This document shows positions 1-64,000 of a stretch of DNA of 64,000 bases, piece after piece (position 1 is the stretch's first letter; each line of letters starts with the position of its first letter). The DNA is from Hypnocyclicus thermotrophus (GTDB taxonomy: Bacteria > Fusobacteriota > Fusobacteriia > Fusobacteriales > Fusobacteriaceae). The stretch is taken from assembly GCF_004365575.1 (NCBI RefSeq), contig NZ_SOBG01000010.1, forward strand, positions 1 to 64,000, in the 5' to 3' direction. A model generated the notes under the pieces. It worked only from the letters and a program-made list of their open reading frames with translations. It made no database searches and was not told the DNA's origin. A program made the translations under genes and the position numbers.

Positions 1-194
1 ATTTTCCCTATTTCAAAATAATCTACTCCTACTTTTACACATGTTTCATATACTTTCTTTACAAATTCATCACTAAAATGATAGTTATTTATTAACCCCC
101 CATCTCTTATTGTACAATCAAGTACTTTTACATCATCTCTTACTGTAAGCCAGCTACCTTTCTTATGAATATTTACAATTTTTTCTTTTGTCAT
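1..194 (-). CDS. Aldolase-type TIM-barrel (DRE-TIM/HMGL-like) protein, 5' part only
   Basis: Only the first 64 codons are inside the window; the gene runs off the left edge. The start has a strong AGGAGGA ribosome site. Residues 25-33 read LDCTIRDGG, the metal-binding D-x-T-x-R-D signature of the DRE-TIM metallolyase superfamily (4-hydroxy-2-oxovalerate aldolase, HMG-CoA lyase, isopropylmalate synthase relatives). The stretch that follows, ending GVDYFEIG, fits the first strand-helix of that barrel. It most resembles the stand-alone aldolase catalytic domain proteins of anaerobes, often found in polysaccharide or acyl-sugar loci. The substrate cannot be told from this fragment. Confidence 0.7.
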   Translation of the reverse strand, partial: MTKEKIVNIHKKGSWLTVRDDVKVLDCTIRDGGLINNYHFSDEFVKKVYETCVKVGVDYFEIGK

Positions 195-439
195 AAAACT
201 TCCTCCTAAATTCTACTATTCTACCGTACTACAAATACTATTATACTCTATTCGTATAAATTTTAAAAATTATTTTTTTGAATATTTTTGTATCAATATA
301 TTAAGATAATTTTTATAAAAAATCAAGTATTATTTTTTTTACTCTTATTTTACATTTTTAAAATATAATTTTTACGTTCTTATGATATTATTTATTATCA
401 ATAAAAATTATTAATAAAAAATTTATTTCGAGGTGAAAA

Positions 440-2602
440 ATGAAAAAAAGAAAATTTTTTTTTATACAATATGTAAAAAAAATATATAATTTATTTAGAA
501 AATTTAAATTAAATAATATCAATTTTTCTAAAGATAGCATTAAAACTAAAATAACTATTAGTATCATCCCTATAATTCTTTTAATACTTTTAATTATTAA
601 TATTTATAGTTTAAATGCTGTTGAAAATAGTATGTACGAAAAAGCTATTACTAAAACAGAACTAAGTTCAAATAATTTAAGAGAATTATTAAATACTAAA
701 ATAAATACAATTAAAAATATTTCTATTCTTCTTCAAAATATAGATAAAAAAAATTTACTTTTAAAATTAGATGCATTGTCAAAACACGATAAAAAAATAG
801 ACTATTTCTTTATTGCTGATAAAACTGGTATCGCTTTGTCTACTAAATCAAAAAAATATAATTTTTCAAAAGAAAAATTTTTTTTAGAAGTAATAAAGGG
901 GCAAATGTTTTCTTATGATACTTATAATGATGATGATAATAAAACTCTTATTCTTACATCACCTTATTTTTACCAAAATAAATTAGAAGGTGTTATTGGA
1001 ATAGCTTTAAATATAAAAAAATTAAATAATATTGTTAATTCTATTATCTTAAGTAATGATGGTTATAATTATATAATCGATCAATATGGTAAAATTTTAA
1101 TTCACCCAAACAATGATATGATTGGAGTAAATTTAAGAAAAGTTTCTAATAATAGAAATTATAATATAACTCAAAATATTGTTGATGCAATTAATAAGAT
1201 AATAGATCGAAAAAAATATGTAAAATACAAATTTAATAATGTTTCTAAATATGCTTTTGGAAATAAAATAGAAAATTATGATACTATTCAAGCATCAGAT
1301 TATAGTTTTTATTTCATCTCTACTATTCCAAGTAGTAGCTTTTATAATAAACTAAATAATTTACGTATAAATATAATTTTATTTACATTATTTTTATCTT
1401 TAATTTTATCCAGTATAATATATTTGATAATAAATAAAGTTTCTAATAATATAATAAATGTAAAAAATATGATGAAAGAAATTTCTTTAGGAAATGGCGA
1501 CCTTAGTAAACGATTAATTATTACTTCAAAAGATGAAATAGGAGAACTAGCAAAATATTTTAATATTTTTATTGAAAAAATAGAAAACATAGTTATTTCT
1601 ACAAAACAAGAAAGTAAAAAAGTTCATAAAATATCTAAACATTTAAAAGAAGATATGTTTCTTTTATTATCAGAAAATATAGAACATAAAAGTAATAGTT
1701 TAAAGTATAAAATGAAAAATATTATAAATAATATAGAAAATCAATCTATATCCGTAAAAAATATACATGGAGAAATTACAAACATTTCAAATATTATTAC
1801 AGATATAACTAATCAATCCAATTCAAGTCTAAAAATATCTTCTGAAGCTGCTAATAGTGCAACTAAAGGAAGTAAAATATTAACTGAAAGTTTAAATAAT
1901 ATACAAGAAATAGAATTAATTGTAAATGACATGGAAAAAGAGATTTTTTCTCTTAGCAACGAATCTAAAGAAATAGCAAAAATAACAGTACTAATATCAC
2001 ATATATCAGAACAAACAAATTTACTTGCATTAAATGCAGCAATAGAAGCAGCGAGAGCAGGAGAAGCAGGAAAAGGGTTTGCAGTAGTTGCTAATGAAAT
2101 AAAAAAATTAGCTGCTCTTTCAAAAGAATCTACAAACAATGTTGATTTTTTAATTAAAAATATACAATCAAAAATAGATAATACCGTCAAAATAGCAAAA
2201 GAAGGACATATTAAAATAGAAAATAGTAGTAAAACATCGAAAAAATCAGAAAAAATATTAAATGAAATTATTGAAAAAATAAATTTAACTAATAATTCAG
2301 TACAAATAATCCACAATAAAACTTATGAACAAAATCTTGCTATAAGTAAAATAATTGAACTTATCAATACTATTAGTAATAATAGTATTGATATAGAAAA
2401 AATTTCTAAAGAAGAATTAAAAATTATGGAAACAGTTATCAAAAAAAATATTCATTCTTCTAAAAAATTACTTCACGCTTCTGATAAATTAAAAAAGAAT
2501 GTTGCTCAATTTAAAATAACTAAATCAAACCAAATAAAAATTGATTCTTTAAAAGAAAACTTTATTCCTGATATTATATATAATAAAGTAACAAAACTCT
2601 AA
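440..2602 (+). CDS. Methyl-accepting chemotaxis protein with extracytoplasmic Cache-like sensor
   Basis: This 720-residue transmembrane chemoreceptor has a transmembrane helix at about 38-60, a periplasmic sensor of about 250 residues with dCache-like features, a second helix at about 305-333, then a HAMP segment (GNGDLSKRL...[11 protein letters not shown]). The cytoplasmic hairpin carries the kinase-control tip [20 protein letters not shown] near residue 522. The start follows a GAGGTGA ribosome site. It should signal through CheA/CheW to the flagellar motor; no che gene is in the window, so it is an orphan receptor. The ligand is unknown; Cache sensors usually bind amino acids or small carboxylates. 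It faces pyrE convergently across a shared hairpin. Confidence 0.93.
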
Positions 2603-2627
2603 AAGCTGCCAAACTTTGACAGCTTTT
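2601..2627. terminator. Bidirectional terminator between chemoreceptor and pyrE
   Basis: An 8-bp perfect stem, AAAAGCTG/CAGCTTTT, extends by one more C-G pair past a mismatch. A-rich and T-rich flanks let it work on both strands. It separates the convergent chemoreceptor and pyr operon. Confidence 0.7.
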
Positions 2628-2630
2628 AAG

Positions 2631-3248
2631 TTATTTTCCCCAGTTTTCTGGATCTATATTCCATGTTTTTGCTATATTTAATTCTTCTTCTGTTATAAAT
2701 TTATCCTCTTTTGCTACTTCTAAAAGAGTTGAAAAATTAGTTATTGTTTCAAAATTTGTATTTATTCTTTTAAAATTATCAAATGCTTTTTTAAATTCAT
2801 ATGAAAATATAGCTGCTACTTCTACTTCACTTGCACCTTCACCTTTACAGGCTTCTACAGCTGTTATACAACTTCCTCCTGTTGAAATAAGATCTTCTAT
2901 TACTATTACTTTTTTACCTTTGACTTCTGCCCCCTCTATCTGTTTTCCTGCACCATGAGCTTTTTTCTTACTTCTGATATATGCCATAGGTTTATTTATT
3001 CTATCTGCTATAAATGAGGCCCAAGGAATTCCTGCTGTTGCAGTCCCCGCTATCACATCATACTCTTTATCTTTTAATAAATCTATAAATGTATTTACTA
3101 TTTCTCCTCTTTCTTTTGGAAAAGCTATCATTTTTCTATTATCACAGTATATAGGACTTTTTATTCCTGATACAAATATAAATGGTTCTTTTACATTAAG
3201 TCTTACCGCTTCTTTTTCTAATAAATGTCTTGCTATATTTTTATTCAT
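2631..3248 (-). CDS. pyrE: Orotate phosphoribosyltransferase
   Basis: Joins orotate to PRPP to make OMP, the fifth step of UMP synthesis. The 205-residue length is normal. The PRPP-binding signature VIVIEDLISTGGS lies at residues 114-126, and the K/R-rich loop RSKKKAHGAGKQIEG that closes over the active site precedes it. It is the last gene of the pyr operon. Its ATG overlaps the 3' end of pyrC by 8 bp, so translation is probably coupled. A hairpin follows immediately. Confidence 0.96.
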   Translation of the reverse strand: MNKNIARHLLEKEAVRLNVKEPFIFVSGIKSPIYCDNRKMIAFPKERGEIVNTFIDLLKDKEYDVIAGTATAGIPWASFIADRINKPMAYIRSKKKAHGAGKQIEGAEVKGKKVIVIEDLISTGGSCITAVEACKGEGASEVEVAAIFSYEFKKAFDNFKRINTNFETITNFSTLLEVAKEDKFITEEELNIAKTWNIDPENWGK

Positions 3249-4428
3249 TAATATCTACTTCCCTTCCTCTGTTATCATAAAATTCATCATTTTCAAAGAT
3301 TTTTCTTCCATTTACTATAGTAGTAATTACTTTCCCATATACATCCCATCCATTAAATGATGTATAACCACATTTTGATACTATATTTTCATTCTTTAGT
3401 GTATATTTATTTTTTATATCTACTATTATTATATCTGCAAAATATCCTTCTTCTAATCTCCCTCTACATTTTATATCAAATATTTTTGCTGGGTTTTCAG
3501 AATACATTTTTATTATTTTTTCAAGTGAAATTTTATTGTTTTTATATGCTGTAATTAAAAGAGCTAATGATGTTTCTACTCCAGGAATTCCAAAAGTAAT
3601 TTTTTCTTCTTTTTCTTTTAATAAATGCGGTGCATGGTCTGTTCCTATTGTATCAATTACCCCTTCTTCTATTGCTTCCCATAATGCTTTTACATCTTCA
3701 TCTGTTTTTAATTCAGGTTTCATTATATTTATATAAGTTTTATTCTTTTTTGTTAAAAATAAGTGATGTGGAGTTACTTCACAATAAATATTTTTATATT
3801 CTTTTTTATATTTTTTTATGATTTTCAGCTCTTCTTTAGTAGAAATATGACATAAATATAATGGTTTATCATGTTTTATTGCAAGCTTAATAGCCTTTTC
3901 CACCATTTCACCTTCTGCATGTACTGATATCTTTTTACTTGTTTTAAATATATTATCAAGAATTTCATCATCTTCTATAAGCATTTTTCCTGTTGATACA
4001 TTCATAAATATTTTAGTGGAACATATATTTTTAGCTTTTTTTATTTCATTTGAATTATCATTATAACTGCCACCAAAATGAAATCCATAATTTACTATTG
4101 ATTTTTTTGCAAGTTCTCTTTTTAAATAAAGGCTCTCAATATCAATTGTAGCTGGATTTGTATTTGGCATATCAATAAATGTAGTTATTCCTCCCTTTGC
4201 ACATGCTTTACTTCCTGTTAAAAAATCTTCTTTCTGCGTAAATCCTGGTTCTCTCATATGAGTATGTACATCTATCATTCCTGGTAAAGTATAATTTCCT
4301 TTTGCATCTATTATTTTTGTGTTTTCCCCATATATATTCTCATCAATTTTAATTATTTTTTCATTATTAATAAGAATATCCATTAGATTATTATATCCTA
4401 TTAATTTTGCATTTTTTATTAGAAGCAT
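3241..4428 (-). CDS. pyrC: Dihydroorotase
   Basis: Cyclises carbamoyl-aspartate to dihydroorotate in the third step of UMP synthesis. This 395-residue amidohydrolase carries the metal-binding DVHTHMREP motif at residues 53-61 and GTDHAPH near 262, which holds the catalytic Asp and a substrate-binding His. It is somewhat shorter than typical class I enzymes of about 425 residues, but both termini look complete. A GGGG-containing ribosome site precedes it. It sits between pyrF (107-bp gap) and pyrE (8-bp overlap). Confidence 0.95.
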   Translation of the reverse strand: MLLIKNAKLIGYNNLMDILINNEKIIKIDENIYGENTKIIDAKGNYTLPGMIDVHTHMREPGFTQKEDFLTGSKACAKGGITTFIDMPNTNPATIDIESLYLKRELAKKSIVNYGFHFGGSYNDNSNEIKKAKNICSTKIFMNVSTGKMLIEDDEILDNIFKTSKKISVHAEGEMVEKAIKLAIKHDKPLYLCHISTKEELKIIKKYKKEYKNIYCEVTPHHLFLTKKNKTYINIMKPELKTDEDVKALWEAIEEGVIDTIGTDHAPHLLKEKEEKITFGIPGVETSLALLITAYKNNKISLEKIIKMYSENPAKIFDIKCRGRLEEGYFADIIIVDIKNKYTLKNENIVSKCGYTSFNGWDVYGKVITTIVNGRKIFENDEFYDNRGREVDINE

Positions 4429-4535
4429 TTTTCAACCCCTTTTATTTTTAATTGAAATTATAATTAATTTATCTAAATCCATTTTCATAGTATTTTAATT
4501 ATTGCTCTACTTCTTAGCATATAAAAAATTCTTAT

Positions 4536-5240
4536 TTAAATTATAGCTTGTTTTATTTCATCAAGTACAAGCTTTGCAGCTTCTTTAGGATTGTCAGATT
4601 TTGTTATAGGTCTACCTACTACTATATAATCACAATTATTTTTTATTGCCTCATATGGTGTCATTACTCTTTTTTGATCATTTTTAGCTGCCCACTTTGG
4701 TCTTACTCCTGGACATATTGTTTTAAAATTTTTTCCATATTTTTCTTTAACTGATTTTGCTTCAAGCGGCGAACAAACTATTCCATTTAATCCACTTTTA
4801 TAGGCTAAATCTGCTAATTGACTTACTATTTCTTTAGTAGTTTTAGTAGTTGAAAACATCTCATTAAGGTTACTATCTGTAAGACTTGTAAGTACTGTCA
4901 CAGCTATAGCTAGTTGACTTTTATTTTTTGTAAGTTCTGCTACTTTTTTCATTGTTTCACTGCCAACACTAGCATGAATATTAAACATAAATACATCTTT
5001 TTCTATTGCAAATTTACTTGCAGCAAAAGTAGTATTTGGAATATCATGAAATTTTAAATCTAAAAAAACTTTTTTCTCTAAACTATGTATATAATCTACT
5101 GCCTTTCCATAAGAATTTAAAAATAATTCAAGTCCTACTTTAAATATTTCCACTTCATCTTTTAATTCATCTATTGTTTTTTTAGCCGATTCTAAATTAT
5201 CATAATCAAGTGCTACAATTAATTTTTCTTTATAATTCAC
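4536..5240 (-). CDS. pyrF: Orotidine-5'-phosphate decarboxylase
   Basis: Decarboxylates OMP to UMP, the last step of the pathway. At 234 residues it matches the bacterial short form. The catalytic D-K-D array is visible as DLKFHDIPNT at residues 61-70, and the phosphate-binding end reads YIVVGRPITKSDNP. It lies 36 bp downstream of pyrD. The 107-bp gap to pyrC is the second largest inside this operon-like run, after none elsewhere exceeding it, but I see no terminator in it, so co-transcription is likely. Confidence 0.96.
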   Translation of the reverse strand: MNYKEKLIVALDYDNLESAKKTIDELKDEVEIFKVGLELFLNSYGKAVDYIHSLEKKVFLDLKFHDIPNTTFAASKFAIEKDVFMFNIHASVGSETMKKVAELTKNKSQLAIAVTVLTSLTDSNLNEMFSTTKTTKEIVSQLADLAYKSGLNGIVCSPLEAKSVKEKYGKNFKTICPGVRPKWAAKNDQKRVMTPYEAIKNNCDYIVVGRPITKSDNPKEAAKLVLDEIKQAII

Positions 5241-5276
5241 TATCTTCCCCCTATTTTATTTTTCTTTATAATTTTG

Positions 5277-6191
5277 CTATTTATGCAATATTCCTACTAT
5301 ATCAGATATATTCTTTAGTTTTTCTTCTTTACAATATTTATTAAGCCCTTCAATAACTTCTACTGGTAATAATGGATTTGTAAAAATACTAGTTCCCAAC
5401 GATACAGCAGAAGCTCCTGCCATCATAAATTCTATTGCATCTTTGGTAGAACTAATTCCACCCATTCCTAATATTGGGATATTTACAGCTTTATATACTT
5501 GATATACTATTCTAAGAGCTACTGGTTTTACTGCAGGCCCTGAAAAGCCGCCAAATATATTTCCAAGTACAGGTTTTTTCTTCTCTATGTCTATTGCCAT
5601 TCCAAGTAATGTATTTATTATAGCTATTGCATCAGCACCATTATCTTCTACAAGTTTTGCAATATAAGATATATCTGTTACATTTGGAGATAATTTTACT
5701 ATTAGCGGTTTTTTAGTTACCTCTCTTACTTTTCTAGTTACTTCGGCAGCAATTTTAGGATTTGCACCAAATGCCATTCCACCGTCTTTTACATTTGGAC
5801 AAGAAATATTTAATTCTATACCAGCAATCCTATCTATCTTATCTATTTTTTCAGTAAGTTCTACATATTCTTCTATTGTTTTCCCATTTAAATTTACTAT
5901 TAAATTAGTAGAAATATCTTCTTCCAATTCTTTCATTGTTATATTTTTAAAATGTTCAAATCCCGGATTTTCAAGACCAATCGAATTTAACATACCAGAT
6001 GGGGTTTCAGCTATTCTAGTTCCTGGATTCCCTTTTCGAGGCTCTAAAGTAAGTCCTTTTAAAACTATTGCTCCTAATACATTTGGATCAAAATAATCAC
6101 TATATTCTTTTCCCCATCCAAATGTACCTGAAGCAGTCATTATAGGATTTTTCATGTCTATCCCACAAAAATTTGTCTTTAATTTATTCAT
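5277..6191 (-). CDS. pyrD: Dihydroorotate dehydrogenase, class 1B catalytic subunit
   Basis: Oxidises dihydroorotate to orotate using FMN. The 304-residue TIM barrel has the catalytic Cys of class 1 enzymes in NISCPN (Cys131), and substrate-loop residues in NSIGLENPG. Class 1B enzymes pass electrons to NAD through the PyrK subunit; pyrK is directly upstream and its stop overlaps this start by one base (TAATG). This makes the NAD-linked 1B heterotetramer the clear assignment, which suits an anaerobe without quinone-linked respiration. Confidence 0.96.
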   Translation of the reverse strand: MNKLKTNFCGIDMKNPIMTASGTFGWGKEYSDYFDPNVLGAIVLKGLTLEPRKGNPGTRIAETPSGMLNSIGLENPGFEHFKNITMKELEEDISTNLIVNLNGKTIEEYVELTEKIDKIDRIAGIELNISCPNVKDGGMAFGANPKIAAEVTRKVREVTKKPLIVKLSPNVTDISYIAKLVEDNGADAIAIINTLLGMAIDIEKKKPVLGNIFGGFSGPAVKPVALRIVYQVYKAVNIPILGMGGISSTKDAIEFMMAGASAVSLGTSIFTNPLLPVEVIEGLNKYCKEEKLKNISDIVGILHK

Positions 6192-6955
6192 TATTTTATC
6201 ACCTCTTTACTATTAAATACAGGCCCATCTTTACATACTTTTTTCATTCCTTTTGTTGTTTCTATAGAACACCCCATACATGCTCCTGTTCCACATCCCA
6301 TTCTTTCTTCTAATGACACTTCACAATAAATATTATTTTTATGAGCTACTTCCGCTACTTTTTCCATCATTATATGTGGCCCACAAGTAAATATCATATT
6401 AATATTTTCTTTTTCTAAAATCTCTTTTAATTTTTCTACTGTATTTTTCTTTTCACCTATACTTCCATCATCACTTACTACTATTGTATTTTTAAAATTA
6501 ATATTTTTTAATATTTCAAAAGCATATTTATCTCTTCCGCCAGCTATAAAAACAACTTTATTTTCTTTATTTACCTGTTTTATTAGCTCTTTTAATGGTG
6601 CTATTCCCATTCCACCACCTATTATAGCTATTTTTTTATCTTTTATATTTATAGAAAATCCTTCCCCCAATGGTCCCTGTATATTTATTATATCTCCAGC
6701 TTTAAGAGTAGACAATTCTTTAGTTCCTTTCCCTACTGTTTCATAATAAAATTCTAAAACTCCATTTTCTTTATCAATATTATGAATACTAATAGGTCTT
6801 CTAAGTATAAGTGCATTATCTAAAGGTTTTATCATACAAAATTGCCCAGCTTTAATCTCTTTTATTATTTTTTCACTTTTTACTTTTAATAAATAGTATC
6901 TACTTCCTAAACAAATATTTTCAATTATTTTTACATCTTCTAAAAAAGCTGCCAT
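6191..6955 (-). CDS. pyrK: Dihydroorotate dehydrogenase electron-transfer subunit
   Basis: FAD and [2Fe-2S] subunit that carries electrons from PyrD to NAD+. It is a ferredoxin-reductase-type fold of 254 residues: the FAD-binding RRPISIHNI, the nucleotide-binding GGGMGIAPLKEL, and four cluster cysteines at 221, 226, 229 and 241 in the C-terminal GCGTGACMGC region. It is placed between pyrI and pyrD with a 1-base overlap to pyrD, as expected for a tightly coupled partner. Confidence 0.95.
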   Translation of the reverse strand: MAAFLEDVKIIENICLGSRYYLLKVKSEKIIKEIKAGQFCMIKPLDNALILRRPISIHNIDKENGVLEFYYETVGKGTKELSTLKAGDIINIQGPLGEGFSINIKDKKIAIIGGGMGIAPLKELIKQVNKENKVVFIAGGRDKYAFEILKNINFKNTIVVSDDGSIGEKKNTVEKLKEILEKENINMIFTCGPHIMMEKVAEVAHKNNIYCEVSLEERMGCGTGACMGCSIETTKGMKKVCKDGPVFNSKEVIK

Positions 6956-6964
6956 TATTCCCCC

Positions 6965-7408
6965 TTATTTTATTGATAATTTTTCTATTTCTTTTTCTCT
7001 TTCACAGTAATTACATCTTGCTGTATTCTCTTTTTCATCTATATAAAATTTTGATTTTACATTTTCATTATTAGTTATACATTTTGGATTTGTACACACT
7101 AATATATCTTCTATTGTTTTTGGTAAACTTGGTATTAATTTTTCTTTTACTTTAAAATTCTCTATAATATTCACTGTAATATTATGTGCAATAAGTGTTA
7201 TTTTTTCTATTTCTTTTTCAGTTAAATATTTATTAGCTATTTTTATAAGTCCCTTTTTTTTTAAAGATTTACTTGGTAGATTAAATGCTAATGTTATAGT
7301 ATCGTCATATTCTGACAAACTTAATATTTCCATTATTTTTAATGTTTTTTCTGATGGAATATGATCTATTACCGTTCCATTTTCTATAGCTGTTATTTGT
7401 AATTCCAT
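6965..7408 (-). CDS. pyrI: Aspartate carbamoyltransferase regulatory subunit
   Basis: Nucleotide-sensing subunit of ATCase; in the E. coli enzyme it binds CTP/UTP (inhibition) and ATP (activation). The 147 residues comprise an N-terminal allosteric domain (IENGTVIDHIP) and a C-terminal zinc domain with the four expected cysteines at 105, 110, 132 and 135. It starts 1 bp after pyrB ends, so the pair is translated together. Its presence predicts feedback control of the enzyme on top of attenuation of the operon. Confidence 0.95.
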   Translation of the reverse strand: MELQITAIENGTVIDHIPSEKTLKIMEILSLSEYDDTITLAFNLPSKSLKKKGLIKIANKYLTEKEIEKITLIAHNITVNIIENFKVKEKLIPSLPKTIEDILVCTNPKCITNNENVKSKFYIDEKENTARCNYCEREKEIEKLSIK

Positions 7409-7409
7409 T

Positions 7410-8342
7410 TTAATCCCCCAATTTATCCAATTTATTTAATGATAATGCAAGTAGTGCTTGCCTTACTGGTACTCCATTTTTTGCTTGTTCAAAATATTTC
7501 GCATAAATTGTATTATCAAGATCTATATCAATTTCATCTACTCTAGGAAGAGGATGTAATATTCTTAGATTTTTATTATTTGCCTTTTCTATAATTTCTT
7601 TATTTATTATATATATTCCTTTTACTTTTTGATATTCTTCATCATCAGGAAATCTCTCTCTTTGAATTCTTGTCATATAAAAAAAGTCAATTTTAGATAA
7701 AATTTCATTATAGTTATTCATTGATTCATATTTTATATTTAATTTTTCCAACTCTTTTAAAATATATTTTGGCATTTGAAGATTATCAGGAGCTACAAAA
7801 TAAAATGTAGTATTAAAATGTGAAAGAGCTCTAGCTAATGAATGTACTGTTCTTCCGTATTTCAAATCTCCTACAAATGCTATTTTTATATTATCTAAAT
7901 TCCCACGTTCTTTTTTTATTGTGTATAAATCAAGTAATGTTTGAGTTGGGTGTTGATTTGCTCCATCACCAGCATTTATTATAGGTATTTTTGAAATTTC
8001 ACTTGCTAGTTTTGCAGATCCATCATTTGGATGCCTAATTATTATAATATCTGAATATGCTTCAGCCATTCTTATTGTATCTGCTAATGATTCGCCTTTA
8101 GATTTTGACGTTCCTGCAGGTGAATCAAATCCTAATACTTGTGCTCCAAGCCTTTGAGCTGCTGACCAAAATGATAATCTCGTACGAGTTGATGGTTCAA
8201 AAAAAAGAGTTGATACTATATATCCTTTTAAAAGTTCATTATTTGGATTATTTTCTATATATTCTGCTGTATCTAAAATATGCTCTATCTCTTCTTTTGT
8301 TAAATCATTAAGTGATATTATATCTTTCCTTGATTTATACAT
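7410..8342 (-). CDS. pyrB: Aspartate carbamoyltransferase catalytic subunit
   Basis: Condenses carbamoyl phosphate with aspartate, the committed step of pyrimidine synthesis. The 310 residues match the E. coli catalytic chain. The carbamoyl-phosphate loop STRTR is at residues 51-55, GDGANQHPTQTLLDLY follows, and the aspartate-domain motif HPLPRVDEID lies near the C-terminus. With PyrI directly downstream it should form the class B (c6r6) holoenzyme. Confidence 0.96.
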   Translation of the reverse strand: MYKSRKDIISLNDLTKEEIEHILDTAEYIENNPNNELLKGYIVSTLFFEPSTRTRLSFWSAAQRLGAQVLGFDSPAGTSKSKGESLADTIRMAEAYSDIIIIRHPNDGSAKLASEISKIPIINAGDGANQHPTQTLLDLYTIKKERGNLDNIKIAFVGDLKYGRTVHSLARALSHFNTTFYFVAPDNLQMPKYILKELEKLNIKYESMNNYNEILSKIDFFYMTRIQRERFPDDEEYQKVKGIYIINKEIIEKANNKNLRILHPLPRVDEIDIDLDNTIYAKYFEQAKNGVPVRQALLALSLNKLDKLGD

Positions 8343-8393
8343 TTTACCCCCTATATTCTCTATATTTTTATTTAGTAATAATTATTTGAAATA

Positions 8394-11300
8394 CTATATT
8401 TCATTTATATCAAATACCTCTTGAACATTTTTATGTATTTTATTTTCTAATATGTTTATTACTGCATTTAATGTATCCAATGATGTAATTATCTCTATTC
8501 CATATTCAATTGCTGTTCTTCTTATTTTAAATCCATCACTTTGTACATTATTTGCTTTTGTTGGAGTATTTATTACTAAATCTATCTCTCTATTTTTTAA
8601 TTTATCTAAAATATTTGGATATCCCTCAGTAATTTTATTTATTATTTCACTTTCTATTCCATTTTCTTTTAAAAAATTGTGAGTTCCTTCTGTTGCTATT
8701 AAATTAAATTTTAATTTTATAAGTCTTTTTGCTATATCTATTAATTCTTGTTTGTCGCTATCTTTTACTGTTACAAGTACATTTTTTCCAATTTTAGTAT
8801 AATCTTTATTAGACGCTATAAGTCCTTTATATATTGCCTCTTCTACTGTTTTTGCCACTCCAAGTACTTCTCCTGTAGATTTCATCTCAGGTCCTAAACT
8901 TACCTCTACATTTGATAACTTCTCTGTAGAAAATACTGGTACTTTTACTGCTACTAAATCTGCTCTTTTGTATATTCCAGTGCCATAAGGTAACTCTTTT
9001 AATTTTTTACCAAATATACAATTTGTCGCAATCTCTATCATTGGTACACCTGTTATTTTACTTATATATGGTACTGTTCTACTTGAACGAGGATTAACTT
9101 CTATTATATATAATTCTCCTTTAAACTCTATAAATTGTATATTTATCATTCCAATTACGTTTAACTCTTTTGCTATTTTTTTTGTATAATCAAGTATTTT
9201 TTCTTCTATTTCTTTTGATATATCTTGGGTTGGATATATTGTTATACTATCACCAGAATGTATCCCTGCTCTTTCTAAATGTTGCATTATTCCTGGAATA
9301 AGAATCTCTTCACCATCACATATTGCATCTACTTCAAGCTCAATTCCATTTAAATACTTATCTATTAATATTGGATTTTCAGGATCTCTATCAAATGAAT
9401 TTTCTAAATATTTTATTAAGTTTACTTTATCATAGCATATTTCCATACCTTGTCCACCAAGTACATATGATGGTCTTACAAGTACTGGATATTCTAATAT
9501 TTTAGCTGTTTTAATTCCATCTTTTACAGACCATATAGCTTTTCCTTTTGGTCTATTTATACTAAGCCTTTCCATCAAATCTTCAAATCTTTCTCTATCT
9601 TCTGCTTCATCTATTTTGTCATAAGAGGTTCCTAATATTTTAATTCCTTTTTCATCTAATATTTTAGCAAGTTTTATTGCTGTTTGCCCACCAAATTGTA
9701 ATATTACACCAATAGGTTTTTCTTTTTCTATTATATTTAAGACATCCTCTGATACAAGTGGTTCAAAATAAAGTTTATCTGCTATACTAAAATCTGTACT
9801 TACAGTTTCAGGATTATTATTTATTATAATTGTTTCATAACCTAATTTTTGTAATGCTTTTATTGAATGTACAGTACAATAATCAAATTCTATTCCTTGT
9901 CCTATTCTTATAGGTCCACTTCCTATTACTGCCACACTTTTCTTATCTGTGATTTCTACTTCATCAAATTCATCATAAGTAGAATAATAATACGGTGATA
10001 TTGCTTCAAATTCTGCCGCACAAGTATCAACCATTTTATAAGTAGGTTTTATTTTATATTCTATTCTTTTATTATATATGTCAAGTTCATCTATTCCCAT
10101 TAATTCAGCTATACCTTTATCAGAAAATCCTTTTCTTTTTAAATCTTTTAATAACTCAGGAGTTAGATTTTCTAAATTTAATGCTTTTAAATGCTCTTCA
10201 AGCTTTACTATCCATTCAAATTTTTCTATAAAAAAAATATCTATTCCTGTAAGTTTTGCTAAATTTCTTTTAAAATATCCTCTTCTTAAAAGCTCTACAA
10301 GGTCAAATATTCTTTCATCATCCGGTTTTTGTATTCTTTTTTTCAACTCTTCTATACTTCTTTTAGATGCTAATTTATGTACTAAATTATGTTGTCCTAT
10401 TTCCAATGAACGTATTCCTTTTAAAAATGCACTTTCAAAATTACTTGAAATTGCCATTATTTCTCCAGTTGCCATCATTTTAGTTCCAAGTATTTTATTT
10501 GCTTCTTTAAATTTATCAAATGGCCATTTTGGAATTTTTACTACTACATAGTCAAGTGCTGGTTCAAAACACGCATATGTTTTTCCTGTTACATCATTTT
10601 TTATTTCATCTAATGTATAACCGAGGGCTAATTTTGCTCCAACTTTTGCTATAGGATATCCAGTTGCCTTAGATGCTAATGCTGATGATCTACTAACCCT
10701 AGGATTAATCTCTATTATTGCATATTCAAATGAATCTGGATTTAATGCAAATTGAACATTACACCCTCCAATTACTCCTATTTCATTTATTATTTTTATA
10801 GCCGAAGTTCTAAGCATTTGATATTCTTTATCACTAAGTGTTTGAGAAGGTGCTACTACTATACTATCTCCTGTATGTATTCCAACTGGATCAATATTTT
10901 CCATATTGCATACTGTTATACAGTTCCCATTTCCATCTCTCATCACTTCATATTCTATCTCTTTCCATCCCAAAATTGACTTTTCTACAAGTACTTGACC
11001 TACTCTACTTAACTTTAATCCTTTTAACAAAATATTTTTTAATTCTTCTGGATTATCTGCTATTCCTCCACCACTTCCTCCAAGTGTATATGCTGGTCTT
11101 ACAACTACAGGATATCCTATCTCTGCTGCGAATTTTTCCCCTTCTTCAAGCGATTCTACTATTTTACTTTGTATTATTGGTTCTCCAATTTTTTCCATAG
11201 CTTGTTTAAATAGATCTCTATCTTCTCCTCTTTTAATTGATTTGATAGAAGTTCCTATTACTTTTACATTATACTTATCTAAAATTCCTTTATCATAAAG

Positions 11301-11600
11301 TTCTACTGCTATATTTAATCCAGTTTGTCCGCCCATACCAGCTAAAATACTATCTGGTCTCTCTTTCTCGATAATTTTTTCTATAAACTCTACTGTTATT
11401 GGCTCTATATATACTTTATCTGCTGTTGTTTTATCTGTCATTATTGTAGCTGGATTACTATTTACAAGTATTACTTCTATTCCTTCTTCTTTTAAAGCAT
11501 TACATGCTTGCGTTCCTGAATAATCAAATTCTGCTGCTTGTCCAATTACTATTGGTCCAGAACCTATTACAAGTGTTTTTTTTATAGATTTATTTAACAA
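8394..11600 (-). CDS. carB: Carbamoyl-phosphate synthase large subunit
   Basis: Makes carbamoyl phosphate from bicarbonate, ammonia channelled from CarA, and two ATP. The 1068 residues cover two homologous ATP-grasp halves (each starting VIGSGPI-type and containing [12 protein letters not shown] or [12 protein letters not shown]), an oligomerisation domain in between, and a C-terminal MGS-like allosteric domain ([13 protein letters not shown]) where UMP or ornithine binds in characterised enzymes. It lies 55 bp downstream of carA. No arginine genes are nearby, so this copy appears dedicated to pyrimidines. Confidence 0.97.
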
Positions 11601-11655
11601 TTTTTATTCCCCCTCTATATTACTTTTGATTTAATAATTTTTAATAAATTTTTCT

Positions 11656-12705
11656 TTAATCTAACATTTTTAAAAAATCATCGAAAATATAAGCTGTTTC
11701 TTCAGGCCCTGGTGCTGCTTCTGGGTGAAATTGTACACTTCTAATATTTAAATTCTCTATTTTCATTCCTTCTACACTATTATCATTTAAATTTATATGC
11801 GTAAGTGTAGCTCCTTTGGGAAGTTTATCTACTACATATCCATGATTTTGTGAGGTTATATAAATTTTATTTTTCTCCAAATCCCTTACAGGATGATTTC
11901 CGCCTCTATGCCCAAATTTTAATTTTACTGTATTTCCTCCAAGTGCAAGTGATAATAATTGATGTCCAAGGCATATTCCCCAAATTGGTTTTTTACCTGC
12001 TAATTTTTTTATGTTTTCTATTATTTCTGGAATATCTTTTGGATCTCCTGGTCCATTTGATAAAAATATAGCTTCTATATCACTATTTAATATCTCTTCT
12101 GATTTAGTATATGCAGGAAATACCGTTATATCGCACTCTCTTTTTTTAAATGATTCTATTATATTTTCTTTTATCCCAAAATCTAATATTCCTACTTTTT
12201 TACCTATTCCTGAAATTCTATATTTTTCTTTACACGTAACATTTTTTACAGCTTCTTCATTAGTAAAATTATCAAATTTTTCTTTTAATTCTTTTTGAGT
12301 AAGTTCTTTTGTTGTAATTATTGCTTTCATAGTTCCTTTATCTCTTATAAGTTTTGTAAGATACCTTGTATCTAGTCCTTTAATTCCCATTATCTTATTT
12401 TGTTTTAAAAAAGCTCCTATACTTAATTCACATCTAAAATTATTTGGTAATTTTGCTTCTTCTTTAATAACAAACCCTTTTACTTTTATTCCTTTTGATT
12501 GCATATCTTCAAGATTTATCCCATAATTACCTATTAATGGATAAGTTGTAATAACTATTTGTCCATAATATGATGGATCTGTTAAAAGTTCTTGATATCC
12601 TGTCATAGATGTATTAAATACTAATTCACCTACTGTTTCTGAAATATAACCAAATGCCTTCCCTTGAAATACTTCTCCTGTTTCAAGAATTAATTTTGCT
12701 TTCAT
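11656..12705 (-). CDS. carA: Carbamoyl-phosphate synthase small (glutaminase) subunit
   Basis: Hydrolyses glutamine to supply ammonia to CarB. The 349-residue protein has an N-terminal CPSase_sm domain and a class I glutamine amidotransferase domain: nucleophile Cys in GICLGHQ near residue 243, and the His/Glu pair in FHPEAAPGP near 325. It is the first enzyme gene of the pyr operon and begins just downstream of the attenuator hairpin, so it is the point where attenuation would act. Confidence 0.96.
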   Translation of the reverse strand: MKAKLILETGEVFQGKAFGYISETVGELVFNTSMTGYQELLTDPSYYGQIVITTYPLIGNYGINLEDMQSKGIKVKGFVIKEEAKLPNNFRCELSIGAFLKQNKIMGIKGLDTRYLTKLIRDKGTMKAIITTKELTQKELKEKFDNFTNEEAVKNVTCKEKYRISGIGKKVGILDFGIKENIIESFKKRECDITVFPAYTKSEEILNSDIEAIFLSNGPGDPKDIPEIIENIKKLAGKKPIWGICLGHQLLSLALGGNTVKLKFGHRGGNHPVRDLEKNKIYITSQNHGYVVDKLPKGATLTHINLNDNSVEGMKIENLNIRSVQFHPEAAPGPEETAYIFDDFLKMLD

Positions 12706-12721
12706 TTTTTCCCCCTTACAT

Positions 12722-12766
12722 AAAAAAAGAGCAGTAACTACTAAAATTAATTAGTAGATACTACTC
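12722..12766 (-). terminator. Attenuator hairpin of the pyrimidine operon
   Basis: In the leader RNA a 16-position stem (arms 12751-12766 and 12729-12744, one U-U mismatch and one G-U pair) with a 6-nt loop is followed by seven U's, all upstream of carA. The stop codon of the leader peptide (12747-12749) is in the loop. A ribosome finishing the leader would cover the 5' arm and stop the terminator from folding, as in E. coli pyrBI attenuation. Confidence 0.8.
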
Positions 12767-12959
12767 CTATATTTATATTTAAATTATTTAATAACAAAAA
12801 CTTTATCAAAAACAATATATTAATATCAAAAATATATTGTTTTAAAAAATTAAATTTTTTAAAAACTTTATATTTCATAAATTTCTTTTTAAAAAAACTT
12901 TTTTTTATTTTCAGTGGTAATATATTAATTTTATTTTTAAATTTTATAAATTTTTTCAT
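12747..12959 (-). CDS. Leader peptide of the pyr operon (70 residues, U-rich coding sequence)
   Basis: A short ORF between the operon promoter and the attenuator. The start at 12959 has a near-perfect GGAGGTGG ribosome site 5 nt upstream; a longer in-frame reading exists but has no such site. The 70-residue product is mostly Lys, Phe, Ile, Asn and Leu with no recognisable domain. Its mRNA is full of runs of U (for example seven U's in the Ser-Phe-Phe region around 12899-12905). The stop codon lies in the loop of the terminator hairpin. This layout matches known pyrBI leaders, where RNA polymerase slowed at U tracts by low UTP is caught up by the ribosome. Function as a peptide is unlikely; it is probably a regulatory ORF. 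Confidence 0.7.
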   Translation of the reverse strand: MKKFIKFKNKINILPLKIKKSFFKKKFMKYKVFKKFNFLKQYIFDINILFLIKFLLLNNLNINIGVVSTN

Positions 12960-12995
12960 AAATACCACCTCCATACTTGAACTCAAATTGTAGAT

Positions 12996-13024
12996 AGTAT
13001 AGCAGAAAAATATTTTTTTGTAAA
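12996..13024 (-). promoter_or_regulatory. Promoter of the pyr operon
   Basis: The -35 TTTACA (13019-13024) and -10 TATACT (12996-13001) are separated by exactly 17 bp. The start site would be about 12989, roughly 30 nt before the leader ATG. Confidence 0.75.
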
Positions 13025-13084
13025 GTTTTTTATGCAATTAATTATACAACATTCCCTAAAAATATTTTTATCATATTATTTATC

Positions 13085-13113
13085 TTTAATAAATAAAATA
13101 ATAATGTTATAAT
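13085..13113 (+). promoter_or_regulatory. Extended -10 promoter of the peptidase-barrel gene
   Basis: TGT followed by a perfect TATAAT (13108-13113); the -35 position (TTTAAT) is weak. It is divergent to the pyr promoter, with about 60 bp between the two. Confidence 0.5.
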
Positions 13114-13141
13114 TTATTATATTTATTTAAAGAGGTGAATT

Positions 13142-15697
13142 ATGAAAAAACTAACTATTTTATTTTTATTTTTAATAATTTCTATTTTGACTTTTACAAA
13201 TAAACTAGATGATTATAAAGTATTTTCTACAAATAATTTTGAAATTTTTTATCCTAAGGATTATGAATACAAAGCTATAAAAGTTGCTTATTTTTTAGAG
13301 AAATATAGAAATAACACAATAAATTTTGTAGGAAAAGAAAATAATGAAAAAATAAAAATAATTATTAACGATGCAGGCACTTATTCAAACGGATATGCAA
13401 ACAGTTTAGATAATAGTATTACTATCTATGCAAATACGCCCTCTACTACAACTGAATTTGGATATATGAATGATTGGGAAAGATTAGTATCTGTACATGA
13501 ATTTACTCACATAGCTCAAATTAATAACATGGATAATAATTATACAATATTAAATAAATTTAATAGTTATATAAAACCAAATATGTTTGTTCCTAATTGG
13601 ATTATAGAAGGAATTGCTGTAATAAATGAATCTAAAATAGATAGATTTGATGGAAGATTAAATACTGGATATTTTGATGCTCTTATAAATGCTAAAGTCA
13701 ATTACAATGATTTTCCAAATTTATTAGAAATGAATTATTATCATGATAGTTTCCCTAGTGGTCAATATTATTTATATGGTTCTAAATTTTTAGATTTCTT
13801 AGAAAAAAAATATGATAGTAAAACTTTAACCTCTTTTTTCGATAAACAAGGTAAAAATTATTTTGCTACTTCTTTTGGAATATTTTTTCCAATGTTTGGA
13901 ATTGATAATAGTGCAAAAAAAAGCTTCGGTAAACCTTTTAAAGATTTATATAATGAATGGAAATTATATGAGTATAAAAATGCACAAAAATATAAATTAA
14001 ATAAAAATAATATTCTAATTAATACAAAAGAAAGTGATAATTATTTTTCTTTAAATCCGTATAAAAAGAAAATATTTTATTTTAAAAGAGAAAAAATATC
14101 GAATGAGCCTTTTGACTATCAAAATAGGTATTTTTTAATAGAATATGATACTATAACAAAAAAAGAAAATATTTTAATCAAATTAAATTCAGCTCCGACT
14201 ACCCAAATGGAAATATATAATAATAAAATATATTTTTCAACTAATGAAATATCAAAAAATTATAAAAATTTTGAAAATAATTCTATTGGCTATAATAAAC
14301 AATTATTTAGTTATGATTTAAATAATAATAAATTAAAAAAATTATACAAAGGTAACTTTAGAGATTTTACAATTTATAATAACAAAATTTTATTATCAAA
14401 AGAAAAAAAAGGAAGTTATGGAAGTGAAATAATTGATATTAATAACAAATTAATATTTTCAACAAATAGATTTATTGATGAAATTTTAATTTATAATAAC
14501 AAATTTTATTTAGTTAATAAAAAAGAGTTTGGAAGCTATAATATATCAATGTTAGATATAAAAAATAATAAATTAATAGATATAATAAACTCTCCTTGGC
14601 ATGAAACAAATATAAAAATTTTTAATAATTTCCTTTATTATACTTCAAATAAGAATTCAAAAATTAATAGTTATCGATATAATTTAAAAAATAAGAGTAT
14701 CGAAATATTATCCAATAATTTATATTCTGCTGAAGGAATAATTTTAGATGATTTTTTGTACTATATTGCTCTTACAAATAATGGTAAAATAATTAATAAA
14801 ATAAATTTTATACCTGATAATAATAAATCTAAAAACACAATAAAATATTTTGAAAATAAAAAAGAAATATCTGTTTTGAACAATATAAATATTTATAAAA
14901 AAAATAAAAATATTAATATAGAAAATAAAAAATATTTATTAAAACCATATTATAATACATTAGGTAATTTAGAACTTGGTACTCAAGATGCTCTCGGAAT
15001 AAATAAATTTTATTTTAAAAGCAACTACTCTTTTGATTATATAAAAGCTATTTATGAAAATAACTATTTCAATTCTACTAAAATTTATCTTAGCAAAATA
15101 ATAGATGATGATAATAGCTTAATATTTACACTAAATTACAATCTATATAAAAATTTAAATAATTTTATTAATAATATAACTCTTGTCTATATTACAGACT
15201 TTAGTTCAAATATTTTAGGTGATACTATTAGTTTAAATAAAAATAAATACGATCTAACTTTAAAAAATTATTTTAATATTACTAATTATGGAAATAAAAA
15301 TACTATTAATTTAAATATAAAAAACAAATATTTTACAAATAAGTTATATTTAAATCATTATTACAATTATAATATTACTAATTATTTTAGAGGATATGGC
15401 AAAATCAATATAGAAACCAATAAAAATAATAATTATTTTAATAGCTTAGATAATGTATTTAAAATATTTAAAATAAGAAATGGTTTATGGAATCCAAATA
15501 TTTTTATTGGTGATATTTACGCTAACCTTTTCTTTGACAATTTATTATTAAATAATAACTCTTATTATAGTTATGGATTTGAATTAATCTCTGAATTAGG
15601 TATGGCAAACTCTTTATTATTAGCTCCTAAAATAGGATGGGCTAAAAATAATGATAATGAAAAAGAGATCTATTTTGGATTTTATGGTGAATTATAA
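13142..15697 (+). CDS. Exported gluzincin metallopeptidase with predicted propeller and outer-membrane barrel
   Basis: This 851-residue protein has a signal peptide (about 1-19), then a small peptidase domain with the zinc motif HEFTH (His119, Glu120, His123) and a probable third ligand Glu156 in WIIEGIAV, the arrangement of the Peptidase_MA/gluzincin clan. Residues about 280-590 are repetitive short strands rich in Asn/Tyr, like a TolB/WD40-type propeller. The last 250 residues alternate polar and aromatic positions and end like a surface-antigen (BamA-type) barrel (SELGMANSLLLAPKIGWA, then an aromatic strand). I infer an outer-membrane-anchored protease facing the periplasm or surface. The peptidase motif is seen directly; the propeller and barrel are inferred from pattern. 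It stands alone, with its own promoter and terminator. Confidence 0.72.
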   Translation: MKKLTILFLFLIISILTFTNKLDDYKVFSTNNFEIFYPKDYEYKAIKVAYFLEKYRNNTINFVGKENNEKIKIIINDAGTYSNGYANSLDNSITIYANTPSTTTEFGYMNDWERLVSVHEFTHIAQINNMDNNYTILNKFNSYIKPNMFVPNWIIEGIAVINESKIDRFDGRLNTGYFDALINAKVNYNDFPNLLEMNYYHDSFPSGQYYLYGSKFLDFLEKKYDSKTLTSFFDKQGKNYFATSFGIFFPMFGIDNSAKKSFGKPFKDLYNEWKLYEYKNAQKYKLNKNNILINTKESDNYFSLNPYKKKIFYFKREKISNEPFDYQNRYFLIEYDTITKKENILIKLNSAPTTQMEIYNNKIYFSTNEISKNYKNFENNSIGYNKQLFSYDLNNNKLKKLYKGNFRDFTIYNNKILLSKEKKGSYGSEIIDINNKLIFSTNRFIDEILIYNNKFYLVNKKEFGSYNISMLDIKNNKLIDIINSPWHETNIKIFNNFLYYTSNKNSKINSYRYNLKNKSIEILSNNLYSAEGIILDDFLYYIALTNNGKIINKINFIPDNNKSKNTIKYFENKKEISVLNNINIYKKNKNINIENKKYLLKPYYNTLGNLELGTQDALGINKFYFKSNYSFDYIKAIYENNYFNSTKIYLSKIIDDDNSLIFTLNYNLYKNLNNFINNITLVYITDFSSNILGDTISLNKNKYDLTLKNYFNITNYGNKNTINLNIKNKYFTNKLYLNHYYNYNITNYFRGYGKINIETNKNNNYFNSLDNVFKIFKIRNGLWNPNIFIGDIYANLFFDNLLLNNNSYYSYGFELISELGMANSLLLAPKIGWAKNNDNEKEIYFGFYGEL

Positions 15698-15699
15698 AT

Positions 15700-15743
15700 A
15701 TGAATAATAAAAACCTCTCTAAAGAGAGGTTTTTATTATTCAT
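15700..15743. terminator. Bidirectional terminator, 21-bp perfect inverted repeat
   Basis: Perfect arms 15700-15720 and 15723-15743 with a GC core (ACCTCTCT/AGAGAGGT) and T runs on both sides. The right arm includes the last codons and stop of the minus-strand permease gene. Confidence 0.9.
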
Positions 15744-16944
15744 GACGTAAAGCTTCGATAGGATTAAGTTTTGAAGCTTTTATTGCTGGTACTACACCAA
15801 ATACTATCCCTATAATTGAAGAAACTGATATCGCTATTATAAATATATTTAAGCTAAGTATTGGAACGATTTTAATAAACTTTCCAATTAATTGTGCACC
15901 AAAATAACCTATTAATAAACCTAAAATCCCGCCTACTATTGTTAAAATAAGAGCTTCTACTAAAAATTGAAATAATATATCTTTATTTTTAGCACCAATT
16001 GCTTTTCTTATTCCTATCTCTCTTGTTCTCTCTGTTACACTTACTAGCATAATATTCATTACTCCTATACCTCCTACAAATAGAGATATTGCAGCAACTG
16101 CACTAATAAATAAAGCTGCTAAAGAAAGTATTTTATTAAAACTTTCAAGAGCTTGACTTAATTCTTTACTTATTTTATAAATCCCTTTATTTTTCTTTAC
16201 TCTCTCTAATAGTTTTAGTGCTTCATTTCCTACTCTAGCTTTTTCATTAATATCTTTTACTCTTATTGAAATATATCCACTTTCTCTAATATTATGATAT
16301 TTTTTCAATGTTCTATAAGGAATTACTGCCATAAATATATCATCTCTTATTGTTTCAGAAAGTTTTTTCATTATATTTTCAATTACTCCAATAATTATAT
16401 ATGTTTCTTTTCTTCCGTCTGTTATAAAATCTATTTTTTCTCCTATGACATCTACTTTACCAAATTTCTTTTTAGCTAATAGATCATCAATAATTACCAC
16501 TTTTCTTTTTAACCTATTATCTATTTCAAATATATTTCTTCCATATAATAATTTCATAGAAGATATTCTTAATATATCACTATTTCCACCACTTATCTGA
16601 ATCCACTTTTTATCCTCACCTAAATCTATTTGAACATACGCATCTTTTATAAGTGATATTGAATCTACTCCATTTATAGTTTTCAAATAATCTATATCCT
16701 CTTCTGTAAACATATCTTTTCTTTTTATTTGAACATCTGGATTAGGTTCTATTCTAATATCTATATTATTTTTACTAATTTCATTTAAATTTTTTACAAT
16801 TCCTTCTTGAAATCCTTTTCCAATAGTTGATATCATTATTACAGAGGATATTCCTATTATTATTCCAAGCATAGTCAAAAAGGAACGCATTTTATTACTT
16901 CTCAAAGTATTAAAAGCTGAGAAAATCCCTTCTTTTATATTCAC
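15736..16944 (-). CDS. MacB-type ABC transporter permease (no ATPase domain)
   Basis: The 402-residue permease has a MacB_PCD/FtsX layout: one helix at about 21-43, a large extracytoplasmic domain, then three C-terminal helices preceded by the family signature ERTREIGIRKAIGAK. Such permeases power export of macrolides, peptides or lipoproteins across the envelope with an adaptor and TolC. Here the adaptor (10 bp upstream) and the TolC-like gene are in the same operon, but the cognate ATPase gene, usually adjacent, is absent; it must be encoded elsewhere or borrowed. The substrate is unknown. Confidence 0.9.
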   Translation of the reverse strand: MNIKEGIFSAFNTLRSNKMRSFLTMLGIIIGISSVIMISTIGKGFQEGIVKNLNEISKNNIDIRIEPNPDVQIKRKDMFTEEDIDYLKTINGVDSISLIKDAYVQIDLGEDKKWIQISGGNSDILRISSMKLLYGRNIFEIDNRLKRKVVIIDDLLAKKKFGKVDVIGEKIDFITDGRKETYIIIGVIENIMKKLSETIRDDIFMAVIPYRTLKKYHNIRESGYISIRVKDINEKARVGNEALKLLERVKKNKGIYKISKELSQALESFNKILSLAALFISAVAAISLFVGGIGVMNIMLVSVTERTREIGIRKAIGAKNKDILFQFLVEALILTIVGGILGLLIGYFGAQLIGKFIKIVPILSLNIFIIAISVSSIIGIVFGVVPAIKASKLNPIEALRHE

Positions 16945-16953
16945 GTTTTCCTC

Positions 16954-18363
16954 CTAGTTTTCTATTACATTTACTTTCATATTATTTTTTAAATCTAATG
17001 ATGGATTTTTTACAATTTTAGTATTTTCATCTAATTTTGTTTCTATTATTTCTGTTTCATTTAAATTTTCTATTCCTGTTTTTATTTCTACTTTTTTTAA
17101 TTTATTATTTTCTACTATATAAATATATTTTTTATTATTATCATAAACTATATCTATACTTGGTACAATTAAAGTATTTTTACTTTTATTTGTAATTATT
17201 TCTATATCAACATCATAACCAGGTTTCAATTTTGTATCTTTATCTATTACAAGTATCTCTATTCCAACTACTGTTTCTATATATCCTTGTTCTTGTTTTT
17301 GTTCGGCTATATTTGATATTTTTGTTATTTTTCCATTATAATAACCATTTTCTAATATATCTGTTTTTATTCTTACCATGTCTCCTATTTTTATTTTTCC
17401 TATATCATATGTGGGAACATCTGTTTTTATTATCATATTAGTAGTATTAGCTAATACTATTAATGGCTTTTCTGTATCTGTCAGCATATTTTTTTCTGCT
17501 CGAATAGATAATATAACTCCATCAAATGGACTTATTAATTTACCTTTTATTTTTTCTAAATTTTTCTCTTTTTCTTTTAATTGAATGTTATATTTTTTTA
17601 AATTATTTTCAGTGATTTTTATATTATTTTCTCTCTTCTCTAAATCAGTATTATAATTTTTTATTATTATGTCATATATTTTTTTATATAATTCTATTTC
17701 CAATTTCCTATTTTCAATTTCTTGATTTTTATTATATATTTCATAATCTTTTGCTGCCATTTCATTTTCTAAATCAATTTTTTGATTTCTCAACTCTGTT
17801 AGTTCATCTTTAGATAAACCACCGTCTTTAAATAACTCTTCTTTTTCTTTTAAATTTTTTATAAAAGTATCGTATTTTATACTAAATGCTTTTTTTTGCT
17901 TTTCTAAAAGCTCTAAGTTCATTTCTAAATTTTCTAAATTTTTTTCTTTTGTTTCTATTTCATATTTTTTTTGTAAAATTTCTATATTATTTATATCTTT
18001 TTTTAATAATTTTAGGTTTATTTTTTCATTTTCTATATCTAGATTTAATAATTTTATTTCATTTAAAAGTCTTTCTTTTTCATTATTATCAAATAATATT
18101 AATGTATCATTTTTCTCTACTCTATCTCCTATTTTATATTTTACTTCTTTTACTTTTTGAACTATTGAAGAATAAAGTTCTTTTACCTCTTTTGCATCTA
18201 CTTTTCCTTTAGCTTTTACTATTTCTTCTATATCTTTTTTTACAATACTATCAACTTTTACATACACATTATTTTTAATTCTTTTATCATCTTTTTTTAC
18301 AAATTTTACCACAATTATTGCTAATAAAATTATTATAGCTCCTATAAATATCTTCTTTTTCAT
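16954..18363 (-). CDS. Periplasmic adaptor (HlyD/MacA-like) of the efflux system
   Basis: This 469-residue membrane-fusion protein has an N-terminal anchor helix (about 4-21), the first half of a lipoyl-like domain, a very long Lys/Glu/Leu coiled-coil hairpin (about 95-265), the second lipoyl half (KGKLISPFDGVILSIRAEKN), and beta-barrel and membrane-proximal domains. It bridges the inner-membrane permease and the outer-membrane channel. It is sandwiched between the TolC-like and permease genes with 9-12 bp gaps. The coiled coil is long for MacA, which may reflect the geometry of this organism's periplasm. Confidence 0.9.
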   Translation of the reverse strand: MKKKIFIGAIIILLAIIVVKFVKKDDKRIKNNVYVKVDSIVKKDIEEIVKAKGKVDAKEVKELYSSIVQKVKEVKYKIGDRVEKNDTLILFDNNEKERLLNEIKLLNLDIENEKINLKLLKKDINNIEILQKKYEIETKEKNLENLEMNLELLEKQKKAFSIKYDTFIKNLKEKEELFKDGGLSKDELTELRNQKIDLENEMAAKDYEIYNKNQEIENRKLEIELYKKIYDIIIKNYNTDLEKRENNIKITENNLKKYNIQLKEKEKNLEKIKGKLISPFDGVILSIRAEKNMLTDTEKPLIVLANTTNMIIKTDVPTYDIGKIKIGDMVRIKTDILENGYYNGKITKISNIAEQKQEQGYIETVVGIEILVIDKDTKLKPGYDVDIEIITNKSKNTLIVPSIDIVYDNNKKYIYIVENNKLKKVEIKTGIENLNETEIIETKLDENTKIVKNPSLDLKNNMKVNVIEN

Positions 18364-18375
18364 TATAATTCCTTT

Positions 18376-19629
18376 CTAAAATTTATATTTATTATATTTT
18401 TCTACTTGTAATTCTATTTTTTTAGCTTCAATCAAATAATTGTTAAGTTCTATATCTAAATTATTTAATTCTTCTTCTTTTTTAATAAAATCTATCAAAC
18501 TAATTTCTCCTGATTCGTATAGTTTATTATATATTTTTAATTCTTGTTTTTTGTATTCTATTTTATCTTTTGTTTTTTCGATATTTAATACAAGCTTATT
18601 ATAGTTAATTTTTATGTTTTCTATTTCGCTATTTATATCTTTTAAATTGTTTTCATTATTTATTATTATATTTTCATAATCATATTCACTACTTTTTTTA
18701 TTATAATTAATAATATTAAACTTTTTACTTACTGTCAATCCTACTTTATATCCATTATTTTTAATATCATAATTTGTATAAAAAGATAAATCAGGTATCT
18801 CTACTTTTTTATAATACTCTTTTTGTTTTAAAATTAACTCTTTATTTAATTTTAATATTTCTTTTGTTGTATATTTATAATCTGATAAATCTAAAGTATA
18901 ATTATATTCTAAATTTTCATTAAATTTATTTTCATCCTCTTCTATTCTAATTAAATTATAAAATTCATTTTTTAATATAAATATATCTTTTCTCAATAAT
19001 TCATAATCCAACTGACTATTTTTATATTCTAATTCATATAAATCTAATTCCAATTTTTTTATTTTTCCAAATTTAAATTTTTTCTCAAGTAAATCTTTTT
19101 CTTTCTTTAGATTTTTTAAATATTTTTGTTTGATTTTTATTTCTTTATTTAATTTTACTATATCATAATATTTATTAATAATATTATCTATATAACTGTA
19201 TTTTTCATTTATTAAATTTAATTTTTCTATTTTATTATCTATTTTTTTATTATTATATAAATATTTTTCATCACTATTATAAAAATCTAATATATTTTTT
19301 TCATAACTTATAATATTTGAAGAAATTTCATCTATATCTCTATCAATACTAAGAGAATAACTAAAATCACCATAAGACGCCGTTAAATCAAAATAATGAG
19401 AATTTATTCCTTTTATGGTATAATCTTTTGAAAAATAATCACTTAATGATAAATTAAAATTATTATACTTTCTTAATTTCAATTCTTTTTCTTTTAACTC
19501 CATTTTTTTTATATTATTATTATATATTGTTTTATTACTCTCTAAATACTTTTGAATATAATAATTGATACTATATTCTTGTGCATAAATATTTAAAGTA
19601 ATTATAATAAATAATAAAAATTTTTTCAC
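18376..19629 (-). CDS. TolC-family outer-membrane efflux protein
   Basis: The 417-residue protein begins with a signal peptide (cleavage probably after about residue 16, at YAQ) and continues with the two repeated long alpha-helical segments typical of outer-membrane efflux proteins (OEP): heptad-rich helices separated by short strand regions. The start codon is GTG, with a strong GGAGGTG ribosome site. It is the first gene of the efflux operon, followed by adaptor and permease. Sequence conservation in this family is low, so the call rests on architecture and context. Confidence 0.82.
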   Translation of the reverse strand: MKKFLLFIIITLNIYAQEYSINYYIQKYLESNKTIYNNNIKKMELKEKELKLRKYNNFNLSLSDYFSKDYTIKGINSHYFDLTASYGDFSYSLSIDRDIDEISSNIISYEKNILDFYNSDEKYLYNNKKIDNKIEKLNLINEKYSYIDNIINKYYDIVKLNKEIKIKQKYLKNLKKEKDLLEKKFKFGKIKKLELDLYELEYKNSQLDYELLRKDIFILKNEFYNLIRIEEDENKFNENLEYNYTLDLSDYKYTTKEILKLNKELILKQKEYYKKVEIPDLSFYTNYDIKNNGYKVGLTVSKKFNIINYNKKSSEYDYENIIINNENNLKDINSEIENIKINYNKLVLNIEKTKDKIEYKKQELKIYNKLYESGEISLIDFIKKEEELNNLDIELNNYLIEAKKIELQVEKYNKYKF

Positions 19630-19700
19630 AAAAACACCTCCATTTTAATTATATTACTATTTTAACAAATTTTAATAAATTTTACCTTAAAATTTATTAA

Positions 19701-19724
19701 AAAAAGAGGCATAAGCCTCTTTTT
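19701..19724 (-). terminator. Terminator of the PilZ/GGDEF-EAL operon
   Basis: A perfect 10-bp stem AAAAAGAGGC/GCCTCTTTTT with a 4-nt loop; on the minus strand it continues into a T run. It directly overlaps the stop codon of the GGDEF-EAL gene. Confidence 0.85.
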
Positions 19725-21606
19725 ATAAAAAACCTTTAATTTTTTCTTTTAATATATCTAACGGCTGAGGTCTACATAAATAATATCCTTGAAGAGTCGT
19801 ACATCCTAATTCTTTTAATACATTTATTTCTTCTTCTTTTTCTATCCCTTCCATTACTACTTCTAATTTTAGTGCTTCTGCTATTTTTACAATATATTTG
19901 ATGATTTTTTGTAATTCTTCATCATTTAAAAGATTTTGAATAAAACTTCTATCTATTTTTAATTTATTAACAGGAAATTTTCTTAAATATGAAAGCGATG
20001 AATATCCTGTACCAAAATCATCAATTGCTAAAGAATATCCTAAATTTTTTAACTCTTTCATTTTTTGAATATTCATATCTAAATTTTCCATTACTGCAGT
20101 TTCTGTAATTTCAAGTTCAATATATTTTGATTTTATTCTTGTTTCACCTATTATATCATTTATATTATGAGTAAATTTTGGACTATCAAACTGTTTTGCT
20201 GAAAAATTAATACTTAATTTTAAATTATATGCTTCTAATATATCTTTCATTTCATTTATTGCTTTTTTTAATATTAAATTACCTAATGGTATAATATCAC
20301 CATTTTTTTCCGCAATGGGAATAAATTCCATAGGTGATACAATCCCTTTTTCAGGATGTTTCCATCTAACTAAAGCTTCAAATCCTGTAATTTTTTGGCT
20401 TTGACTATTAAATAATGGTTGATAATATATTATAAACTGATCCTCTTCTATCGCTTCTTTTAACTCTCTATCTATTTTTAATTCTCTTAAAATTTCCTTA
20501 TGATAAATATCTTCATAAAACTGATAACTGTTCCCATGTTTAATCTTTGCTTTTTCAAGTGCTAAATTTGCATATTCCATTATATGATTAATATTTTTTT
20601 TATTTTCTTCGAGTATTGCTATTCCAAGACTTGCTGTTACCTTATAACTTTTATTTAATAATATTATCGGTTCCGATATTTTTTCTAACAATCTTTCTGC
20701 TATCATTCTTAAATTTACAATAGAATTATAATTATTAAGTAATAAAACAAATTCATCTCCACTTATTCTTCCTAAAATATCTCCTTTTCTAATTGTAAAT
20801 TTTATTCTTTCTGATATTTTTTTTAATACATAATCACCCATTTTAAAACCAAATAGATTATTTACATTTCTAAAACTATTTAAATTTATAAGAACTACTG
20901 CCATATTTTTATTTCTATAATCTTTTGAATAATCTTCTATTAGTTTTAAAATTATATCTCTTTTTAATACTCCTGTTAATTCATCATAATTTAATATTGG
21001 ATAATAATCATTTAATATTTTAATATTAAATAATAATCCTCTATAATCATTAAATTCATAAATTTTATACACAATTTCTAGTTTTTTGCCATTTTTAAAA
21101 TAAAATATTTCTATTTTCTCTGTATCATTATAAATTTCATTTTTTAATTTCATAAAAAAAGGCTTTATTCCATCAATTTTTTTATAAAGTTCTTTTATTA
21201 AAGAATAAAAAGTATATTTTTTTTCAGGAATATCTAAAACTTTTAAAAAATTACTAGTAATAGTTATTTTTTTCTCTATTATATCATAAAAAATTAAAGC
21301 GTTTTTTTCATTAAAGTCATGTTGTTCAATAGTCTTAAAATCATCTTTTACTGATGCATTCATATTAACTTTTAACGTTTTTTTAATATTTTCATCTAAA
21401 TTTTTCGAAGATTTTTCATTAATAAAATGTTTAAAGTGATGTAAACTTAACTTTAAATTCTTATTATATTTTAACATTATTTCTAAAATTTCTAAATAAC
21501 CTGAAATATCAAGCAAATGTAAATTTTCCTCAAATTTTTTGTTTAATTCTTTTTTTAATTCCACATAGTCATCTACTGTTAATATCTCTAAATATTCTTT
21601 ATCCAT
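19723..21606 (-). CDS. GGDEF-EAL bifunctional c-di-GMP enzyme
   Basis: This 627-residue cytoplasmic protein has no obvious membrane helix. The N-terminal 190 residues look like a helical segment plus a degenerate PAS-like domain. The diguanylate cyclase domain has the active-site variant SGDEF near residue 282 and an intact inhibitory I-site RxxD (RKGD) five residues before it. The phosphodiesterase domain retains FEALVRW near 408, DDFGTGYSS near 530, EGIE and LQGYYLCRPQP, so it looks catalytically competent. Either activity could dominate. It lies 10 bp downstream of a PilZ gene, so a c-di-GMP enzyme and a receptor are co-expressed. Confidence 0.93.
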   Translation of the reverse strand: MDKEYLEILTVDDYVELKKELNKKFEENLHLLDISGYLEILEIMLKYNKNLKLSLHHFKHFINEKSSKNLDENIKKTLKVNMNASVKDDFKTIEQHDFNEKNALIFYDIIEKKITITSNFLKVLDIPEKKYTFYSLIKELYKKIDGIKPFFMKLKNEIYNDTEKIEIFYFKNGKKLEIVYKIYEFNDYRGLLFNIKILNDYYPILNYDELTGVLKRDIILKLIEDYSKDYRNKNMAVVLINLNSFRNVNNLFGFKMGDYVLKKISERIKFTIRKGDILGRISGDEFVLLLNNYNSIVNLRMIAERLLEKISEPIILLNKSYKVTASLGIAILEENKKNINHIMEYANLALEKAKIKHGNSYQFYEDIYHKEILRELKIDRELKEAIEEDQFIIYYQPLFNSQSQKITGFEALVRWKHPEKGIVSPMEFIPIAEKNGDIIPLGNLILKKAINEMKDILEAYNLKLSINFSAKQFDSPKFTHNINDIIGETRIKSKYIELEITETAVMENLDMNIQKMKELKNLGYSLAIDDFGTGYSSLSYLRKFPVNKLKIDRSFIQNLLNDEELQKIIKYIVKIAEALKLEVVMEGIEKEEEINVLKELGCTTLQGYYLCRPQPLDILKEKIKGFL

Positions 21607-21616
21607 AGCTTTCCCC

Positions 21617-22201
21617 TTAATTATTATTTAATTCAAATATTTTTAAAAGAATATCTTCCCTTATATCATCTTCAAGATTTGTATATTCTATTCCATACCT
21701 TTTAATATTTTTATGAACTGTATCCATTTCTGACTTTATTATCCCTAATATCCCTTCATATTTATGTTTGCCTAATTGAAAATTCATTATTACTGTTTTT
21801 CCTTTTTCTATATTATGAGCTGTATAAAACCCTACTCCTCCACCTCCTATATCAGAACTAATCGCTTTATATATTTCTCCTTCAATTATTACCTCTAGAT
21901 TTATATGTATATTATGCCTTTCATAATTTCTTCTATTTGTTTTTTCTATATCAGTAGGATATTCTATTATTATATACCTATCAATTACATCAAAATATAT
22001 TACAGAACTATTAAATACATAAATTCCATCTTTTGTGGGAATTCCCACTTCTAGTTCATCTTTTACTTGGATAAAAGGTAAAGTTCCTTTTCCTACAAAT
22101 TCTATTTTTAATTTATTTTTTTGTTTTTCATTTTTAACAATTTTTCCTAAAATTTCTCTATCTTCTTTTTTTAATATTAATAAATTAGAATTATTTAACA
22201 T
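21617..22201 (-). CDS. PilZ-domain c-di-GMP receptor (YcgR-like)
   Basis: The 194 residues comprise an N-terminal YcgR-like beta domain (about 1-88) and a C-terminal PilZ domain. The arginine motif is seen as RRNYERHN near residue 90. The second motif reads SDIGGGGVGF, so the canonical D/N-x-S-x-x-G has Gly in place of Ser. YcgR-type proteins slow flagellar motors or adjust surface behaviour when c-di-GMP binds. It shares an operon with the GGDEF-EAL gene. Two 20-bp direct repeats lie just upstream. Confidence 0.85.
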   Translation of the reverse strand: MLNNSNLLILKKEDREILGKIVKNEKQKNKLKIEFVGKGTLPFIQVKDELEVGIPTKDGIYVFNSSVIYFDVIDRYIIIEYPTDIEKTNRRNYERHNIHINLEVIIEGEIYKAISSDIGGGGVGFYTAHNIEKGKTVIMNFQLGKHKYEGILGIIKSEMDTVHKNIKRYGIEYTNLEDDIREDILLKIFELNNN

Positions 22202-22261
22202 TATGAATTATTACTCCTTTCTCCAATCTATAAACTTATTCTAAATATTTGTATATTTTCC

Positions 22262-22310
22262 TTTAATTTTAAACAAAAAATTTTATATATTTTAATTTTA
22301 AACAAAAAAT
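22262..22310. repeat. Two perfect 20-bp direct repeats upstream of the PilZ gene
   Basis: TTTAATTTTAAACAAAAAAT occurs at 22262-22281 and again at 22291-22310, a 29-bp period (nearly three helical turns). It lies between the small-peptide terminator and the PilZ start, where a promoter or operator would be expected. Confidence 0.7.
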
Positions 22311-22311
22311 A

Positions 22312-22342
22312 AAAAAAGCCCTCTTAAAATTATTTAAGGGCA
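22312..22342 (-). terminator. Terminator of the small hydrophobic peptide transcript
   Basis: On the minus strand a GCCCTT/GAGGGC stem with a bulge and short AAA/TTT extension is followed by seven T's, 18 nt after the stop codon of the 23-residue peptide. Confidence 0.7.
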
Positions 22343-22359
22343 GCTATTTTAAATAAAAG

Positions 22360-22431
22360 TTATTTTGAATATGTATTATAGGCCATAAAAACACCAAAAA
22401 ATAAAGCAAGGATTTCTAATATAATAGTCAT
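22360..22431 (-). CDS. 23-residue hydrophobic peptide, possible type I toxin-like membrane peptide
   Basis: MTIILEILALFFGVFMAYNT, then a short YSK tail: a single membrane-spanning helix with one acidic residue and a polar, lysine-ended C-terminus. The ORF has a near-perfect AAAGGAGGG ribosome site, a perfect consensus promoter about 40-65 bp upstream, and its own terminator, so it is expressed as a free-standing short mRNA of roughly 150 nt. The size and pattern resemble small holin-like or type I toxin peptides (the MTxxEALxLMxxFxxFxxAL kind), but no antitoxin RNA is proven. A small regulatory membrane protein is the alternative. Expression signals are clear; function is unknown. Confidence 0.6.
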   Translation of the reverse strand: MTIILEILALFFGVFMAYNTYSK

Positions 22432-22472
22432 TTTTTATCCCTCCTTTAACGAATATCTGTGTATACACTAAT

Positions 22473-22501
22473 ATTATACTATATAATATAATATATGTCA
22501 A
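22473..22501 (-). promoter_or_regulatory. Perfect consensus promoter of the small peptide gene
   Basis: TTGACA (22496-22501) and TATAAT (22473-22478) with a 17-bp spacer, both matching the sigma-70 consensus exactly. Confidence 0.85.
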
Positions 22502-22574
22502 ACAATATATTATATTATATATATTTTTTGAATAAATAATATATATAATATAAATGTTTATCTGAATAATACTA

Positions 22575-22606
22575 AAAAAGCCCTCGCGGGGGAGCGAGGA
22601 CTTTTT
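22575..22606 (-). terminator. GC-rich terminator downstream of the Smr/truA genes
   Basis: A 13-position stem with a 6-nt GGGGGA loop. The one imperfect pair is C-A in plus-strand RNA but G-U in minus-strand RNA, and on the minus strand the stem is followed by six T's. It therefore best serves the Smr gene. Its GC content is striking in this AT-rich DNA. Confidence 0.75.
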
Positions 22607-22607
22607 C

Positions 22608-22626
22608 TTAGTTAAAATTTAACTAA
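22608..22626. repeat. 19-nt perfect palindrome next to the GC-rich terminator
   Basis: TTAGTTAAA-A-TTTAACTAA: 9-bp arms around one base, only one base away from the terminator hairpin. It could be a protein-binding site or a second RNA stem in the 3' end of the Smr mRNA. Confidence 0.5.
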
Positions 22627-22760
22627 GGGGGATTATGTTACTATGAAGAAAATTTCAATATGGGATATGTTTTTATTATATCTAATTTTACATTTATTGT
22701 CAACATTTTTTTTAATTTTATCTTCTTTTTTCTATGACAATTTTAATAACTCTTTTCTTA

Positions 22761-23201
22761 CTATTTTTTTACATAACATTTATATTTCCCTTTTTGAATT
22801 ATTTCTAATAAATCATTACTTTCTAGATATTTTATTGCTTTTAATATTTTTTCTGGTTTATATTTTCTAAAATGTCCTGCAATTTTATCTTTTGTTTTAG
22901 GAACCATACAATATTTTAATATTTCTATTTTTAATGAATCAATTTTTTCTGGAATACGTTTTTTAGGATAAACTATAGTATAACCTCTATTTCCATCTAT
23001 AATTTCACCTTTTTTATAGTTAAAATACTCTTTATTCTTTTCTAATAATTTTCGTATGTTTTTTCGTATTTTACCACCACTTCCAGAAGATCCATAGCCA
23101 TGTATTATTTTTATTGTTTTATTTAAATTATTATTATATTCTCTAATAAAAATTTCTTCTGCCTGAACTACTGTTAATCCATGTAAATCTATTACCTTCA
23201 T
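22761..23201 (-). CDS. Smr-domain protein with C-terminal winged-helix-like tail
   Basis: The 146 residues start with an Smr domain: DLHGLTVVQAEEIF (the DLHG motif) and IHGYGSSGSGGKIR (the HGxG motif), the fold of MutS2 C-termini and stand-alone RNA/DNA nicking proteins. The last 60 residues (after the Pro/Glu linker) have the length and pattern of a small winged helix. This Smr-plus-tail layout is unusual. It may act on nucleic acids or stalled ribosomes; the role is not established. It is downstream of truA (70-bp gap), and a hairpin follows 155 bp later. Confidence 0.8.
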   Translation of the reverse strand: MKVIDLHGLTVVQAEEIFIREYNNNLNKTIKIIHGYGSSGSGGKIRKNIRKLLEKNKEYFNYKKGEIIDGNRGYTIVYPKKRIPEKIDSLKIEILKYCMVPKTKDKIAGHFRKYKPEKILKAIKYLESNDLLEIIQKGKYKCYVKK

Positions 23202-23271
23202 AATTTACCTCTATAATTTTTAATCTAAACCAAATATAATTTCTATTAATCACAATAATATTACTATATTA

Positions 23272-24006
23272 TTAATACTCTACATTCAATAAAAATAATC
23301 CATGTGGTGGAACTACAAATCTATGTTCTCCTCTTGATTTTGATTCCAATAAATCTTTTATTTCTTTTATATTTTTTTTATTAGTAGCTATTTGAATAAG
23401 AGCTCCCGCTATCATTCTTGCCATATTATATAAAAATCCATTAGCAGTTATATATATTTCTATAAAATCTCCTCTTTTTACAATATTTATAAATTCTATA
23501 TTTCTTACAGTACTTTTTTTAGTACTTTTTTTTGAAAAAGTTATAAAATCATGTTCCCCAATAAATATTTTACTTGCTTCTTTCATTTTTATTATATCTA
23601 TTCTTTCATCAATATAATAAGCATACTTTCTCATAAATGGATCTCTTACTGGTGAATTATCAATTCTATACATATATGTCTTTCTTTTAGCATTATATCT
23701 TGAATGAAATTTATCATTCACTTTAATAAAAGATAAAACTCTTATATCTTCTGGTAAATATTGATTTAACTGACTTAAAAAATTAGAATCTAATTCTTTA
23801 TTCGTTTTAAAATTTGCTACTTGATTTAAAGCATGTACTCCTCTATCAGTTCTACCACTTCCTATTATTTCTATATTTTCTTTTAATAATTTTGAAATTG
23901 TTAATTCTATTTTCCCTTGAATAGTTTTTTCTTTATTTTTTTGTAATCTTTGCCAACCTAAATACTTTGTTCCATCGTATGTTATCATCATTTTATAATT
24001 ATTCAT
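23272..24006 (-). CDS. truA: tRNA pseudouridine(38-40) synthase
   Basis: Isomerises uridines 38-40 in the anticodon stem of many tRNAs. With the start at 24006, chosen for its TAAGGAG ribosome site, the protein is 244 residues, the normal TruA length. The in-frame ORF extends 21 codons further upstream but without a good site. The catalytic Asp54 lies in GRTDRGVHAL, and the family features ITYDGTKYLGWQ and NGFLYNMARMIAG are present. A short gap leads to the Smr gene. Confidence 0.95.
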   Translation of the reverse strand: MNNYKMMITYDGTKYLGWQRLQKNKEKTIQGKIELTISKLLKENIEIIGSGRTDRGVHALNQVANFKTNKELDSNFLSQLNQYLPEDIRVLSFIKVNDKFHSRYNAKRKTYMYRIDNSPVRDPFMRKYAYYIDERIDIIKMKEASKIFIGEHDFITFSKKSTKKSTVRNIEFINIVKRGDFIEIYITANGFLYNMARMIAGALIQIATNKKNIKEIKDLLESKSRGEHRFVVPPHGLFLLNVEY

Positions 24007-24189
24007 AATTCTTCTCCTTAACTCAATTATACCTAAATAATAATACCATATAAAATCTAAAAAAAACAACTAATTTTTATTTATCAATACTAATTTATAA
24101 TTAATTCTCTTCTTCTATTCATAAATTATATAATTAATTATTGAAATACAAAAATAAAACTGTTATTATAAAAAAGGGAGTGTGATATT

Positions 24190-24612
24190 ATGGTAAAAAT
24201 AGATTTTTATGATTTAGATATTATTTGCAAATATAAATATGTCGTTTTAGTCGCAAAATATAATAAAAAATTAGTTCTTGTAAAACATAAAAATAGAGAA
24301 TCATGGGAAATTCCCGGAGGACATATTGAAAAAAACGAAACTCCTCTTGAAGCAGCTAAAAGAGAAATTTACGAAGAAACAGGAGCAATCAAATATAATA
24401 TAACACCTATCGCCACATATTCTGTAACAATTAAGAATATTATTGATTACGGACAACTTTTTTTTGTTGAAATATTTGAATTTGATAATCTTCCTAATTT
24501 TGAAATTGAAAAAATAAATTTATTTGATTCCTTACCTAAAAATCTTACCTATCCAGATATTCAACCTATTTTATTTGATTTTGTAGAAAAAAATATAGAA
24601 AGGAATAGTTAA
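24190..24612 (+). CDS. Nudix hydrolase
   Basis: The 140-residue protein has a complete Nudix box at residues 43-65 (G-x5-E-x7-REIYEETGA), the metal-binding motif for hydrolysis of nucleoside diphosphate-linked compounds. It resembles small MutT/ADP-ribose-type enzymes, but the substrate cannot be assigned. GGGAG precedes the ATG. It is followed 6 bp later by a DUF2164 gene, and the two end at a shared terminator, so they form a two-gene operon. Confidence 0.9.
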   Translation: MVKIDFYDLDIICKYKYVVLVAKYNKKLVLVKHKNRESWEIPGGHIEKNETPLEAAKREIYEETGAIKYNITPIATYSVTIKNIIDYGQLFFVEIFEFDNLPNFEIEKINLFDSLPKNLTYPDIQPILFDFVEKNIERNS

Positions 24613-24618
24613 ATTAAA

Positions 24619-24846
24619 ATGAAATTAACAAAAGATGAAAAAAATAAAATGATTTATGAAATACAATATTTTTTTGAAAATGAACGAGAAGAAAGCATAG
24701 GAATTATTGCTGCTGAAGAAGTTTTAGATTTTTTCTTAGAATCCATTGGAAAAATTATATATAATAAAGGTCTTGATGACGCTAAAATATATTTTGAAAA
24801 ACGATTAGAAGATCTAGCTTTAGACTATGAATTATTAAAAAAATGA
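24619..24846 (+). CDS. DUF2164 family protein
   Basis: A small 75-residue acidic, helical protein. The pattern KLTKDEKNKMIYEIQYFFEN...ESIGIIAAEEVLDFFLESIG...YNKGLDDAK fits the DUF2164 family of Firmicutes and Fusobacteria; its function is unknown. There are no transmembrane segments. It is co-transcribed with the Nudix hydrolase, and the terminator stem includes its stop codon. Confidence 0.85.
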   Translation: MKLTKDEKNKMIYEIQYFFENEREESIGIIAAEEVLDFFLESIGKIIYNKGLDDAKIYFEKRLEDLALDYELLKK

Positions 24847-24864
24847 TATTAAAATAATATCATT
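24842..24864 (+). terminator. Terminator after the DUF2164 gene
   Basis: A perfect 10-bp stem AATGATATTA/TAATATCATT with a 3-nt loop, followed by a T run. Confidence 0.8.
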
Positions 24865-24890
24865 TTTTTATTATTAGTTTTCAAATAAAA

Positions 24891-24910
24891 AAAGCACTAT
24901 ACAGTGCTTT
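24891..24910 (-). terminator. Terminator of tRNA cluster copy 1
   Basis: AAAGCACT/AGTGCTTT stem with a 4-nt loop, then a run of T's on the minus strand. Confidence 0.85.
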
Positions 24911-24933
24911 ATAGAAATATTTATTATTATATA

Positions 24934-25008
24934 TGGCTGGGCTGGCTGGATTCGAACCAACGCATGTCAGAGTCAAAGTCTGATGCCTTACCGCTTGGCG
25001 ACAGCCCA
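24934..25008 (-). tRNA. tRNA-Gln (anticodon UUG)
   Basis: 75 nt with encoded CCA. The acceptor TGGGCTG pairs with CAGCCCA; the anticodon loop CTTTGAC gives UUG; the T-loop GGTTCGAATCC is normal. Last gene of the Pro-Ala-Gln cluster. Confidence 0.96.
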
Positions 25009-25024
25009 TTAATATATTTTTTTA

Positions 25025-25101
25025 TGGTGGAGCTAAGCGGGATCGAACCGCTGACCCCCACAGTGCAAGTGTGGTGCTCTCCCAAACTGAGCTATAGCCC
25101 C
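25025..25101 (-). tRNA. tRNA-Ala (anticodon UGC)
   Basis: 77 nt with encoded CCA. The acceptor GGGGCTA includes the identity G3-U70 type wobble; the anticodon loop CTTGCAC gives UGC; the T-loop GGTTCGATCCC is normal. Confidence 0.96.
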
Positions 25102-25109
25102 ATTAAAAA

Positions 25110-25186
25110 TGGTCGGAATAGCAGGATTCGAACCTGCGGCCCCCTGCTCCCAAGGCAGGTGCGCTACCGGACTGCGCTATATTCCG
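25110..25186 (-). tRNA. tRNA-Pro (anticodon UGG)
   Basis: 77 nt with encoded CCA. The acceptor CGGAATA pairs with TATTCCG; the anticodon loop CTTGGGA gives UGG; the T-loop GGTTCGAATCC is normal. First gene of the cluster, about 30 nt after the promoter. Confidence 0.96.
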
Positions 25187-25216
25187 AACTTACCTTTATT
25201 TCTCAAGGCAAGAATG

Positions 25217-25245
25217 ATTATACTATATTAATCATCAATTGTCAA
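25217..25245 (-). promoter_or_regulatory. Consensus promoter of tRNA cluster copy 1
   Basis: TTGACA (25240-25245), 17-bp spacer, TATAAT (25217-25222). The -35 overlaps the TGA stop codon of the upstream lipoprotein gene. Confidence 0.9.
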
Positions 25246-25685
25246 TTATTTTTTTGAATATTTTTTATATCTTTTAAAATTCCATTTTCAAAGTACAAAA
25301 TTTTATCATCATAAATCCATTCTTCTTTTATACCAAAATCTGTTATTTTCTTAATTTTATTATCTGTTCCTCCTATACTTGCAAGTACATCTTCTTTATA
25401 CATTCCTACTCTTACATCACCATGTAAAATAATATCTCTCATTTTAGGATCAAGATGTGTTGATTCTCTTAAATACTCTTTTCTTCTGACTTCATCCCAA
25501 CTAACCTTTCTATATGAGGGTTTAATATATTCTGTGATATTTTCAAATTTTGGTATTGGTTGTGGATTTACTTCTGTTTCATTTTGTATATTTGTTAGTG
25601 TAAGTTTTTCAGTTGCTTTTCTTACATTAGTACAACTTATTAATAGTAATGAAATTAAAATTATAAAAATTAGTTTTTTATTCAT
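25242..25685 (-). CDS. Small lipoprotein with BamE/SmpA-like domain
   Basis: The 147-residue protein has a lipoprotein signal peptide; the lipobox LISC puts the modified Cys at position 18. The C-terminal half (HGDVRVGMYKEDVLASIGG ... EWIYDDKILYFENGILKDI) matches the SmpA/OmlA (BamE) fold pattern, in which a V-x-x-G-M turn is followed by an aromatic strand pair. BamE proteins assist outer-membrane barrel assembly, but divergent copies are common, so the role is only suggested. The last four codons are inside the duplicated tRNA unit, and the stop overlaps the tRNA promoter. It follows pncB by 10 bp. Confidence 0.78.
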   Translation of the reverse strand: MNKKLIFIILISLLLISCTNVRKATEKLTLTNIQNETEVNPQPIPKFENITEYIKPSYRKVSWDEVRRKEYLRESTHLDPKMRDIILHGDVRVGMYKEDVLASIGGTDNKIKKITDFGIKEEWIYDDKILYFENGILKDIKNIQKNN

Positions 25686-25695
25686 AATAGAACTC

Positions 25696-27207
25696 CTATT
25701 TTTCTATTTGATTTGAGATTATATCTATAAGATTATATTTTAAATTATATAAATCTTGAGATAAATCTATTTTATATTTATGAGGTTTTATTAATCTTTT
25801 TCTTTCTTCAGAAAAAGTTAATAAATTTTGCAAGTAATAATTTCTACAGTTTATTGCATTATTTATTAAGTCTATATTTTTTTGTAAAAATATGCCATTT
25901 TCAATAAATGGAATATTTAACTCTTTTACTGTATAAGTATTTTCCTTGAATTTTGTTTTCTTAAACCTATCTCTTTCATCTCTTATTAATATTTCGTCGT
26001 TATTCTCTATTTTCTTTACGTCATTATCATTATTTTTTAGACATATTAAATCTGCCTTTGCTTCATTATTTTGATAAATTCTATATACAGTTTTAAATCC
26101 AGGATTTGAAATTTTAATAGAATCTTCTGAAAGTTTTATAACTGGTTGATTATCTATCTCAACAATTTTATAAACTCCTCCAAAACAAGGATTTGATTTG
26201 CTTACAGCAATTGCATCTCCAACTCCAAAGTAATCTACGGCAGCTTCTTGCTTTAATAAAGTTGATATTAAATCTTCATCTAATCCATTTGTAAGAGTTA
26301 TTGTTGCTTTTTTTAATCCTGCTTCATCTAAGATTTTTCTACATTTTTTAGATAAATAAGCTAAATCACCTGAATCAATTCTTATTCCATATATTCCATT
26401 ATAACTATCATCTATTCCATTTTCTTTAAATGATTCTATTGCATTTTTTATCCCTATTTCTAGTGTATTATAAGTGTCTACTAATAATATAAGAGTATTT
26501 TTCTTTCTATTTTTTCTTATTTTTATAAATGTATCAAATGCTTTTTTTTCTGCTTCTTTTCCTACTCCAAAAGTTTGAATATATGAATGCGACATTGTCC
26601 CTATACTTGGAATATTATATTTATATTCTGTAACTAAATTAGAATGATTAGCACATCCTCCTATAAAAGCTGCTTTATTTCCATTTATACTACTATCAAA
26701 TCCATGAGCTCTTCTACTTCCAAATGAAGATACCGGAACATTTCCTGCAGCCCTTGTTACTCTAGATGCTTTAGTTGCTACTGCCATTTGATGATTAATA
26801 ATATTTAGTATTGGTGTTTCTAATATTTTTGCTTCAATTAATGGTGCTTTTATTGTAATTATTGGTTCATTTGGATAAGCTATCTCGCCATCTCTCATAG
26901 CATATATACTACCTGTAAATTTTAAATTTGATAAAAATTCTATTAATTTTTCCTCTTCTAATATTTTTGAAAAATACATTTTCTTCTCTTTATAACTTGT
27001 ATTATTTAAAATTCTAACTAATTCAATAACATCATTTACTCCAGCTACAACTGCAAATCCTCCATCTTCAGTTTTTCTAAAAAAAACGTCAAATGTAGCT
27101 ATTTTTTCATTTAATCCTTCTTCAAGATATATATCACTTTCTGTATATTGATATCTATCTGAATTAATCACTTTTGCAAAATCAGTTAATATTATTTCTT
27201 TTTCCAT
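25696..27207 (-). CDS. pncB: Nicotinate phosphoribosyltransferase
   Basis: Joins nicotinate to PRPP with ATP to make nicotinate mononucleotide in NAD salvage. About 503 residues; the motifs SFGSRRAHGFDSS and IRIDSGDLAYLSKKCRKILD are characteristic. I chose the second Met (27207), which has GGAG 6 nt upstream; the first ATG at 27219 is also in frame. A C-terminal extension beyond 400 residues matches the longer bacterial class. The BamE-like lipoprotein gene follows 10 bp later, probably in the same transcript. Confidence 0.93.
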   Translation of the reverse strand: MEKEIILTDFAKVINSDRYQYTESDIYLEEGLNEKIATFDVFFRKTEDGGFAVVAGVNDVIELVRILNNTSYKEKKMYFSKILEEEKLIEFLSNLKFTGSIYAMRDGEIAYPNEPIITIKAPLIEAKILETPILNIINHQMAVATKASRVTRAAGNVPVSSFGSRRAHGFDSSINGNKAAFIGGCANHSNLVTEYKYNIPSIGTMSHSYIQTFGVGKEAEKKAFDTFIKIRKNRKKNTLILLVDTYNTLEIGIKNAIESFKENGIDDSYNGIYGIRIDSGDLAYLSKKCRKILDEAGLKKATITLTNGLDEDLISTLLKQEAAVDYFGVGDAIAVSKSNPCFGGVYKIVEIDNQPVIKLSEDSIKISNPGFKTVYRIYQNNEAKADLICLKNNDNDVKKIENNDEILIRDERDRFKKTKFKENTYTVKELNIPFIENGIFLQKNIDLINNAINCRNYYLQNLLTFSEERKRLIKPHKYKIDLSQDLYNLKYNLIDIISNQIEK

Positions 27208-27385
27208 TGTATTCTCCATTCTTTTTTGTGTTATTATAGTAATTAAATTATATCACTACTTATTTTATTAATCAAGAAAGAAAAAAAACTTCAAAAAAAT
27301 GAAAGTTTATATTTTTTTACTTGATTTTTTCTAAAAAAAAAGGTAAAACTATATTAGTGCATAAATTATTGAAGGGGGTTTTATT

Positions 27386-28636
27386 ATGGAAACTTTAGCA
27401 TTAATACTCGCAGGTGGAAGAGGTTCAAGACTAGATATATTATCTGAAAAAAGAGTTAAACCAAGTGTGCCTTTTGCAGGTAAATTTAGAATAATTGATT
27501 TCACTCTAAGTAACTGTTCAAATTCTGGAATTTTTGATATTGGTATTCTTACTCAATATTTACCATTATCTCTTAATGAACATATTAGAGTAGGTAAACC
27601 TTGGGATTTTGATAGAAGAGATGGAGGAGTTACTCTACTTCAACCACATTCTAAATGGTATAAAGGAACTGCTGATGCTGTAAAATTAAATATTGAATAT
27701 ATAAAAAGACAAAATTCAAAATATGTATTAATTTTATCAGGTGATCATATTTATAAAATGGATTATAGAAAACTTATTAATTTTCATAAAGAAAAAGGAG
27801 CAGATCTAACAATAAGTGTACAACCAGTACCTATCGAAGAAGCTAGTAGATTTGGAATACTAGAAGCAGATGAAAACAAAAAAATTCATAAATTTGTTGA
27901 AAAACCTGCTGAACCAAAATCAAATTTAGCATCTATGGGTATTTATGTATTTAATACAGATGTATTAATTAAAGCTCTTGAAACAACAGAAGCTGAAGAT
28001 CTTGATTTTGGAAAACATATTATTCCTAAACTTATTGAAAAATCAAATGTTTTTGCTTATGAGTTTAAAGACTATTGGAAAGATGTTGGTACTTATGATT
28101 CTTATTTAGAAGCTAACCTTGATTTAACAAATACTGTTGATAAAATAGAGCTTGATATGTATGACAAAAATTGGGTAATTCATACAAGAAGTGAGGAAAG
28201 ACCGGCTGTAAAATTTGGAACCAAAGCAAAAGTAACACAATCACTTATATCTAATGGATGTATCATAGCTGGAGAAGTGGATAGATGTGTATTTGGTCCT
28301 GGAGTTATTGTCAATCCTGGAGCAGTTGTCAAAAATGCTATTATTTTTAATGATACTGTTATAGAAGAAGGAACTATTATTGATGGGGCTATAATTGATA
28401 AAGAAGTAAAAATTGGTAAAAATTGTAAAATAGGGTTTGGAGAGGATTATTCAGCAAATAAAGAAAAACCACATTTATTAAGTAGTGGTTTAAACGTTCT
28501 TGGTAAAGGTGTTGAAGTACCTGATGGAACTGTAATAGAAAGAAATTGTAGAATATTTGGAAGAGTTAAAAGTAATGTGTTTGAAGCAAATAATAAATAT
28601 ATAAAAACTGGTAGTACTCTAAAAGTGGAGGAATAG
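27386..28636 (+). CDS. glgC: Glucose-1-phosphate adenylyltransferase
   Basis: Makes ADP-glucose, the committed step of bacterial glycogen synthesis. The 416 residues include an N-terminal nucleotidyltransferase with LAGGRGSRL, LSGDHIYKMDY and FVEKPAEPK, and a C-terminal left-handed beta-helix (IIDGAIIDKEVKIGKN). It carries the single full-length GlgC form rather than a GlgC/GlgD pair. It is followed 2 bp later by glgA in the same orientation. A GAAGGGGG ribosome site precedes the start. Confidence 0.96.
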   Translation: METLALILAGGRGSRLDILSEKRVKPSVPFAGKFRIIDFTLSNCSNSGIFDIGILTQYLPLSLNEHIRVGKPWDFDRRDGGVTLLQPHSKWYKGTADAVKLNIEYIKRQNSKYVLILSGDHIYKMDYRKLINFHKEKGADLTISVQPVPIEEASRFGILEADENKKIHKFVEKPAEPKSNLASMGIYVFNTDVLIKALETTEAEDLDFGKHIIPKLIEKSNVFAYEFKDYWKDVGTYDSYLEANLDLTNTVDKIELDMYDKNWVIHTRSEERPAVKFGTKAKVTQSLISNGCIIAGEVDRCVFGPGVIVNPGAVVKNAIIFNDTVIEEGTIIDGAIIDKEVKIGKNCKIGFGEDYSANKEKPHLLSSGLNVLGKGVEVPDGTVIERNCRIFGRVKSNVFEANNKYIKTGSTLKVEE

Positions 28637-28638
28637 TT

Positions 28639-30036
28639 ATGAAACATTTAAAAATATTATTTTTATCTTCTGAACTTTATCCATTAATAAAAACTGGTGG
28701 CCTTGCAGATGTAGCTTTTGCACTTCCTAAAGCATTAAAAAAAAGAGGTCATGATATACGTGTAATTTTACCAAAATATAAATTATTAAACAGTAAATAC
28801 ATCTCAAAAGCAAAATTTATAACTAAAATAGAATTTAAAGATGAAATATTTAATATATTAAAAATAGAACTAGAAGGATTACCAATTTATCTTATTGAAA
28901 ATAGAGCTTTTTTTGAAAGAGATACACTTTATGAAAATGAAGATAGAGATTTCCAATTTGCAATATATAATGAAATTGCATTAAGGTTTATAAAAGAAAT
29001 AAATTTTAAAGTTAATATTATTCACTGTAATGATTGGCATACTGGTGTATTACCATATTTTTTAAATACTAAATTTAAAAATGATAAATTTTATCAAAAT
29101 ATAAAAACTGTTTATTCAATACATAATTTAAGATTCCAAGGAGTATTTAGTTCTAGTATATTTAATTATTTAGATTATCCTACTCCTAATCATGAAATTA
29201 ACTTTATGAAAATGGGAATTAAATATGCTGATAAAATAAATACTGTTAGCAAAACATATGCTGAAGAAATAAAAACTGATTTCTTTGGTGAAGGATTAAA
29301 TTATGAATTACTCGCTAGAGAAAAAGATTTATATGGTATAGTAAATGGTATTGATACAGATGTATTTAATCCTGAAACAGATAAACATATTTATTTTAAT
29401 TATAATAAAAAAAGTTTTAATAAAAAATATAAGAATAAAGAAAAACTTCAAAAAGAATTAAAATTACCTCAAAATAAAGATATACCTTTAATTGGAATAG
29501 TTTCTAGACTTACTTCTCAAAAAGGCTTAGATTTAATTGAATGTATAATTGAAGAACTTATCCAAACTGAAAATTTTCAAATGGTTGTATTAGGTACTGG
29601 AGAAAGCCGATATGAAGAATTGTTCTTAGAACTTCGCCATAAATACCCCGAAAAAATAGCTACAGTTATTGGTTATAATGCTGAATTGGCTAATAAAATT
29701 TATGCTGGTAGCGATATGTTTTTGATGCCTTCGCTATTTGAACCATGTGGCCTTGGACAACTAATAGCTCTAAGATATGGAACTATACCAATTGTTAGAG
29801 AAACTGGTGGTCTTAATGATACAGTTAAAGCATATAATGAATTTACGGGAGAAGGAAATGGTTTTTCATTTACTCATTATAATGCACATGATATGATGTA
29901 TACTATTAGAAGAGCAATAAAATTTTATAACGATAAAAAAGTATGGAATACTCTTGTAGAAAGAGCATTATCTGGAGATTATTCATGGAATGCTTCTGCA
30001 AAAGAATATGAAGATTTATATAAATCATTAATTTAA
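28639..30036 (+). CDS. glgA: Glycogen synthase (ADP-glucose)
   Basis: Extends glycogen chains from ADP-glucose. This 465-residue GT5 glycosyltransferase has the N-terminal KTGGLADV substrate motif, the catalytic-region HCNDWHTG, and the C-terminal MPSLFEPCGLGQL. It is translationally close to glgC. No branching enzyme or phosphorylase is in this window, so the rest of glycogen metabolism lies elsewhere. A strong hairpin follows. Confidence 0.96.
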   Translation: MKHLKILFLSSELYPLIKTGGLADVAFALPKALKKRGHDIRVILPKYKLLNSKYISKAKFITKIEFKDEIFNILKIELEGLPIYLIENRAFFERDTLYENEDRDFQFAIYNEIALRFIKEINFKVNIIHCNDWHTGVLPYFLNTKFKNDKFYQNIKTVYSIHNLRFQGVFSSSIFNYLDYPTPNHEINFMKMGIKYADKINTVSKTYAEEIKTDFFGEGLNYELLAREKDLYGIVNGIDTDVFNPETDKHIYFNYNKKSFNKKYKNKEKLQKELKLPQNKDIPLIGIVSRLTSQKGLDLIECIIEELIQTENFQMVVLGTGESRYEELFLELRHKYPEKIATVIGYNAELANKIYAGSDMFLMPSLFEPCGLGQLIALRYGTIPIVRETGGLNDTVKAYNEFTGEGNGFSFTHYNAHDMMYTIRRAIKFYNDKKVWNTLVERALSGDYSWNASAKEYEDLYKSLI

Positions 30037-30038
30037 AT

Positions 30039-30070
30039 AAAAAGCTGTCGAAATTAATCGACAGCTTTTT
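30039..30070 (+). terminator. Terminator after glgA
   Basis: A perfect 13-bp stem AAAAAGCTGTCGA/TCGACAGCTTTTT with a 6-nt loop and further T's. Confidence 0.9.
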
Positions 30071-30094
30071 ATTTTTTTGACTTTTTGTATTTTT

Positions 30095-31297
30095 CTAATT
30101 TTCTTCTTTTATTTTATTTGCCATTTCTATAGCTATTTGTTCTAATTTTTCAAAATCTTCTATTTTTGGTGAACAGAATACATCATGAGGTTCTCCTACT
30201 AATTCTATCCCTTTAGAATTTTCTGCAAATTCTTTTATTCCTTTCATTCCGCCACCACTCCAAGCATAAGTACCAAAAGCAGATACATATCTATTTTTTA
30301 ATCCATATAATTTTAATTTTGACAATAAAGCTTCTATTGCTGGATAAGTAGATGTATTGTACGCACATGATCCTATTATTAAGCCTTTATATCTCCATAT
30401 TTCACTTAAAATATATGATTGATGAGTCTTAGATGCATCAAATACTTTTATATTTCTTATTCCTTCTTCTGCAAGTTTTCTAGCTATTATATTTGCAGAT
30501 TTTGCAGTATTTCCATACATAGTTCCATATACAACAACTACTCCTTTATCTTCTGGCTCCAATCTACTCCATTTATCATATTTACTTATTATATTTTTTA
30601 TTTCATCACGCCAGATTGGTCCATGTGAAGGACAAATATATTCAAATTCTAAATTAGCAAGCTTTTTTAATGCCATTTGTACTTGCATACCATACTTCCC
30701 TACTATATTTGAATAATATCTTCTCATTTCATCTTCATAAAAATCTATATTTAATTCATAATCAAATACTCCTCCATCAAGTGCTCCAAAACTTCCGAAA
30801 GCATCATTTGAAAAAAGTATTTTATCAGTTTTATCATAAGTAATCATTGATTCTGGCCAATGAACCATTGGAATCATAGCAAAAGTAAGTTTATGTTTAC
30901 CTAAACTTAATTCTTCTCCCTCTTTTATTTCTAAAAGATTATTTTCAATATTATAAAAACCTTTTAATAATCCTATTGTTTTTTTATTTCCAACTATTTT
31001 TATATTTGGATATCTAAAAATTAATTGTTCTATAGCTCCAGAATGATCGGGTTCCATATGATTAACTATTAAATAATCAATATTTTTACCATCTAATATT
31101 TCTTCTATTTTTTGCAAATATGCTCCATGTGTACTAAATTCTACAGTATCTATTATAGCTACTTTTTCATCTTTAATACAATAAGAATTATATGAAACAC
31201 CTTTATCTAAAGGCCACATATTTTCAAATCTGTCACTTCTTCTATCATTTGTCCCTATCCAATATACTGTGTCACTTATTTTCACAATATTATGCAT
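30095..31297 (-). CDS. A-type flavodiiron protein (FprA-like O2/NO reductase)
   Basis: The 400-residue protein has an N-terminal metallo-beta-lactamase domain with the di-iron ligand set HMEPDHSG, PMVHWPES, SNDAFGSFG and SHGPIW, followed by a C-terminal flavodoxin domain (VVVYGTMYGNTAKSA). In anaerobes such proteins reduce O2 to water or NO to N2O and so protect oxygen-sensitive enzymes such as the [FeFe] hydrogenase and glycyl-radical enzyme encoded in this window. Electrons would come from a rubredoxin or F420-like donor not seen here. It is monocistronic. Confidence 0.94.
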   Translation of the reverse strand: MHNIVKISDTVYWIGTNDRRSDRFENMWPLDKGVSYNSYCIKDEKVAIIDTVEFSTHGAYLQKIEEILDGKNIDYLIVNHMEPDHSGAIEQLIFRYPNIKIVGNKKTIGLLKGFYNIENNLLEIKEGEELSLGKHKLTFAMIPMVHWPESMITYDKTDKILFSNDAFGSFGALDGGVFDYELNIDFYEDEMRRYYSNIVGKYGMQVQMALKKLANLEFEYICPSHGPIWRDEIKNIISKYDKWSRLEPEDKGVVVVYGTMYGNTAKSANIIARKLAEEGIRNIKVFDASKTHQSYILSEIWRYKGLIIGSCAYNTSTYPAIEALLSKLKLYGLKNRYVSAFGTYAWSGGGMKGIKEFAENSKGIELVGEPHDVFCSPKIEDFEKLEQIAIEMANKIKEEN

Positions 31298-31596
31298 TTA
31301 ATTATTCCTCCTTAAAAGATAAATTCAAATTATTTTTTATTTGTAATAATATCATTTTTGATATAATTTTACAACTGTTTTATTAAAATTAACTTCCCTT
31401 ATTTTTAATAAAATTTTAATTTATTATTTTTATTATTTTATGATATAATTATACCTATAAAAATAATATATTTCAATAATTAATTATTATTTTAACAAAT
31501 TAATGTCTATTTAATAATTATATCAAAAAACTCATTTTAATTAAAGAAAAAAATAATTAAAACATTAAATACACATATTATACAAGGAGTGATAAA
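31298..31596. other. Intergenic region before lgt
   Basis: A divergent promoter region. An extended -10 (TGA-TATAAT, 31441-31449) on the plus strand is a plausible lgt promoter about 140 nt before the ATG. No conserved RNA structure or ORF was recognised. Confidence 0.4.
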
Positions 31597-32460
31597 ATGA
31601 ATCCTGTTTTTTTAAGATTAGGTCCTTTAGAAATACGATACTACGGTCTTATGTACGCATTATCATTTATTATTGGATTAAAATTGGCTAAGATTAGTGC
31701 TAAAGAAAAAAATATAAGTGAAGAATTTATTGAAAAATATGTAATGAATGCAATAATTGCTGGCCTTATTGGTGGTAGACTTTACTATGTTATTTTCAAC
31801 TATAAATATTATTTTAAATATCCATTAGAAATTCCAGCTGTTTGGCATGGTGGAATGGCTATACATGGCGCTATTATTTTTGGTTTTTTATGGTCTATTG
31901 TTTTTGCTAAACTTCATAAAGTTAATTTTTGGATTTTTACTGACATCGCTTCTCCTTTACTTATTTTAGGTCAAGCTATTGGTAGATTTGGTAATTTTAT
32001 GAATGGGGAAATACATGGCGTTCCTACTTTTACACCATTAAGAATAATATTTTCTATAAAACCTAAATTTTATGAATGGTATAATTACTACAATTCATTA
32101 TCTTTAAGTGAACAAATGAATTATAAAGAAATTGTTCCGTGGGGAATAGTCTTTCCAAATAATTCACCTGCTGGAATGGAATTCCCAAATACAGCAGTGC
32201 ATCCAGCTATGCTTTACGAACTTGTTTTAAATTTTTTAGCATTTTTATCTCTTTGGTTTTTCTTTAAAAAGAAAAATTATAAGCCTGGAGTGTTAACAGG
32301 AATTTACATCATAGAATATTCATTAATCAGAATTTTTGTAAGTTTCTTTAGAGCAGAAGATCTTATGTTTTTTGACTTTAGAGCTCCACATGTCATTAGT
32401 TTTATATTAATTATTTTTGCTACTATTTTAATAATAACAAAATCTAAAAAAATAAAATAA
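31597..32460 (+). CDS. lgt: Prolipoprotein diacylglyceryl transferase
   Basis: Inner-membrane enzyme that adds diacylglycerol to the lipobox Cys of lipoproteins such as those at 25242 and 60958. The 287 residues form about seven membrane helices. The Lgt signature GRFGNFMNGEIHG and the conserved HGGMAIHGA are present. AAGGAGTGA precedes the ATG. It is a single gene ended by a hairpin. Confidence 0.96.
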   Translation: MNPVFLRLGPLEIRYYGLMYALSFIIGLKLAKISAKEKNISEEFIEKYVMNAIIAGLIGGRLYYVIFNYKYYFKYPLEIPAVWHGGMAIHGAIIFGFLWSIVFAKLHKVNFWIFTDIASPLLILGQAIGRFGNFMNGEIHGVPTFTPLRIIFSIKPKFYEWYNYYNSLSLSEQMNYKEIVPWGIVFPNNSPAGMEFPNTAVHPAMLYELVLNFLAFLSLWFFFKKKNYKPGVLTGIYIIEYSLIRIFVSFFRAEDLMFFDFRAPHVISFILIIFATILIITKSKKIK

Positions 32461-32503
32461 AAATAAAAAAATAGAACATTTAAATTGGCTATTTTCAAAA
32501 ATT

Positions 32504-32541
32504 AAAAAATCATTATTGTATTTTTACAATAATGATTTTTT
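32504..32541 (+). terminator. Terminator after lgt
   Basis: A 17-bp perfect stem (arms 32504-32520 and 32525-32541) with a TTTT loop, rich in A/T, ending in six T's. Confidence 0.8.
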
Positions 32542-32599
32542 AATATATAATATATAAGGGGAAATTTTTATTTTTTATATTAGAAAGGGGCTCTTAATC

Positions 32600-33904
32600 A
32601 TGACTAAAAAAACTCAAAATTTTTTTAATGAAATATTACTTTACTCTGGACAATATGCTTTATTTTATATTATTATGAATTTTAGTAAAGATGGTTTTAA
32701 ATATTTTAATGATACAGGACACACTATTTTGCTTTTAATATTAATTATTCAAACATTTTTTCTAGTATATTTTGGTAAAAAGCCTATTCCTCGTTTTCTA
32801 GGTAGTTTAATTGCACCCTTTTTTTACACTTTAGTTGAATTTAAAATAGATTATTCTTTTGTTTTTAATTTAGCACATCTATTTTTTTGGATATTTTCTA
32901 TAATTATCGGTAGTTTACAAGCAATACAATTAAATTTAAAAAATATTAAACATAAAAAATTAAATGAATTTTTTATAACCTTTATTAATATTACTATTTT
33001 TCTATTTATATATTTTTACTTTGATCTAAAGCTCGAATTATTAAAAGAATTAAATAATGGTGTTATTGATGAAAAAACATTTAGCTTAAAACTACAAATA
33101 AATTATTTTAATGAAAATTTGAAAATATTTTTGACTGATCCTGCTCATATTTATATTATAATTGGTGGTATTTTACTTGCGATTTCTATCGCTTTTGGAA
33201 GAATAAAAATTCTTAAATTAAATGAAAAAATTAAATACTTATTTGGAATTTATGTAGATTCTAATATTAGAGATAAAATTTTAGAAGATGGTAAAGGCAT
33301 TTCTGAAAAATTAGAAGCAACAATTTTATTTTCTGATATTCGAAATTTCACTAAAACTAGTGAAAGTGCTTCTCCTGAAAGTATAACCAAAATGCTTAAT
33401 TTATATTTTTCATATTGGTCAAATATAGCTAAAAAAAATAATGGAATTATTGATAAATATATTGGCGATGCTGTAATGATTGTTTTTAAAAGCAAAACTT
33501 CAGAAATAGATGCTGTAAAATCAGCTTTTGAAATGCTTGATTCTTTAGAAAACATTCAAAATATTTTAAAAAAAGAAAAATTACCAAAACTTGAAAATAT
33601 AGGTATTGGAATACATAAAGGTGAAGTTATTGCAGGTGATATTGGCGGAAATAATAGATTAAATTATACTTATATAGGTGATACTGTTAATATTGCATCT
33701 AGATTAGAAAGTTTATGTAAAAAATTTCAAAGCAATATAATTATTAGTAAAATTATTTTTGACTTACTTCCTTTTAAATATAAAAAATTATTTATTTATC
33801 ATAATAATAAAATTTTATTAAAAGGAAAAAAAGAAAAAATAAAAATTTGTTTGTATAAAATAATTAACTTATCATATCTTAAATATTATAACTGTTTTCA
33901 TTAA
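32600..33904 (+). CDS. Membrane-bound class III adenylyl/guanylyl cyclase
   Basis: The 434-residue protein has an N-terminal membrane domain with about five or six helices (residues about 12-215) and a C-terminal class III cyclase catalytic domain. Metal-binding Asp residues are in LFSDIRNFT (near 245) and YIGDAVMIVF (near 288); substrate and transition-state residues are in GDTVNIASRLE (Asn and Arg present). The Lys in DKYIGD and Asp in YIGDTVN point to ATP rather than GTP. All catalytic positions look intact, so cAMP production is predicted. No CRP-type receptor gene is in the window. AAGGGG precedes the ATG. Confidence 0.92.
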   Translation: MTKKTQNFFNEILLYSGQYALFYIIMNFSKDGFKYFNDTGHTILLLILIIQTFFLVYFGKKPIPRFLGSLIAPFFYTLVEFKIDYSFVFNLAHLFFWIFSIIIGSLQAIQLNLKNIKHKKLNEFFITFINITIFLFIYFYFDLKLELLKELNNGVIDEKTFSLKLQINYFNENLKIFLTDPAHIYIIIGGILLAISIAFGRIKILKLNEKIKYLFGIYVDSNIRDKILEDGKGISEKLEATILFSDIRNFTKTSESASPESITKMLNLYFSYWSNIAKKNNGIIDKYIGDAVMIVFKSKTSEIDAVKSAFEMLDSLENIQNILKKEKLPKLENIGIGIHKGEVIAGDIGGNNRLNYTYIGDTVNIASRLESLCKKFQSNIIISKIIFDLLPFKYKKLFIYHNNKILLKGKKEKIKICLYKIINLSYLKYYNCFH

Positions 33905-34287
33905 ATTTTAAAAATCTAAAAATAAATATAGTATTCTCTATTCTTCTTATTTACATTAATTAATCCATTTTTATATTTAAATAAATTATTCTCATTTTTA
34001 GTTTTACAATTCTCCAATTACATTTTAAAATAAAATATTTCTTTATAAAAACTTATTTCAAAAATAATCCACATAAAAAATATTTGGTTTTTAAAAATAT
34101 TTTATAAAAATTATTTGGTATATTAGCTTAAAAAAATATTTAATTGTTTAAAGTTTTTTTTAACATTTTTGTAAAAAAAATTTGATTTTCTATAATTTTA
34201 TGAGGTATAGTTTTAATGTAATTATTTTATTGTTTTAAAGTACTTTTTTTCACAAAAAAACATTGAATTATCAAGGAGGGATTCCAA
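33905..34287. other. 383-bp AT-rich region upstream of the hydrogenase operon
   Basis: No ORF with a ribosome site, no strong hairpin and no consensus promoter recognised. A TATTTGGT motif occurs twice (near 34080 and 34120). It must contain the hydrogenase promoter; the 3' end carries the AAGGAGG site of hydC. Confidence 0.4.
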
Positions 34288-34767
34288 TTGAAATGTACTA
34301 ATCAAGTAAAAGATAGTTGTTTTAGAGAGTTAAAAGACTTTATTGATTCTCTAGAAACTAAGAAAGGTGAATTAATTACCGTACTTCATAAAGCACAAGA
34401 GATTTTTGGTTATTTACCTGTAGAAGTTCAAGAATTCGTTAGTGAGGAATTGAATATTCCTTTATCTGAAGTATATGGCGTTATTAGTTTTTATTCATTT
34501 TTTACAACTACTCCAAAAGGCGAACATCCTATATCAGTATGTATGGGAACAGCTTGTTATGTTAATGGATCTGAAAAAATTTTAGATGAATTAAAAAGAG
34601 AACTTGGGATAAAAGTAGGAGAAACCACTCAAGATGGTAAGTTTTCTCTTGATGTATTAAGATGTGTAGGTGCTTGTGGAATGGCTCCTGTTATGTTAAT
34701 TGGTAAAAAAACCTATGGACGTGTGACAGCTGACGAGGTAAAAAATATATTAAAAGAATATAAATAA
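34288..34767 (+). CDS. hydC: [FeFe] hydrogenase small subunit, NuoE-like [2Fe-2S] protein
   Basis: The 159-residue thioredoxin-fold subunit has the four NuoE-type cysteines: CMGTAC and CVGACGMAP. It shuttles electrons between HydB and HydA in multimeric hydrogenases. The start codon is TTG with a full AAGGAGG site 8 nt upstream; the ATG a few bases later is out of frame, so TTG is needed. First gene of a three-gene operon (hydC-hydB-hydA), 18 bp before hydB. Confidence 0.93.
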   Translation: MKCTNQVKDSCFRELKDFIDSLETKKGELITVLHKAQEIFGYLPVEVQEFVSEELNIPLSEVYGVISFYSFFTTTPKGEHPISVCMGTACYVNGSEKILDELKRELGIKVGETTQDGKFSLDVLRCVGACGMAPVMLIGKKTYGRVTADEVKNILKEYK

Positions 34768-34785
34768 TCGTATCAGGAGGTTAAA

Positions 34786-36582
34786 ATGCTAAAAACAATA
34801 GAAGATTTAAAACAAATTAAAAATAAATTTTTAGAAAAAAATAATGAAAAAATCCAAATAAAAGTATCTATGGCTACATGTGGTATTACAGCGGGCGCTG
34901 ATAGTATTTATGAATACTTTAAAGATGAAATTGATAGAATTAATAATAATAAAATAGTACTTATATCTACTGGTTGTATGGGGCTTTGCCATTCTGAACC
35001 TACTATAGAAGTTACTCTCCCTGGTCAAAAACCTGAAATTTATGGAAATGTAGATGTTAAAAAAGCTGAAAATATATTTAAAGATATTTTATATAAAAAA
35101 GTTAAAGAAAGTGATATTATTATAAGTTCTAAGCAAAAAAAAATAGTACTTCGAAATTGTGGATTTATGGATCCAGAGAATATTGATGATGCAATATCAA
35201 AAGATGCGTATTTTGCATTAAATAAAGTCCTTACTAATATGTCTCAAGAAGAGGTAATAAATGAAATCAAAAAATCAGGACTTAGAGGTAGAGGTGGAGG
35301 TGGATTCCCTACTGGATTAAAATGGGAGTTCGCTTATAAAAATAAAGCTAATAAAAAATATGTTGTCTGTAATGCTGACGAAGGTGACCCTGGTGCTTTT
35401 ATGGATAGATCTGTGCTTGAAGGTGACCCTCATTCAGTTCTTGAAGCAATGGCAATATGTGGGTATGCTATTGGTTCTGATGAAGGTATTATCTATATTA
35501 GAGCTGAATATCCTTTAGCTATTGAAAGATTGAAAATAGCTATAAAACAAGCTGAAGATTATGGACTTTTAGGAGAAAATATATTCGGTACCAATTTCAA
35601 GTTTAAAATCACTTTAAAATATGGAGCTGGTGCTTTTGTATGTGGTGAAGAAACTGCTCTTATTCATTCTATGGAAGGGAAAAGAGGAGAACCAACTTTA
35701 AAACCACCATTCCCTGCTGAAGCTGGATATTGGGAAAAACCTACAAATGTGAATAATGTTGAAACTTATGCTAATATTACTGCAATTATAAATAAAGGTT
35801 CTGACTGGTTTAGAAGCATTGGAACAGAAAAATCACCTGGAACAAAAGTATTTGCATTAGCTGGTAAAGTAAAAAATGTTGGACTTATAGAAGTACCAAT
35901 GGGAACAACTTTAAGAGACGTCATATTTGATATAGGTGGTGGAATAGTAGGAAATAAAGCTTTTAAAGCTGTACAAACTGGTGGCCCTTCTGGTGGATGT
36001 CTTACAAAAAATGAGCTTGATACTCCTATTGATTTTGATACATTAAAGGAACAAGGATCTATGATGGGATCTGGTGGAATGATAGTAATGGATGAAAACG
36101 ATTGTATGGTCGCCGTTGCTAAGTTTTATTTAGGCTTTACTGTAGATGAATCATGTGGAAAATGTACTCCTTGTAGAATAGGAAATAAAAGACTTTATGA
36201 AATTCTTGAAAAAATAACAGATGGAAAAGGCACTCTCAATGATTTAGATTTATTAAAAGACTTATCGAATACAATTAAAAGAGCATCACTTTGTGGGCTT
36301 GGGAAAACAGCCCCAAATCCAGTGCTTTCAACTTTAGATAAATTTTATGATGAATATGAAGCACATGTAAAAGATAAAAAATGTCCTGCAACTGTTTGTA
36401 CTAATTTAATTAAATTTACAATTACAGACAAATGTATTGGTTGTACAATGTGTGCTAAAGTGTGTCCAACAGATGCAATACTTGGTAGAGTAAAAGAAAA
36501 ACATTATATCTATCAAGAAAGATGTATCAAATGTGGTTCTTGTTATAACGCTTGTAGATTTAACGCAATTAAGAAAGCATAG
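34786..36582 (+). CDS. hydB: [FeFe] hydrogenase NADH-binding flavoprotein subunit, NuoF-like
   Basis: The 598 residues contain, in order: an N-terminal [2Fe-2S] thioredoxin-like domain (ATCGITAG...STGCMGLC), the NuoF core with FMN/NAD(H) glycine-rich GRGGGGFPTG, the [4Fe-4S] motif CGKCTPCRIG, and a C-terminal two-cluster ferredoxin (CIGCTMCAKVC and CIKCGSCYNAC). This domain order is that of HydB in electron-bifurcating hydrogenases, which couple NADH and reduced ferredoxin to H2. Whether this enzyme truly bifurcates cannot be decided from the sequence alone. Confidence 0.95.
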   Translation: MLKTIEDLKQIKNKFLEKNNEKIQIKVSMATCGITAGADSIYEYFKDEIDRINNNKIVLISTGCMGLCHSEPTIEVTLPGQKPEIYGNVDVKKAENIFKDILYKKVKESDIIISSKQKKIVLRNCGFMDPENIDDAISKDAYFALNKVLTNMSQEEVINEIKKSGLRGRGGGGFPTGLKWEFAYKNKANKKYVVCNADEGDPGAFMDRSVLEGDPHSVLEAMAICGYAIGSDEGIIYIRAEYPLAIERLKIAIKQAEDYGLLGENIFGTNFKFKITLKYGAGAFVCGEETALIHSMEGKRGEPTLKPPFPAEAGYWEKPTNVNNVETYANITAIINKGSDWFRSIGTEKSPGTKVFALAGKVKNVGLIEVPMGTTLRDVIFDIGGGIVGNKAFKAVQTGGPSGGCLTKNELDTPIDFDTLKEQGSMMGSGGMIVMDENDCMVAVAKFYLGFTVDESCGKCTPCRIGNKRLYEILEKITDGKGTLNDLDLLKDLSNTIKRASLCGLGKTAPNPVLSTLDKFYDEYEAHVKDKKCPATVCTNLIKFTITDKCIGCTMCAKVCPTDAILGRVKEKHYIYQERCIKCGSCYNACRFNAIKKA

Positions 36583-36599
36583 GAAACGGGAGGTAAGTA

Positions 36600-38366
36600 A
36601 TGGAAACTGTAAAAATTAAAATTAATGGTATAGAAGTAGAGGCGCCTAAAAATTCAACTATCTTGACAGCAGCTAAAAGTATTGGAATAAATATTCCTAC
36701 ATTATGTCATTTAAACATAGGAAGTATCGGATTTATAAATAATCATGCTTCTTGTAGAATGTGTGTTGTAGAAGTAAATGGGAATGAAAATTTATATCCT
36801 TCATGTGAAACAAAAGTTCAAGAAGGAATGGAAATAATTACAAATTCAACAGAACTTATGCATGTAAGAAAAACAGTTTTAGAATTATTATTATCAAATC
36901 ATCCTAAAGAATGTTTAACTTGTTCTAAATCTGGAGAATGCGAACTTCAAACTTTAGCTCAAGAATTTAAAATAAAAGATATTAGATTTGAAGGGGAACA
37001 ATCGACATATAGAATTGATAATTCTCCTGCTATTATAAGAGATATAGATAAATGTATAATGTGTAGAAGATGTGAAACTATGTGTAATTCTATTCAAACA
37101 TGTAATATACTTCATGCTGTAAATAGAGGTTTTGAATCCGTTGTTGCGCCTACACATGAAAAAGATCTTGAAGATACAGGATGTACCTTCTGCGGACAAT
37201 GTGTCGCTGTATGTCCCGTTGGTGCATTACATGAAAGAGATTACACTTGGGATGTTGTAGAAGCTTTAGCTAATAAAAAGAAAAAAGTTATCGTTCAAGT
37301 AGCTCCTGCTGTAAGAGTAGCTCTTGGAGAAGAATTTGGATTAGAACCAGGTACTGATGTAACTGGTAAAATAGTTTCTGCTCTTCGTATGATGGGATTT
37401 GATTATGTATTTGATACAAATTTTGCTGCAGATCTTACAATAATGGAGGAAGCTACAGAACTTAAAAAGAGAGTAGAAGGATATTTAGCAAAAGACCCTG
37501 ATGTAAAACTTCCTATACTTACTTCATGTTGTCCTGCTTGGGTTAAATTTATTGAGCATAATTATCCCGATATGCTTGACATACCTTCTTCAGCAAAATC
37601 ACCTCAACAAATGTTTAGTGTGGTAGCTAAAGAAATATGGGCAAAAGATATGGGGGTAGACAGAAATGATTTGGTTGTTGTATCTGTTATGCCTTGTCTT
37701 GCTAAAAAATATGAAGCAAGTAGAGAAGAGTTTTCAAAAAATGGAAATCCTGATACGGATATCTCAATTTCTACAAGAGAATTAGCCGAATTAATAAAAC
37801 AAAAAGGATTTAACTTTACAAATCTTCCAGATAGTGAATTTGATGCTCCTTATGGTACTTCAAGTGGTGCTGCTGATATATTTGGAAGAACTGGAGGAGT
37901 AATTGAAGCTGCTACTAGAACTGCTTATGAATGGATTACAGGTAATGAACTTGAAAAAGTAGATTTTGAACAGCTAAGAGGACTTGAAGGAATAAGAATT
38001 GCAGAAGTTCCAGAACTTCAAATTGAAGGTTCAGCATTTAGAATAGGTATAGCTCATGGACTTGGAGCTGCTAGAGAGTTATTAGATAAAATAAAAAGCG
38101 GCGAAGAAGTTGTCCATGCTATAGAAATAATGGCTTGTAAAGGTGGTTGTATCGGTGGTGGAGGTCAACCTTATCACCATGGAAACTTTGAAATTATAAA
38201 AAAACGTTTTGAAGGTATTCAAGCTATTGATAATGGAAAAGAATTAAGAAAATCTCATGAAAATCCATATATTAAACAGTTATATGAAAAACATTTAGGA
38301 GAACCTATGAGTCATAAAGCTCACGAACTTTTACATACAAAATATTTTGCAAGAAAGAAAAATTGA
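36600..38366 (+). CDS. hydA: [FeFe] hydrogenase catalytic subunit
   Basis: The 588-residue protein has an N-terminal [2Fe-2S] domain, a His-ligated [4Fe-4S] (HPKECLTCSKSGEC), two further [4Fe-4S] clusters (CIMCRRCETMC and CTFCGQCVAVC), and the H-cluster domain with all three signatures: TSCCPAWVKF (including the proton-transfer Cys), VMPCLAKKYEA and MACKGGCIGGGGQP. It is an M3-type catalytic chain. It evolves or oxidises H2 together with HydB and HydC. Maturases HydE/F/G are not in this window. A strong terminator follows. Confidence 0.96.
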   Translation: METVKIKINGIEVEAPKNSTILTAAKSIGINIPTLCHLNIGSIGFINNHASCRMCVVEVNGNENLYPSCETKVQEGMEIITNSTELMHVRKTVLELLLSNHPKECLTCSKSGECELQTLAQEFKIKDIRFEGEQSTYRIDNSPAIIRDIDKCIMCRRCETMCNSIQTCNILHAVNRGFESVVAPTHEKDLEDTGCTFCGQCVAVCPVGALHERDYTWDVVEALANKKKKVIVQVAPAVRVALGEEFGLEPGTDVTGKIVSALRMMGFDYVFDTNFAADLTIMEEATELKKRVEGYLAKDPDVKLPILTSCCPAWVKFIEHNYPDMLDIPSSAKSPQQMFSVVAKEIWAKDMGVDRNDLVVVSVMPCLAKKYEASREEFSKNGNPDTDISISTRELAELIKQKGFNFTNLPDSEFDAPYGTSSGAADIFGRTGGVIEAATRTAYEWITGNELEKVDFEQLRGLEGIRIAEVPELQIEGSAFRIGIAHGLGAARELLDKIKSGEEVVHAIEIMACKGGCIGGGGQPYHHGNFEIIKKRFEGIQAIDNGKELRKSHENPYIKQLYEKHLGEPMSHKAHELLHTKYFARKKN

Positions 38367-38370
38367 AATA

Positions 38371-38413
38371 AATATTAAAAGGCGTGTTATATTATAACAC
38401 GCCTTTTAATATT
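38371..38413 (+). terminator. Terminator of the hydrogenase operon
   Basis: A 21-nt perfect inverted repeat around a single base, with core AAAAGGCGTG/CACGCCTTTT. Almost symmetrical. Confidence 0.9.
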
Positions 38414-38583
38414 TATTTTTATCCCTAAAACTACAGTTTTATTTTTTTATATTATATGATAAAATATAATTAAAATAATCTAGCTATATAATCTACAATA
38501 TTTTAATTAACTTATATATTAAATCTATAGAAAGGATAATGTATAATGAGACTTTATCTGTTTTCGTTATACAAGGTGATAAT

Positions 38584-39747
38584 ATGAAAAATATCTTAAT
38601 AGGGGTAACTGGAGGTATATCCGCTTATAAATCTGCTAATATTATTTCTAAATTAAAGAAAAAAGGATATAATATAAAAGTTATAATGACAAAAAATGCT
38701 ACTGAAATAATAACTCCTTTAACTCTTGAAACATTAGCAAGAGATAGAGTTGTTATCGATATGTGGGAAAAAAAATCTAATTATGATGTAGAACACATTT
38801 CTCTTGCCGAATGGGCTGATCTTATACTTGTTGCTCCTGCTACATATAATATAATAGGAAAAATAGCAAATGGAATAGCTGATGATATGCTTTCGACTGT
38901 AATTTCAGCTGCAAAAGCACCTATATATTTTGCTATTGCAATGAATGTAAATATGTATGAAAATCCAATTTTACATGAAAATATAAGCAAATTAAAAAAC
39001 TATGGTTATAACTTTATTGATTCTGATGAAGGTTTTTTAGCTTGCAATACTACTGGAAAAGGTAGATTAAGAAATGAAGATGAAATAATTAAAATAGTTG
39101 AAACTCATTTTAATTATAAAATACTTTCTGGAAAAAAGATACTTATTACCGCTGGTAGAACAGAAGAAAAAATTGATCCTATTAGATATTTATCAAATAA
39201 ATCAAGTGGTAAAATGGGATATTCTATTGCAAAATATGCAAAGGAACTTGGCGCTGAAGTAATTCTTATTGCTGGACCAAATTCTCAAGAAGATATAAAA
39301 GGAATTACTACAATAAAAGTAAATACTGCTCTTCAAATGTATGAAAAAGTATTCGAATATTATAGCAATGTCGATACTGTATTTGCTGTTGCAGCTGTTG
39401 CAGATTATAGAGCAAAAGATATTTCTAAAAATAAAATAAAAAAAAATGATGAAAATCTTGTAATTGAATTAGTTAGAAATCCAGATATTTTATTTGAAAT
39501 GGGTAAACAAAAAGAAAATCAATTATTAATAGGATTTTGTGCTGAAAGCGAAAATTTAATTGAAAATGCTTATAAAAAATTAGAAAAGAAAAACCTTGAT
39601 TACATTATAGCTAATCATACAACTTATTTTTCTAGTAATAAAAATAAAGTCGTACTAATTGATAAAAATAAAAACAATATTGAGTTTGATGAAGCAAATA
39701 AAGAAGAAATTGCAAAAAAATTATTAAATAAAATTTTTAATATTTAG
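38584..39747 (+). CDS. coaBC: Phosphopantothenoylcysteine decarboxylase / phosphopantothenate-cysteine ligase
   Basis: Bifunctional coenzyme A enzyme. Starting at 38584 (AAGGTGAT ribosome site; homologues begin MKNILIGVTGGI) it is 387 residues; the frame is open 15 codons further up. The N-terminal flavin decarboxylase domain shows the catalytic His in EHISLAEWAD and the substrate-clamp AMNVNMYENP; the C-terminal ligase domain shows ITAGRTEEKIDPIRYLSN and SSGKMGY. Followed by a NusG-domain-II gene 14 bp later. Confidence 0.94.
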   Translation: MKNILIGVTGGISAYKSANIISKLKKKGYNIKVIMTKNATEIITPLTLETLARDRVVIDMWEKKSNYDVEHISLAEWADLILVAPATYNIIGKIANGIADDMLSTVISAAKAPIYFAIAMNVNMYENPILHENISKLKNYGYNFIDSDEGFLACNTTGKGRLRNEDEIIKIVETHFNYKILSGKKILITAGRTEEKIDPIRYLSNKSSGKMGYSIAKYAKELGAEVILIAGPNSQEDIKGITTIKVNTALQMYEKVFEYYSNVDTVFAVAAVADYRAKDISKNKIKKNDENLVIELVRNPDILFEMGKQKENQLLIGFCAESENLIENAYKKLEKKNLDYIIANHTTYFSSNKNKVVLIDKNKNNIEFDEANKEEIAKKLLNKIFNI

Positions 39748-39761
39748 ATTTGAGGTAAACA

Positions 39762-40130
39762 ATGTTTAAAAAAGGTGATATTTTTATATACTCTTTTATA
39801 ATTTTATTTTTTTCTTTTTTAATAACTACAACTTTAAAAATACCAAATTATAAAGCTGAAAAAATAGAAATATATGTAAATAATCAATTAAAATATACTT
39901 ATAAACTAACAAAAGAACAAAAAATATTTAAAATCCCTACTGATATTGGTGGTGTTAAAGTAGAAATAGTTGATAATAAAGTACGAGTTTTAACTTCAAA
40001 TTCACCTAAAAAGCTCGTTGTAAAACAAGGATTTATAAGTAAAGCTGGAGAAACATTAATTGGTATTCCCGATAAGTTACTTATTAAAATAACTGGTGAA
40101 AGAAAAGATGTTGATTATATTTTACAATAA
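39762..40130 (+). CDS. NusG domain II-containing protein
   Basis: The 122-residue protein has one N-terminal membrane helix (about 8-27) and an extracytoplasmic small beta domain (EIYVNNQLKYTYKLTKEQ ... GGVKVEIVDNKVRVL ... FISKAGETLIGIPDKLLI) that fits the NusG_II family, common beside anaerobic electron-transport or coaBC genes. The function is unknown. The start follows GAGGTAA. Confidence 0.82.
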   Translation: MFKKGDIFIYSFIILFFSFLITTTLKIPNYKAEKIEIYVNNQLKYTYKLTKEQKIFKIPTDIGGVKVEIVDNKVRVLTSNSPKKLVVKQGFISKAGETLIGIPDKLLIKITGERKDVDYILQ

Positions 40131-40181
40131 AATTATAAAAAATATAAGATGAAAATTACATAACTATTAGGAGGAAAATAT

Positions 40182-40730
40182 ATGAACTTTAATCAATTAT
40201 TAAAAGAAAGACGTACAATAAGAGAGTTTGATAAAGAATATTATATAAAAGATGAAGAATTAAAAGAAATTTTAGAAGCAGCAACATTAGCTCCCTCTTG
40301 GGCAAATTCTCAAACTTGGAGATTTATTATTTTAAGAGATAAAAATATTATAAGCCAAATAGCTGACACATTTTCTCCAAATAATCCAGCGATAAAATGC
40401 ACAAAAGATTCAAACTTAGTTTTAGTAGCATGTTTTGAAAAAAATATAGCAGGTATATCTAGAAGAAATGAAATAAATTATAATATTCAAAGTGAATGGG
40501 CTATGTTTGATTTAGGATTATCTTGTGAAAATATCTCTTTAAAAATACATGATATGGGACTTGGAAGTGTAATTATAGGAGCTTATGATTATAATAAAGC
40601 TAGAGAAATACTAAACATTCCTGAAAACATAGAATTGTGTGCTTTTATTAGTGTAGGTAAACCTATTAAAAAAACTAGGATTATGCCAAAACGAAAAAAT
40701 ATTAACGAAATAATAATAAAAACTCTTTAA
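40182..40730 (+). CDS. Nitroreductase family protein
   Basis: This 182-residue FMN-dependent oxidoreductase has the family N-terminus RRTIREFD and APSWANSQTWRF, and the C-terminal IPENIELCAFISVGKP. These enzymes reduce nitro groups, quinones or flavins with NAD(P)H; the natural substrate is unknown. AGGAGG precedes the ATG. It ends at an inverted repeat that overlaps the ldhA promoter region. Confidence 0.9.
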   Translation: MNFNQLLKERRTIREFDKEYYIKDEELKEILEAATLAPSWANSQTWRFIILRDKNIISQIADTFSPNNPAIKCTKDSNLVLVACFEKNIAGISRRNEINYNIQSEWAMFDLGLSCENISLKIHDMGLGSVIIGAYDYNKAREILNIPENIELCAFISVGKPIKKTRIMPKRKNINEIIIKTL

Positions 40731-40755
40731 TTATACCATAAAATATGGTATAATT
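40729..40755. promoter_or_regulatory. Inverted repeat overlapping a -10 box upstream of ldhA
   Basis: Perfect 12-bp arms AATTATACCATA and TATGGTATAATT around AAA. The right arm contains TATAAT (40749-40754), a possible ldhA -10. No T run follows, so an operator is more likely than a terminator. Confidence 0.45.
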
Positions 40756-40814
40756 ATACATATATTCTTTACTAAAAAAGTAAATAATTTATCCTGTTAA
40801 AAGTGGTGATCAAA

Positions 40815-41804
40815 ATGAAAATAGCGTTTTTTGATACAAAAAAATATGATAAAAAATATTTTGATAAATACAATTCAACACATATAATAAAATATTTTGA
40901 AATGAAATTAAATATTGATTCTGTTACTCTTGCAAAAGGATATGATGCTGTTTGTGTATTTGTAAACGATGAAATAACTAAAGAAGTTTTAGAAAAATTA
41001 AAAGAGTTTAATATAAATATTGTAGCTCTTAGATGTGCTGGTTTTAATAATGTTAATTTAAAAATAGCTAAAGCTTTAGATATAAAAATTGTTAGAGTTC
41101 CTGCTTATTCGCCCTATGCAGTAGCTGAACATACTATTGCTCTTATACTTACTCTAAATAGAAAAATACATAAATCTTATCTGCGTACAAGAGAGGCTAA
41201 TTTTACTCTTTCTGGTCTTACTGGTTTTGATTTAAATGGTAAAACTGCTGGAATAATAGGAACAGGAAAAATTGCATTAATTGTAATTAAAATCTTAAAA
41301 GGTTTTGGAATGAAAGTTCTCGCATACGATCCATATCCAAATCAAGAAAAATCTAAAGAGTTAGATTTTGAATATACAACACTAAATAACTTATATAAAA
41401 ACTCAAATATTATTTCTCTACATTGTCCACTTACGAAAGATACAAAATATATTATAAATAAAAATAGTATCGATAAAATGAAAGACGGAGTAATGATAGT
41501 AAATACTGGTAGAGGTGCTTTAATTAATACTCAAGATTTAATCAATGGCTTAAAAAGTCAAAAAATAGGATATGCTGCTCTTGATGTATACGAAGAAGAA
41601 GGAGATTATTTTTTTGAAGATTATTCTGATACTATTATATCTGATGATATTTTAGCTAGACTTCTTTCATTCAACAATGTATTAGTTACCTCACATCAAG
41701 CTTTTCTTACAGAAGAAGCTTTATCTAATATAGCTGAAACAACATTAAAAAATTTCTTTGAATTTGAAAATGATTTATCTCTTACAAACGAAGTTATTTT
41801 ATAA
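40815..41804 (+). CDS. ldhA: D-lactate dehydrogenase (2-hydroxyacid dehydrogenase)
   Basis: Reduces pyruvate to D-lactate with NADH. Starting at the ATG 40815 (GTGGTGAT site; a GTG at 40803 is also in frame) it is 329 residues, the usual LdhA length. NAD-binding GIIGTGKIA, catalytic Arg in RCAGFNNV, Glu in DVYEEEGDYFFED and His in SHQAFLTEEAL are all present. It provides a fermentative route for NADH beside the hydrogenase. A terminator follows. Confidence 0.93.
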   Translation: MKIAFFDTKKYDKKYFDKYNSTHIIKYFEMKLNIDSVTLAKGYDAVCVFVNDEITKEVLEKLKEFNINIVALRCAGFNNVNLKIAKALDIKIVRVPAYSPYAVAEHTIALILTLNRKIHKSYLRTREANFTLSGLTGFDLNGKTAGIIGTGKIALIVIKILKGFGMKVLAYDPYPNQEKSKELDFEYTTLNNLYKNSNIISLHCPLTKDTKYIINKNSIDKMKDGVMIVNTGRGALINTQDLINGLKSQKIGYAALDVYEEEGDYFFEDYSDTIISDDILARLLSFNNVLVTSHQAFLTEEALSNIAETTLKNFFEFENDLSLTNEVIL

Positions 41805-41821
41805 AATAAAAATATTATAAA

Positions 41822-41859
41822 ATCCTAGGCAAATACTATATTTAGTACTTGTCTAGGAT
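41822..41859 (+). terminator. Terminator after ldhA
   Basis: Arms 41822-41838 and 41843-41859, 17 positions with two imperfect pairs, followed by CTTTTT. It may also end the convergent aat operon. Confidence 0.75.
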
Positions 41860-41866
41860 CTTTTTG

Positions 41867-42544
41867 TTACTTAAAATTCCATTTCCCTATTAACGAGGGC
41901 TTTTGTAAAGAATTTTCTAAAATATTTAAGTATTCTAATCTATTTATTTCTATAACCCCCATACTTTCTAAATAATCATTTTGTACTTGGCAATCAATTA
42001 TATCAAAATTTAATTCTTCAAGATTTTTAGCTAAATTAATAAAAGCTACTTTTGACGCATTTTTCTTAATAGAAAACATTGATTCACCAAAAAATATTTT
42101 TCCTAATGATTCTCCGTAGAGTCCACCTATTAGATTATTTTCTTCATCCCATACTTCAACAGAATGAGCTATTCCTAAATTAAATAATTTTATATAAGCT
42201 TCTTTTATCTCTTTTGTAATCCAGGTTTCTTTTCTAGTAGCACCACATAATGAAATAACTTTTTCAAAACAGGTATCATAAGTTATTCTATATATTTCTT
42301 TTTTTAAAAATTTTTTCATAGACTTAGATATATGTATGTCTTTAGGGTATAAAATAGCTCTTTTAGCTGGTGACCACCATAATATAGGTTCATTTTCATT
42401 ATACCAAGGAAAAATACCTGTAGTATAAGCATTAATAAGTCTTTCTACAGATAAATCTCCTCCTATTGCTATTATTCCTGTTTCATCTGCTAGATTTGGA
42501 TTTGGAAAATATTTTATATCCTTACTTAATGTATAAATAGCCAT
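41867..42544 (-). CDS. aat: Leucyl/phenylalanyl-tRNA-protein transferase
   Basis: Adds Leu or Phe to proteins with N-terminal Lys or Arg, creating primary N-degrons. The 225 residues contain the Aat signatures GGDLSVERLINAYTTGIFPWY, shortened here to GGDLSVERLI and GIFPWY, plus ILWWSPAKRAIL and GGLYGESLGKIFFGESMFS in part. It is 11 bp downstream of clpA and close to clpS, so the whole N-degron route (tagging, recognition, unfolding) is one operon. Confidence 0.95.
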   Translation of the reverse strand: MAIYTLSKDIKYFPNPNLADETGIIAIGGDLSVERLINAYTTGIFPWYNENEPILWWSPAKRAILYPKDIHISKSMKKFLKKEIYRITYDTCFEKVISLCGATRKETWITKEIKEAYIKLFNLGIAHSVEVWDEENNLIGGLYGESLGKIFFGESMFSIKKNASKVAFINLAKNLEELNFDIIDCQVQNDYLESMGVIEINRLEYLNILENSLQKPSLIGKWNFK

Positions 42545-42555
42545 TTATATCCTCT

Positions 42556-44772
42556 CTATTTTTTTATTTTAAAATTAAGTTTATCATTTTCAATATTTAT
42601 ATAAATATTTTGATTTTCCCTTATTTCATTAAATAAAATCTTCTCTACTAACCAATCTTTTATATCTTTATCTATATATCTAATAATTTCTCTAGCACCA
42701 TATTTTGTATTTAAAGCTTTATTAGATATATGCTCAAAGGTTTCTTCTGATAACTCTATTTTTATTTTTTTATCCGCTAATTTTTTATTTAATTTATCTA
42801 TCTCTTTTTTAGTTACAAGTATCGCCATATCTTTATTTAAATCATTAAATAAAACTATACTTGACAGTCTATTTCTAAATTCAGGTGAAAAAACTTTATT
42901 TATTGCTTTTGAAACAGATGTTTCACCCATAGTTTTTTGGCCAAATCCTACTAAATTTTTGCTCATATCACTAGCGCCTGCATTTGATGTCATTATTAAT
43001 ATTACATTTTTAAAATCAGCTTTTCTTCCATTATTTTCAGTTAATGTCGCATAATCCATTATTTGAAGTAATACATTATATATATCAAAATGCGCTTTTT
43101 CTATTTCATCTAATAAAAGAACACAATGTGGATTTTTCTTAATTGCATCTATTAATTGTCCTCCTTCTTCATATCCTACATATCCAGGTGGTGTCCCTAT
43201 AAGCTTTGCTACACTATGTTTTTCTTGATATTCACTCATATCAAACCGAACAAGTGGTATTTGCATTGTATTTGCTAGTTGTTTAGCCAATTCTGTTTTA
43301 CCTACTCCTGTATTTCCCACAAATAAAAATGATGCTATTGGTTTATTTTCATCATTAAATCCTACTCTTGATCTTCTTATAGCTTTTACTATTTCTGTTA
43401 TAGCTTGCTCTTGTCCAAATATTGATTTTTCAAGTTCTTTGTCAAGTGTTCTTAATCTATCTACTTCATTTTCTTCTATTTTTTCTTTAGGTACTCTAGC
43501 AAGTTTTGATATTATTTTTTCTATATGTTCTTCTGTTATAGTTATCTTTCTGTTATTTTTTATTCTATAAAATGCAGCTGTTTCATCAATTATATCTATT
43601 GCTTTATCTGGCAAATGTCTATCTTGGATATATTTATTTGACAAAGTACATGCTGCTTCTATAGCTTTATCAGTATATTTCACATTATGATATTTTTCAT
43701 ATTTTGATTTTATTCCCATAAGTATTTTTATACTATCTTCTACGCTTGGTTCTTCTACTACAATAGTTTGAAATCTTCTAGCAAAAGCTTTATTTTTTTC
43801 AATAAATTTTTTATATTCATCAAAAGTAGTTGAACCAATAAATCTAATATTACTAGAAGTAAGATATGGTTTTAATATGTTTGAAGCATCAAGAGCTGTA
43901 TTCGTTCCTGCCCCCGCCCCCATTAAAGTATGTATTTCATCTATATATACAATTGGTTTTTCTTCTGTTGATAATTCAAGTAAAATATTCTTTAATCTTT
44001 CTTCAAAATCACCTCTATATTTTGTACCTGCTAAAATTGTAGCTATATCAATAGAATATATATTTGTATCTTTTAAATTTTTGGGAACTTTATTTTTAGC
44101 TATAAGCTGAGCTAAACCTTCTGTTATCGCTGTTTTCCCTACTCCACTTTCTCCTATATGAAGTGGATTATTTTTAGTTCTTCTTAATAATACTTGCATT
44201 GTTCTTTCTAATATTTCTTCACGCCCAATTAAAGGATCTAATTTTTTTTCTTTTGCTAATTCTGTAAGATTTGTTGCGTAAGTTTCTAAATAATTTATAT
44301 CTTCATCAAATTCATCTTCGCCAAATTCATCTTCATCATAATCTATTGACTTTTCATTATCTATTGAGGTAATATAATTTAAAATATCTATTCTTTTTAG
44401 CCCTTGTTTTTTTAAAAAATAACTTATATGTGATTCTTCTTCATCATACATAGATAAAAATATATCATAATATGTAACTATGTCTTTCCCAGCGCTAGCT
44501 TTTTGAAGTGTAGCTTTACTTATAATATTATCTAATAAAATAGAATTTATAGGTCCATTTTCTGATTTATAGGTATTTTCATTTAGGTATTTTTCTAAAT
44601 CTAATTTTAATTCTTGGATATTTACTCCTAAATCCATTAATAATTTTCTCATATTTTTATAGTTTAATGCTGTATACATTACATATTCTGGTGTTAAATA
44701 TTCATATTTTTCTTCTTCTGCCATTAAATATGACTTACTTAATATTTCATTTGCATATTTATCTAATCTCAT
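42556..44772 (-). CDS. clpA: ATP-dependent Clp protease ATP-binding subunit ClpA
   Basis: The 738-residue AAA+ unfoldase has an N-domain, D1 with Walker A GESGVGKT, D2 with Walker A GNTGVGKT, and no ClpB-type middle domain, which separates it from ClpB. The ClpP-docking loop reads LVGFGQK (VGF in place of IGL). D1 has Ser where many ClpA proteins have Pro (GEPGVGKT). Its start overlaps the clpS stop by one base. ClpP is not in the window. Confidence 0.95.
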   Translation of the reverse strand: MRLDKYANEILSKSYLMAEEEKYEYLTPEYVMYTALNYKNMRKLLMDLGVNIQELKLDLEKYLNENTYKSENGPINSILLDNIISKATLQKASAGKDIVTYYDIFLSMYDEEESHISYFLKKQGLKRIDILNYITSIDNEKSIDYDEDEFGEDEFDEDINYLETYATNLTELAKEKKLDPLIGREEILERTMQVLLRRTKNNPLHIGESGVGKTAITEGLAQLIAKNKVPKNLKDTNIYSIDIATILAGTKYRGDFEERLKNILLELSTEEKPIVYIDEIHTLMGAGAGTNTALDASNILKPYLTSSNIRFIGSTTFDEYKKFIEKNKAFARRFQTIVVEEPSVEDSIKILMGIKSKYEKYHNVKYTDKAIEAACTLSNKYIQDRHLPDKAIDIIDETAAFYRIKNNRKITITEEHIEKIISKLARVPKEKIEENEVDRLRTLDKELEKSIFGQEQAITEIVKAIRRSRVGFNDENKPIASFLFVGNTGVGKTELAKQLANTMQIPLVRFDMSEYQEKHSVAKLIGTPPGYVGYEEGGQLIDAIKKNPHCVLLLDEIEKAHFDIYNVLLQIMDYATLTENNGRKADFKNVILIMTSNAGASDMSKNLVGFGQKTMGETSVSKAINKVFSPEFRNRLSSIVLFNDLNKDMAILVTKKEIDKLNKKLADKKIKIELSEETFEHISNKALNTKYGAREIIRYIDKDIKDWLVEKILFNEIRENQNIYINIENDKLNFKIKK

Positions 44773-45077
44773 TATTTATCCTCCTTTTCTATATCTACCC
44801 TTAGAGGAAATCCATTTTGTTTTGCTAGTTTTTTAGTAACACTTACTTTTGTTATTGCTATATCATAGGTATATTTCCCTATAATAGCTTTTCCTTGGTT
44901 ATGAACTAAAAGCATTAAGTTATTGGCTTCATCTAAACTTTTATGAAAGACTCTCATAAGTATCTCCACTACAAATTCCATCGTAGTATAATCATCATTA
45001 AAAAATATTACATTATACATATTAGGTTCTTTAAATTTTATATTATTTTTTTCAATTATTTTCTCTTTTAAACTCAT
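44772..45077 (-). CDS. clpS: ClpS adaptor (N-recognin)
   Basis: Delivers N-degron substrates to ClpA. The 101 residues include YNVIFFNDDYTTMEFVVEIL (Asn/Asp of the binding pocket and the hydrophobic pocket helix) and LVHNQGKAIIG with the conserved His. Overlaps the upstream SEDS gene by 26 bp and clpA by 1 bp (TAATG), which suggests tight translational coupling. Confidence 0.95.
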   Translation of the reverse strand: MSLKEKIIEKNNIKFKEPNMYNVIFFNDDYTTMEFVVEILMRVFHKSLDEANNLMLLVHNQGKAIIGKYTYDIAITKVSVTKKLAKQNGFPLRVDIEKEDK

Positions 45078-46263
45078 TTTTTCCCTCTCTTTTTATATTT
45101 CCAGTTCTTAGTACGTTTAAAGCTAATGCAATTATCATATACATTGTTAAAGTCGAACTTCCTCCATAACTTAAAAATGGTAAAGGAATTCCTGTTGTAG
45201 GAAAAAGTCCTGTTACTACGTATAAATTTAAAATAACTTGTGATATTATCATATTTGCTATTCCAAAAACCAAATATTTCCCAAACATATTTTTACTCCT
45301 AAATGATATAAGTAGTAAAAAATAATAGAGTACTATATAACTTATTATTATTATTGTAGAAATTAAAAATCCCATCTCTTCACTAATAGTAGCAAAAATA
45401 AAATCTGTATGGATTTCAGGTACATAATTATATTTTTGTATCCCATTTCCATAACCTCTACCTAAAAAACCTCCGCTAGCTATGCCGTATATAGATTGAG
45501 TTACTTGATCATCCTTATCATATTTATTATGAAAAAGTCTTTCTACATATGAATTTATTCTACGAAATTTATAATCATTATGATTTGAGGTTTTATAAAT
45601 ATATACCCCTCCTAATAATATTGCTCCTATATAAAATATTAAAATAAATGTTTTAAATCCTTTTTTTATCTTTGATATTAAAAACATAGAAAGAAAAATT
45701 AAGCTATAATGAATAACCGTTCCTAAATCTTTTTCAAGTAATACTAAAGCTGGAATAATAAAAATTATTATAAAATTATTAATAATTTTTTTTTCTATTA
45801 AATCTATAAAACTAATTTGTTTATTATATTTTTCAATTTTTGAAAATATTTTTGCTAATAAGATAATAAAAGTTATTTTTGCAAACTCAGAAGGTTGAAT
45901 CTTAAATCCTAACGGTATGTCTAACCAACGTTTTGCTCCATTTACTTCTCTACCAAACAATACCCATATTAATAAAATATTTGTAAATAAATAAATAGTA
46001 AAAACAATATAAGAATTTTCTAACTTTTTATATGGGGCAATAAAAACTATTAAAAAAACAATTCCTAAACTTAATATTAAAAATATTAGTTGTTTAAAAG
46101 CTAATTTAAACCCTATTAAGCTTTTTTCATTTAATACATTATTTAAATTTGAGCTAGCAATATTTATTACACTAAATATAGAAAGTAATATAACAATCGA
46201 TATAATTACTATAAATATTGCATAATTTGGAATACTTGTTGAAAGTTGATTTTTTTTATCCAT
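45052..46263 (-). CDS. SEDS-family peptidoglycan polymerase (FtsW/RodA)
   Basis: The roughly 403-residue polytopic membrane protein has about ten helices. Family motifs NGAKRWLDI, QPSEFAK and the C-terminal GIPLPFLSYGGSS are present. SEDS proteins polymerise glycan strands with a partner transpeptidase, in division (FtsW) or elongation (RodA); the motifs here do not decide which. The ATG at 46263 is preferred over an upstream GTG because GAGGGG precedes it. It overlaps clpS by 26 bp. Confidence 0.9.
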   Translation of the reverse strand: MDKKNQLSTSIPNYAIFIVIISIVILLSIFSVINIASSNLNNVLNEKSLIGFKLAFKQLIFLILSLGIVFLIVFIAPYKKLENSYIVFTIYLFTNILLIWVLFGREVNGAKRWLDIPLGFKIQPSEFAKITFIILLAKIFSKIEKYNKQISFIDLIEKKIINNFIIIFIIPALVLLEKDLGTVIHYSLIFLSMFLISKIKKGFKTFILIFYIGAILLGGVYIYKTSNHNDYKFRRINSYVERLFHNKYDKDDQVTQSIYGIASGGFLGRGYGNGIQKYNYVPEIHTDFIFATISEEMGFLISTIIIISYIVLYYFLLLISFRSKNMFGKYLVFGIANMIISQVILNLYVVTGLFPTTGIPLPFLSYGGSSTLTMYMIIALALNVLRTGNIKREGKNEFKRENN

Positions 46264-46354
46264 ATTTCCCCTCACTACTTTTATTTATAGATATTATATC
46301 AAAAAAATAACATAATTTATATAATTTAAATTATTTTTTTATACTTAAATTAAC

Positions 46355-46400
46355 AAAACCCAATTTCTAAATAATTTAAATATTTTAGAAATTAGGTTTT
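46355..46400 (-). terminator. Terminator after tcdA
   Basis: 17-position stem (46355-46371 with 46384-46400). The single imperfect pair is G-U in minus-strand RNA, and T's follow on that strand. Confidence 0.7.
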
Positions 46401-46415
46401 ATCTTCTATAAATCT

Positions 46416-47174
46416 TTAATTTTTTAAATTTAATATATCTTTTACTACTTCCGAAGCTATAATAAGTCCGGCCACTGACGGACTAAATGAGATACTTCCT
46501 GGTATTTGTCTTTTATTTTTACAATTTATTTCTGTATTAGTGAGACATACACAATTTTCCTTACACGATGTTACTGATATTTGAGGTTTTATTGGTATTT
46601 CTTTAGAATAAATAACTTTTAATTTTTTTATTCCTCGTTTTTTTAGCTCTCTTCTCATTACTTTAGCTAATGGACAAACAGATGTTTTATAAATATCTGT
46701 TACTTCAAACATAGTTGGATTTATTTTATTCCCTGTTCCCATTGAGCTAATAATAGGTATATTTTCTTTTTTACATTTTTCTACTAATAATAGTTTTGAA
46801 GTTACCATATCTATTGCATCTACAACATAATCGAATTTTTCTTTAAAAATTTCATCCTCTGTTTCTTTATTATATAAAATTTTTAATGCCTTTACATTAG
46901 CTTTTGGATTTATGTCCAATATTCTTTCTTTCATTATATTTACTTTTAATTTGCCAATTGTTTTAGTAGTCGCATGAATTTGTCTATTAATATTAGTTAT
47001 ACATATATCATCATAGTCAATTAAAGTGAAATTTTCAATTCCTGCTCTGGCTAATGCTTCAACAACAAATGATCCTACTCCACCTATACCAAATATTGCT
47101 ATATGTTTATTATTTAAAATTTCTAAATTTTTACTTCCAATAATTAATTCCGTTCTGGAAAATCTATGTTGCAT
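46416..47174 (-). CDS. tcdA: tRNA threonylcarbamoyladenosine dehydratase
   Basis: The 252-residue E1-like enzyme converts t6A37 of tRNA to its cyclic form. It has the ATP-binding IFGIGGVGSFVVEALARAG, NINRQIHA, and a Cys pair region (SCKENCVC) in place of a zinc site. MoeB/ThiF relatives are possible but the N-terminal RFSRTELIIG and SMGTGNKINPT are typical of TcdA. It is monocistronic and divergent from the ilv operon. Confidence 0.92.
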   Translation of the reverse strand: MQHRFSRTELIIGSKNLEILNNKHIAIFGIGGVGSFVVEALARAGIENFTLIDYDDICITNINRQIHATTKTIGKLKVNIMKERILDINPKANVKALKILYNKETEDEIFKEKFDYVVDAIDMVTSKLLLVEKCKKENIPIISSMGTGNKINPTMFEVTDIYKTSVCPLAKVMRRELKKRGIKKLKVIYSKEIPIKPQISVTSCKENCVCLTNTEINCKNKRQIPGSISFSPSVAGLIIASEVVKDILNLKN

Positions 47175-47401
47175 TTTGCCTCCTAATTTTATCAGTTTTT
47201 ATATTTTTAATTATAAAAAATTTTACTCACTATAAAAATAACATCTTATTTTACTATATTTTACATATAAATTCAATAGTAAAATAGTAAATAATATTTT
47301 TTTGACATTTTTATATTTTTTTGTATTTGTTTTAAAATTTAAACTTATTTTTTTGATTTTTGATTTTTTTTGTGTTATTCTTATTTTAGAATGAATATTT
47401 C
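47175..47401. other. Intergenic region between tcdA and the ilv promoter
   Basis: AT-rich, with no ORF or hairpin that I trust. Together with the ilv promoter and leader it makes a 319-bp gap before the first leader codon. It must contain the minus-strand tcdA promoter, which I could not place. Confidence 0.4.
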
Positions 47402-47430
47402 TTGACAAATCCAAAGAAATTTGATATCCT
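47402..47430 (+). promoter_or_regulatory. Promoter of the ilv operon
   Basis: TTGACA (47402-47407), 17-bp spacer ending in TGA, TATCCT (47425-47430): consensus -35 with an extended -10. Start predicted about 47437. Confidence 0.75.
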
Positions 47431-47493
47431 TAATTTAACAAAATTATCCTAATGAGATAATACTATTTTAAGAATTTAAAGGAGGACATATTT

Positions 47494-47598
47494 ATGATAT
47501 TAATTATTAGCTTACCTATTCTTTTATCATTTGTCATAGTCTTATTACTAAATAAAGAAGCTAATAATAATATTAATAAATTGTCGTTGTTTTTATAA
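47494..47598 (+). CDS. ilvL: ilv operon leader peptide, rich in Ile/Leu/Val
   Basis: A 34-residue ORF with an AAAGGAGG ribosome site. The N-terminal 19 residues are MILIISLPILLSFVIVLLL, with 14 branched-chain residues. It is followed 46 nt later by a strong terminator and then ilvD. This is the layout of classical ilv attenuation: starved ribosomes stall at Ile/Leu/Val codons and change the RNA fold. An 11-bp complementarity between 47503-47513 and 47558-47568 inside the leader could form the 1:2 hairpin. A hydrophobic membrane peptide would look similar, but the position before an ilv operon and the terminator favour a leader. Confidence 0.75.
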   Translation: MILIISLPILLSFVIVLLLNKEANNNINKLSLFL

Positions 47599-47644
47599 TA
47601 CGTTTACGTATTTTAATACAGAATATTTTATATTTTAATATATA

Positions 47645-47676
47645 AAAACAGCTGACATTTATCAGCTGTTTTTTTT
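47645..47676 (+). terminator. Attenuator hairpin of the ilv operon
   Basis: A perfect 11-bp stem AAAACAGCTGA/TCAGCTGTTTT with a 6-nt loop and a run of T's, 17 nt before the ilvD start and downstream of the leader peptide. Confidence 0.85.
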
Positions 47677-47692
47677 ACAAGGGGGAATTTTT

Positions 47693-49351
47693 ATGAGAAG
47701 CGATAATATGACAAAAGGTTTGAAAAGAACACCACATTTATCATTATTAAAAGCACTTGGTTTGACTGACGAAGAAATAGGAAAACCAATTATAGGAATA
47801 GCTGGTTCTTTTAATGAAATAGTTCCTGGGCATATGCATTTAAGAACTCTTATTGATGCTGTAAAAGCTGGAGTAAGAATGGCTGGTGGAATACCTTTAG
47901 AATTTAATACTATTGCAATATGCGATGGTTTAGCTATGAATCACGAAGGAATGAAATATTCTTTAATAACTAGAAGTCTTATAGCTGATTCAATAGAGGC
48001 TACTACTATGGCTACTCCATTTGATGCAATGGTCTTTATACCAAGTTGTGATAAAAGTGTACCCGGAATGCTTATGGCTGCAGGAAGACTTAATTTACCT
48101 TCTATATTCTTAAGTGGTGGACCTATGCTTGCTGGAAAATTTAGAAATAAAAAAATAGGTCTTAGTAATGTATTTGAGTATGTAGGTGAGTATGAAAAAG
48201 GGACTATATCAGAATGTGAACTTAAAGAGGTAGAAAATACAGCTTGTCCTACTTGTGGTTCTTGTTCTGGAATGTATACTGCAAATACAATGAATTGTAT
48301 GACAGAAGCATTAGGAATAGGACTTCCTGGAAATGGAACAATTCCTGCTGTATACTCTGAAAGAATTAGACTTGCTAAATTAGCAGGAATGCAAATAGTA
48401 AAATTATATAATGAAGATATAAAAGCTAGAGATATTTTAACTAAAGAAGCATTTTTAAATGCTGTTGCTGTTGATATGGCATTAGGAGGTTCTAGTAATA
48501 CTGCTCTTCATATACCAGCTGTTGCTCATGATGCAGGTGTTGATTTAACTTTAGATGATTTTAACAAAATTGCAGAAAAAATAGCTCAAATATGTAAGCT
48601 TTCTCCTTCTGGAAATTATTTTATAGAAGATTTAAATGAAGCTGGAGGAATTCCTGCAGTAATGAAAGTATTACATGAAAATAATTTATTAGAAGAAGCT
48701 AAGAGTGTTGCATTAAAATCACAAAAAGAAATAGCTGAAAAAGCTGTTATAAAAGATAATGATGTAATAAGAAGTTTTGATAATGCCTATAATAAACGTG
48801 GTGGGTTAGCTGTATTAAAAGGTAATATAGCTAAAAATGGTTCTATTGTAAAAGCTGCCGGAGTAAAACCAGAAATGATGGTGCATGAAGGGCCTGCTAG
48901 AGTTTTTAACTCAGAAGAAGAAACAGTAGATGCTATTTATAGTGGAAAAATTAAAGCCGGCGATGTTGTAGTTATAAAATATGAAGGACCTAAAGGTGGT
49001 CCTGGTATGAGAGAAATGCTTGCTCCTACAGCTGCTATTGCAGGAATGGGACTAGATGGAAGTGTCGCTTTAATTACTGATGGTAGATTTAGCGGTGCCA
49101 CTAGAGGAGCTTCTATAGGACATATTTCACCGGAAGCCGCAGAAGGAGGAGAGATTGCAATAATTCAAGAAGGAGATATAATCACTATAGATATACCTAA
49201 TCGAACTCTTAATGTAAAACTTAGTGATGAAGAAATAGAAAATAGAATGAAAAATTTAAAAAAAGTAACAAAAAATGTAAAGGGATTATGTCTAAAAAAA
49301 TTTGCTCAAAATGTAAGTTCGGCACATAAAGGAGCTATTGAGGAATTATAA
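47693..49351 (+). CDS. ilvD: Dihydroxy-acid dehydratase
   Basis: Makes the 2-keto acids for valine and isoleucine. The 552 residues hold the iron-sulfur cysteines in PSCDKSVPG and [14 protein letters not shown], and [17 protein letters not shown] at the C-terminus. The start (MRSDNMTKG) agrees with homologues and follows GGGGG. It is the first enzyme gene of the ilv operon. Such enzymes are oxygen-sensitive, which suits an anaerobe. Confidence 0.96.
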
Positions 49352-49391
49352 TTTAAATAAAATAGAAATTTAAGAAGAAAGGTCTGGTAAA

Positions 49392-50594
49392 ATGTTTACT
49401 TTAAAGGATTTTACTTTAGCTGAAAATAGACTAAAAAATATAATAAAAGAAACTAGACTAATTTATAGTCCTGCTTTTAGTGAAGAGAGTCAAAATGAAA
49501 TATTTATAAAACCTGAAAATCTTCAAAAAACAGGTGCTTTTAAAATAAGAGGAGCCTATAATAAAATTGCATTATTATCAGATGAAGAGAAAAAAAGAGG
49601 TCTTATAGCTTCATCTGCAGGAAATCATGCTCAAGGAGTTGCTTTTGCTGCACAGCAACTTGGAGTCCCTGCTACTATAGTAATGCCAAAAACAACTCCT
49701 CTTATAAAAATAGAAGCTACAAAAAAGTATGGTGCAAAAGTTGTGCTTGCAGGTGATGTCTATGATGAAGCTTATGAAGAAGCAATGAGATTACAAAAAG
49801 AAAATAATTATACTTTTATTCATCCATTTAATGATAAAGATATAATAATAGGTCAAGGTACAATAGGATTAGAGATATTTAAAGAACTTCCAGATACAGA
49901 TGTAGTTTTAGTTCCTGTTGGTGGCGGTGGTCTTATTGCAGGAGTTGCTGCCGCTATAAAACTTGTAAATCCACATATAAAAATTGTTGGAGTAGAACCA
50001 GAAGGTGCCGCTAGTATGTTAGAATCATTTAAAAATGATAAAATAACTAAACTAGAAAATACTCACACAATAGCAGATGGAACTGCTGTAAAAGAAGTAG
50101 GAGAGTTAACATTTAATCTTTGTAAAAAATATGTTGATGAAATAATTACAGTATCAGATTATGAATTAATGGAAGCTTTTTTAATTCTTGTAGAAAAACA
50201 TAAAATAATAGCAGAAAATTCTGGTTTATTATCATTAGCTGGAATAAAAAGATTAAATGTAAAAAATAAAAAGATTGTTTGTGTAGTAAGTGGGGGAAAC
50301 ATTGATGTTCTTACTATATCATCTCTTATAACAAAAGGTTTAGTATCTAGAGGAAGAATTTTTAGATTTTCTATAACATTAAATGATAGACCTGGAGAGC
50401 TTTTATTAGTTTCAGATATTCTTGCTAAACAAAATGCTAATGTTATAAAATTAGACCATAATCAATTTAAAAATTTAGATAGATTTACTCATGTAGAATT
50501 GGAAGTAACAGTTGAAACTAATGGTGAAAGACATATACAAGAGATAATTAAAGCTTTTGCAAAGAAAGGATATAGTATAAACAAAGTAGAGTAA
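49392..50594 (+). CDS. ilvA: Threonine ammonia-lyase, short form with one ACT domain
   Basis: Converts threonine to 2-oxobutyrate, the first step to isoleucine. PLP Lys lies in KTGAFKIRGAYN; the Gly-rich phosphate loop is GGGGLIAGVA. The 400 residues end in a single ACT domain (FSITLNDRPGELLLVSDIL), unlike the 514-residue biosynthetic IlvA of E. coli with two. This shorter type is often called catabolic (TdcB-like), yet here it is in the biosynthetic operon between ilvD and ilvB. Confidence 0.94.
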   Translation: MFTLKDFTLAENRLKNIIKETRLIYSPAFSEESQNEIFIKPENLQKTGAFKIRGAYNKIALLSDEEKKRGLIASSAGNHAQGVAFAAQQLGVPATIVMPKTTPLIKIEATKKYGAKVVLAGDVYDEAYEEAMRLQKENNYTFIHPFNDKDIIIGQGTIGLEIFKELPDTDVVLVPVGGGGLIAGVAAAIKLVNPHIKIVGVEPEGAASMLESFKNDKITKLENTHTIADGTAVKEVGELTFNLCKKYVDEIITVSDYELMEAFLILVEKHKIIAENSGLLSLAGIKRLNVKNKKIVCVVSGGNIDVLTISSLITKGLVSRGRIFRFSITLNDRPGELLLVSDILAKQNANVIKLDHNQFKNLDRFTHVELEVTVETNGERHIQEIIKAFAKKGYSINKVE

Positions 50595-50605
50595 GGAGGT
50601 ATATT

Positions 50606-52306
50606 ATGAAGAAAATAAATGGAGCCAGAATCATATTAGAAGGATTAAAAAGGCAAGGTGTAGATACAATATTTGGATATCCAGGAGGTAAAGTTATTCC
50701 TTTATATAATGAGCTTTATGATTTCTCTGGGATCAATCATATATTAACAAGACACGAACAAGGAGCTGCACATGCTGCTGATGGATATGCCAGAGTTACA
50801 GGAAAAGTTGGAGTATGTGTATCAACATCTGGACCAGGAGCAACAAATCTAGTGACAGGTATAATGACCGCATATATGGATTCTATTCCTATGGTTGCAA
50901 TTACTGGACAAGTAGCAACTTATGAAATAGGAAAAGATGCATTTCAAGAATCAGATATTACTGGGATTACAATGCCTGTTACAAAACACAATTATTTAGT
51001 TAAAGATGTAAAAGATTTACCTAGAATTATAAAAGAAGCATTTTATATAGCTAGCACTGGAAGACCAGGGCCTGTGCTTATCGATATACCTTCAAATATT
51101 CAACAAGCTGAAATAAATTTTGAAGAATTTGAAATATTACATAATGAACCTATTAGGTTGGATAGCTATAATCCTAATTATGAAGGTCATCCAAAACAAA
51201 TTAAAAGTGCAATTAGAATGATTAATCAATCAAAAAGACCAGTTATTTTAGCTGGAGCTGGAATAATAAAATCAAAAGCTTCAAAAGAATTTATTAAATT
51301 TGTCGAAAGAACTAATATTCCTGTAGGAGTTACTCTTCTTGGACTAGGTTCTATTCCCACAGCACATGATTTATGTTTAGGTATGCTTGGAATGCATGGA
51401 ACTTATGCAGCTAATTATTCAGTATTTGAATCTGATTTAGTTATTGCTATTGGTATGAGATTTGATGATAGAGTTACGGGTAATTTAGAAACTTTTGCAA
51501 AAAATGCTAAAGTAATACATATAGATATTGACCCTGCTGAAATAGGTAAAAATAAAAAAGCAGATATTCCTATTGTCGGTGATGTAAAAAGAGTTCTTGT
51601 TAAATTTTTAGAAAAAATGCCTCAAAGAGAAAAAACAGAATGGAATGAAACTGTAACTAAATGGAAAAATGAAAATCCTTTAGTTTATAAAAATTCTAAT
51701 GAAGAAATCAAACCTCAATATCTAATAGAAAAAATAAGTGAATTAACAAATGGTGAAGCAATAATTGTAACTGATGTTGGTCAGCACCAAATGTGGACTG
51801 CTCAATATTACAAATTTAAAAATCCTGATTCACATTGTACATCTGGGGGAGCTGGAACAATGGGATATGCACTTCCTGCAGCTCTTGGAGCAAAAGTTGG
51901 ACTTCCAAATAAACCAGTGATAGCAATTGTCGGTGATGGTGGAATTCAAATGACTTCGCAAGAATTAATGACTTTAGCTCATTTTAATATTCCTGTTAAA
52001 GTAGTTATTGTTAACAACTCTTATTTAGGAATGGTAAGACAATGGCAAGAAATTTTTTATTCTAATAGATACTCTCAAGTAGATTTAGAAATAAGTCCTG
52101 ATTTTGTAAAATTAGCTGAAGCATATAGTTTAAAAGGAGTAAGAATTGAAACCCCTTCTGAATTAGATGAAAAATTAAATGATTTACTTACATCTAATGA
52201 ACCTGTTGTTATTGATGTAAAAGTTTCAAAAGAAGAAAATGTATTGCCTATGGTTCCAGCAGGTGGCGATTCTCATAAAATGCTTGGAATAAAGGGGGAA
52301 TTATAA
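50606..52306 (+). CDS. ilvB: Acetolactate synthase large (catalytic) subunit
   Basis: This 566-residue ThDP enzyme makes acetolactate or acetohydroxybutyrate. The catalytic Glu lies in RHEQGAAHAADGYAR; the ThDP/Mg motif GDGGIQMTSQELMT and NNSYLGMVRQWQ follow. Typical length for IlvB. Its stop overlaps the ilvN start by one base (TAATG). The AAGGAGG site overlaps the end of ilvA. Confidence 0.96.
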   Translation: MKKINGARIILEGLKRQGVDTIFGYPGGKVIPLYNELYDFSGINHILTRHEQGAAHAADGYARVTGKVGVCVSTSGPGATNLVTGIMTAYMDSIPMVAITGQVATYEIGKDAFQESDITGITMPVTKHNYLVKDVKDLPRIIKEAFYIASTGRPGPVLIDIPSNIQQAEINFEEFEILHNEPIRLDSYNPNYEGHPKQIKSAIRMINQSKRPVILAGAGIIKSKASKEFIKFVERTNIPVGVTLLGLGSIPTAHDLCLGMLGMHGTYAANYSVFESDLVIAIGMRFDDRVTGNLETFAKNAKVIHIDIDPAEIGKNKKADIPIVGDVKRVLVKFLEKMPQREKTEWNETVTKWKNENPLVYKNSNEEIKPQYLIEKISELTNGEAIIVTDVGQHQMWTAQYYKFKNPDSHCTSGGAGTMGYALPAALGAKVGLPNKPVIAIVGDGGIQMTSQELMTLAHFNIPVKVVIVNNSYLGMVRQWQEIFYSNRYSQVDLEISPDFVKLAEAYSLKGVRIETPSELDEKLNDLLTSNEPVVIDVKVSKEENVLPMVPAGGDSHKMLGIKGEL

Positions 52307-52794
52307 TGAGACATGTAATTTCAGTTATTGTAGAAAACAAACCCGGTGTTCTTACTAGAATATCTGCATTATTTAGTAGACGAGGATTTAATATAGAGAG
52401 TTTAACTGTTGGACATACTGAAAATCCAAAATTATCAAGAATGACTATAGTTGTTGAAGGTGATACTGATATATTAGAACAAATTGAAAAACAGTTATAT
52501 AAACTTATAGATACATTAAAAGTAATAGATTTACCAAAAGATACTTCTGTTAATAGAGAACTTGTACTTATAAAAGTAATAGCTGACAAAAAAAATCGTT
52601 CAGAAATTATTCAATTTACTGATATTTATAGAGGTAAAATAGTTGATGTTGGAGAAAATACTCTAACTATAGAAATTACTGGTGATGATGGAAAATTAGA
52701 AGCATTTATATCTATGATGAGTAAATTTGGAATAAAAGAATTAGTTAGAACAGGTAAAATAGCTCTTCATAGGGGAGAAAAAACTGTAATGTAA
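52306..52794 (+). CDS. ilvN: Acetolactate synthase small (regulatory) subunit
   Basis: The 162 residues comprise an N-terminal ACT domain (VIVENKPGVLTRISALFSRRG) shortened here to NKPGVLTRISALFSRRG, which binds valine in characterised enzymes, and a C-terminal ALS_ss_C domain. Its presence predicts valine feedback. Translationally coupled to ilvB by a 1-base overlap; ilvC follows after 67 bp. Confidence 0.95.
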   Translation: MRHVISVIVENKPGVLTRISALFSRRGFNIESLTVGHTENPKLSRMTIVVEGDTDILEQIEKQLYKLIDTLKVIDLPKDTSVNRELVLIKVIADKKNRSEIIQFTDIYRGKIVDVGENTLTIEITGDDGKLEAFISMMSKFGIKELVRTGKIALHRGEKTVM

Positions 52795-52849
52795 AATGTA
52801 ACAAAAATAAATTTATAATTAAAATTTATATATATTAAAAATAAAATAG

Positions 52850-53857
<1,008 letters not shown>

Positions 53858-53866
53858 TTTTTATAT

Positions 53867-53896
53867 AAAAAAGAAGCTAAAATTAGCTTCTTTTTT
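53867..53896. terminator. Terminator after ilvC
   Basis: A perfect 14-bp stem AAAAAAGAAGCTAA/TTAGCTTCTTTTTT with a 2-nt loop. Convergent to the next chemoreceptor gene, so probably used from both sides. Confidence 0.9.
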
Positions 53897-53912
53897 TAAT
53901 TCTATAATAAAT

Positions 53913-56012
53913 TTAATATTTAAAGAAATTTAGATCTGTTTTTAATTTTTCTAAAAGTTCATCTAGAGATTCAAGTAATTCTTGATTTTCTTTTATATGT
54001 TCTGTTACTGTTTCTGAAATATCTTTAGTTTCGATACTCAATGATTCTATTTCTGTTGAACTATCAGTAATATTACTTATCGCTGTTGTTATTTCTTTTG
54101 CTGCATGTGCTTGTTCTTCTATTGAATTACTTACATCTTCTATTTGAATAGCATTTTGATTATTATGCTCTATTATTATATCCATATTTTCTTTTGCACT
54201 ATTTGTCATTTTTAATCCTTCTTCTACTTTTTCTTTTACTTCTGTAGCACTAATTTTTACATCTTCTACTTCTAGTTGAATTGTTTTTATTAGATTATCT
54301 ATTTCATTTGTTTCTTTGTTTGTTTGTTCTGCTAATTTTCTTATCTCTTCTGCTACCACACTAAATCCTCTTCCTGCTTCTCCTGCTCTTGCTGCTTCTA
54401 TTGCTGCATTTAGTGCAAGTAAATTAGTTTGCTCTGCTATTGCATTTATTGCTACTGTTATATCCCCTATTTTATTTGATAAATCTTTTAGTTTATCTAT
54501 ATCTTTATTTGTTTGTTCTGTACTAATATTTATATTTTTCATATTTTCAGTAAGTTTATTCATATCAACTGCACTATTTTTAGCTATTTCTAAAGTTTTA
54601 TTAAATGAATTATTTACAACTTTGATATTTTCGTTTGCATTATCACTTGTTGCGCTTATTTCCTGAAGTGCTGCTAAACTTTCTTCTGAAGAAGCTGTTT
54701 GATTTCGTACATTATCCAATACAGTTTCAATTGCATTATTCAACTGCATTATTCCTTTATCTATAGAATTTTTTAATTCTGTATATGATGGACTATTTTC
54801 ACCATTTATTAAATTATCCATTGATTTATTAATCATTATATTTACTGATACAATATTTTTTGCTATATCATTTATTTGAGAAATAGTTGATTTTAATTTA
54901 TTTGTAAAATTATTAAAATCTTTTGTAAGTTCTGCTATTTCATCTTTTGTTGATACTTTTAAATTAGAATTCAAATCCCCTTCAGATAATTTTTTAAATT
55001 CGGCTATCATCATTTTTATAGGTTTTGAAATAGAATTTCCTATAATTTTAGAAAGAATTAATCCTAAAACAATAACTACTATTACTACTTTTAATAATAA
55101 TTTTTGAAGATTTAATAATGTTTCTAACATCTCATTAACTTCTGGTGCTCCCCCAAGTATCCATCCATTTTTTAATACTTTGTAGATAAATAATTTATCT
55201 TTCCCTTGAAATTTATATCTAAATATTCCTGATGTTTTACCACTATCTATCATCTCTTTTTTAAATAAGTCTCCCAACTCTTGACCAGCATCATAAATAC
55301 TTTTTAATTTTTCATTTGGATGATAAAGTAAATTTAAGTTCTGATCCATTAAAACTACATACCCTGTTTTAAAAAGTTTTACCTTTTTCAACTCTTCTTG
55401 TAAATGATTTAAATAAAACTCACTTCCTACTACGCCTATTACTTTCCCATTTTTTTCAAATTTTTTACCATAACTTACAAGTATTGTTCCTTTTCCCCAT
55501 GGATCCCATTTATATGGTTTTGACCAGTTACTTCCATTTTGTAATGGTTTTACCCACCAGTCATCTTTTTCGCTACTGCTGCCTATTACATTCCATTTTG
55601 CATTTCTTATCATCTTTCCATCTTTTTCTCTTACTGATATATGCATAATAGATTTAGTTACATTAGTATTTCCTTGAAACCAAACATTTTTATCTGCTGA
55701 TAAACGTCCTATTCCATAAAACATATTTAAAATACTATTTTCATAATTATCTGTATACTCTTGGCTTTCTTGTATTTTATCTAAATCTATTGTATTTTCA
55801 AGTATATTTATTGCATTATCTACTGTCATCATTGTAGTATGAATTTGGGTATTCATATCATTTGCTATGCCTGCCAATATTCCCATAACTATATTCTCTG
55901 CATCTTTTTGTATATCTTTACTTGTATAAATAAGAATATTTCCTAATATTAAAATAGTTGTAACCAATACAGTTCCAACAATACTAAGTCCAATTTTATT
56001 ACTTATTTTCAT
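53913..56012 (-). CDS. Methyl-accepting chemotaxis protein with dCache sensor
   Basis: The 699 residues comprise a transmembrane helix at about 8-30, a dCache-type periplasmic domain with the characteristic [10 protein letters not shown]...[11 protein letters not shown] and VVGSEF, a second helix near 305-325, HAMP ([20 protein letters not shown]), and the signalling hairpin with [20 protein letters not shown]. The dCache class commonly senses amino acids. It is located right after the ilv operon but convergent to it, so no operon link. Its tip differs from that of the receptor at 440-2602 by one residue. Confidence 0.94.
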
Positions 56013-56219
56013 ATAAATCCCTCCTAAATTTAATTCTCTTAAAAAGAGTATACTGACTTTACATTTAATTTCCTTTTAAAAAGATGAAAAATTTTATAAA
56101 AATATTTTATAATATTAAAAAAAGCAAAATATTTTTATTAAATAGTCAAATATGACATTTTTCATGTTTTTATATAAAAAAAAGAACTATAATATAAATA
56201 AAAACTATGAGGTGATATT

Positions 56220-57707
56220 ATGAATGATGTAATCAAAATAATAAAAAACAAAAATTTATCATTTGAACAAAAAGTAATAGAACTTGCAAGATATGCAGAA
56301 AATAGTATAGCTCCTATCGAGTTATCAAATGAAACAAAAGAGATGATTGATAAAGGAATAATTTGTGATTTATTTGAGGGGAATGCACCTTATAGACCAA
56401 GATATATTATAGTTGATTTTAATAAATTTATGAAAAAAGGTTCAACATTTTTAGAACTTTCTCCGCCTAAAACTTTATTAGAAGCAGTCAATAATTTACT
56501 TATTTTTTATAAACATATACCTTCTATTACTACAATGCCAGTATATATAGGAAATATTGATTATATTTTAGAACCCTTTATAAAAGGTGATGAAGACTAT
56601 GAAGTAATAAAATTATTTTTAAACCATATAGATAAAACAATAACTGATTCTTTTTGTCATGCAAATATTGGACCTAAATATACAAAAGCTGGTGAATTAA
56701 TTTTAAAAGCTTCAAAAGAATTACAAAATCCCACACCAAATATTACTTTAAAATATGATGAAAATATAACTCCAATAGAATTTGCAAAATTAGCAATAGA
56801 AACTTCTTTAATTACAGCAAAACCAAGTTTTGCAAATGATAAAATTTTTAGAGCAGATTTTAATGGTGATTATGCAATAGCTAGTTGTTATAATGGACTT
56901 AAGATCGGCGGTGGTAGTCATACTCTAGTAAGAAGTAGACTTTTTAGATTGGCTAAAGAATCAAAAAATATTGATGATTTTTTAAATAATCAACTTGTTA
57001 AATTAGTTAATAACATGACTGATTATATGGATAAAAGAATTAAATTTATTGTAGAAGAAAGCGGATTTTTCGAATCAAATTTTTTAGTAAAAGAAGAATT
57101 TATTAAAATAGATAATTTTACTGCAATGTTTGGAATAGTCGGTCTTGCTGAAGCAGTTAATTATTTATTAAAATTAGAAGGTAAAAAAGATAGATTTGGA
57201 CATAGTAAAATTGCTAATGAATTGGGATATAAAATTATAGAAACTATTGATAATTTAGTAAAAAAACATAAAGGTATTTATTGTAATTTTAGTAATAATA
57301 AATATTTGTTACACGCACAAGTAGGAATTGATAGTGATACTGATTGTACCCCTGGATGTAGAATTCCTATAGGAGAAGAACCCGAAATATTTGAGCATAT
57401 TATTCAATCAGCACCATTTCATAAATTTTTCCCTTCAGGTATAGGTGATGTATTTAGATTTGATAAAACTACTAGAAATAATTTGGAATCTATACTTGAT
57501 ATAATAAAAGGTGGATTTAAACAAGGACTTAGATATATCTCTTTTTATGAAGATAATGCAGATGTAGTAAGAATTACAGGCTATTTAGTAAAAAGAAGTG
57601 AAATAGAAAAATTGGATAATAATCAAGTTGTCCTACGAGATACTACTGTTCTTGGAAAAGGTGCCCGAGATAATATGAAAGTACTTGAAAGAAAGTTAAG
57701 GAAATAA
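56220..57707 (+). CDS. yjjI: YjjI-family glycyl-radical enzyme
   Basis: A 495-residue glycyl-radical enzyme much shorter than pyruvate formate-lyase or NrdD. The radical Gly (about 454) is in RITGYLVK, 41 residues before the C-terminus. A likely thiyl Cys is Cys223 in ASCYNGLKIGGGSH. Length, N-terminus and the dedicated activase downstream fit YjjI of E. coli, an enzyme whose reaction is, to my knowledge, not established. GAGGTGATA precedes the ATG. Loss of the motif in anaerobic RNR was considered and rejected: no ATP cone and no C-terminal zinc Cys set. Confidence 0.85.
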   Translation: MNDVIKIIKNKNLSFEQKVIELARYAENSIAPIELSNETKEMIDKGIICDLFEGNAPYRPRYIIVDFNKFMKKGSTFLELSPPKTLLEAVNNLLIFYKHIPSITTMPVYIGNIDYILEPFIKGDEDYEVIKLFLNHIDKTITDSFCHANIGPKYTKAGELILKASKELQNPTPNITLKYDENITPIEFAKLAIETSLITAKPSFANDKIFRADFNGDYAIASCYNGLKIGGGSHTLVRSRLFRLAKESKNIDDFLNNQLVKLVNNMTDYMDKRIKFIVEESGFFESNFLVKEEFIKIDNFTAMFGIVGLAEAVNYLLKLEGKKDRFGHSKIANELGYKIIETIDNLVKKHKGIYCNFSNNKYLLHAQVGIDSDTDCTPGCRIPIGEEPEIFEHIIQSAPFHKFFPSGIGDVFRFDKTTRNNLESILDIIKGGFKQGLRYISFYEDNADVVRITGYLVKRSEIEKLDNNQVVLRDTTVLGKGARDNMKVLERKLRK

Positions 57708-57716
57708 TGGTGACTT

Positions 57717-58541
57717 ATGGATAATAAAGTTTTGATAAATAAAATAATCCCTTTTTCTTCTGTTGATGGACCCGGCAACAGAACAGCTATTTTTTTACAA
57801 GGTTGTAACTTTAATTGTAAATATTGTCATAATCCAGAAACTATAAACATATGCAATAATTGTGGTGAATGTGTTAAATTTTGTAAATTTAATGCTTTAA
57901 AATTAAAAAATAATAAAATTAATTACAATCAAAATAATTGTGTAAATTGTGATGAATGTATAAAACATTGTAAATATAATAGTTCTCCAAAAGTAATAGA
58001 ATATACTGTATCTACTTTAGTAAATGAAATTTTAAAATACAAAAATTTTATTAGAGGAATTACTTTTAGTGGCGGTGAATGTAGTATAAATCATTTATTT
58101 ATCACTCAATTTGCTAAAGAGATTAAACAATATAATTTGGATGTATATGTAGACACTAATGGTTATATTGACTTTACTAGTTTGAACGATTTTGTTAATA
58201 TTGTAGATAAATTTATGCTTGATGTAAAGGCATTTGATAGAAACATTCATAAAAAATTAACAGGAAAAACAAATGAAACAGTCTTAAAAAATTTGAAATT
58301 TTTAATAAAAAATAATAAAATATATGAAATAAGAACCGTACTAATTAAAGAAATAGATTATTTTGATACTATTAATTATGTAGTACCTTTGATCAAAGAT
58401 ACTAATATTAGATATAAATTAATAAAATATAGAAAATACGGTGTTCGCAAAAAATATAAAAATTTATCAGCTATTTCTGATGACGAAATTAAAAAAATTA
58501 TACAATTATTTCCAAAATATTTTAATTTTATTACTGTATAA
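57717..58541 (+). CDS. yjjW: YjjW-family glycyl-radical enzyme activase (radical SAM)
   Basis: Installs the glycyl radical on the partner enzyme. The 274 residues include the radical SAM motif GCNFNCKYCHNPE, then two ferredoxin-type clusters inserted after it (CNNCGECVKFC and CVNCDECIKHC), the SAM motif TFSGGEC, and a C-terminal RYKLIKYRKYG. The two-cluster insertion is typical of activases for non-PFL glycyl-radical enzymes. It starts 9 bp after the enzyme gene. Confidence 0.88.
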   Translation: MDNKVLINKIIPFSSVDGPGNRTAIFLQGCNFNCKYCHNPETINICNNCGECVKFCKFNALKLKNNKINYNQNNCVNCDECIKHCKYNSSPKVIEYTVSTLVNEILKYKNFIRGITFSGGECSINHLFITQFAKEIKQYNLDVYVDTNGYIDFTSLNDFVNIVDKFMLDVKAFDRNIHKKLTGKTNETVLKNLKFLIKNNKIYEIRTVLIKEIDYFDTINYVVPLIKDTNIRYKLIKYRKYGVRKKYKNLSAISDDEIKKIIQLFPKYFNFITV

Positions 58542-58570
58542 AAAAATACCCTTAAATTGAGGGTATTTTT
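58542..58570. terminator. Terminator between yjjW and the aminotransferase
   Basis: A perfect 11-bp stem AAAAATACCCT/AGGGTATTTTT with a 7-nt loop, flanked by T and A runs, between convergent genes. Confidence 0.85.
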
Positions 58571-58573
58571 ATT

Positions 58574-59749
58574 TTATATACTTTTCAACTCTAATTTTTT
58601 TACAAATCTTTCTATTCTGTCTATTGCTTCTTTTATTAACTCTATCTCTGTAGCATAAGAACATCTAATATATCCTTTAAATTTATCTCCAAAAGCACTT
58701 CCTGGAACAACTGCTACATTTTCTTCTTCTAAAAGTTTTATTGCAAAATCTTCATCACTTAATCCATATTTTTCAATATTTGGGAAAATATACATTGCAC
58801 CTTTTGGTTCTATTACATCAAATCCTATATCTTTAAATCCGTGATAAATAAGCCTTCTCCTTCTAGAAAAAGAGTCTTTCATTTTTTTTACTTCTTTATT
58901 ACAATTTCTAAGTCCTTCTATTGCACCATATTGGCTAAATATTGGTGCACAAAGAATTGCATATTGATGTATTTTAATGATTTGAGTTACAAGCCACTCC
59001 GGTCCACATAAGTATCCTATACGCCATCCAGTCATAGCAAATGCTTTTGAAAAGCCATTTAAATAAATAGTTTGTTCTTTCATACCTTCAAATGAAGCAA
59101 TTGAGAAATGTTCTCCATCATAACTAAGTTCTGAATAAATCTCATCACTTATTACCCAAATTTGATGTTTTTTTATAACTTTTGCAATAGCCTCCAATTC
59201 CTCTTTTGACATTATTGCCCCTGTAGGATTATTTGGATAACATAAAATAATAGCTTTTGTTTTAGATGTAATCTTTTTTTCAAGCTCTTCTGGTGTTATT
59301 TTAAAATTTGTTTTAGATGTATCTATTTCTACTGCAACTCCATTCATAAACTCTACCATTGGCCTATATGGCACATAGACAGGCTCTGGAACTATTATTT
59401 CATCACCTGGATTAATAATAGCTCTAAGTGCTAAATCTATTCCCTCGCTTCCTCCTACTGTAGCAATTATCTCTTTTTCATTATACTGTAAATTGTATTT
59501 TTTTAAATAATTTGCAACTTCTAATCGAAATTCTAAAAGTCCATAATTTGATGTATAATGAGTGTGTCCTTTTTTCATATGATAATAAGCACTGTCAATA
59601 ATACTCCATGGTGTTATAAAATCAGGTTCTCCAACTCCCAAAGAAATTACATCTTTTTTTGTTTGTACTAAATCAAAAAATCTTCTTATTCCAGAAGGTT
59701 TTAATTTTTTTAAATTATTAGATATCTTATCTTTCATTTCATTATTCAT
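58574..59749 (-). CDS. Class I/II PLP aminotransferase (AlaT/PatA-like)
   Basis: This 391-residue fold-type I enzyme has YPNNPTGAIMS, the DEIYSELSY aspartate, and the PLP lysine in NGFSKAFAMTGWRIGY. Start overlaps the Lrp-type regulator by one base (TAATG). This gene pair resembles alaR-alaT of Bacillus subtilis, where an Lrp/AsnC regulator controls an alanine aminotransferase, but aspartate or aromatic substrates are also possible. Confidence 0.88.
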   Translation of the reverse strand: MNNEMKDKISNNLKKLKPSGIRRFFDLVQTKKDVISLGVGEPDFITPWSIIDSAYYHMKKGHTHYTSNYGLLEFRLEVANYLKKYNLQYNEKEIIATVGGSEGIDLALRAIINPGDEIIVPEPVYVPYRPMVEFMNGVAVEIDTSKTNFKITPEELEKKITSKTKAIILCYPNNPTGAIMSKEELEAIAKVIKKHQIWVISDEIYSELSYDGEHFSIASFEGMKEQTIYLNGFSKAFAMTGWRIGYLCGPEWLVTQIIKIHQYAILCAPIFSQYGAIEGLRNCNKEVKKMKDSFSRRRRLIYHGFKDIGFDVIEPKGAMYIFPNIEKYGLSDEDFAIKLLEEENVAVVPGSAFGDKFKGYIRCSYATEIELIKEAIDRIERFVKKLELKSI

Positions 59750-60231
59750 TATGGCATCACAGCCAATCTATTATCTACTTTTTCTTTATCTTCCATTACT
59801 ACATCATTTTCTTTATATTTTTTTAACATAAAATGAGTAGCTGTACTATTGATATAATCAAGTGTTGATAATTTTTCTGATACAAATAATGCAACCTCTT
59901 TTAATGATTGGCCTTCTATAACAATTAAAAAATCAAAGCCTCCTGACATTAAAAATAATGATTTAACTTGTGGAAATTTGTATATTCTTTCAGCAATTGC
60001 ATCAAACCCCATTTCTCTTTCAGGGGATACTTTTACTTCTATAAAAGCTTGAACTTTTTCATCTTCCCATTTTTCTTCATTTATTATAGTTGTATATTTT
60101 AATATTATATTATCTTTTTCAAGTTGTTTTATTTTTTCTTTTACTTCTTCTTCTGATATTCCTAACATAATTGCTATATCTTTTGGAGTTGCTCTTGAAT
60201 CCTCTTTTAATATTTCTATTATTTTTTCCAT
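59749..60231 (-). CDS. Lrp/AsnC-family transcriptional regulator
   Basis: The 160 residues have an N-terminal winged helix-turn-helix (TPKDIAIMLGISEEEVKEKI) shortened here to DIAIMLGISEEEV, and a C-terminal RAM effector domain (FLMSGGFDFLIVIEG). Effectors of such regulators are usually amino acids. It precedes the aminotransferase with a 1-base overlap and probably regulates that operon. A GGAG ribosome site lies 5-6 nt before the ATG. Confidence 0.9.
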   Translation of the reverse strand: MEKIIEILKEDSRATPKDIAIMLGISEEEVKEKIKQLEKDNIILKYTTIINEEKWEDEKVQAFIEVKVSPEREMGFDAIAERIYKFPQVKSLFLMSGGFDFLIVIEGQSLKEVALFVSEKLSTLDYINSTATHFMLKKYKENDVVMEDKEKVDNRLAVMP

Positions 60232-60829
60232 ACCTGCTCCGTTGCCAAAACCTTATAAACTTTATAAAATCTATTTAACCCTTATCCATGTATCCCATTT
60301 TTCAAATAGCTTAATTTTAGATACAAGAAATTTAATTCCATAAAACTTATATTTCAGTTGTCTTTTAGACACATGCAACCCTTTCTGTGCTATAGATTTG
60401 GATAAATCAAAAATTGTTTAACTACTCTTAAAGTTTGATTTTCACAATCTTAATAGTTGCTTAATATAAATGATTATTCCTAATATTAGATAATTTCCTA
60501 TAAAATAATCTAATGTATTTTTCAGGTTTTATAATGTTATTGGTTTTGACGAACTTCCTCCCTTCTTTTTATTTATTTTGATTTCTAGATATTTTGCATT
60601 ACAATCTACGCAATATTTTTTCTAATTTTTTACTAATATTATTTTATTTATATTATTAAAAATCTTCTGTTTTTTAAATATTATCTATTATTTCAATAGC
60701 AATTCCATATTTATTATTTTCTATAAGTTCCTAACTAAATCTTATTAATCCATATTTATATAAAATTAATATTTTGTTAGCTATTATTTTACATTCTATT
60801 TTCATAATAAAAACATTTATATAAACCTA

Positions 60830-60858
60830 ATTGTATAATACAATAATTTAGTTGTCAA
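60830..60858 (-). promoter_or_regulatory. Consensus-like promoter with palindromic -10, reading into degenerate region
   Basis: TTGACA (60853-60858), 17-bp spacer, TACAAT (60830-60835). The -10 is part of the palindrome ATTGTAT-A-ATACAAT (60830-60844), which could be an operator. Confidence 0.6.
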
Positions 60859-60907
60859 TTAATTTTTGTTTTATATTTTTTTTGATAAAATTAATGCTTC
60901 CATTTAA

Positions 60908-60952
60908 ATAATAAACCCTATTCTCCAACATTTAGAAAATAGGGTTTATTAT
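60908..60952 (-). terminator. Terminator after the coiled-coil lipoprotein gene
   Basis: A perfect 15-bp stem (60908-60922 with 60938-60952), core AAACCCTA/TAGGGTTT, five bases after the stop codon. Confidence 0.85.
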
Positions 60953-60957
60953 AAATA

Positions 60958-61416
60958 TTATTTATCATTTACACCTTTAATTGCAGTATCTATTTTATTT
61001 ACTGCTTTATCAATATTTGTTTTTGCTCCCTCTAACGAATTTATAGCTTCTTTTAAGGCAATATTATCTTTTTCTATTTTTTCTTTTTCTATTTTTACTT
61101 TTTCTACTGCAACTTCTTTATTTTTTATATTTTTATTAGCTATTTCAAGATCATATTTCACAGCTGATAAATCTTCTTTTAAAGCTTCGTTCTCTTCTTT
61201 TAATGCATTATAATTAACTTTTGTTGATTCTAATTCTTCCATAGTTGTTTTTAATTTTAATTCAACATCTGTAAGATTTTTTTCGGCTAGTTCTAATTTT
61301 TTTTGAGTTTCTGATAATTTTTCTTGAACTGCATTGTCTACTTCTGGAGTAGCTTTATTCGAACAAGCAGTTACTAATAATAATAATCCAAATATCAAAA
61401 TTTTAAGTTTCTTCAT
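60958..61416 (-). CDS. Coiled-coil lipoprotein
   Basis: The 152-residue protein has a lipoprotein signal; the lipobox LVTAC gives Cys18 as the lipidated residue. Almost all of the rest is a predicted coiled coil of Lys/Glu/Leu heptads (about 30-135), ending in a short amphipathic tail. It resembles Lpp-like or OmpA-linked envelope spacers in shape only; no peptidoglycan-binding motif is visible. No named family recognised. GGGAGGAAATG-type ribosome site; its own promoter and terminator. Confidence 0.75.
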   Translation of the reverse strand: MKKLKILIFGLLLLVTACSNKATPEVDNAVQEKLSETQKKLELAEKNLTDVELKLKTTMEELESTKVNYNALKEENEALKEDLSAVKYDLEIANKNIKNKEVAVEKVKIEKEKIEKDNIALKEAINSLEGAKTNIDKAVNKIDTAIKGVNDK

Positions 61417-61461
61417 TCATTTCCTCCCTTATATTTATATTGATAATTTTTTATTAATTAT

Positions 61462-61490
61462 AGTATACAAAAAATACCTTTTGTTTTCAA
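61462..61490 (-). promoter_or_regulatory. Promoter of the coiled-coil lipoprotein gene
   Basis: TTGAAA (61485-61490), 17-bp spacer, TATACT (61462-61467). The -35 lies inside the terminator hairpin of the upstream HD-GYP gene. Confidence 0.6.
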
Positions 61491-61499
61491 GGTATTTTT
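61470..61499 (-). terminator. Terminator after the HD-GYP gene
   Basis: An 11-bp stem AAAAATACCTT/AAGGTATTTTT with an 8-nt loop; T's follow on the minus strand. Confidence 0.75.
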
Positions 61500-61558
61500 A
61501 AATCTCAATTTTTTTTAGTAATTTAAAAACAATATTTTACTATACTTTTAAAGAAAAT

Positions 61559-62659
61559 TTAAAATAAATATTTTGCGATTTCAAATATATCTGGATCAAT
61601 AGATTTTCCTACCATAGTCTTCTCCATTATTTCTAATGCTTTTTTAAATGTAAGTGGTTTTCTATAAGGTCTATTCGATGTAAGGGCATCTAAAATATCT
61701 GCAAATGTTATAATTCTAGTTTCTGTTGGAATATCTTTTGCTAAAAGTCCAAATGGATATCCTTTTCCATCTAGTCTTTCATGATGTAATGCTCCATAAC
61801 TAATATTTTTTAATTGTGGAGAATCTTGAAGAATTTTATATGAATATAGTGCATGATCCTTTATTTTTTCAAATTCATAATTAGTTAATTTGTCAGGTTT
61901 ATCCAAAATACCTACATCTACAACAAGCTTTCCGATATCATGTAAATAAGCTGCATATCTAATTTCTGAAAGTTTTTCTTTATCATATCCCATTTCTTTT
62001 CCTAATACATAACTATATGTAGCAACTCTTTTAGTATGCCCGCCTGTATACTGGTGTCCACTATCTATAATAGAAGCAATAACTGATAAAAATTGCTCCT
62101 CTTCTACATTATCTAATTTTATTTTATAAACATTATTTTTCTTTAAAGTATAAGTAAAGAAATTATCAATATAGTCATTATTATCTAACATAATTTTAAC
62201 ATAATCTTTTTCTACTATTTGTTGTAATCCTTTAATAACTATACTCTCATAACCTACTTCTGGAACTTTATTAGTTGAAATGTATTCATCAATAATTGCT
62301 ACAATTTGTGATTCTATTGATATATCTGTTTTTTGATAAAACCCTGTCCCATCTATTTTTTCATTACTATCAAGAATAATATCTGCTATTTCATATTGAA
62401 GTGGTATAATTTCAGGCATTATACGAATAAGTTCAGCTGAAGCATAATTGGATTTATGATTAATATCAGAATTTCTCATATCACCAATATCTTTTAACAT
62501 AGCCGCAATTGTTACTGTAAAACTGCTTTCATCGTTTATTAAATCTACTAATTTTTTTACTAAAACAACTCTTCTTTTTAATATTTTATATTTTTCAATA
62601 TTAGTATATTTCAAAGAATTAAGTACAGCTCCAATTATATCTAAGGTTACTATATCCAT
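61559..62659 (-). CDS. HD-GYP domain protein with degenerate N-terminal HD-GYP-like copy
   Basis: The 366-residue protein has an intact C-terminal HD-GYP domain: YLHDIGKLVVD near residue 236 and HHERLDGKGYPFG near 290, so c-di-GMP phosphodiesterase activity is expected. The first half shows a similar plan with broken motifs (AAMLKDIGDMRN in place of HDIG, and NEKIDGTGFY in place of the GYP stretch), which suggests an ancient duplication with one inactive copy acting as a sensor or dimer domain. It follows the flavodoxin gene by 20 bp. Confidence 0.88.
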   Translation of the reverse strand: MDIVTLDIIGAVLNSLKYTNIEKYKILKRRVVLVKKLVDLINDESSFTVTIAAMLKDIGDMRNSDINHKSNYASAELIRIMPEIIPLQYEIADIILDSNEKIDGTGFYQKTDISIESQIVAIIDEYISTNKVPEVGYESIVIKGLQQIVEKDYVKIMLDNNDYIDNFFTYTLKKNNVYKIKLDNVEEEQFLSVIASIIDSGHQYTGGHTKRVATYSYVLGKEMGYDKEKLSEIRYAAYLHDIGKLVVDVGILDKPDKLTNYEFEKIKDHALYSYKILQDSPQLKNISYGALHHERLDGKGYPFGLLAKDIPTETRIITFADILDALTSNRPYRKPLTFKKALEIMEKTMVGKSIDPDIFEIAKYLF

Positions 62660-62679
62660 AATTTTCTCCTACTTTAAAT

Positions 62680-63168
62680 TCAAATTATAATTTGTTTTAT
62701 CCATTCCTCTATAATCTTATTATTATTTTCTTTATTTTTTATACAACTTTTTATTCCTAGTGTAGATATTATACTATTTTTATCAATAAATTCCTCAAAT
62801 TTTTTAAAAGTTTTTCCACTATTCCCATCAAAACAAGCAAAAATATATATTTTTTTATTTTTAAGATTTTCTTGTTCTTTAACTAAAAAACTTCTTATTG
62901 CTGGTGTAAAATTCCCTGCCCAAACAGGTGTACCTATTATTATTGTATTATAATTATTAATTGTTTTATTATAATCATTTAACTCAGGCATCTTTTTCAT
63001 AAACACCTGTGAGCCACCCCAAAAATACTTTAGAAGACCTTTTTCTGTTATATCTTTTTTAGGACTTAACTTAATAATATCAAAATTATTTTTTTCCAAT
63101 AGTTTATTTACAACATATTCTGTATTTCCATCTAATGAATAATATACAATAAGACCTTTTTTTCCCAA
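62680..63168 (-). CDS. Flavodoxin family protein
   Basis: This 162-residue FMN-binding protein has the phosphate loop YYSLDGNTEYV (T/S-x-x-G-N-T type) and the isoalloxazine-side loop GTPVWAGNFTPAIRSFL, close to the flavodoxin-like NAD(P)H dehydrogenase group (PVWAGxxxPA). It is 11 bp downstream of an ArsR/CadC-like regulator, so its expression may respond to metal or redox stress. The electron partner is unknown. Confidence 0.9.
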   Translation of the reverse strand: MGKKGLIVYYSLDGNTEYVVNKLLEKNNFDIIKLSPKKDITEKGLLKYFWGGSQVFMKKMPELNDYNKTINNYNTIIIGTPVWAGNFTPAIRSFLVKEQENLKNKKIYIFACFDGNSGKTFKKFEEFIDKNSIISTLGIKSCIKNKENNNKIIEEWIKQIII

Positions 63169-63179
63169 AATAATCCCTC

Positions 63180-63542
63180 CTATTTTTTTTCAATATGATG
63201 TGAAATTCCTGTTTGAAGTAATTCATAAATATGTTCGTCATCTAATGAATAAAATACACTTTTACCTTTTTTATATGATTTTACTATTTTATAGTTTCTA
63301 AGTAATCTAAGCTGATGTGAAATAGCTGATTGAGTCATTCCTAAAACTTCTGCTATATCACATACACAAAGTTCAGTATTTAAAAGAGCATAAATAATTT
63401 TCAATCTAGTCGGATCCGAAAAAATTTTATAAAAATTAGCTAAATCTATTAATAATTTTTCATTATACATTTTTTCTTTTATATTTTTAATTATATCTTT
63501 ATGTATATCTTGGCATTCGCAAATCAAACCTTTTTTTTCCAT
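63180..63542 (-). CDS. ArsR/SmtB-family (CadC-like) metal-responsive repressor
   Basis: With the start at 63542 (AAAGGAG site; the frame stays open 12 codons further up) the protein is 120 residues. It has an N-terminal CECQDIH, the alpha3 metal motif ELCVCDIAE, recognition helix TQSAISHQLRLLRN, and at the C-terminus DDEH and SHH. The paired thiol sites resemble CadC, and the C-terminal D-x-H plus HH the SmtB/CzrA zinc site. It is likely to sense soft metals or zinc and to control the flavodoxin and HD-GYP genes behind it. Confidence 0.9.
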   Translation of the reverse strand: MEKKGLICECQDIHKDIIKNIKEKMYNEKLLIDLANFYKIFSDPTRLKIIYALLNTELCVCDIAEVLGMTQSAISHQLRLLRNYKIVKSYKKGKSVFYSLDDEHIYELLQTGISHHIEKK

Positions 63543-63610
63543 AAAACTCCTTTCATTCTCTCTAATTATATAATACATTTTTTAAGAAAAAAAAGCAAAA
63601 AAAAATAAAA

Positions 63611-63630
63611 AAAGCACTATATAGTGCTTT
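63611..63630 (-). terminator. Terminator of tRNA cluster copy 2
   Basis: A 20-nt perfect palindrome AAAGCACTAT/ATAGTGCTTT, then a T run on the minus strand. Confidence 0.85.
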
Positions 63631-63653
63631 ATAAAAATATTTATTATTATATA

Positions 63654-63728
63654 TGGCTGGGCTGGCTGGATTCGAACCAACGCATGTCAGAGTCAAAGTC
63701 TGATGCCTTACCGCTTGGCGACAGCCCA
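63654..63728 (-). tRNA. tRNA-Gln (anticodon UUG), second copy
   Basis: Identical in sequence to the tRNA at 24934-25008; 75 nt with encoded CCA. Confidence 0.96.
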
Positions 63729-63743
63729 TTAATATATTTTTTA

Positions 63744-63820
63744 TGGTGGAGCTAAGCGGGATCGAACCGCTGACCCCCACAGTGCAAGTGTGGTGCTCTC
63801 CCAAACTGAGCTATAGCCCC
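63744..63820 (-). tRNA. tRNA-Ala (anticodon UGC), second copy
   Basis: Identical to 25025-25101; 77 nt with encoded CCA. Confidence 0.96.
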
Positions 63821-63828
63821 ATTAAAAA

Positions 63829-63905
63829 TGGTCGGAATAGCAGGATTCGAACCTGCGGCCCCCTGCTCCCAAGGCAGGTGCGCTACCGGACTGCGCTATA
63901 TTCCG
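63829..63905 (-). tRNA. tRNA-Pro (anticodon UGG), second copy
   Basis: Identical to 25110-25186; 77 nt with encoded CCA. Confidence 0.96.
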
Positions 63906-63935
63906 AACTTACCTTTATTTCTCAAGGCAAGAATA

Positions 63936-63964
63936 ATTATACTATATTAACCATCAATTGTCAA
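63936..63964 (-). promoter_or_regulatory. Consensus promoter of tRNA cluster copy 2
   Basis: TTGACA (63959-63964), 17-bp spacer, TATAAT (63936-63941), as in copy 1. Confidence 0.9.
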
Positions 63965-64000
63965 TTATTTTTTTGAATATTTTTTACTTTTGAAAATTGC
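63961..64000 (-). CDS. C-terminal end of a gene cut by the window edge
   Basis: The frame QFSKVKNIQKNN ends in TGA inside the duplicated tRNA unit. In copy 1 the equivalent frame is the end of the BamE-like lipoprotein (GILKDIKNIQKNN). The match suggests either a paralogous lipoprotein gene to the right of the window or chance continuation of the repeat; only about 12 codons are visible. Confidence 0.35.
   Translation of the reverse strand, partial: QFSKVKNIQKNN

Follow-up and report, generated by a model that had tools for sequence, protein, structure and literature searches.

In E. coli pyrBI, the speed of RNA polymerase over a U-rich stretch senses UTP and the ribosome serves as the antiterminator (PMC10135430). 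E. coli pyrBI and carAB are also controlled by UTP-dependent slippage at initiation (PMC6245113). The E. coli comparison region (NC_000913, labelled L169), which we read directly, carries TATAATGCCGGACAATTTGCC, a 44-codon pyrL, the hairpin AGCCCC...GGGGCT and a T run, so that the E. coli leader is indeed shorter than the 70-codon one described here, as previously stated. T makes up 0.34 of the last 80 nt before this hairpin, compared to 0.22 of the pyrBI genes.

An element of similar layout is present in the window, i.e. the whole 64-kb stretch of DNA that was analysed, in which promoter, Shine-Dalgarno sequence (SD), 70-codon leader, terminator hairpin and carA follow each other on the minus strand:

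13024-12996, minus strand: promoter TTTACA-17-TATACT, with a predicted start site
12989-12984, minus strand: predicted initially transcribed sequence AATTTG, identical to the E. coli pyrBI start
12972-12965, minus strand: leader SD GGAGGTGG
12959-12747, minus strand: leader ORF from ATG (12959) to TAA (12747), 70 codons plus stop, with counterparts in 12 genera
12897-12796, minus strand: six T runs of 5-7 inside the leader, the proposed UTP-sensitive pause region
12767-12728, minus strand: intrinsic terminator hairpin, whose loop contains the leader TAA (12749-12747)
12727-12722, minus strand: terminator T tail of six T
12705-11656, minus strand: carA, carbamoyl-phosphate synthase small subunit (family model), with its SD AGGGGG at 12716-12711
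11600-8394, minus strand: carB (family model)
8342-7410, minus strand: pyrB, aspartate carbamoyltransferase (family model)
7408-6965, minus strand: pyrI, regulatory subunit (family model)
6955-6191, minus strand: pyrK, dihydroorotate dehydrogenase electron transfer subunit (family model)
6191-5277, minus strand: pyrD (family model)
5240-4536, minus strand: pyrF (family model)
4428-3241, minus strand: pyrC, dihydroorotase (TIGR00857, above cut-off)
3248-2631, minus strand: pyrE, orotate phosphoribosyltransferase (TIGR00336, above cut-off)

The initial annotation had described a promoter, a leader with a strong SD, U runs and a leader stop codon in a hairpin loop, followed by carA, all of which were located on the minus strand; family models likewise confirmed the complete UMP operon that it had placed behind the leader, with nine genes in the order carA-carB-pyrB-pyrI-pyrK-pyrD-pyrF-pyrC-pyrE. 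As expected for a pyrBI-type attenuator, an ORF with a good SD lies directly ahead of the terminator, which itself lies between the leader start and the first pyr gene, where a ribosome could cover it. Folding of the terminator region (66 nt) yielded -24.9 kcal/mol (z -7.3; 0 of 200 shuffles equally good), with -20.1 kcal/mol for the core stem alone, and the chance of an open frame as long as the window leader was about 3e-4 in dinucleotide shuffles. When both strands of the 64 kb were scanned for SD-led ORFs (25-80 codons) that end within a strong U-tailed hairpin, the pre-carA leader was the single match, and no U-tailed hairpins were detected within the operon from carA to pyrE at the threshold used. 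The upp gene of this genome is not preceded by a comparable leader, only by what seems to be an ordinary intergenic terminator. Divergent from the pyr promoter, an 851-residue protein with a signal-like start and no Pfam match is encoded at 13142-15697 (plus strand). The window further contains two groups of three tRNA genes (24937-25186 and 63657-63905, minus strand) with equal scores and spacing; the second group lies at the end of the contig (64,085 bases), and the pair could represent a repeat or an assembly effect.

We propose that this leader is probably a UTP-sensing, ribosome-coupled attenuator of the E. coli pyrBI kind, controlling the whole UMP operon, in support of the earlier interpretation. 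RNA polymerase would initiate roughly 30 nt upstream of the leader AUG, with a ribosome loading on the strong SD. With plentiful UTP, polymerase would outrun the ribosome over the U-rich stretch, allowing the hairpin to form and transcription to terminate before carA. With scarce UTP, polymerase would pause at the U runs and the ribosome would catch up, translate to the stop codon inside the hairpin and cover the 5' arm, so that transcription could continue into the nine genes. That the leader is translated, that pausing depends on UTP and that control runs in this direction is what we infer from the sequence.

The U content of the leader is central to this proposal. T in runs of at least five accounts for 15.7% of the window leader compared to 1.6% in coding windows across the 64 kb (a fraction of 1e-4 of which reach this value), and overall T for 41% compared to 31% (fraction as high, 0.027); the T content of its last 90 nt reaches the 1% level, and not beyond, relative to all 64-kb coding windows. 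The U-rich stretch lies upstream of the terminator, as in pyrBI-type attenuators. Across 32 genomes, the T fraction of the 80 nt preceding the hairpin ranged from 0.46 to 0.61 versus 0.23-0.32 in the genome's own carA/carB, and in none of them did a reference window reach the T content of the pre-hairpin 80 nt, in a comparison that used overlapping windows and carA/carB only as reference. T climbs from about 0.33 at 100-140 nt before the hairpin to 0.5-0.59 within 80 nt. The preference extends to synonymous sites: Phe TTT:TTC was 81:8 in leaders versus 121:49 in carA (p 2e-4), Ile ATT:ATA was 43:32 versus 81:157 (p 4e-4), and T:A at fourfold sites was 48:40 versus 403:623 (p 0.006). Because U is thus favoured beyond the choice of amino acids, these data point to selection acting on U in the leader RNA. 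Counting against our main reading, the genomes are AT-rich, and U runs are therefore cheap.

This codon choice also bears on two other readings. In classical amino-acid attenuation, the ribosome would stall at starved codons, with Phe as the likeliest candidate, or Arg, since carA feeds arginine synthesis. Phe indeed constitutes 17% of leader residues, 3.9 times its share in carA, but it is unconnected to the pyrimidine pathway, the preference of TTT over TTC would be left unexplained, and the window leader contains no Arg. Moreover, no regulatory run of one amino-acid codon is shared among the leaders, and pairing of the hairpin 5' arm with upstream sequence, as expected for an antiterminator, was not above shuffles in 11 genera. 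Amino-acid attenuation was accordingly rejected on codon choice and the absence of codon runs, and we regard it as extremely improbable. Alternatively, the element could respond to translation capacity or growth rate in general, with termination relieved whenever polymerase slows down compared with the ribosome and without a particular tie to UTP. While the layout would suit any polymerase-ribosome imbalance, the enriched base is U alone, also at synonymous sites, and the element accompanies pyr-type but not arg-type carA, making this reading quite unlikely.

To compare the locus across the family, 61 Fusobacteriaceae genomes with 56 upstream regions of pyr-type carA were sampled; taxa are referred to by working codes (f1 and g1-g14), which are not names. 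The closest named relative by carA is recorded as an Ilyobacter polytropus MAG, and the assignment of the family to Fusobacteriaceae was taken from this record. An SD-led leader ORF and a U-tailed hairpin precede pyr-type carA in 54 of the 56 regions, covering 12 genera (49 from an automatic scan and five from reading the sequences), and a TTGACA-like -35 together with a -10 at the matching position was seen in every genus listed. The conserved leader ORFs span about 32-71 codons and reach into or through the U-tailed hairpin. In the 49 scanned leaders, the distance of the stop codon from the start of the hairpin 5' arm ranges from -4 nt (upstream) to +45 nt (downstream), so that a ribosome at the stop, given the size of its footprint, would cover part of this arm. 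Inspection by eye revealed a leader as elsewhere with an imperfect hairpin in G067, G006 and G073, and a leader running through the hairpin and overlapping the carA start in G050 and in the first copy in G005; read-through leaders also occur in genus g3. Across 11 genera, the product of the chances of the open frames was about 1e-23, with genera taken as independent. Four genomes, G057 (L137/L158), G058 (L136/L157), G060 (L138/L160) and G005 (L025/L155), harbor two pyr-type carA genes; both copies have a leader and a terminator, which differ between them.

Leader ORF, U runs and hairpin hence persist in related genomes while the peptide drifts, as the initial annotation had predicted for the region upstream of carA. 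In the genus comparisons that allowed both values to be computed, dN/dS was 0.16-0.67 for the leader and 0.01-0.09 for carA. A leader value below 1 would be compatible with constraint on the peptide, and selection on U would give the same value. It would also agree with the leader being a functional small, perhaps membrane, protein, with a terminator that merely lowers downstream transcription, as would the Lys-rich start and hydrophobic end of several leaders. However, peptide length and sequence differ among genera, the window leader matched none of the Pfam and NCBIfam models, 12 genera have the stop codon or reading frame positioned within the terminator, and U is preferred at synonymous sites; a small-protein function is for these reasons very improbable. 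The layout is kept without sequence conservation: what persists is an open frame, a hairpin at its end, and U. As far as tested, no structure besides the terminator is kept either, with upstream pairing of the hairpin 5' arm no better than in shuffles, in keeping with a pyrBI-type attenuator, which has no separate antiterminator.

The exception to this pattern is genus g11, whose two examined genomes (G011 and G022) carry the operon's pyr-type carA without leader and without PyrR, a point against the pyrBI-type reading. Absence of the leader in close relatives had been named beforehand as evidence that would contradict the attenuator, and among genera with the operon's carA it was restricted to g11. 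In the carA tree, the pyr-type sequences form one clade (support 100), whose earliest branches belong to genera with a leader and within which g11 has a nested position; the simplest history would thus be a single leader loss in g11. In G011 (L020) and G022 (L015), AGAAGTTTAG or AGAAAGTTTAG is found shortly after the -10. The window's own genus is represented by just one further genome, G001, which lacks a pyr-type carA and is therefore uninformative on leader conservation. No leader-terminator was present at the arg-type carA paralogues examined (G000, G009, G014, G067 and G068).

A conserved PyrR-binding structure, the other finding that had been named as contradicting a pyrBI-type mechanism, was not found by Rfam in the window, and the PyrR protein was absent as well. 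Even with E values of up to 5 allowed, RF00515 (PyrR site) gave no match in the window, while a comparable search finds the clostridial ones, and an Rfam search of the window for riboswitches returned nothing relevant. PyrR was not found in leader-bearing Fusobacteriaceae genomes; in the window genome, the best hits to the PyrR profile reached 51-52 bits against a cut-off of 138, the nearest being two hypoxanthine phosphoribosyltransferases. Within the family, only genus g8, which has no pyr-type carA, exceeded the curated PyrR cut-off. The g8 genomes with PyrR are G008, G020 and G051; in the first two, a Leptotrichia-like carA follows pyrR on the same strand, at a distance of about 2.3-2.5 kb. 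The 5' UTR from predicted start to AUG measures about 23-36 nt in the genera examined, so that neither a PyrR loop nor a typical aptamer would fit, and the sequences listed share no UTR motif besides the SD.

Leader translation might still be gated by a different sensor, such as an unknown protein, a small RNA or a riboswitch, within an otherwise ribosome-coupled attenuator. Such gating has an apparent parallel in clostridial carA leaders, in which a PyrR loop sits at the leader SD and the stop lies in the terminator, and the SD can pair with downstream leader sequence in some genera. In the window, GGUGGUA (12965-12972) is predicted to pair with UACCAC (about 12906-12915) on the minus strand, and g3 keeps a weak SD helix with many G-U pairs. 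SD sequestration as a conserved switch was nevertheless rejected, since the pairing was not above shuffles in most genera tested, a rejection that stops short of g5. Given also the short UTR without shared motif, the lack of an Rfam match and of PyrR, and the U enrichment that it would leave unexplained, gating by another sensor appears unlikely. With PyrR loop, PyrR, UTR room and codon run all missing, polymerase speed over the U-rich stretch is the best candidate for the sensor, and the ribosome for the antiterminator.

In the tree, clostridial carA sequences form clades adjoining the Fusobacteriaceae pyr clade, and their leaders (L041-L062) were compared with those above. In both groups, including many of the clostridial loci, a leader ORF ends in the terminator hairpin before carA, with no clear similarity in leader sequence. 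The clostridial loop-leader-terminator element lies about 60-270 nt before carA. Many clostridial leaders carry GGUCCUGUGAGGCCAGAAAGGGAG or close variants, and loops of this type match RF00515 with scores under the gathering threshold (E 4e-3 and 9e-4); in cold-adapted clostridia the PyrR loop begins with A instead of G. The loop is located directly at the leader SD, with the ORF stopping in the terminator, in L041, L044-L052 and L056, and by sequence also at the leader SD in L053-L055 and L062. PyrR was encoded in 10 of the 11 clostridial genomes searched. In contrast to this PyrR attenuator, in which the loop overlaps the leader SD, the window and the Fusobacteriaceae have neither loop nor protein. 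U runs are weaker in clostridia than in Fusobacteriaceae, with T at 0.36-0.46 and T-run content near reference in most leaders; the dN/dS of the leader ORF was 0.43 in one group, cold-adapted clostridia left out. Clostridial PyrR may therefore prevent translation of the leader instead of working through a B. subtilis-type antiterminator, although an RNA-only antiterminator may also operate in these leaders. As a tentative and somewhat doubtful extension, the two groups could share a common frame, a leader ORF stopping in a terminator, in which the sensor was exchanged: PyrR at the leader SD in clostridia, and UTP-sensitive U-run pausing, convergent with E. coli pyrBI, in Fusobacteriaceae.

Should the proposal hold, Fusobacteriaceae as a family would control pyrimidine synthesis through UTP sensing by transcription-translation coupling, at a great distance from the enterobacteria that served to establish the mechanism, with one switch for the whole pathway including carAB, while neighbouring clostridia apparently run the same layout by PyrR. 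The dozens of drifting leaders would also provide a natural comparative set for the requirements on U runs and spacing. The open-access literature searched contained no earlier report of such an attenuator in Fusobacteria, which does not prove its absence.

Compared to known systems, the window shares a translated leader and a terminator with leader-peptide attenuators of the trp/his type and, unlike these, has no regulatory codon run or detectable antiterminator. With E. coli pyrBI it has in common the promoter, short UTR, SD, leader ORF, T-rich stretch and U-tailed terminator before pyr genes. Both also have AATTTG, the slippage start of pyrBI, at the transcription start (a predicted one in the window), at a distance from the -10 of 6 nt in the window versus 7 nt in E. 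coli; of the 399 promoter-like sites in the window, three, the pyr one included, have AATTTG at that position. G009 has AATTTTGG at the predicted start, and Fusobacterium-like genera have no T run there, so that initiation slippage would be at most a partial second control in the family. While E. coli pyrL extends past the hairpin, the leader in the window stops in its loop, and where the E. coli attenuator precedes pyrBI only, the one described here stands before nine genes including carAB.
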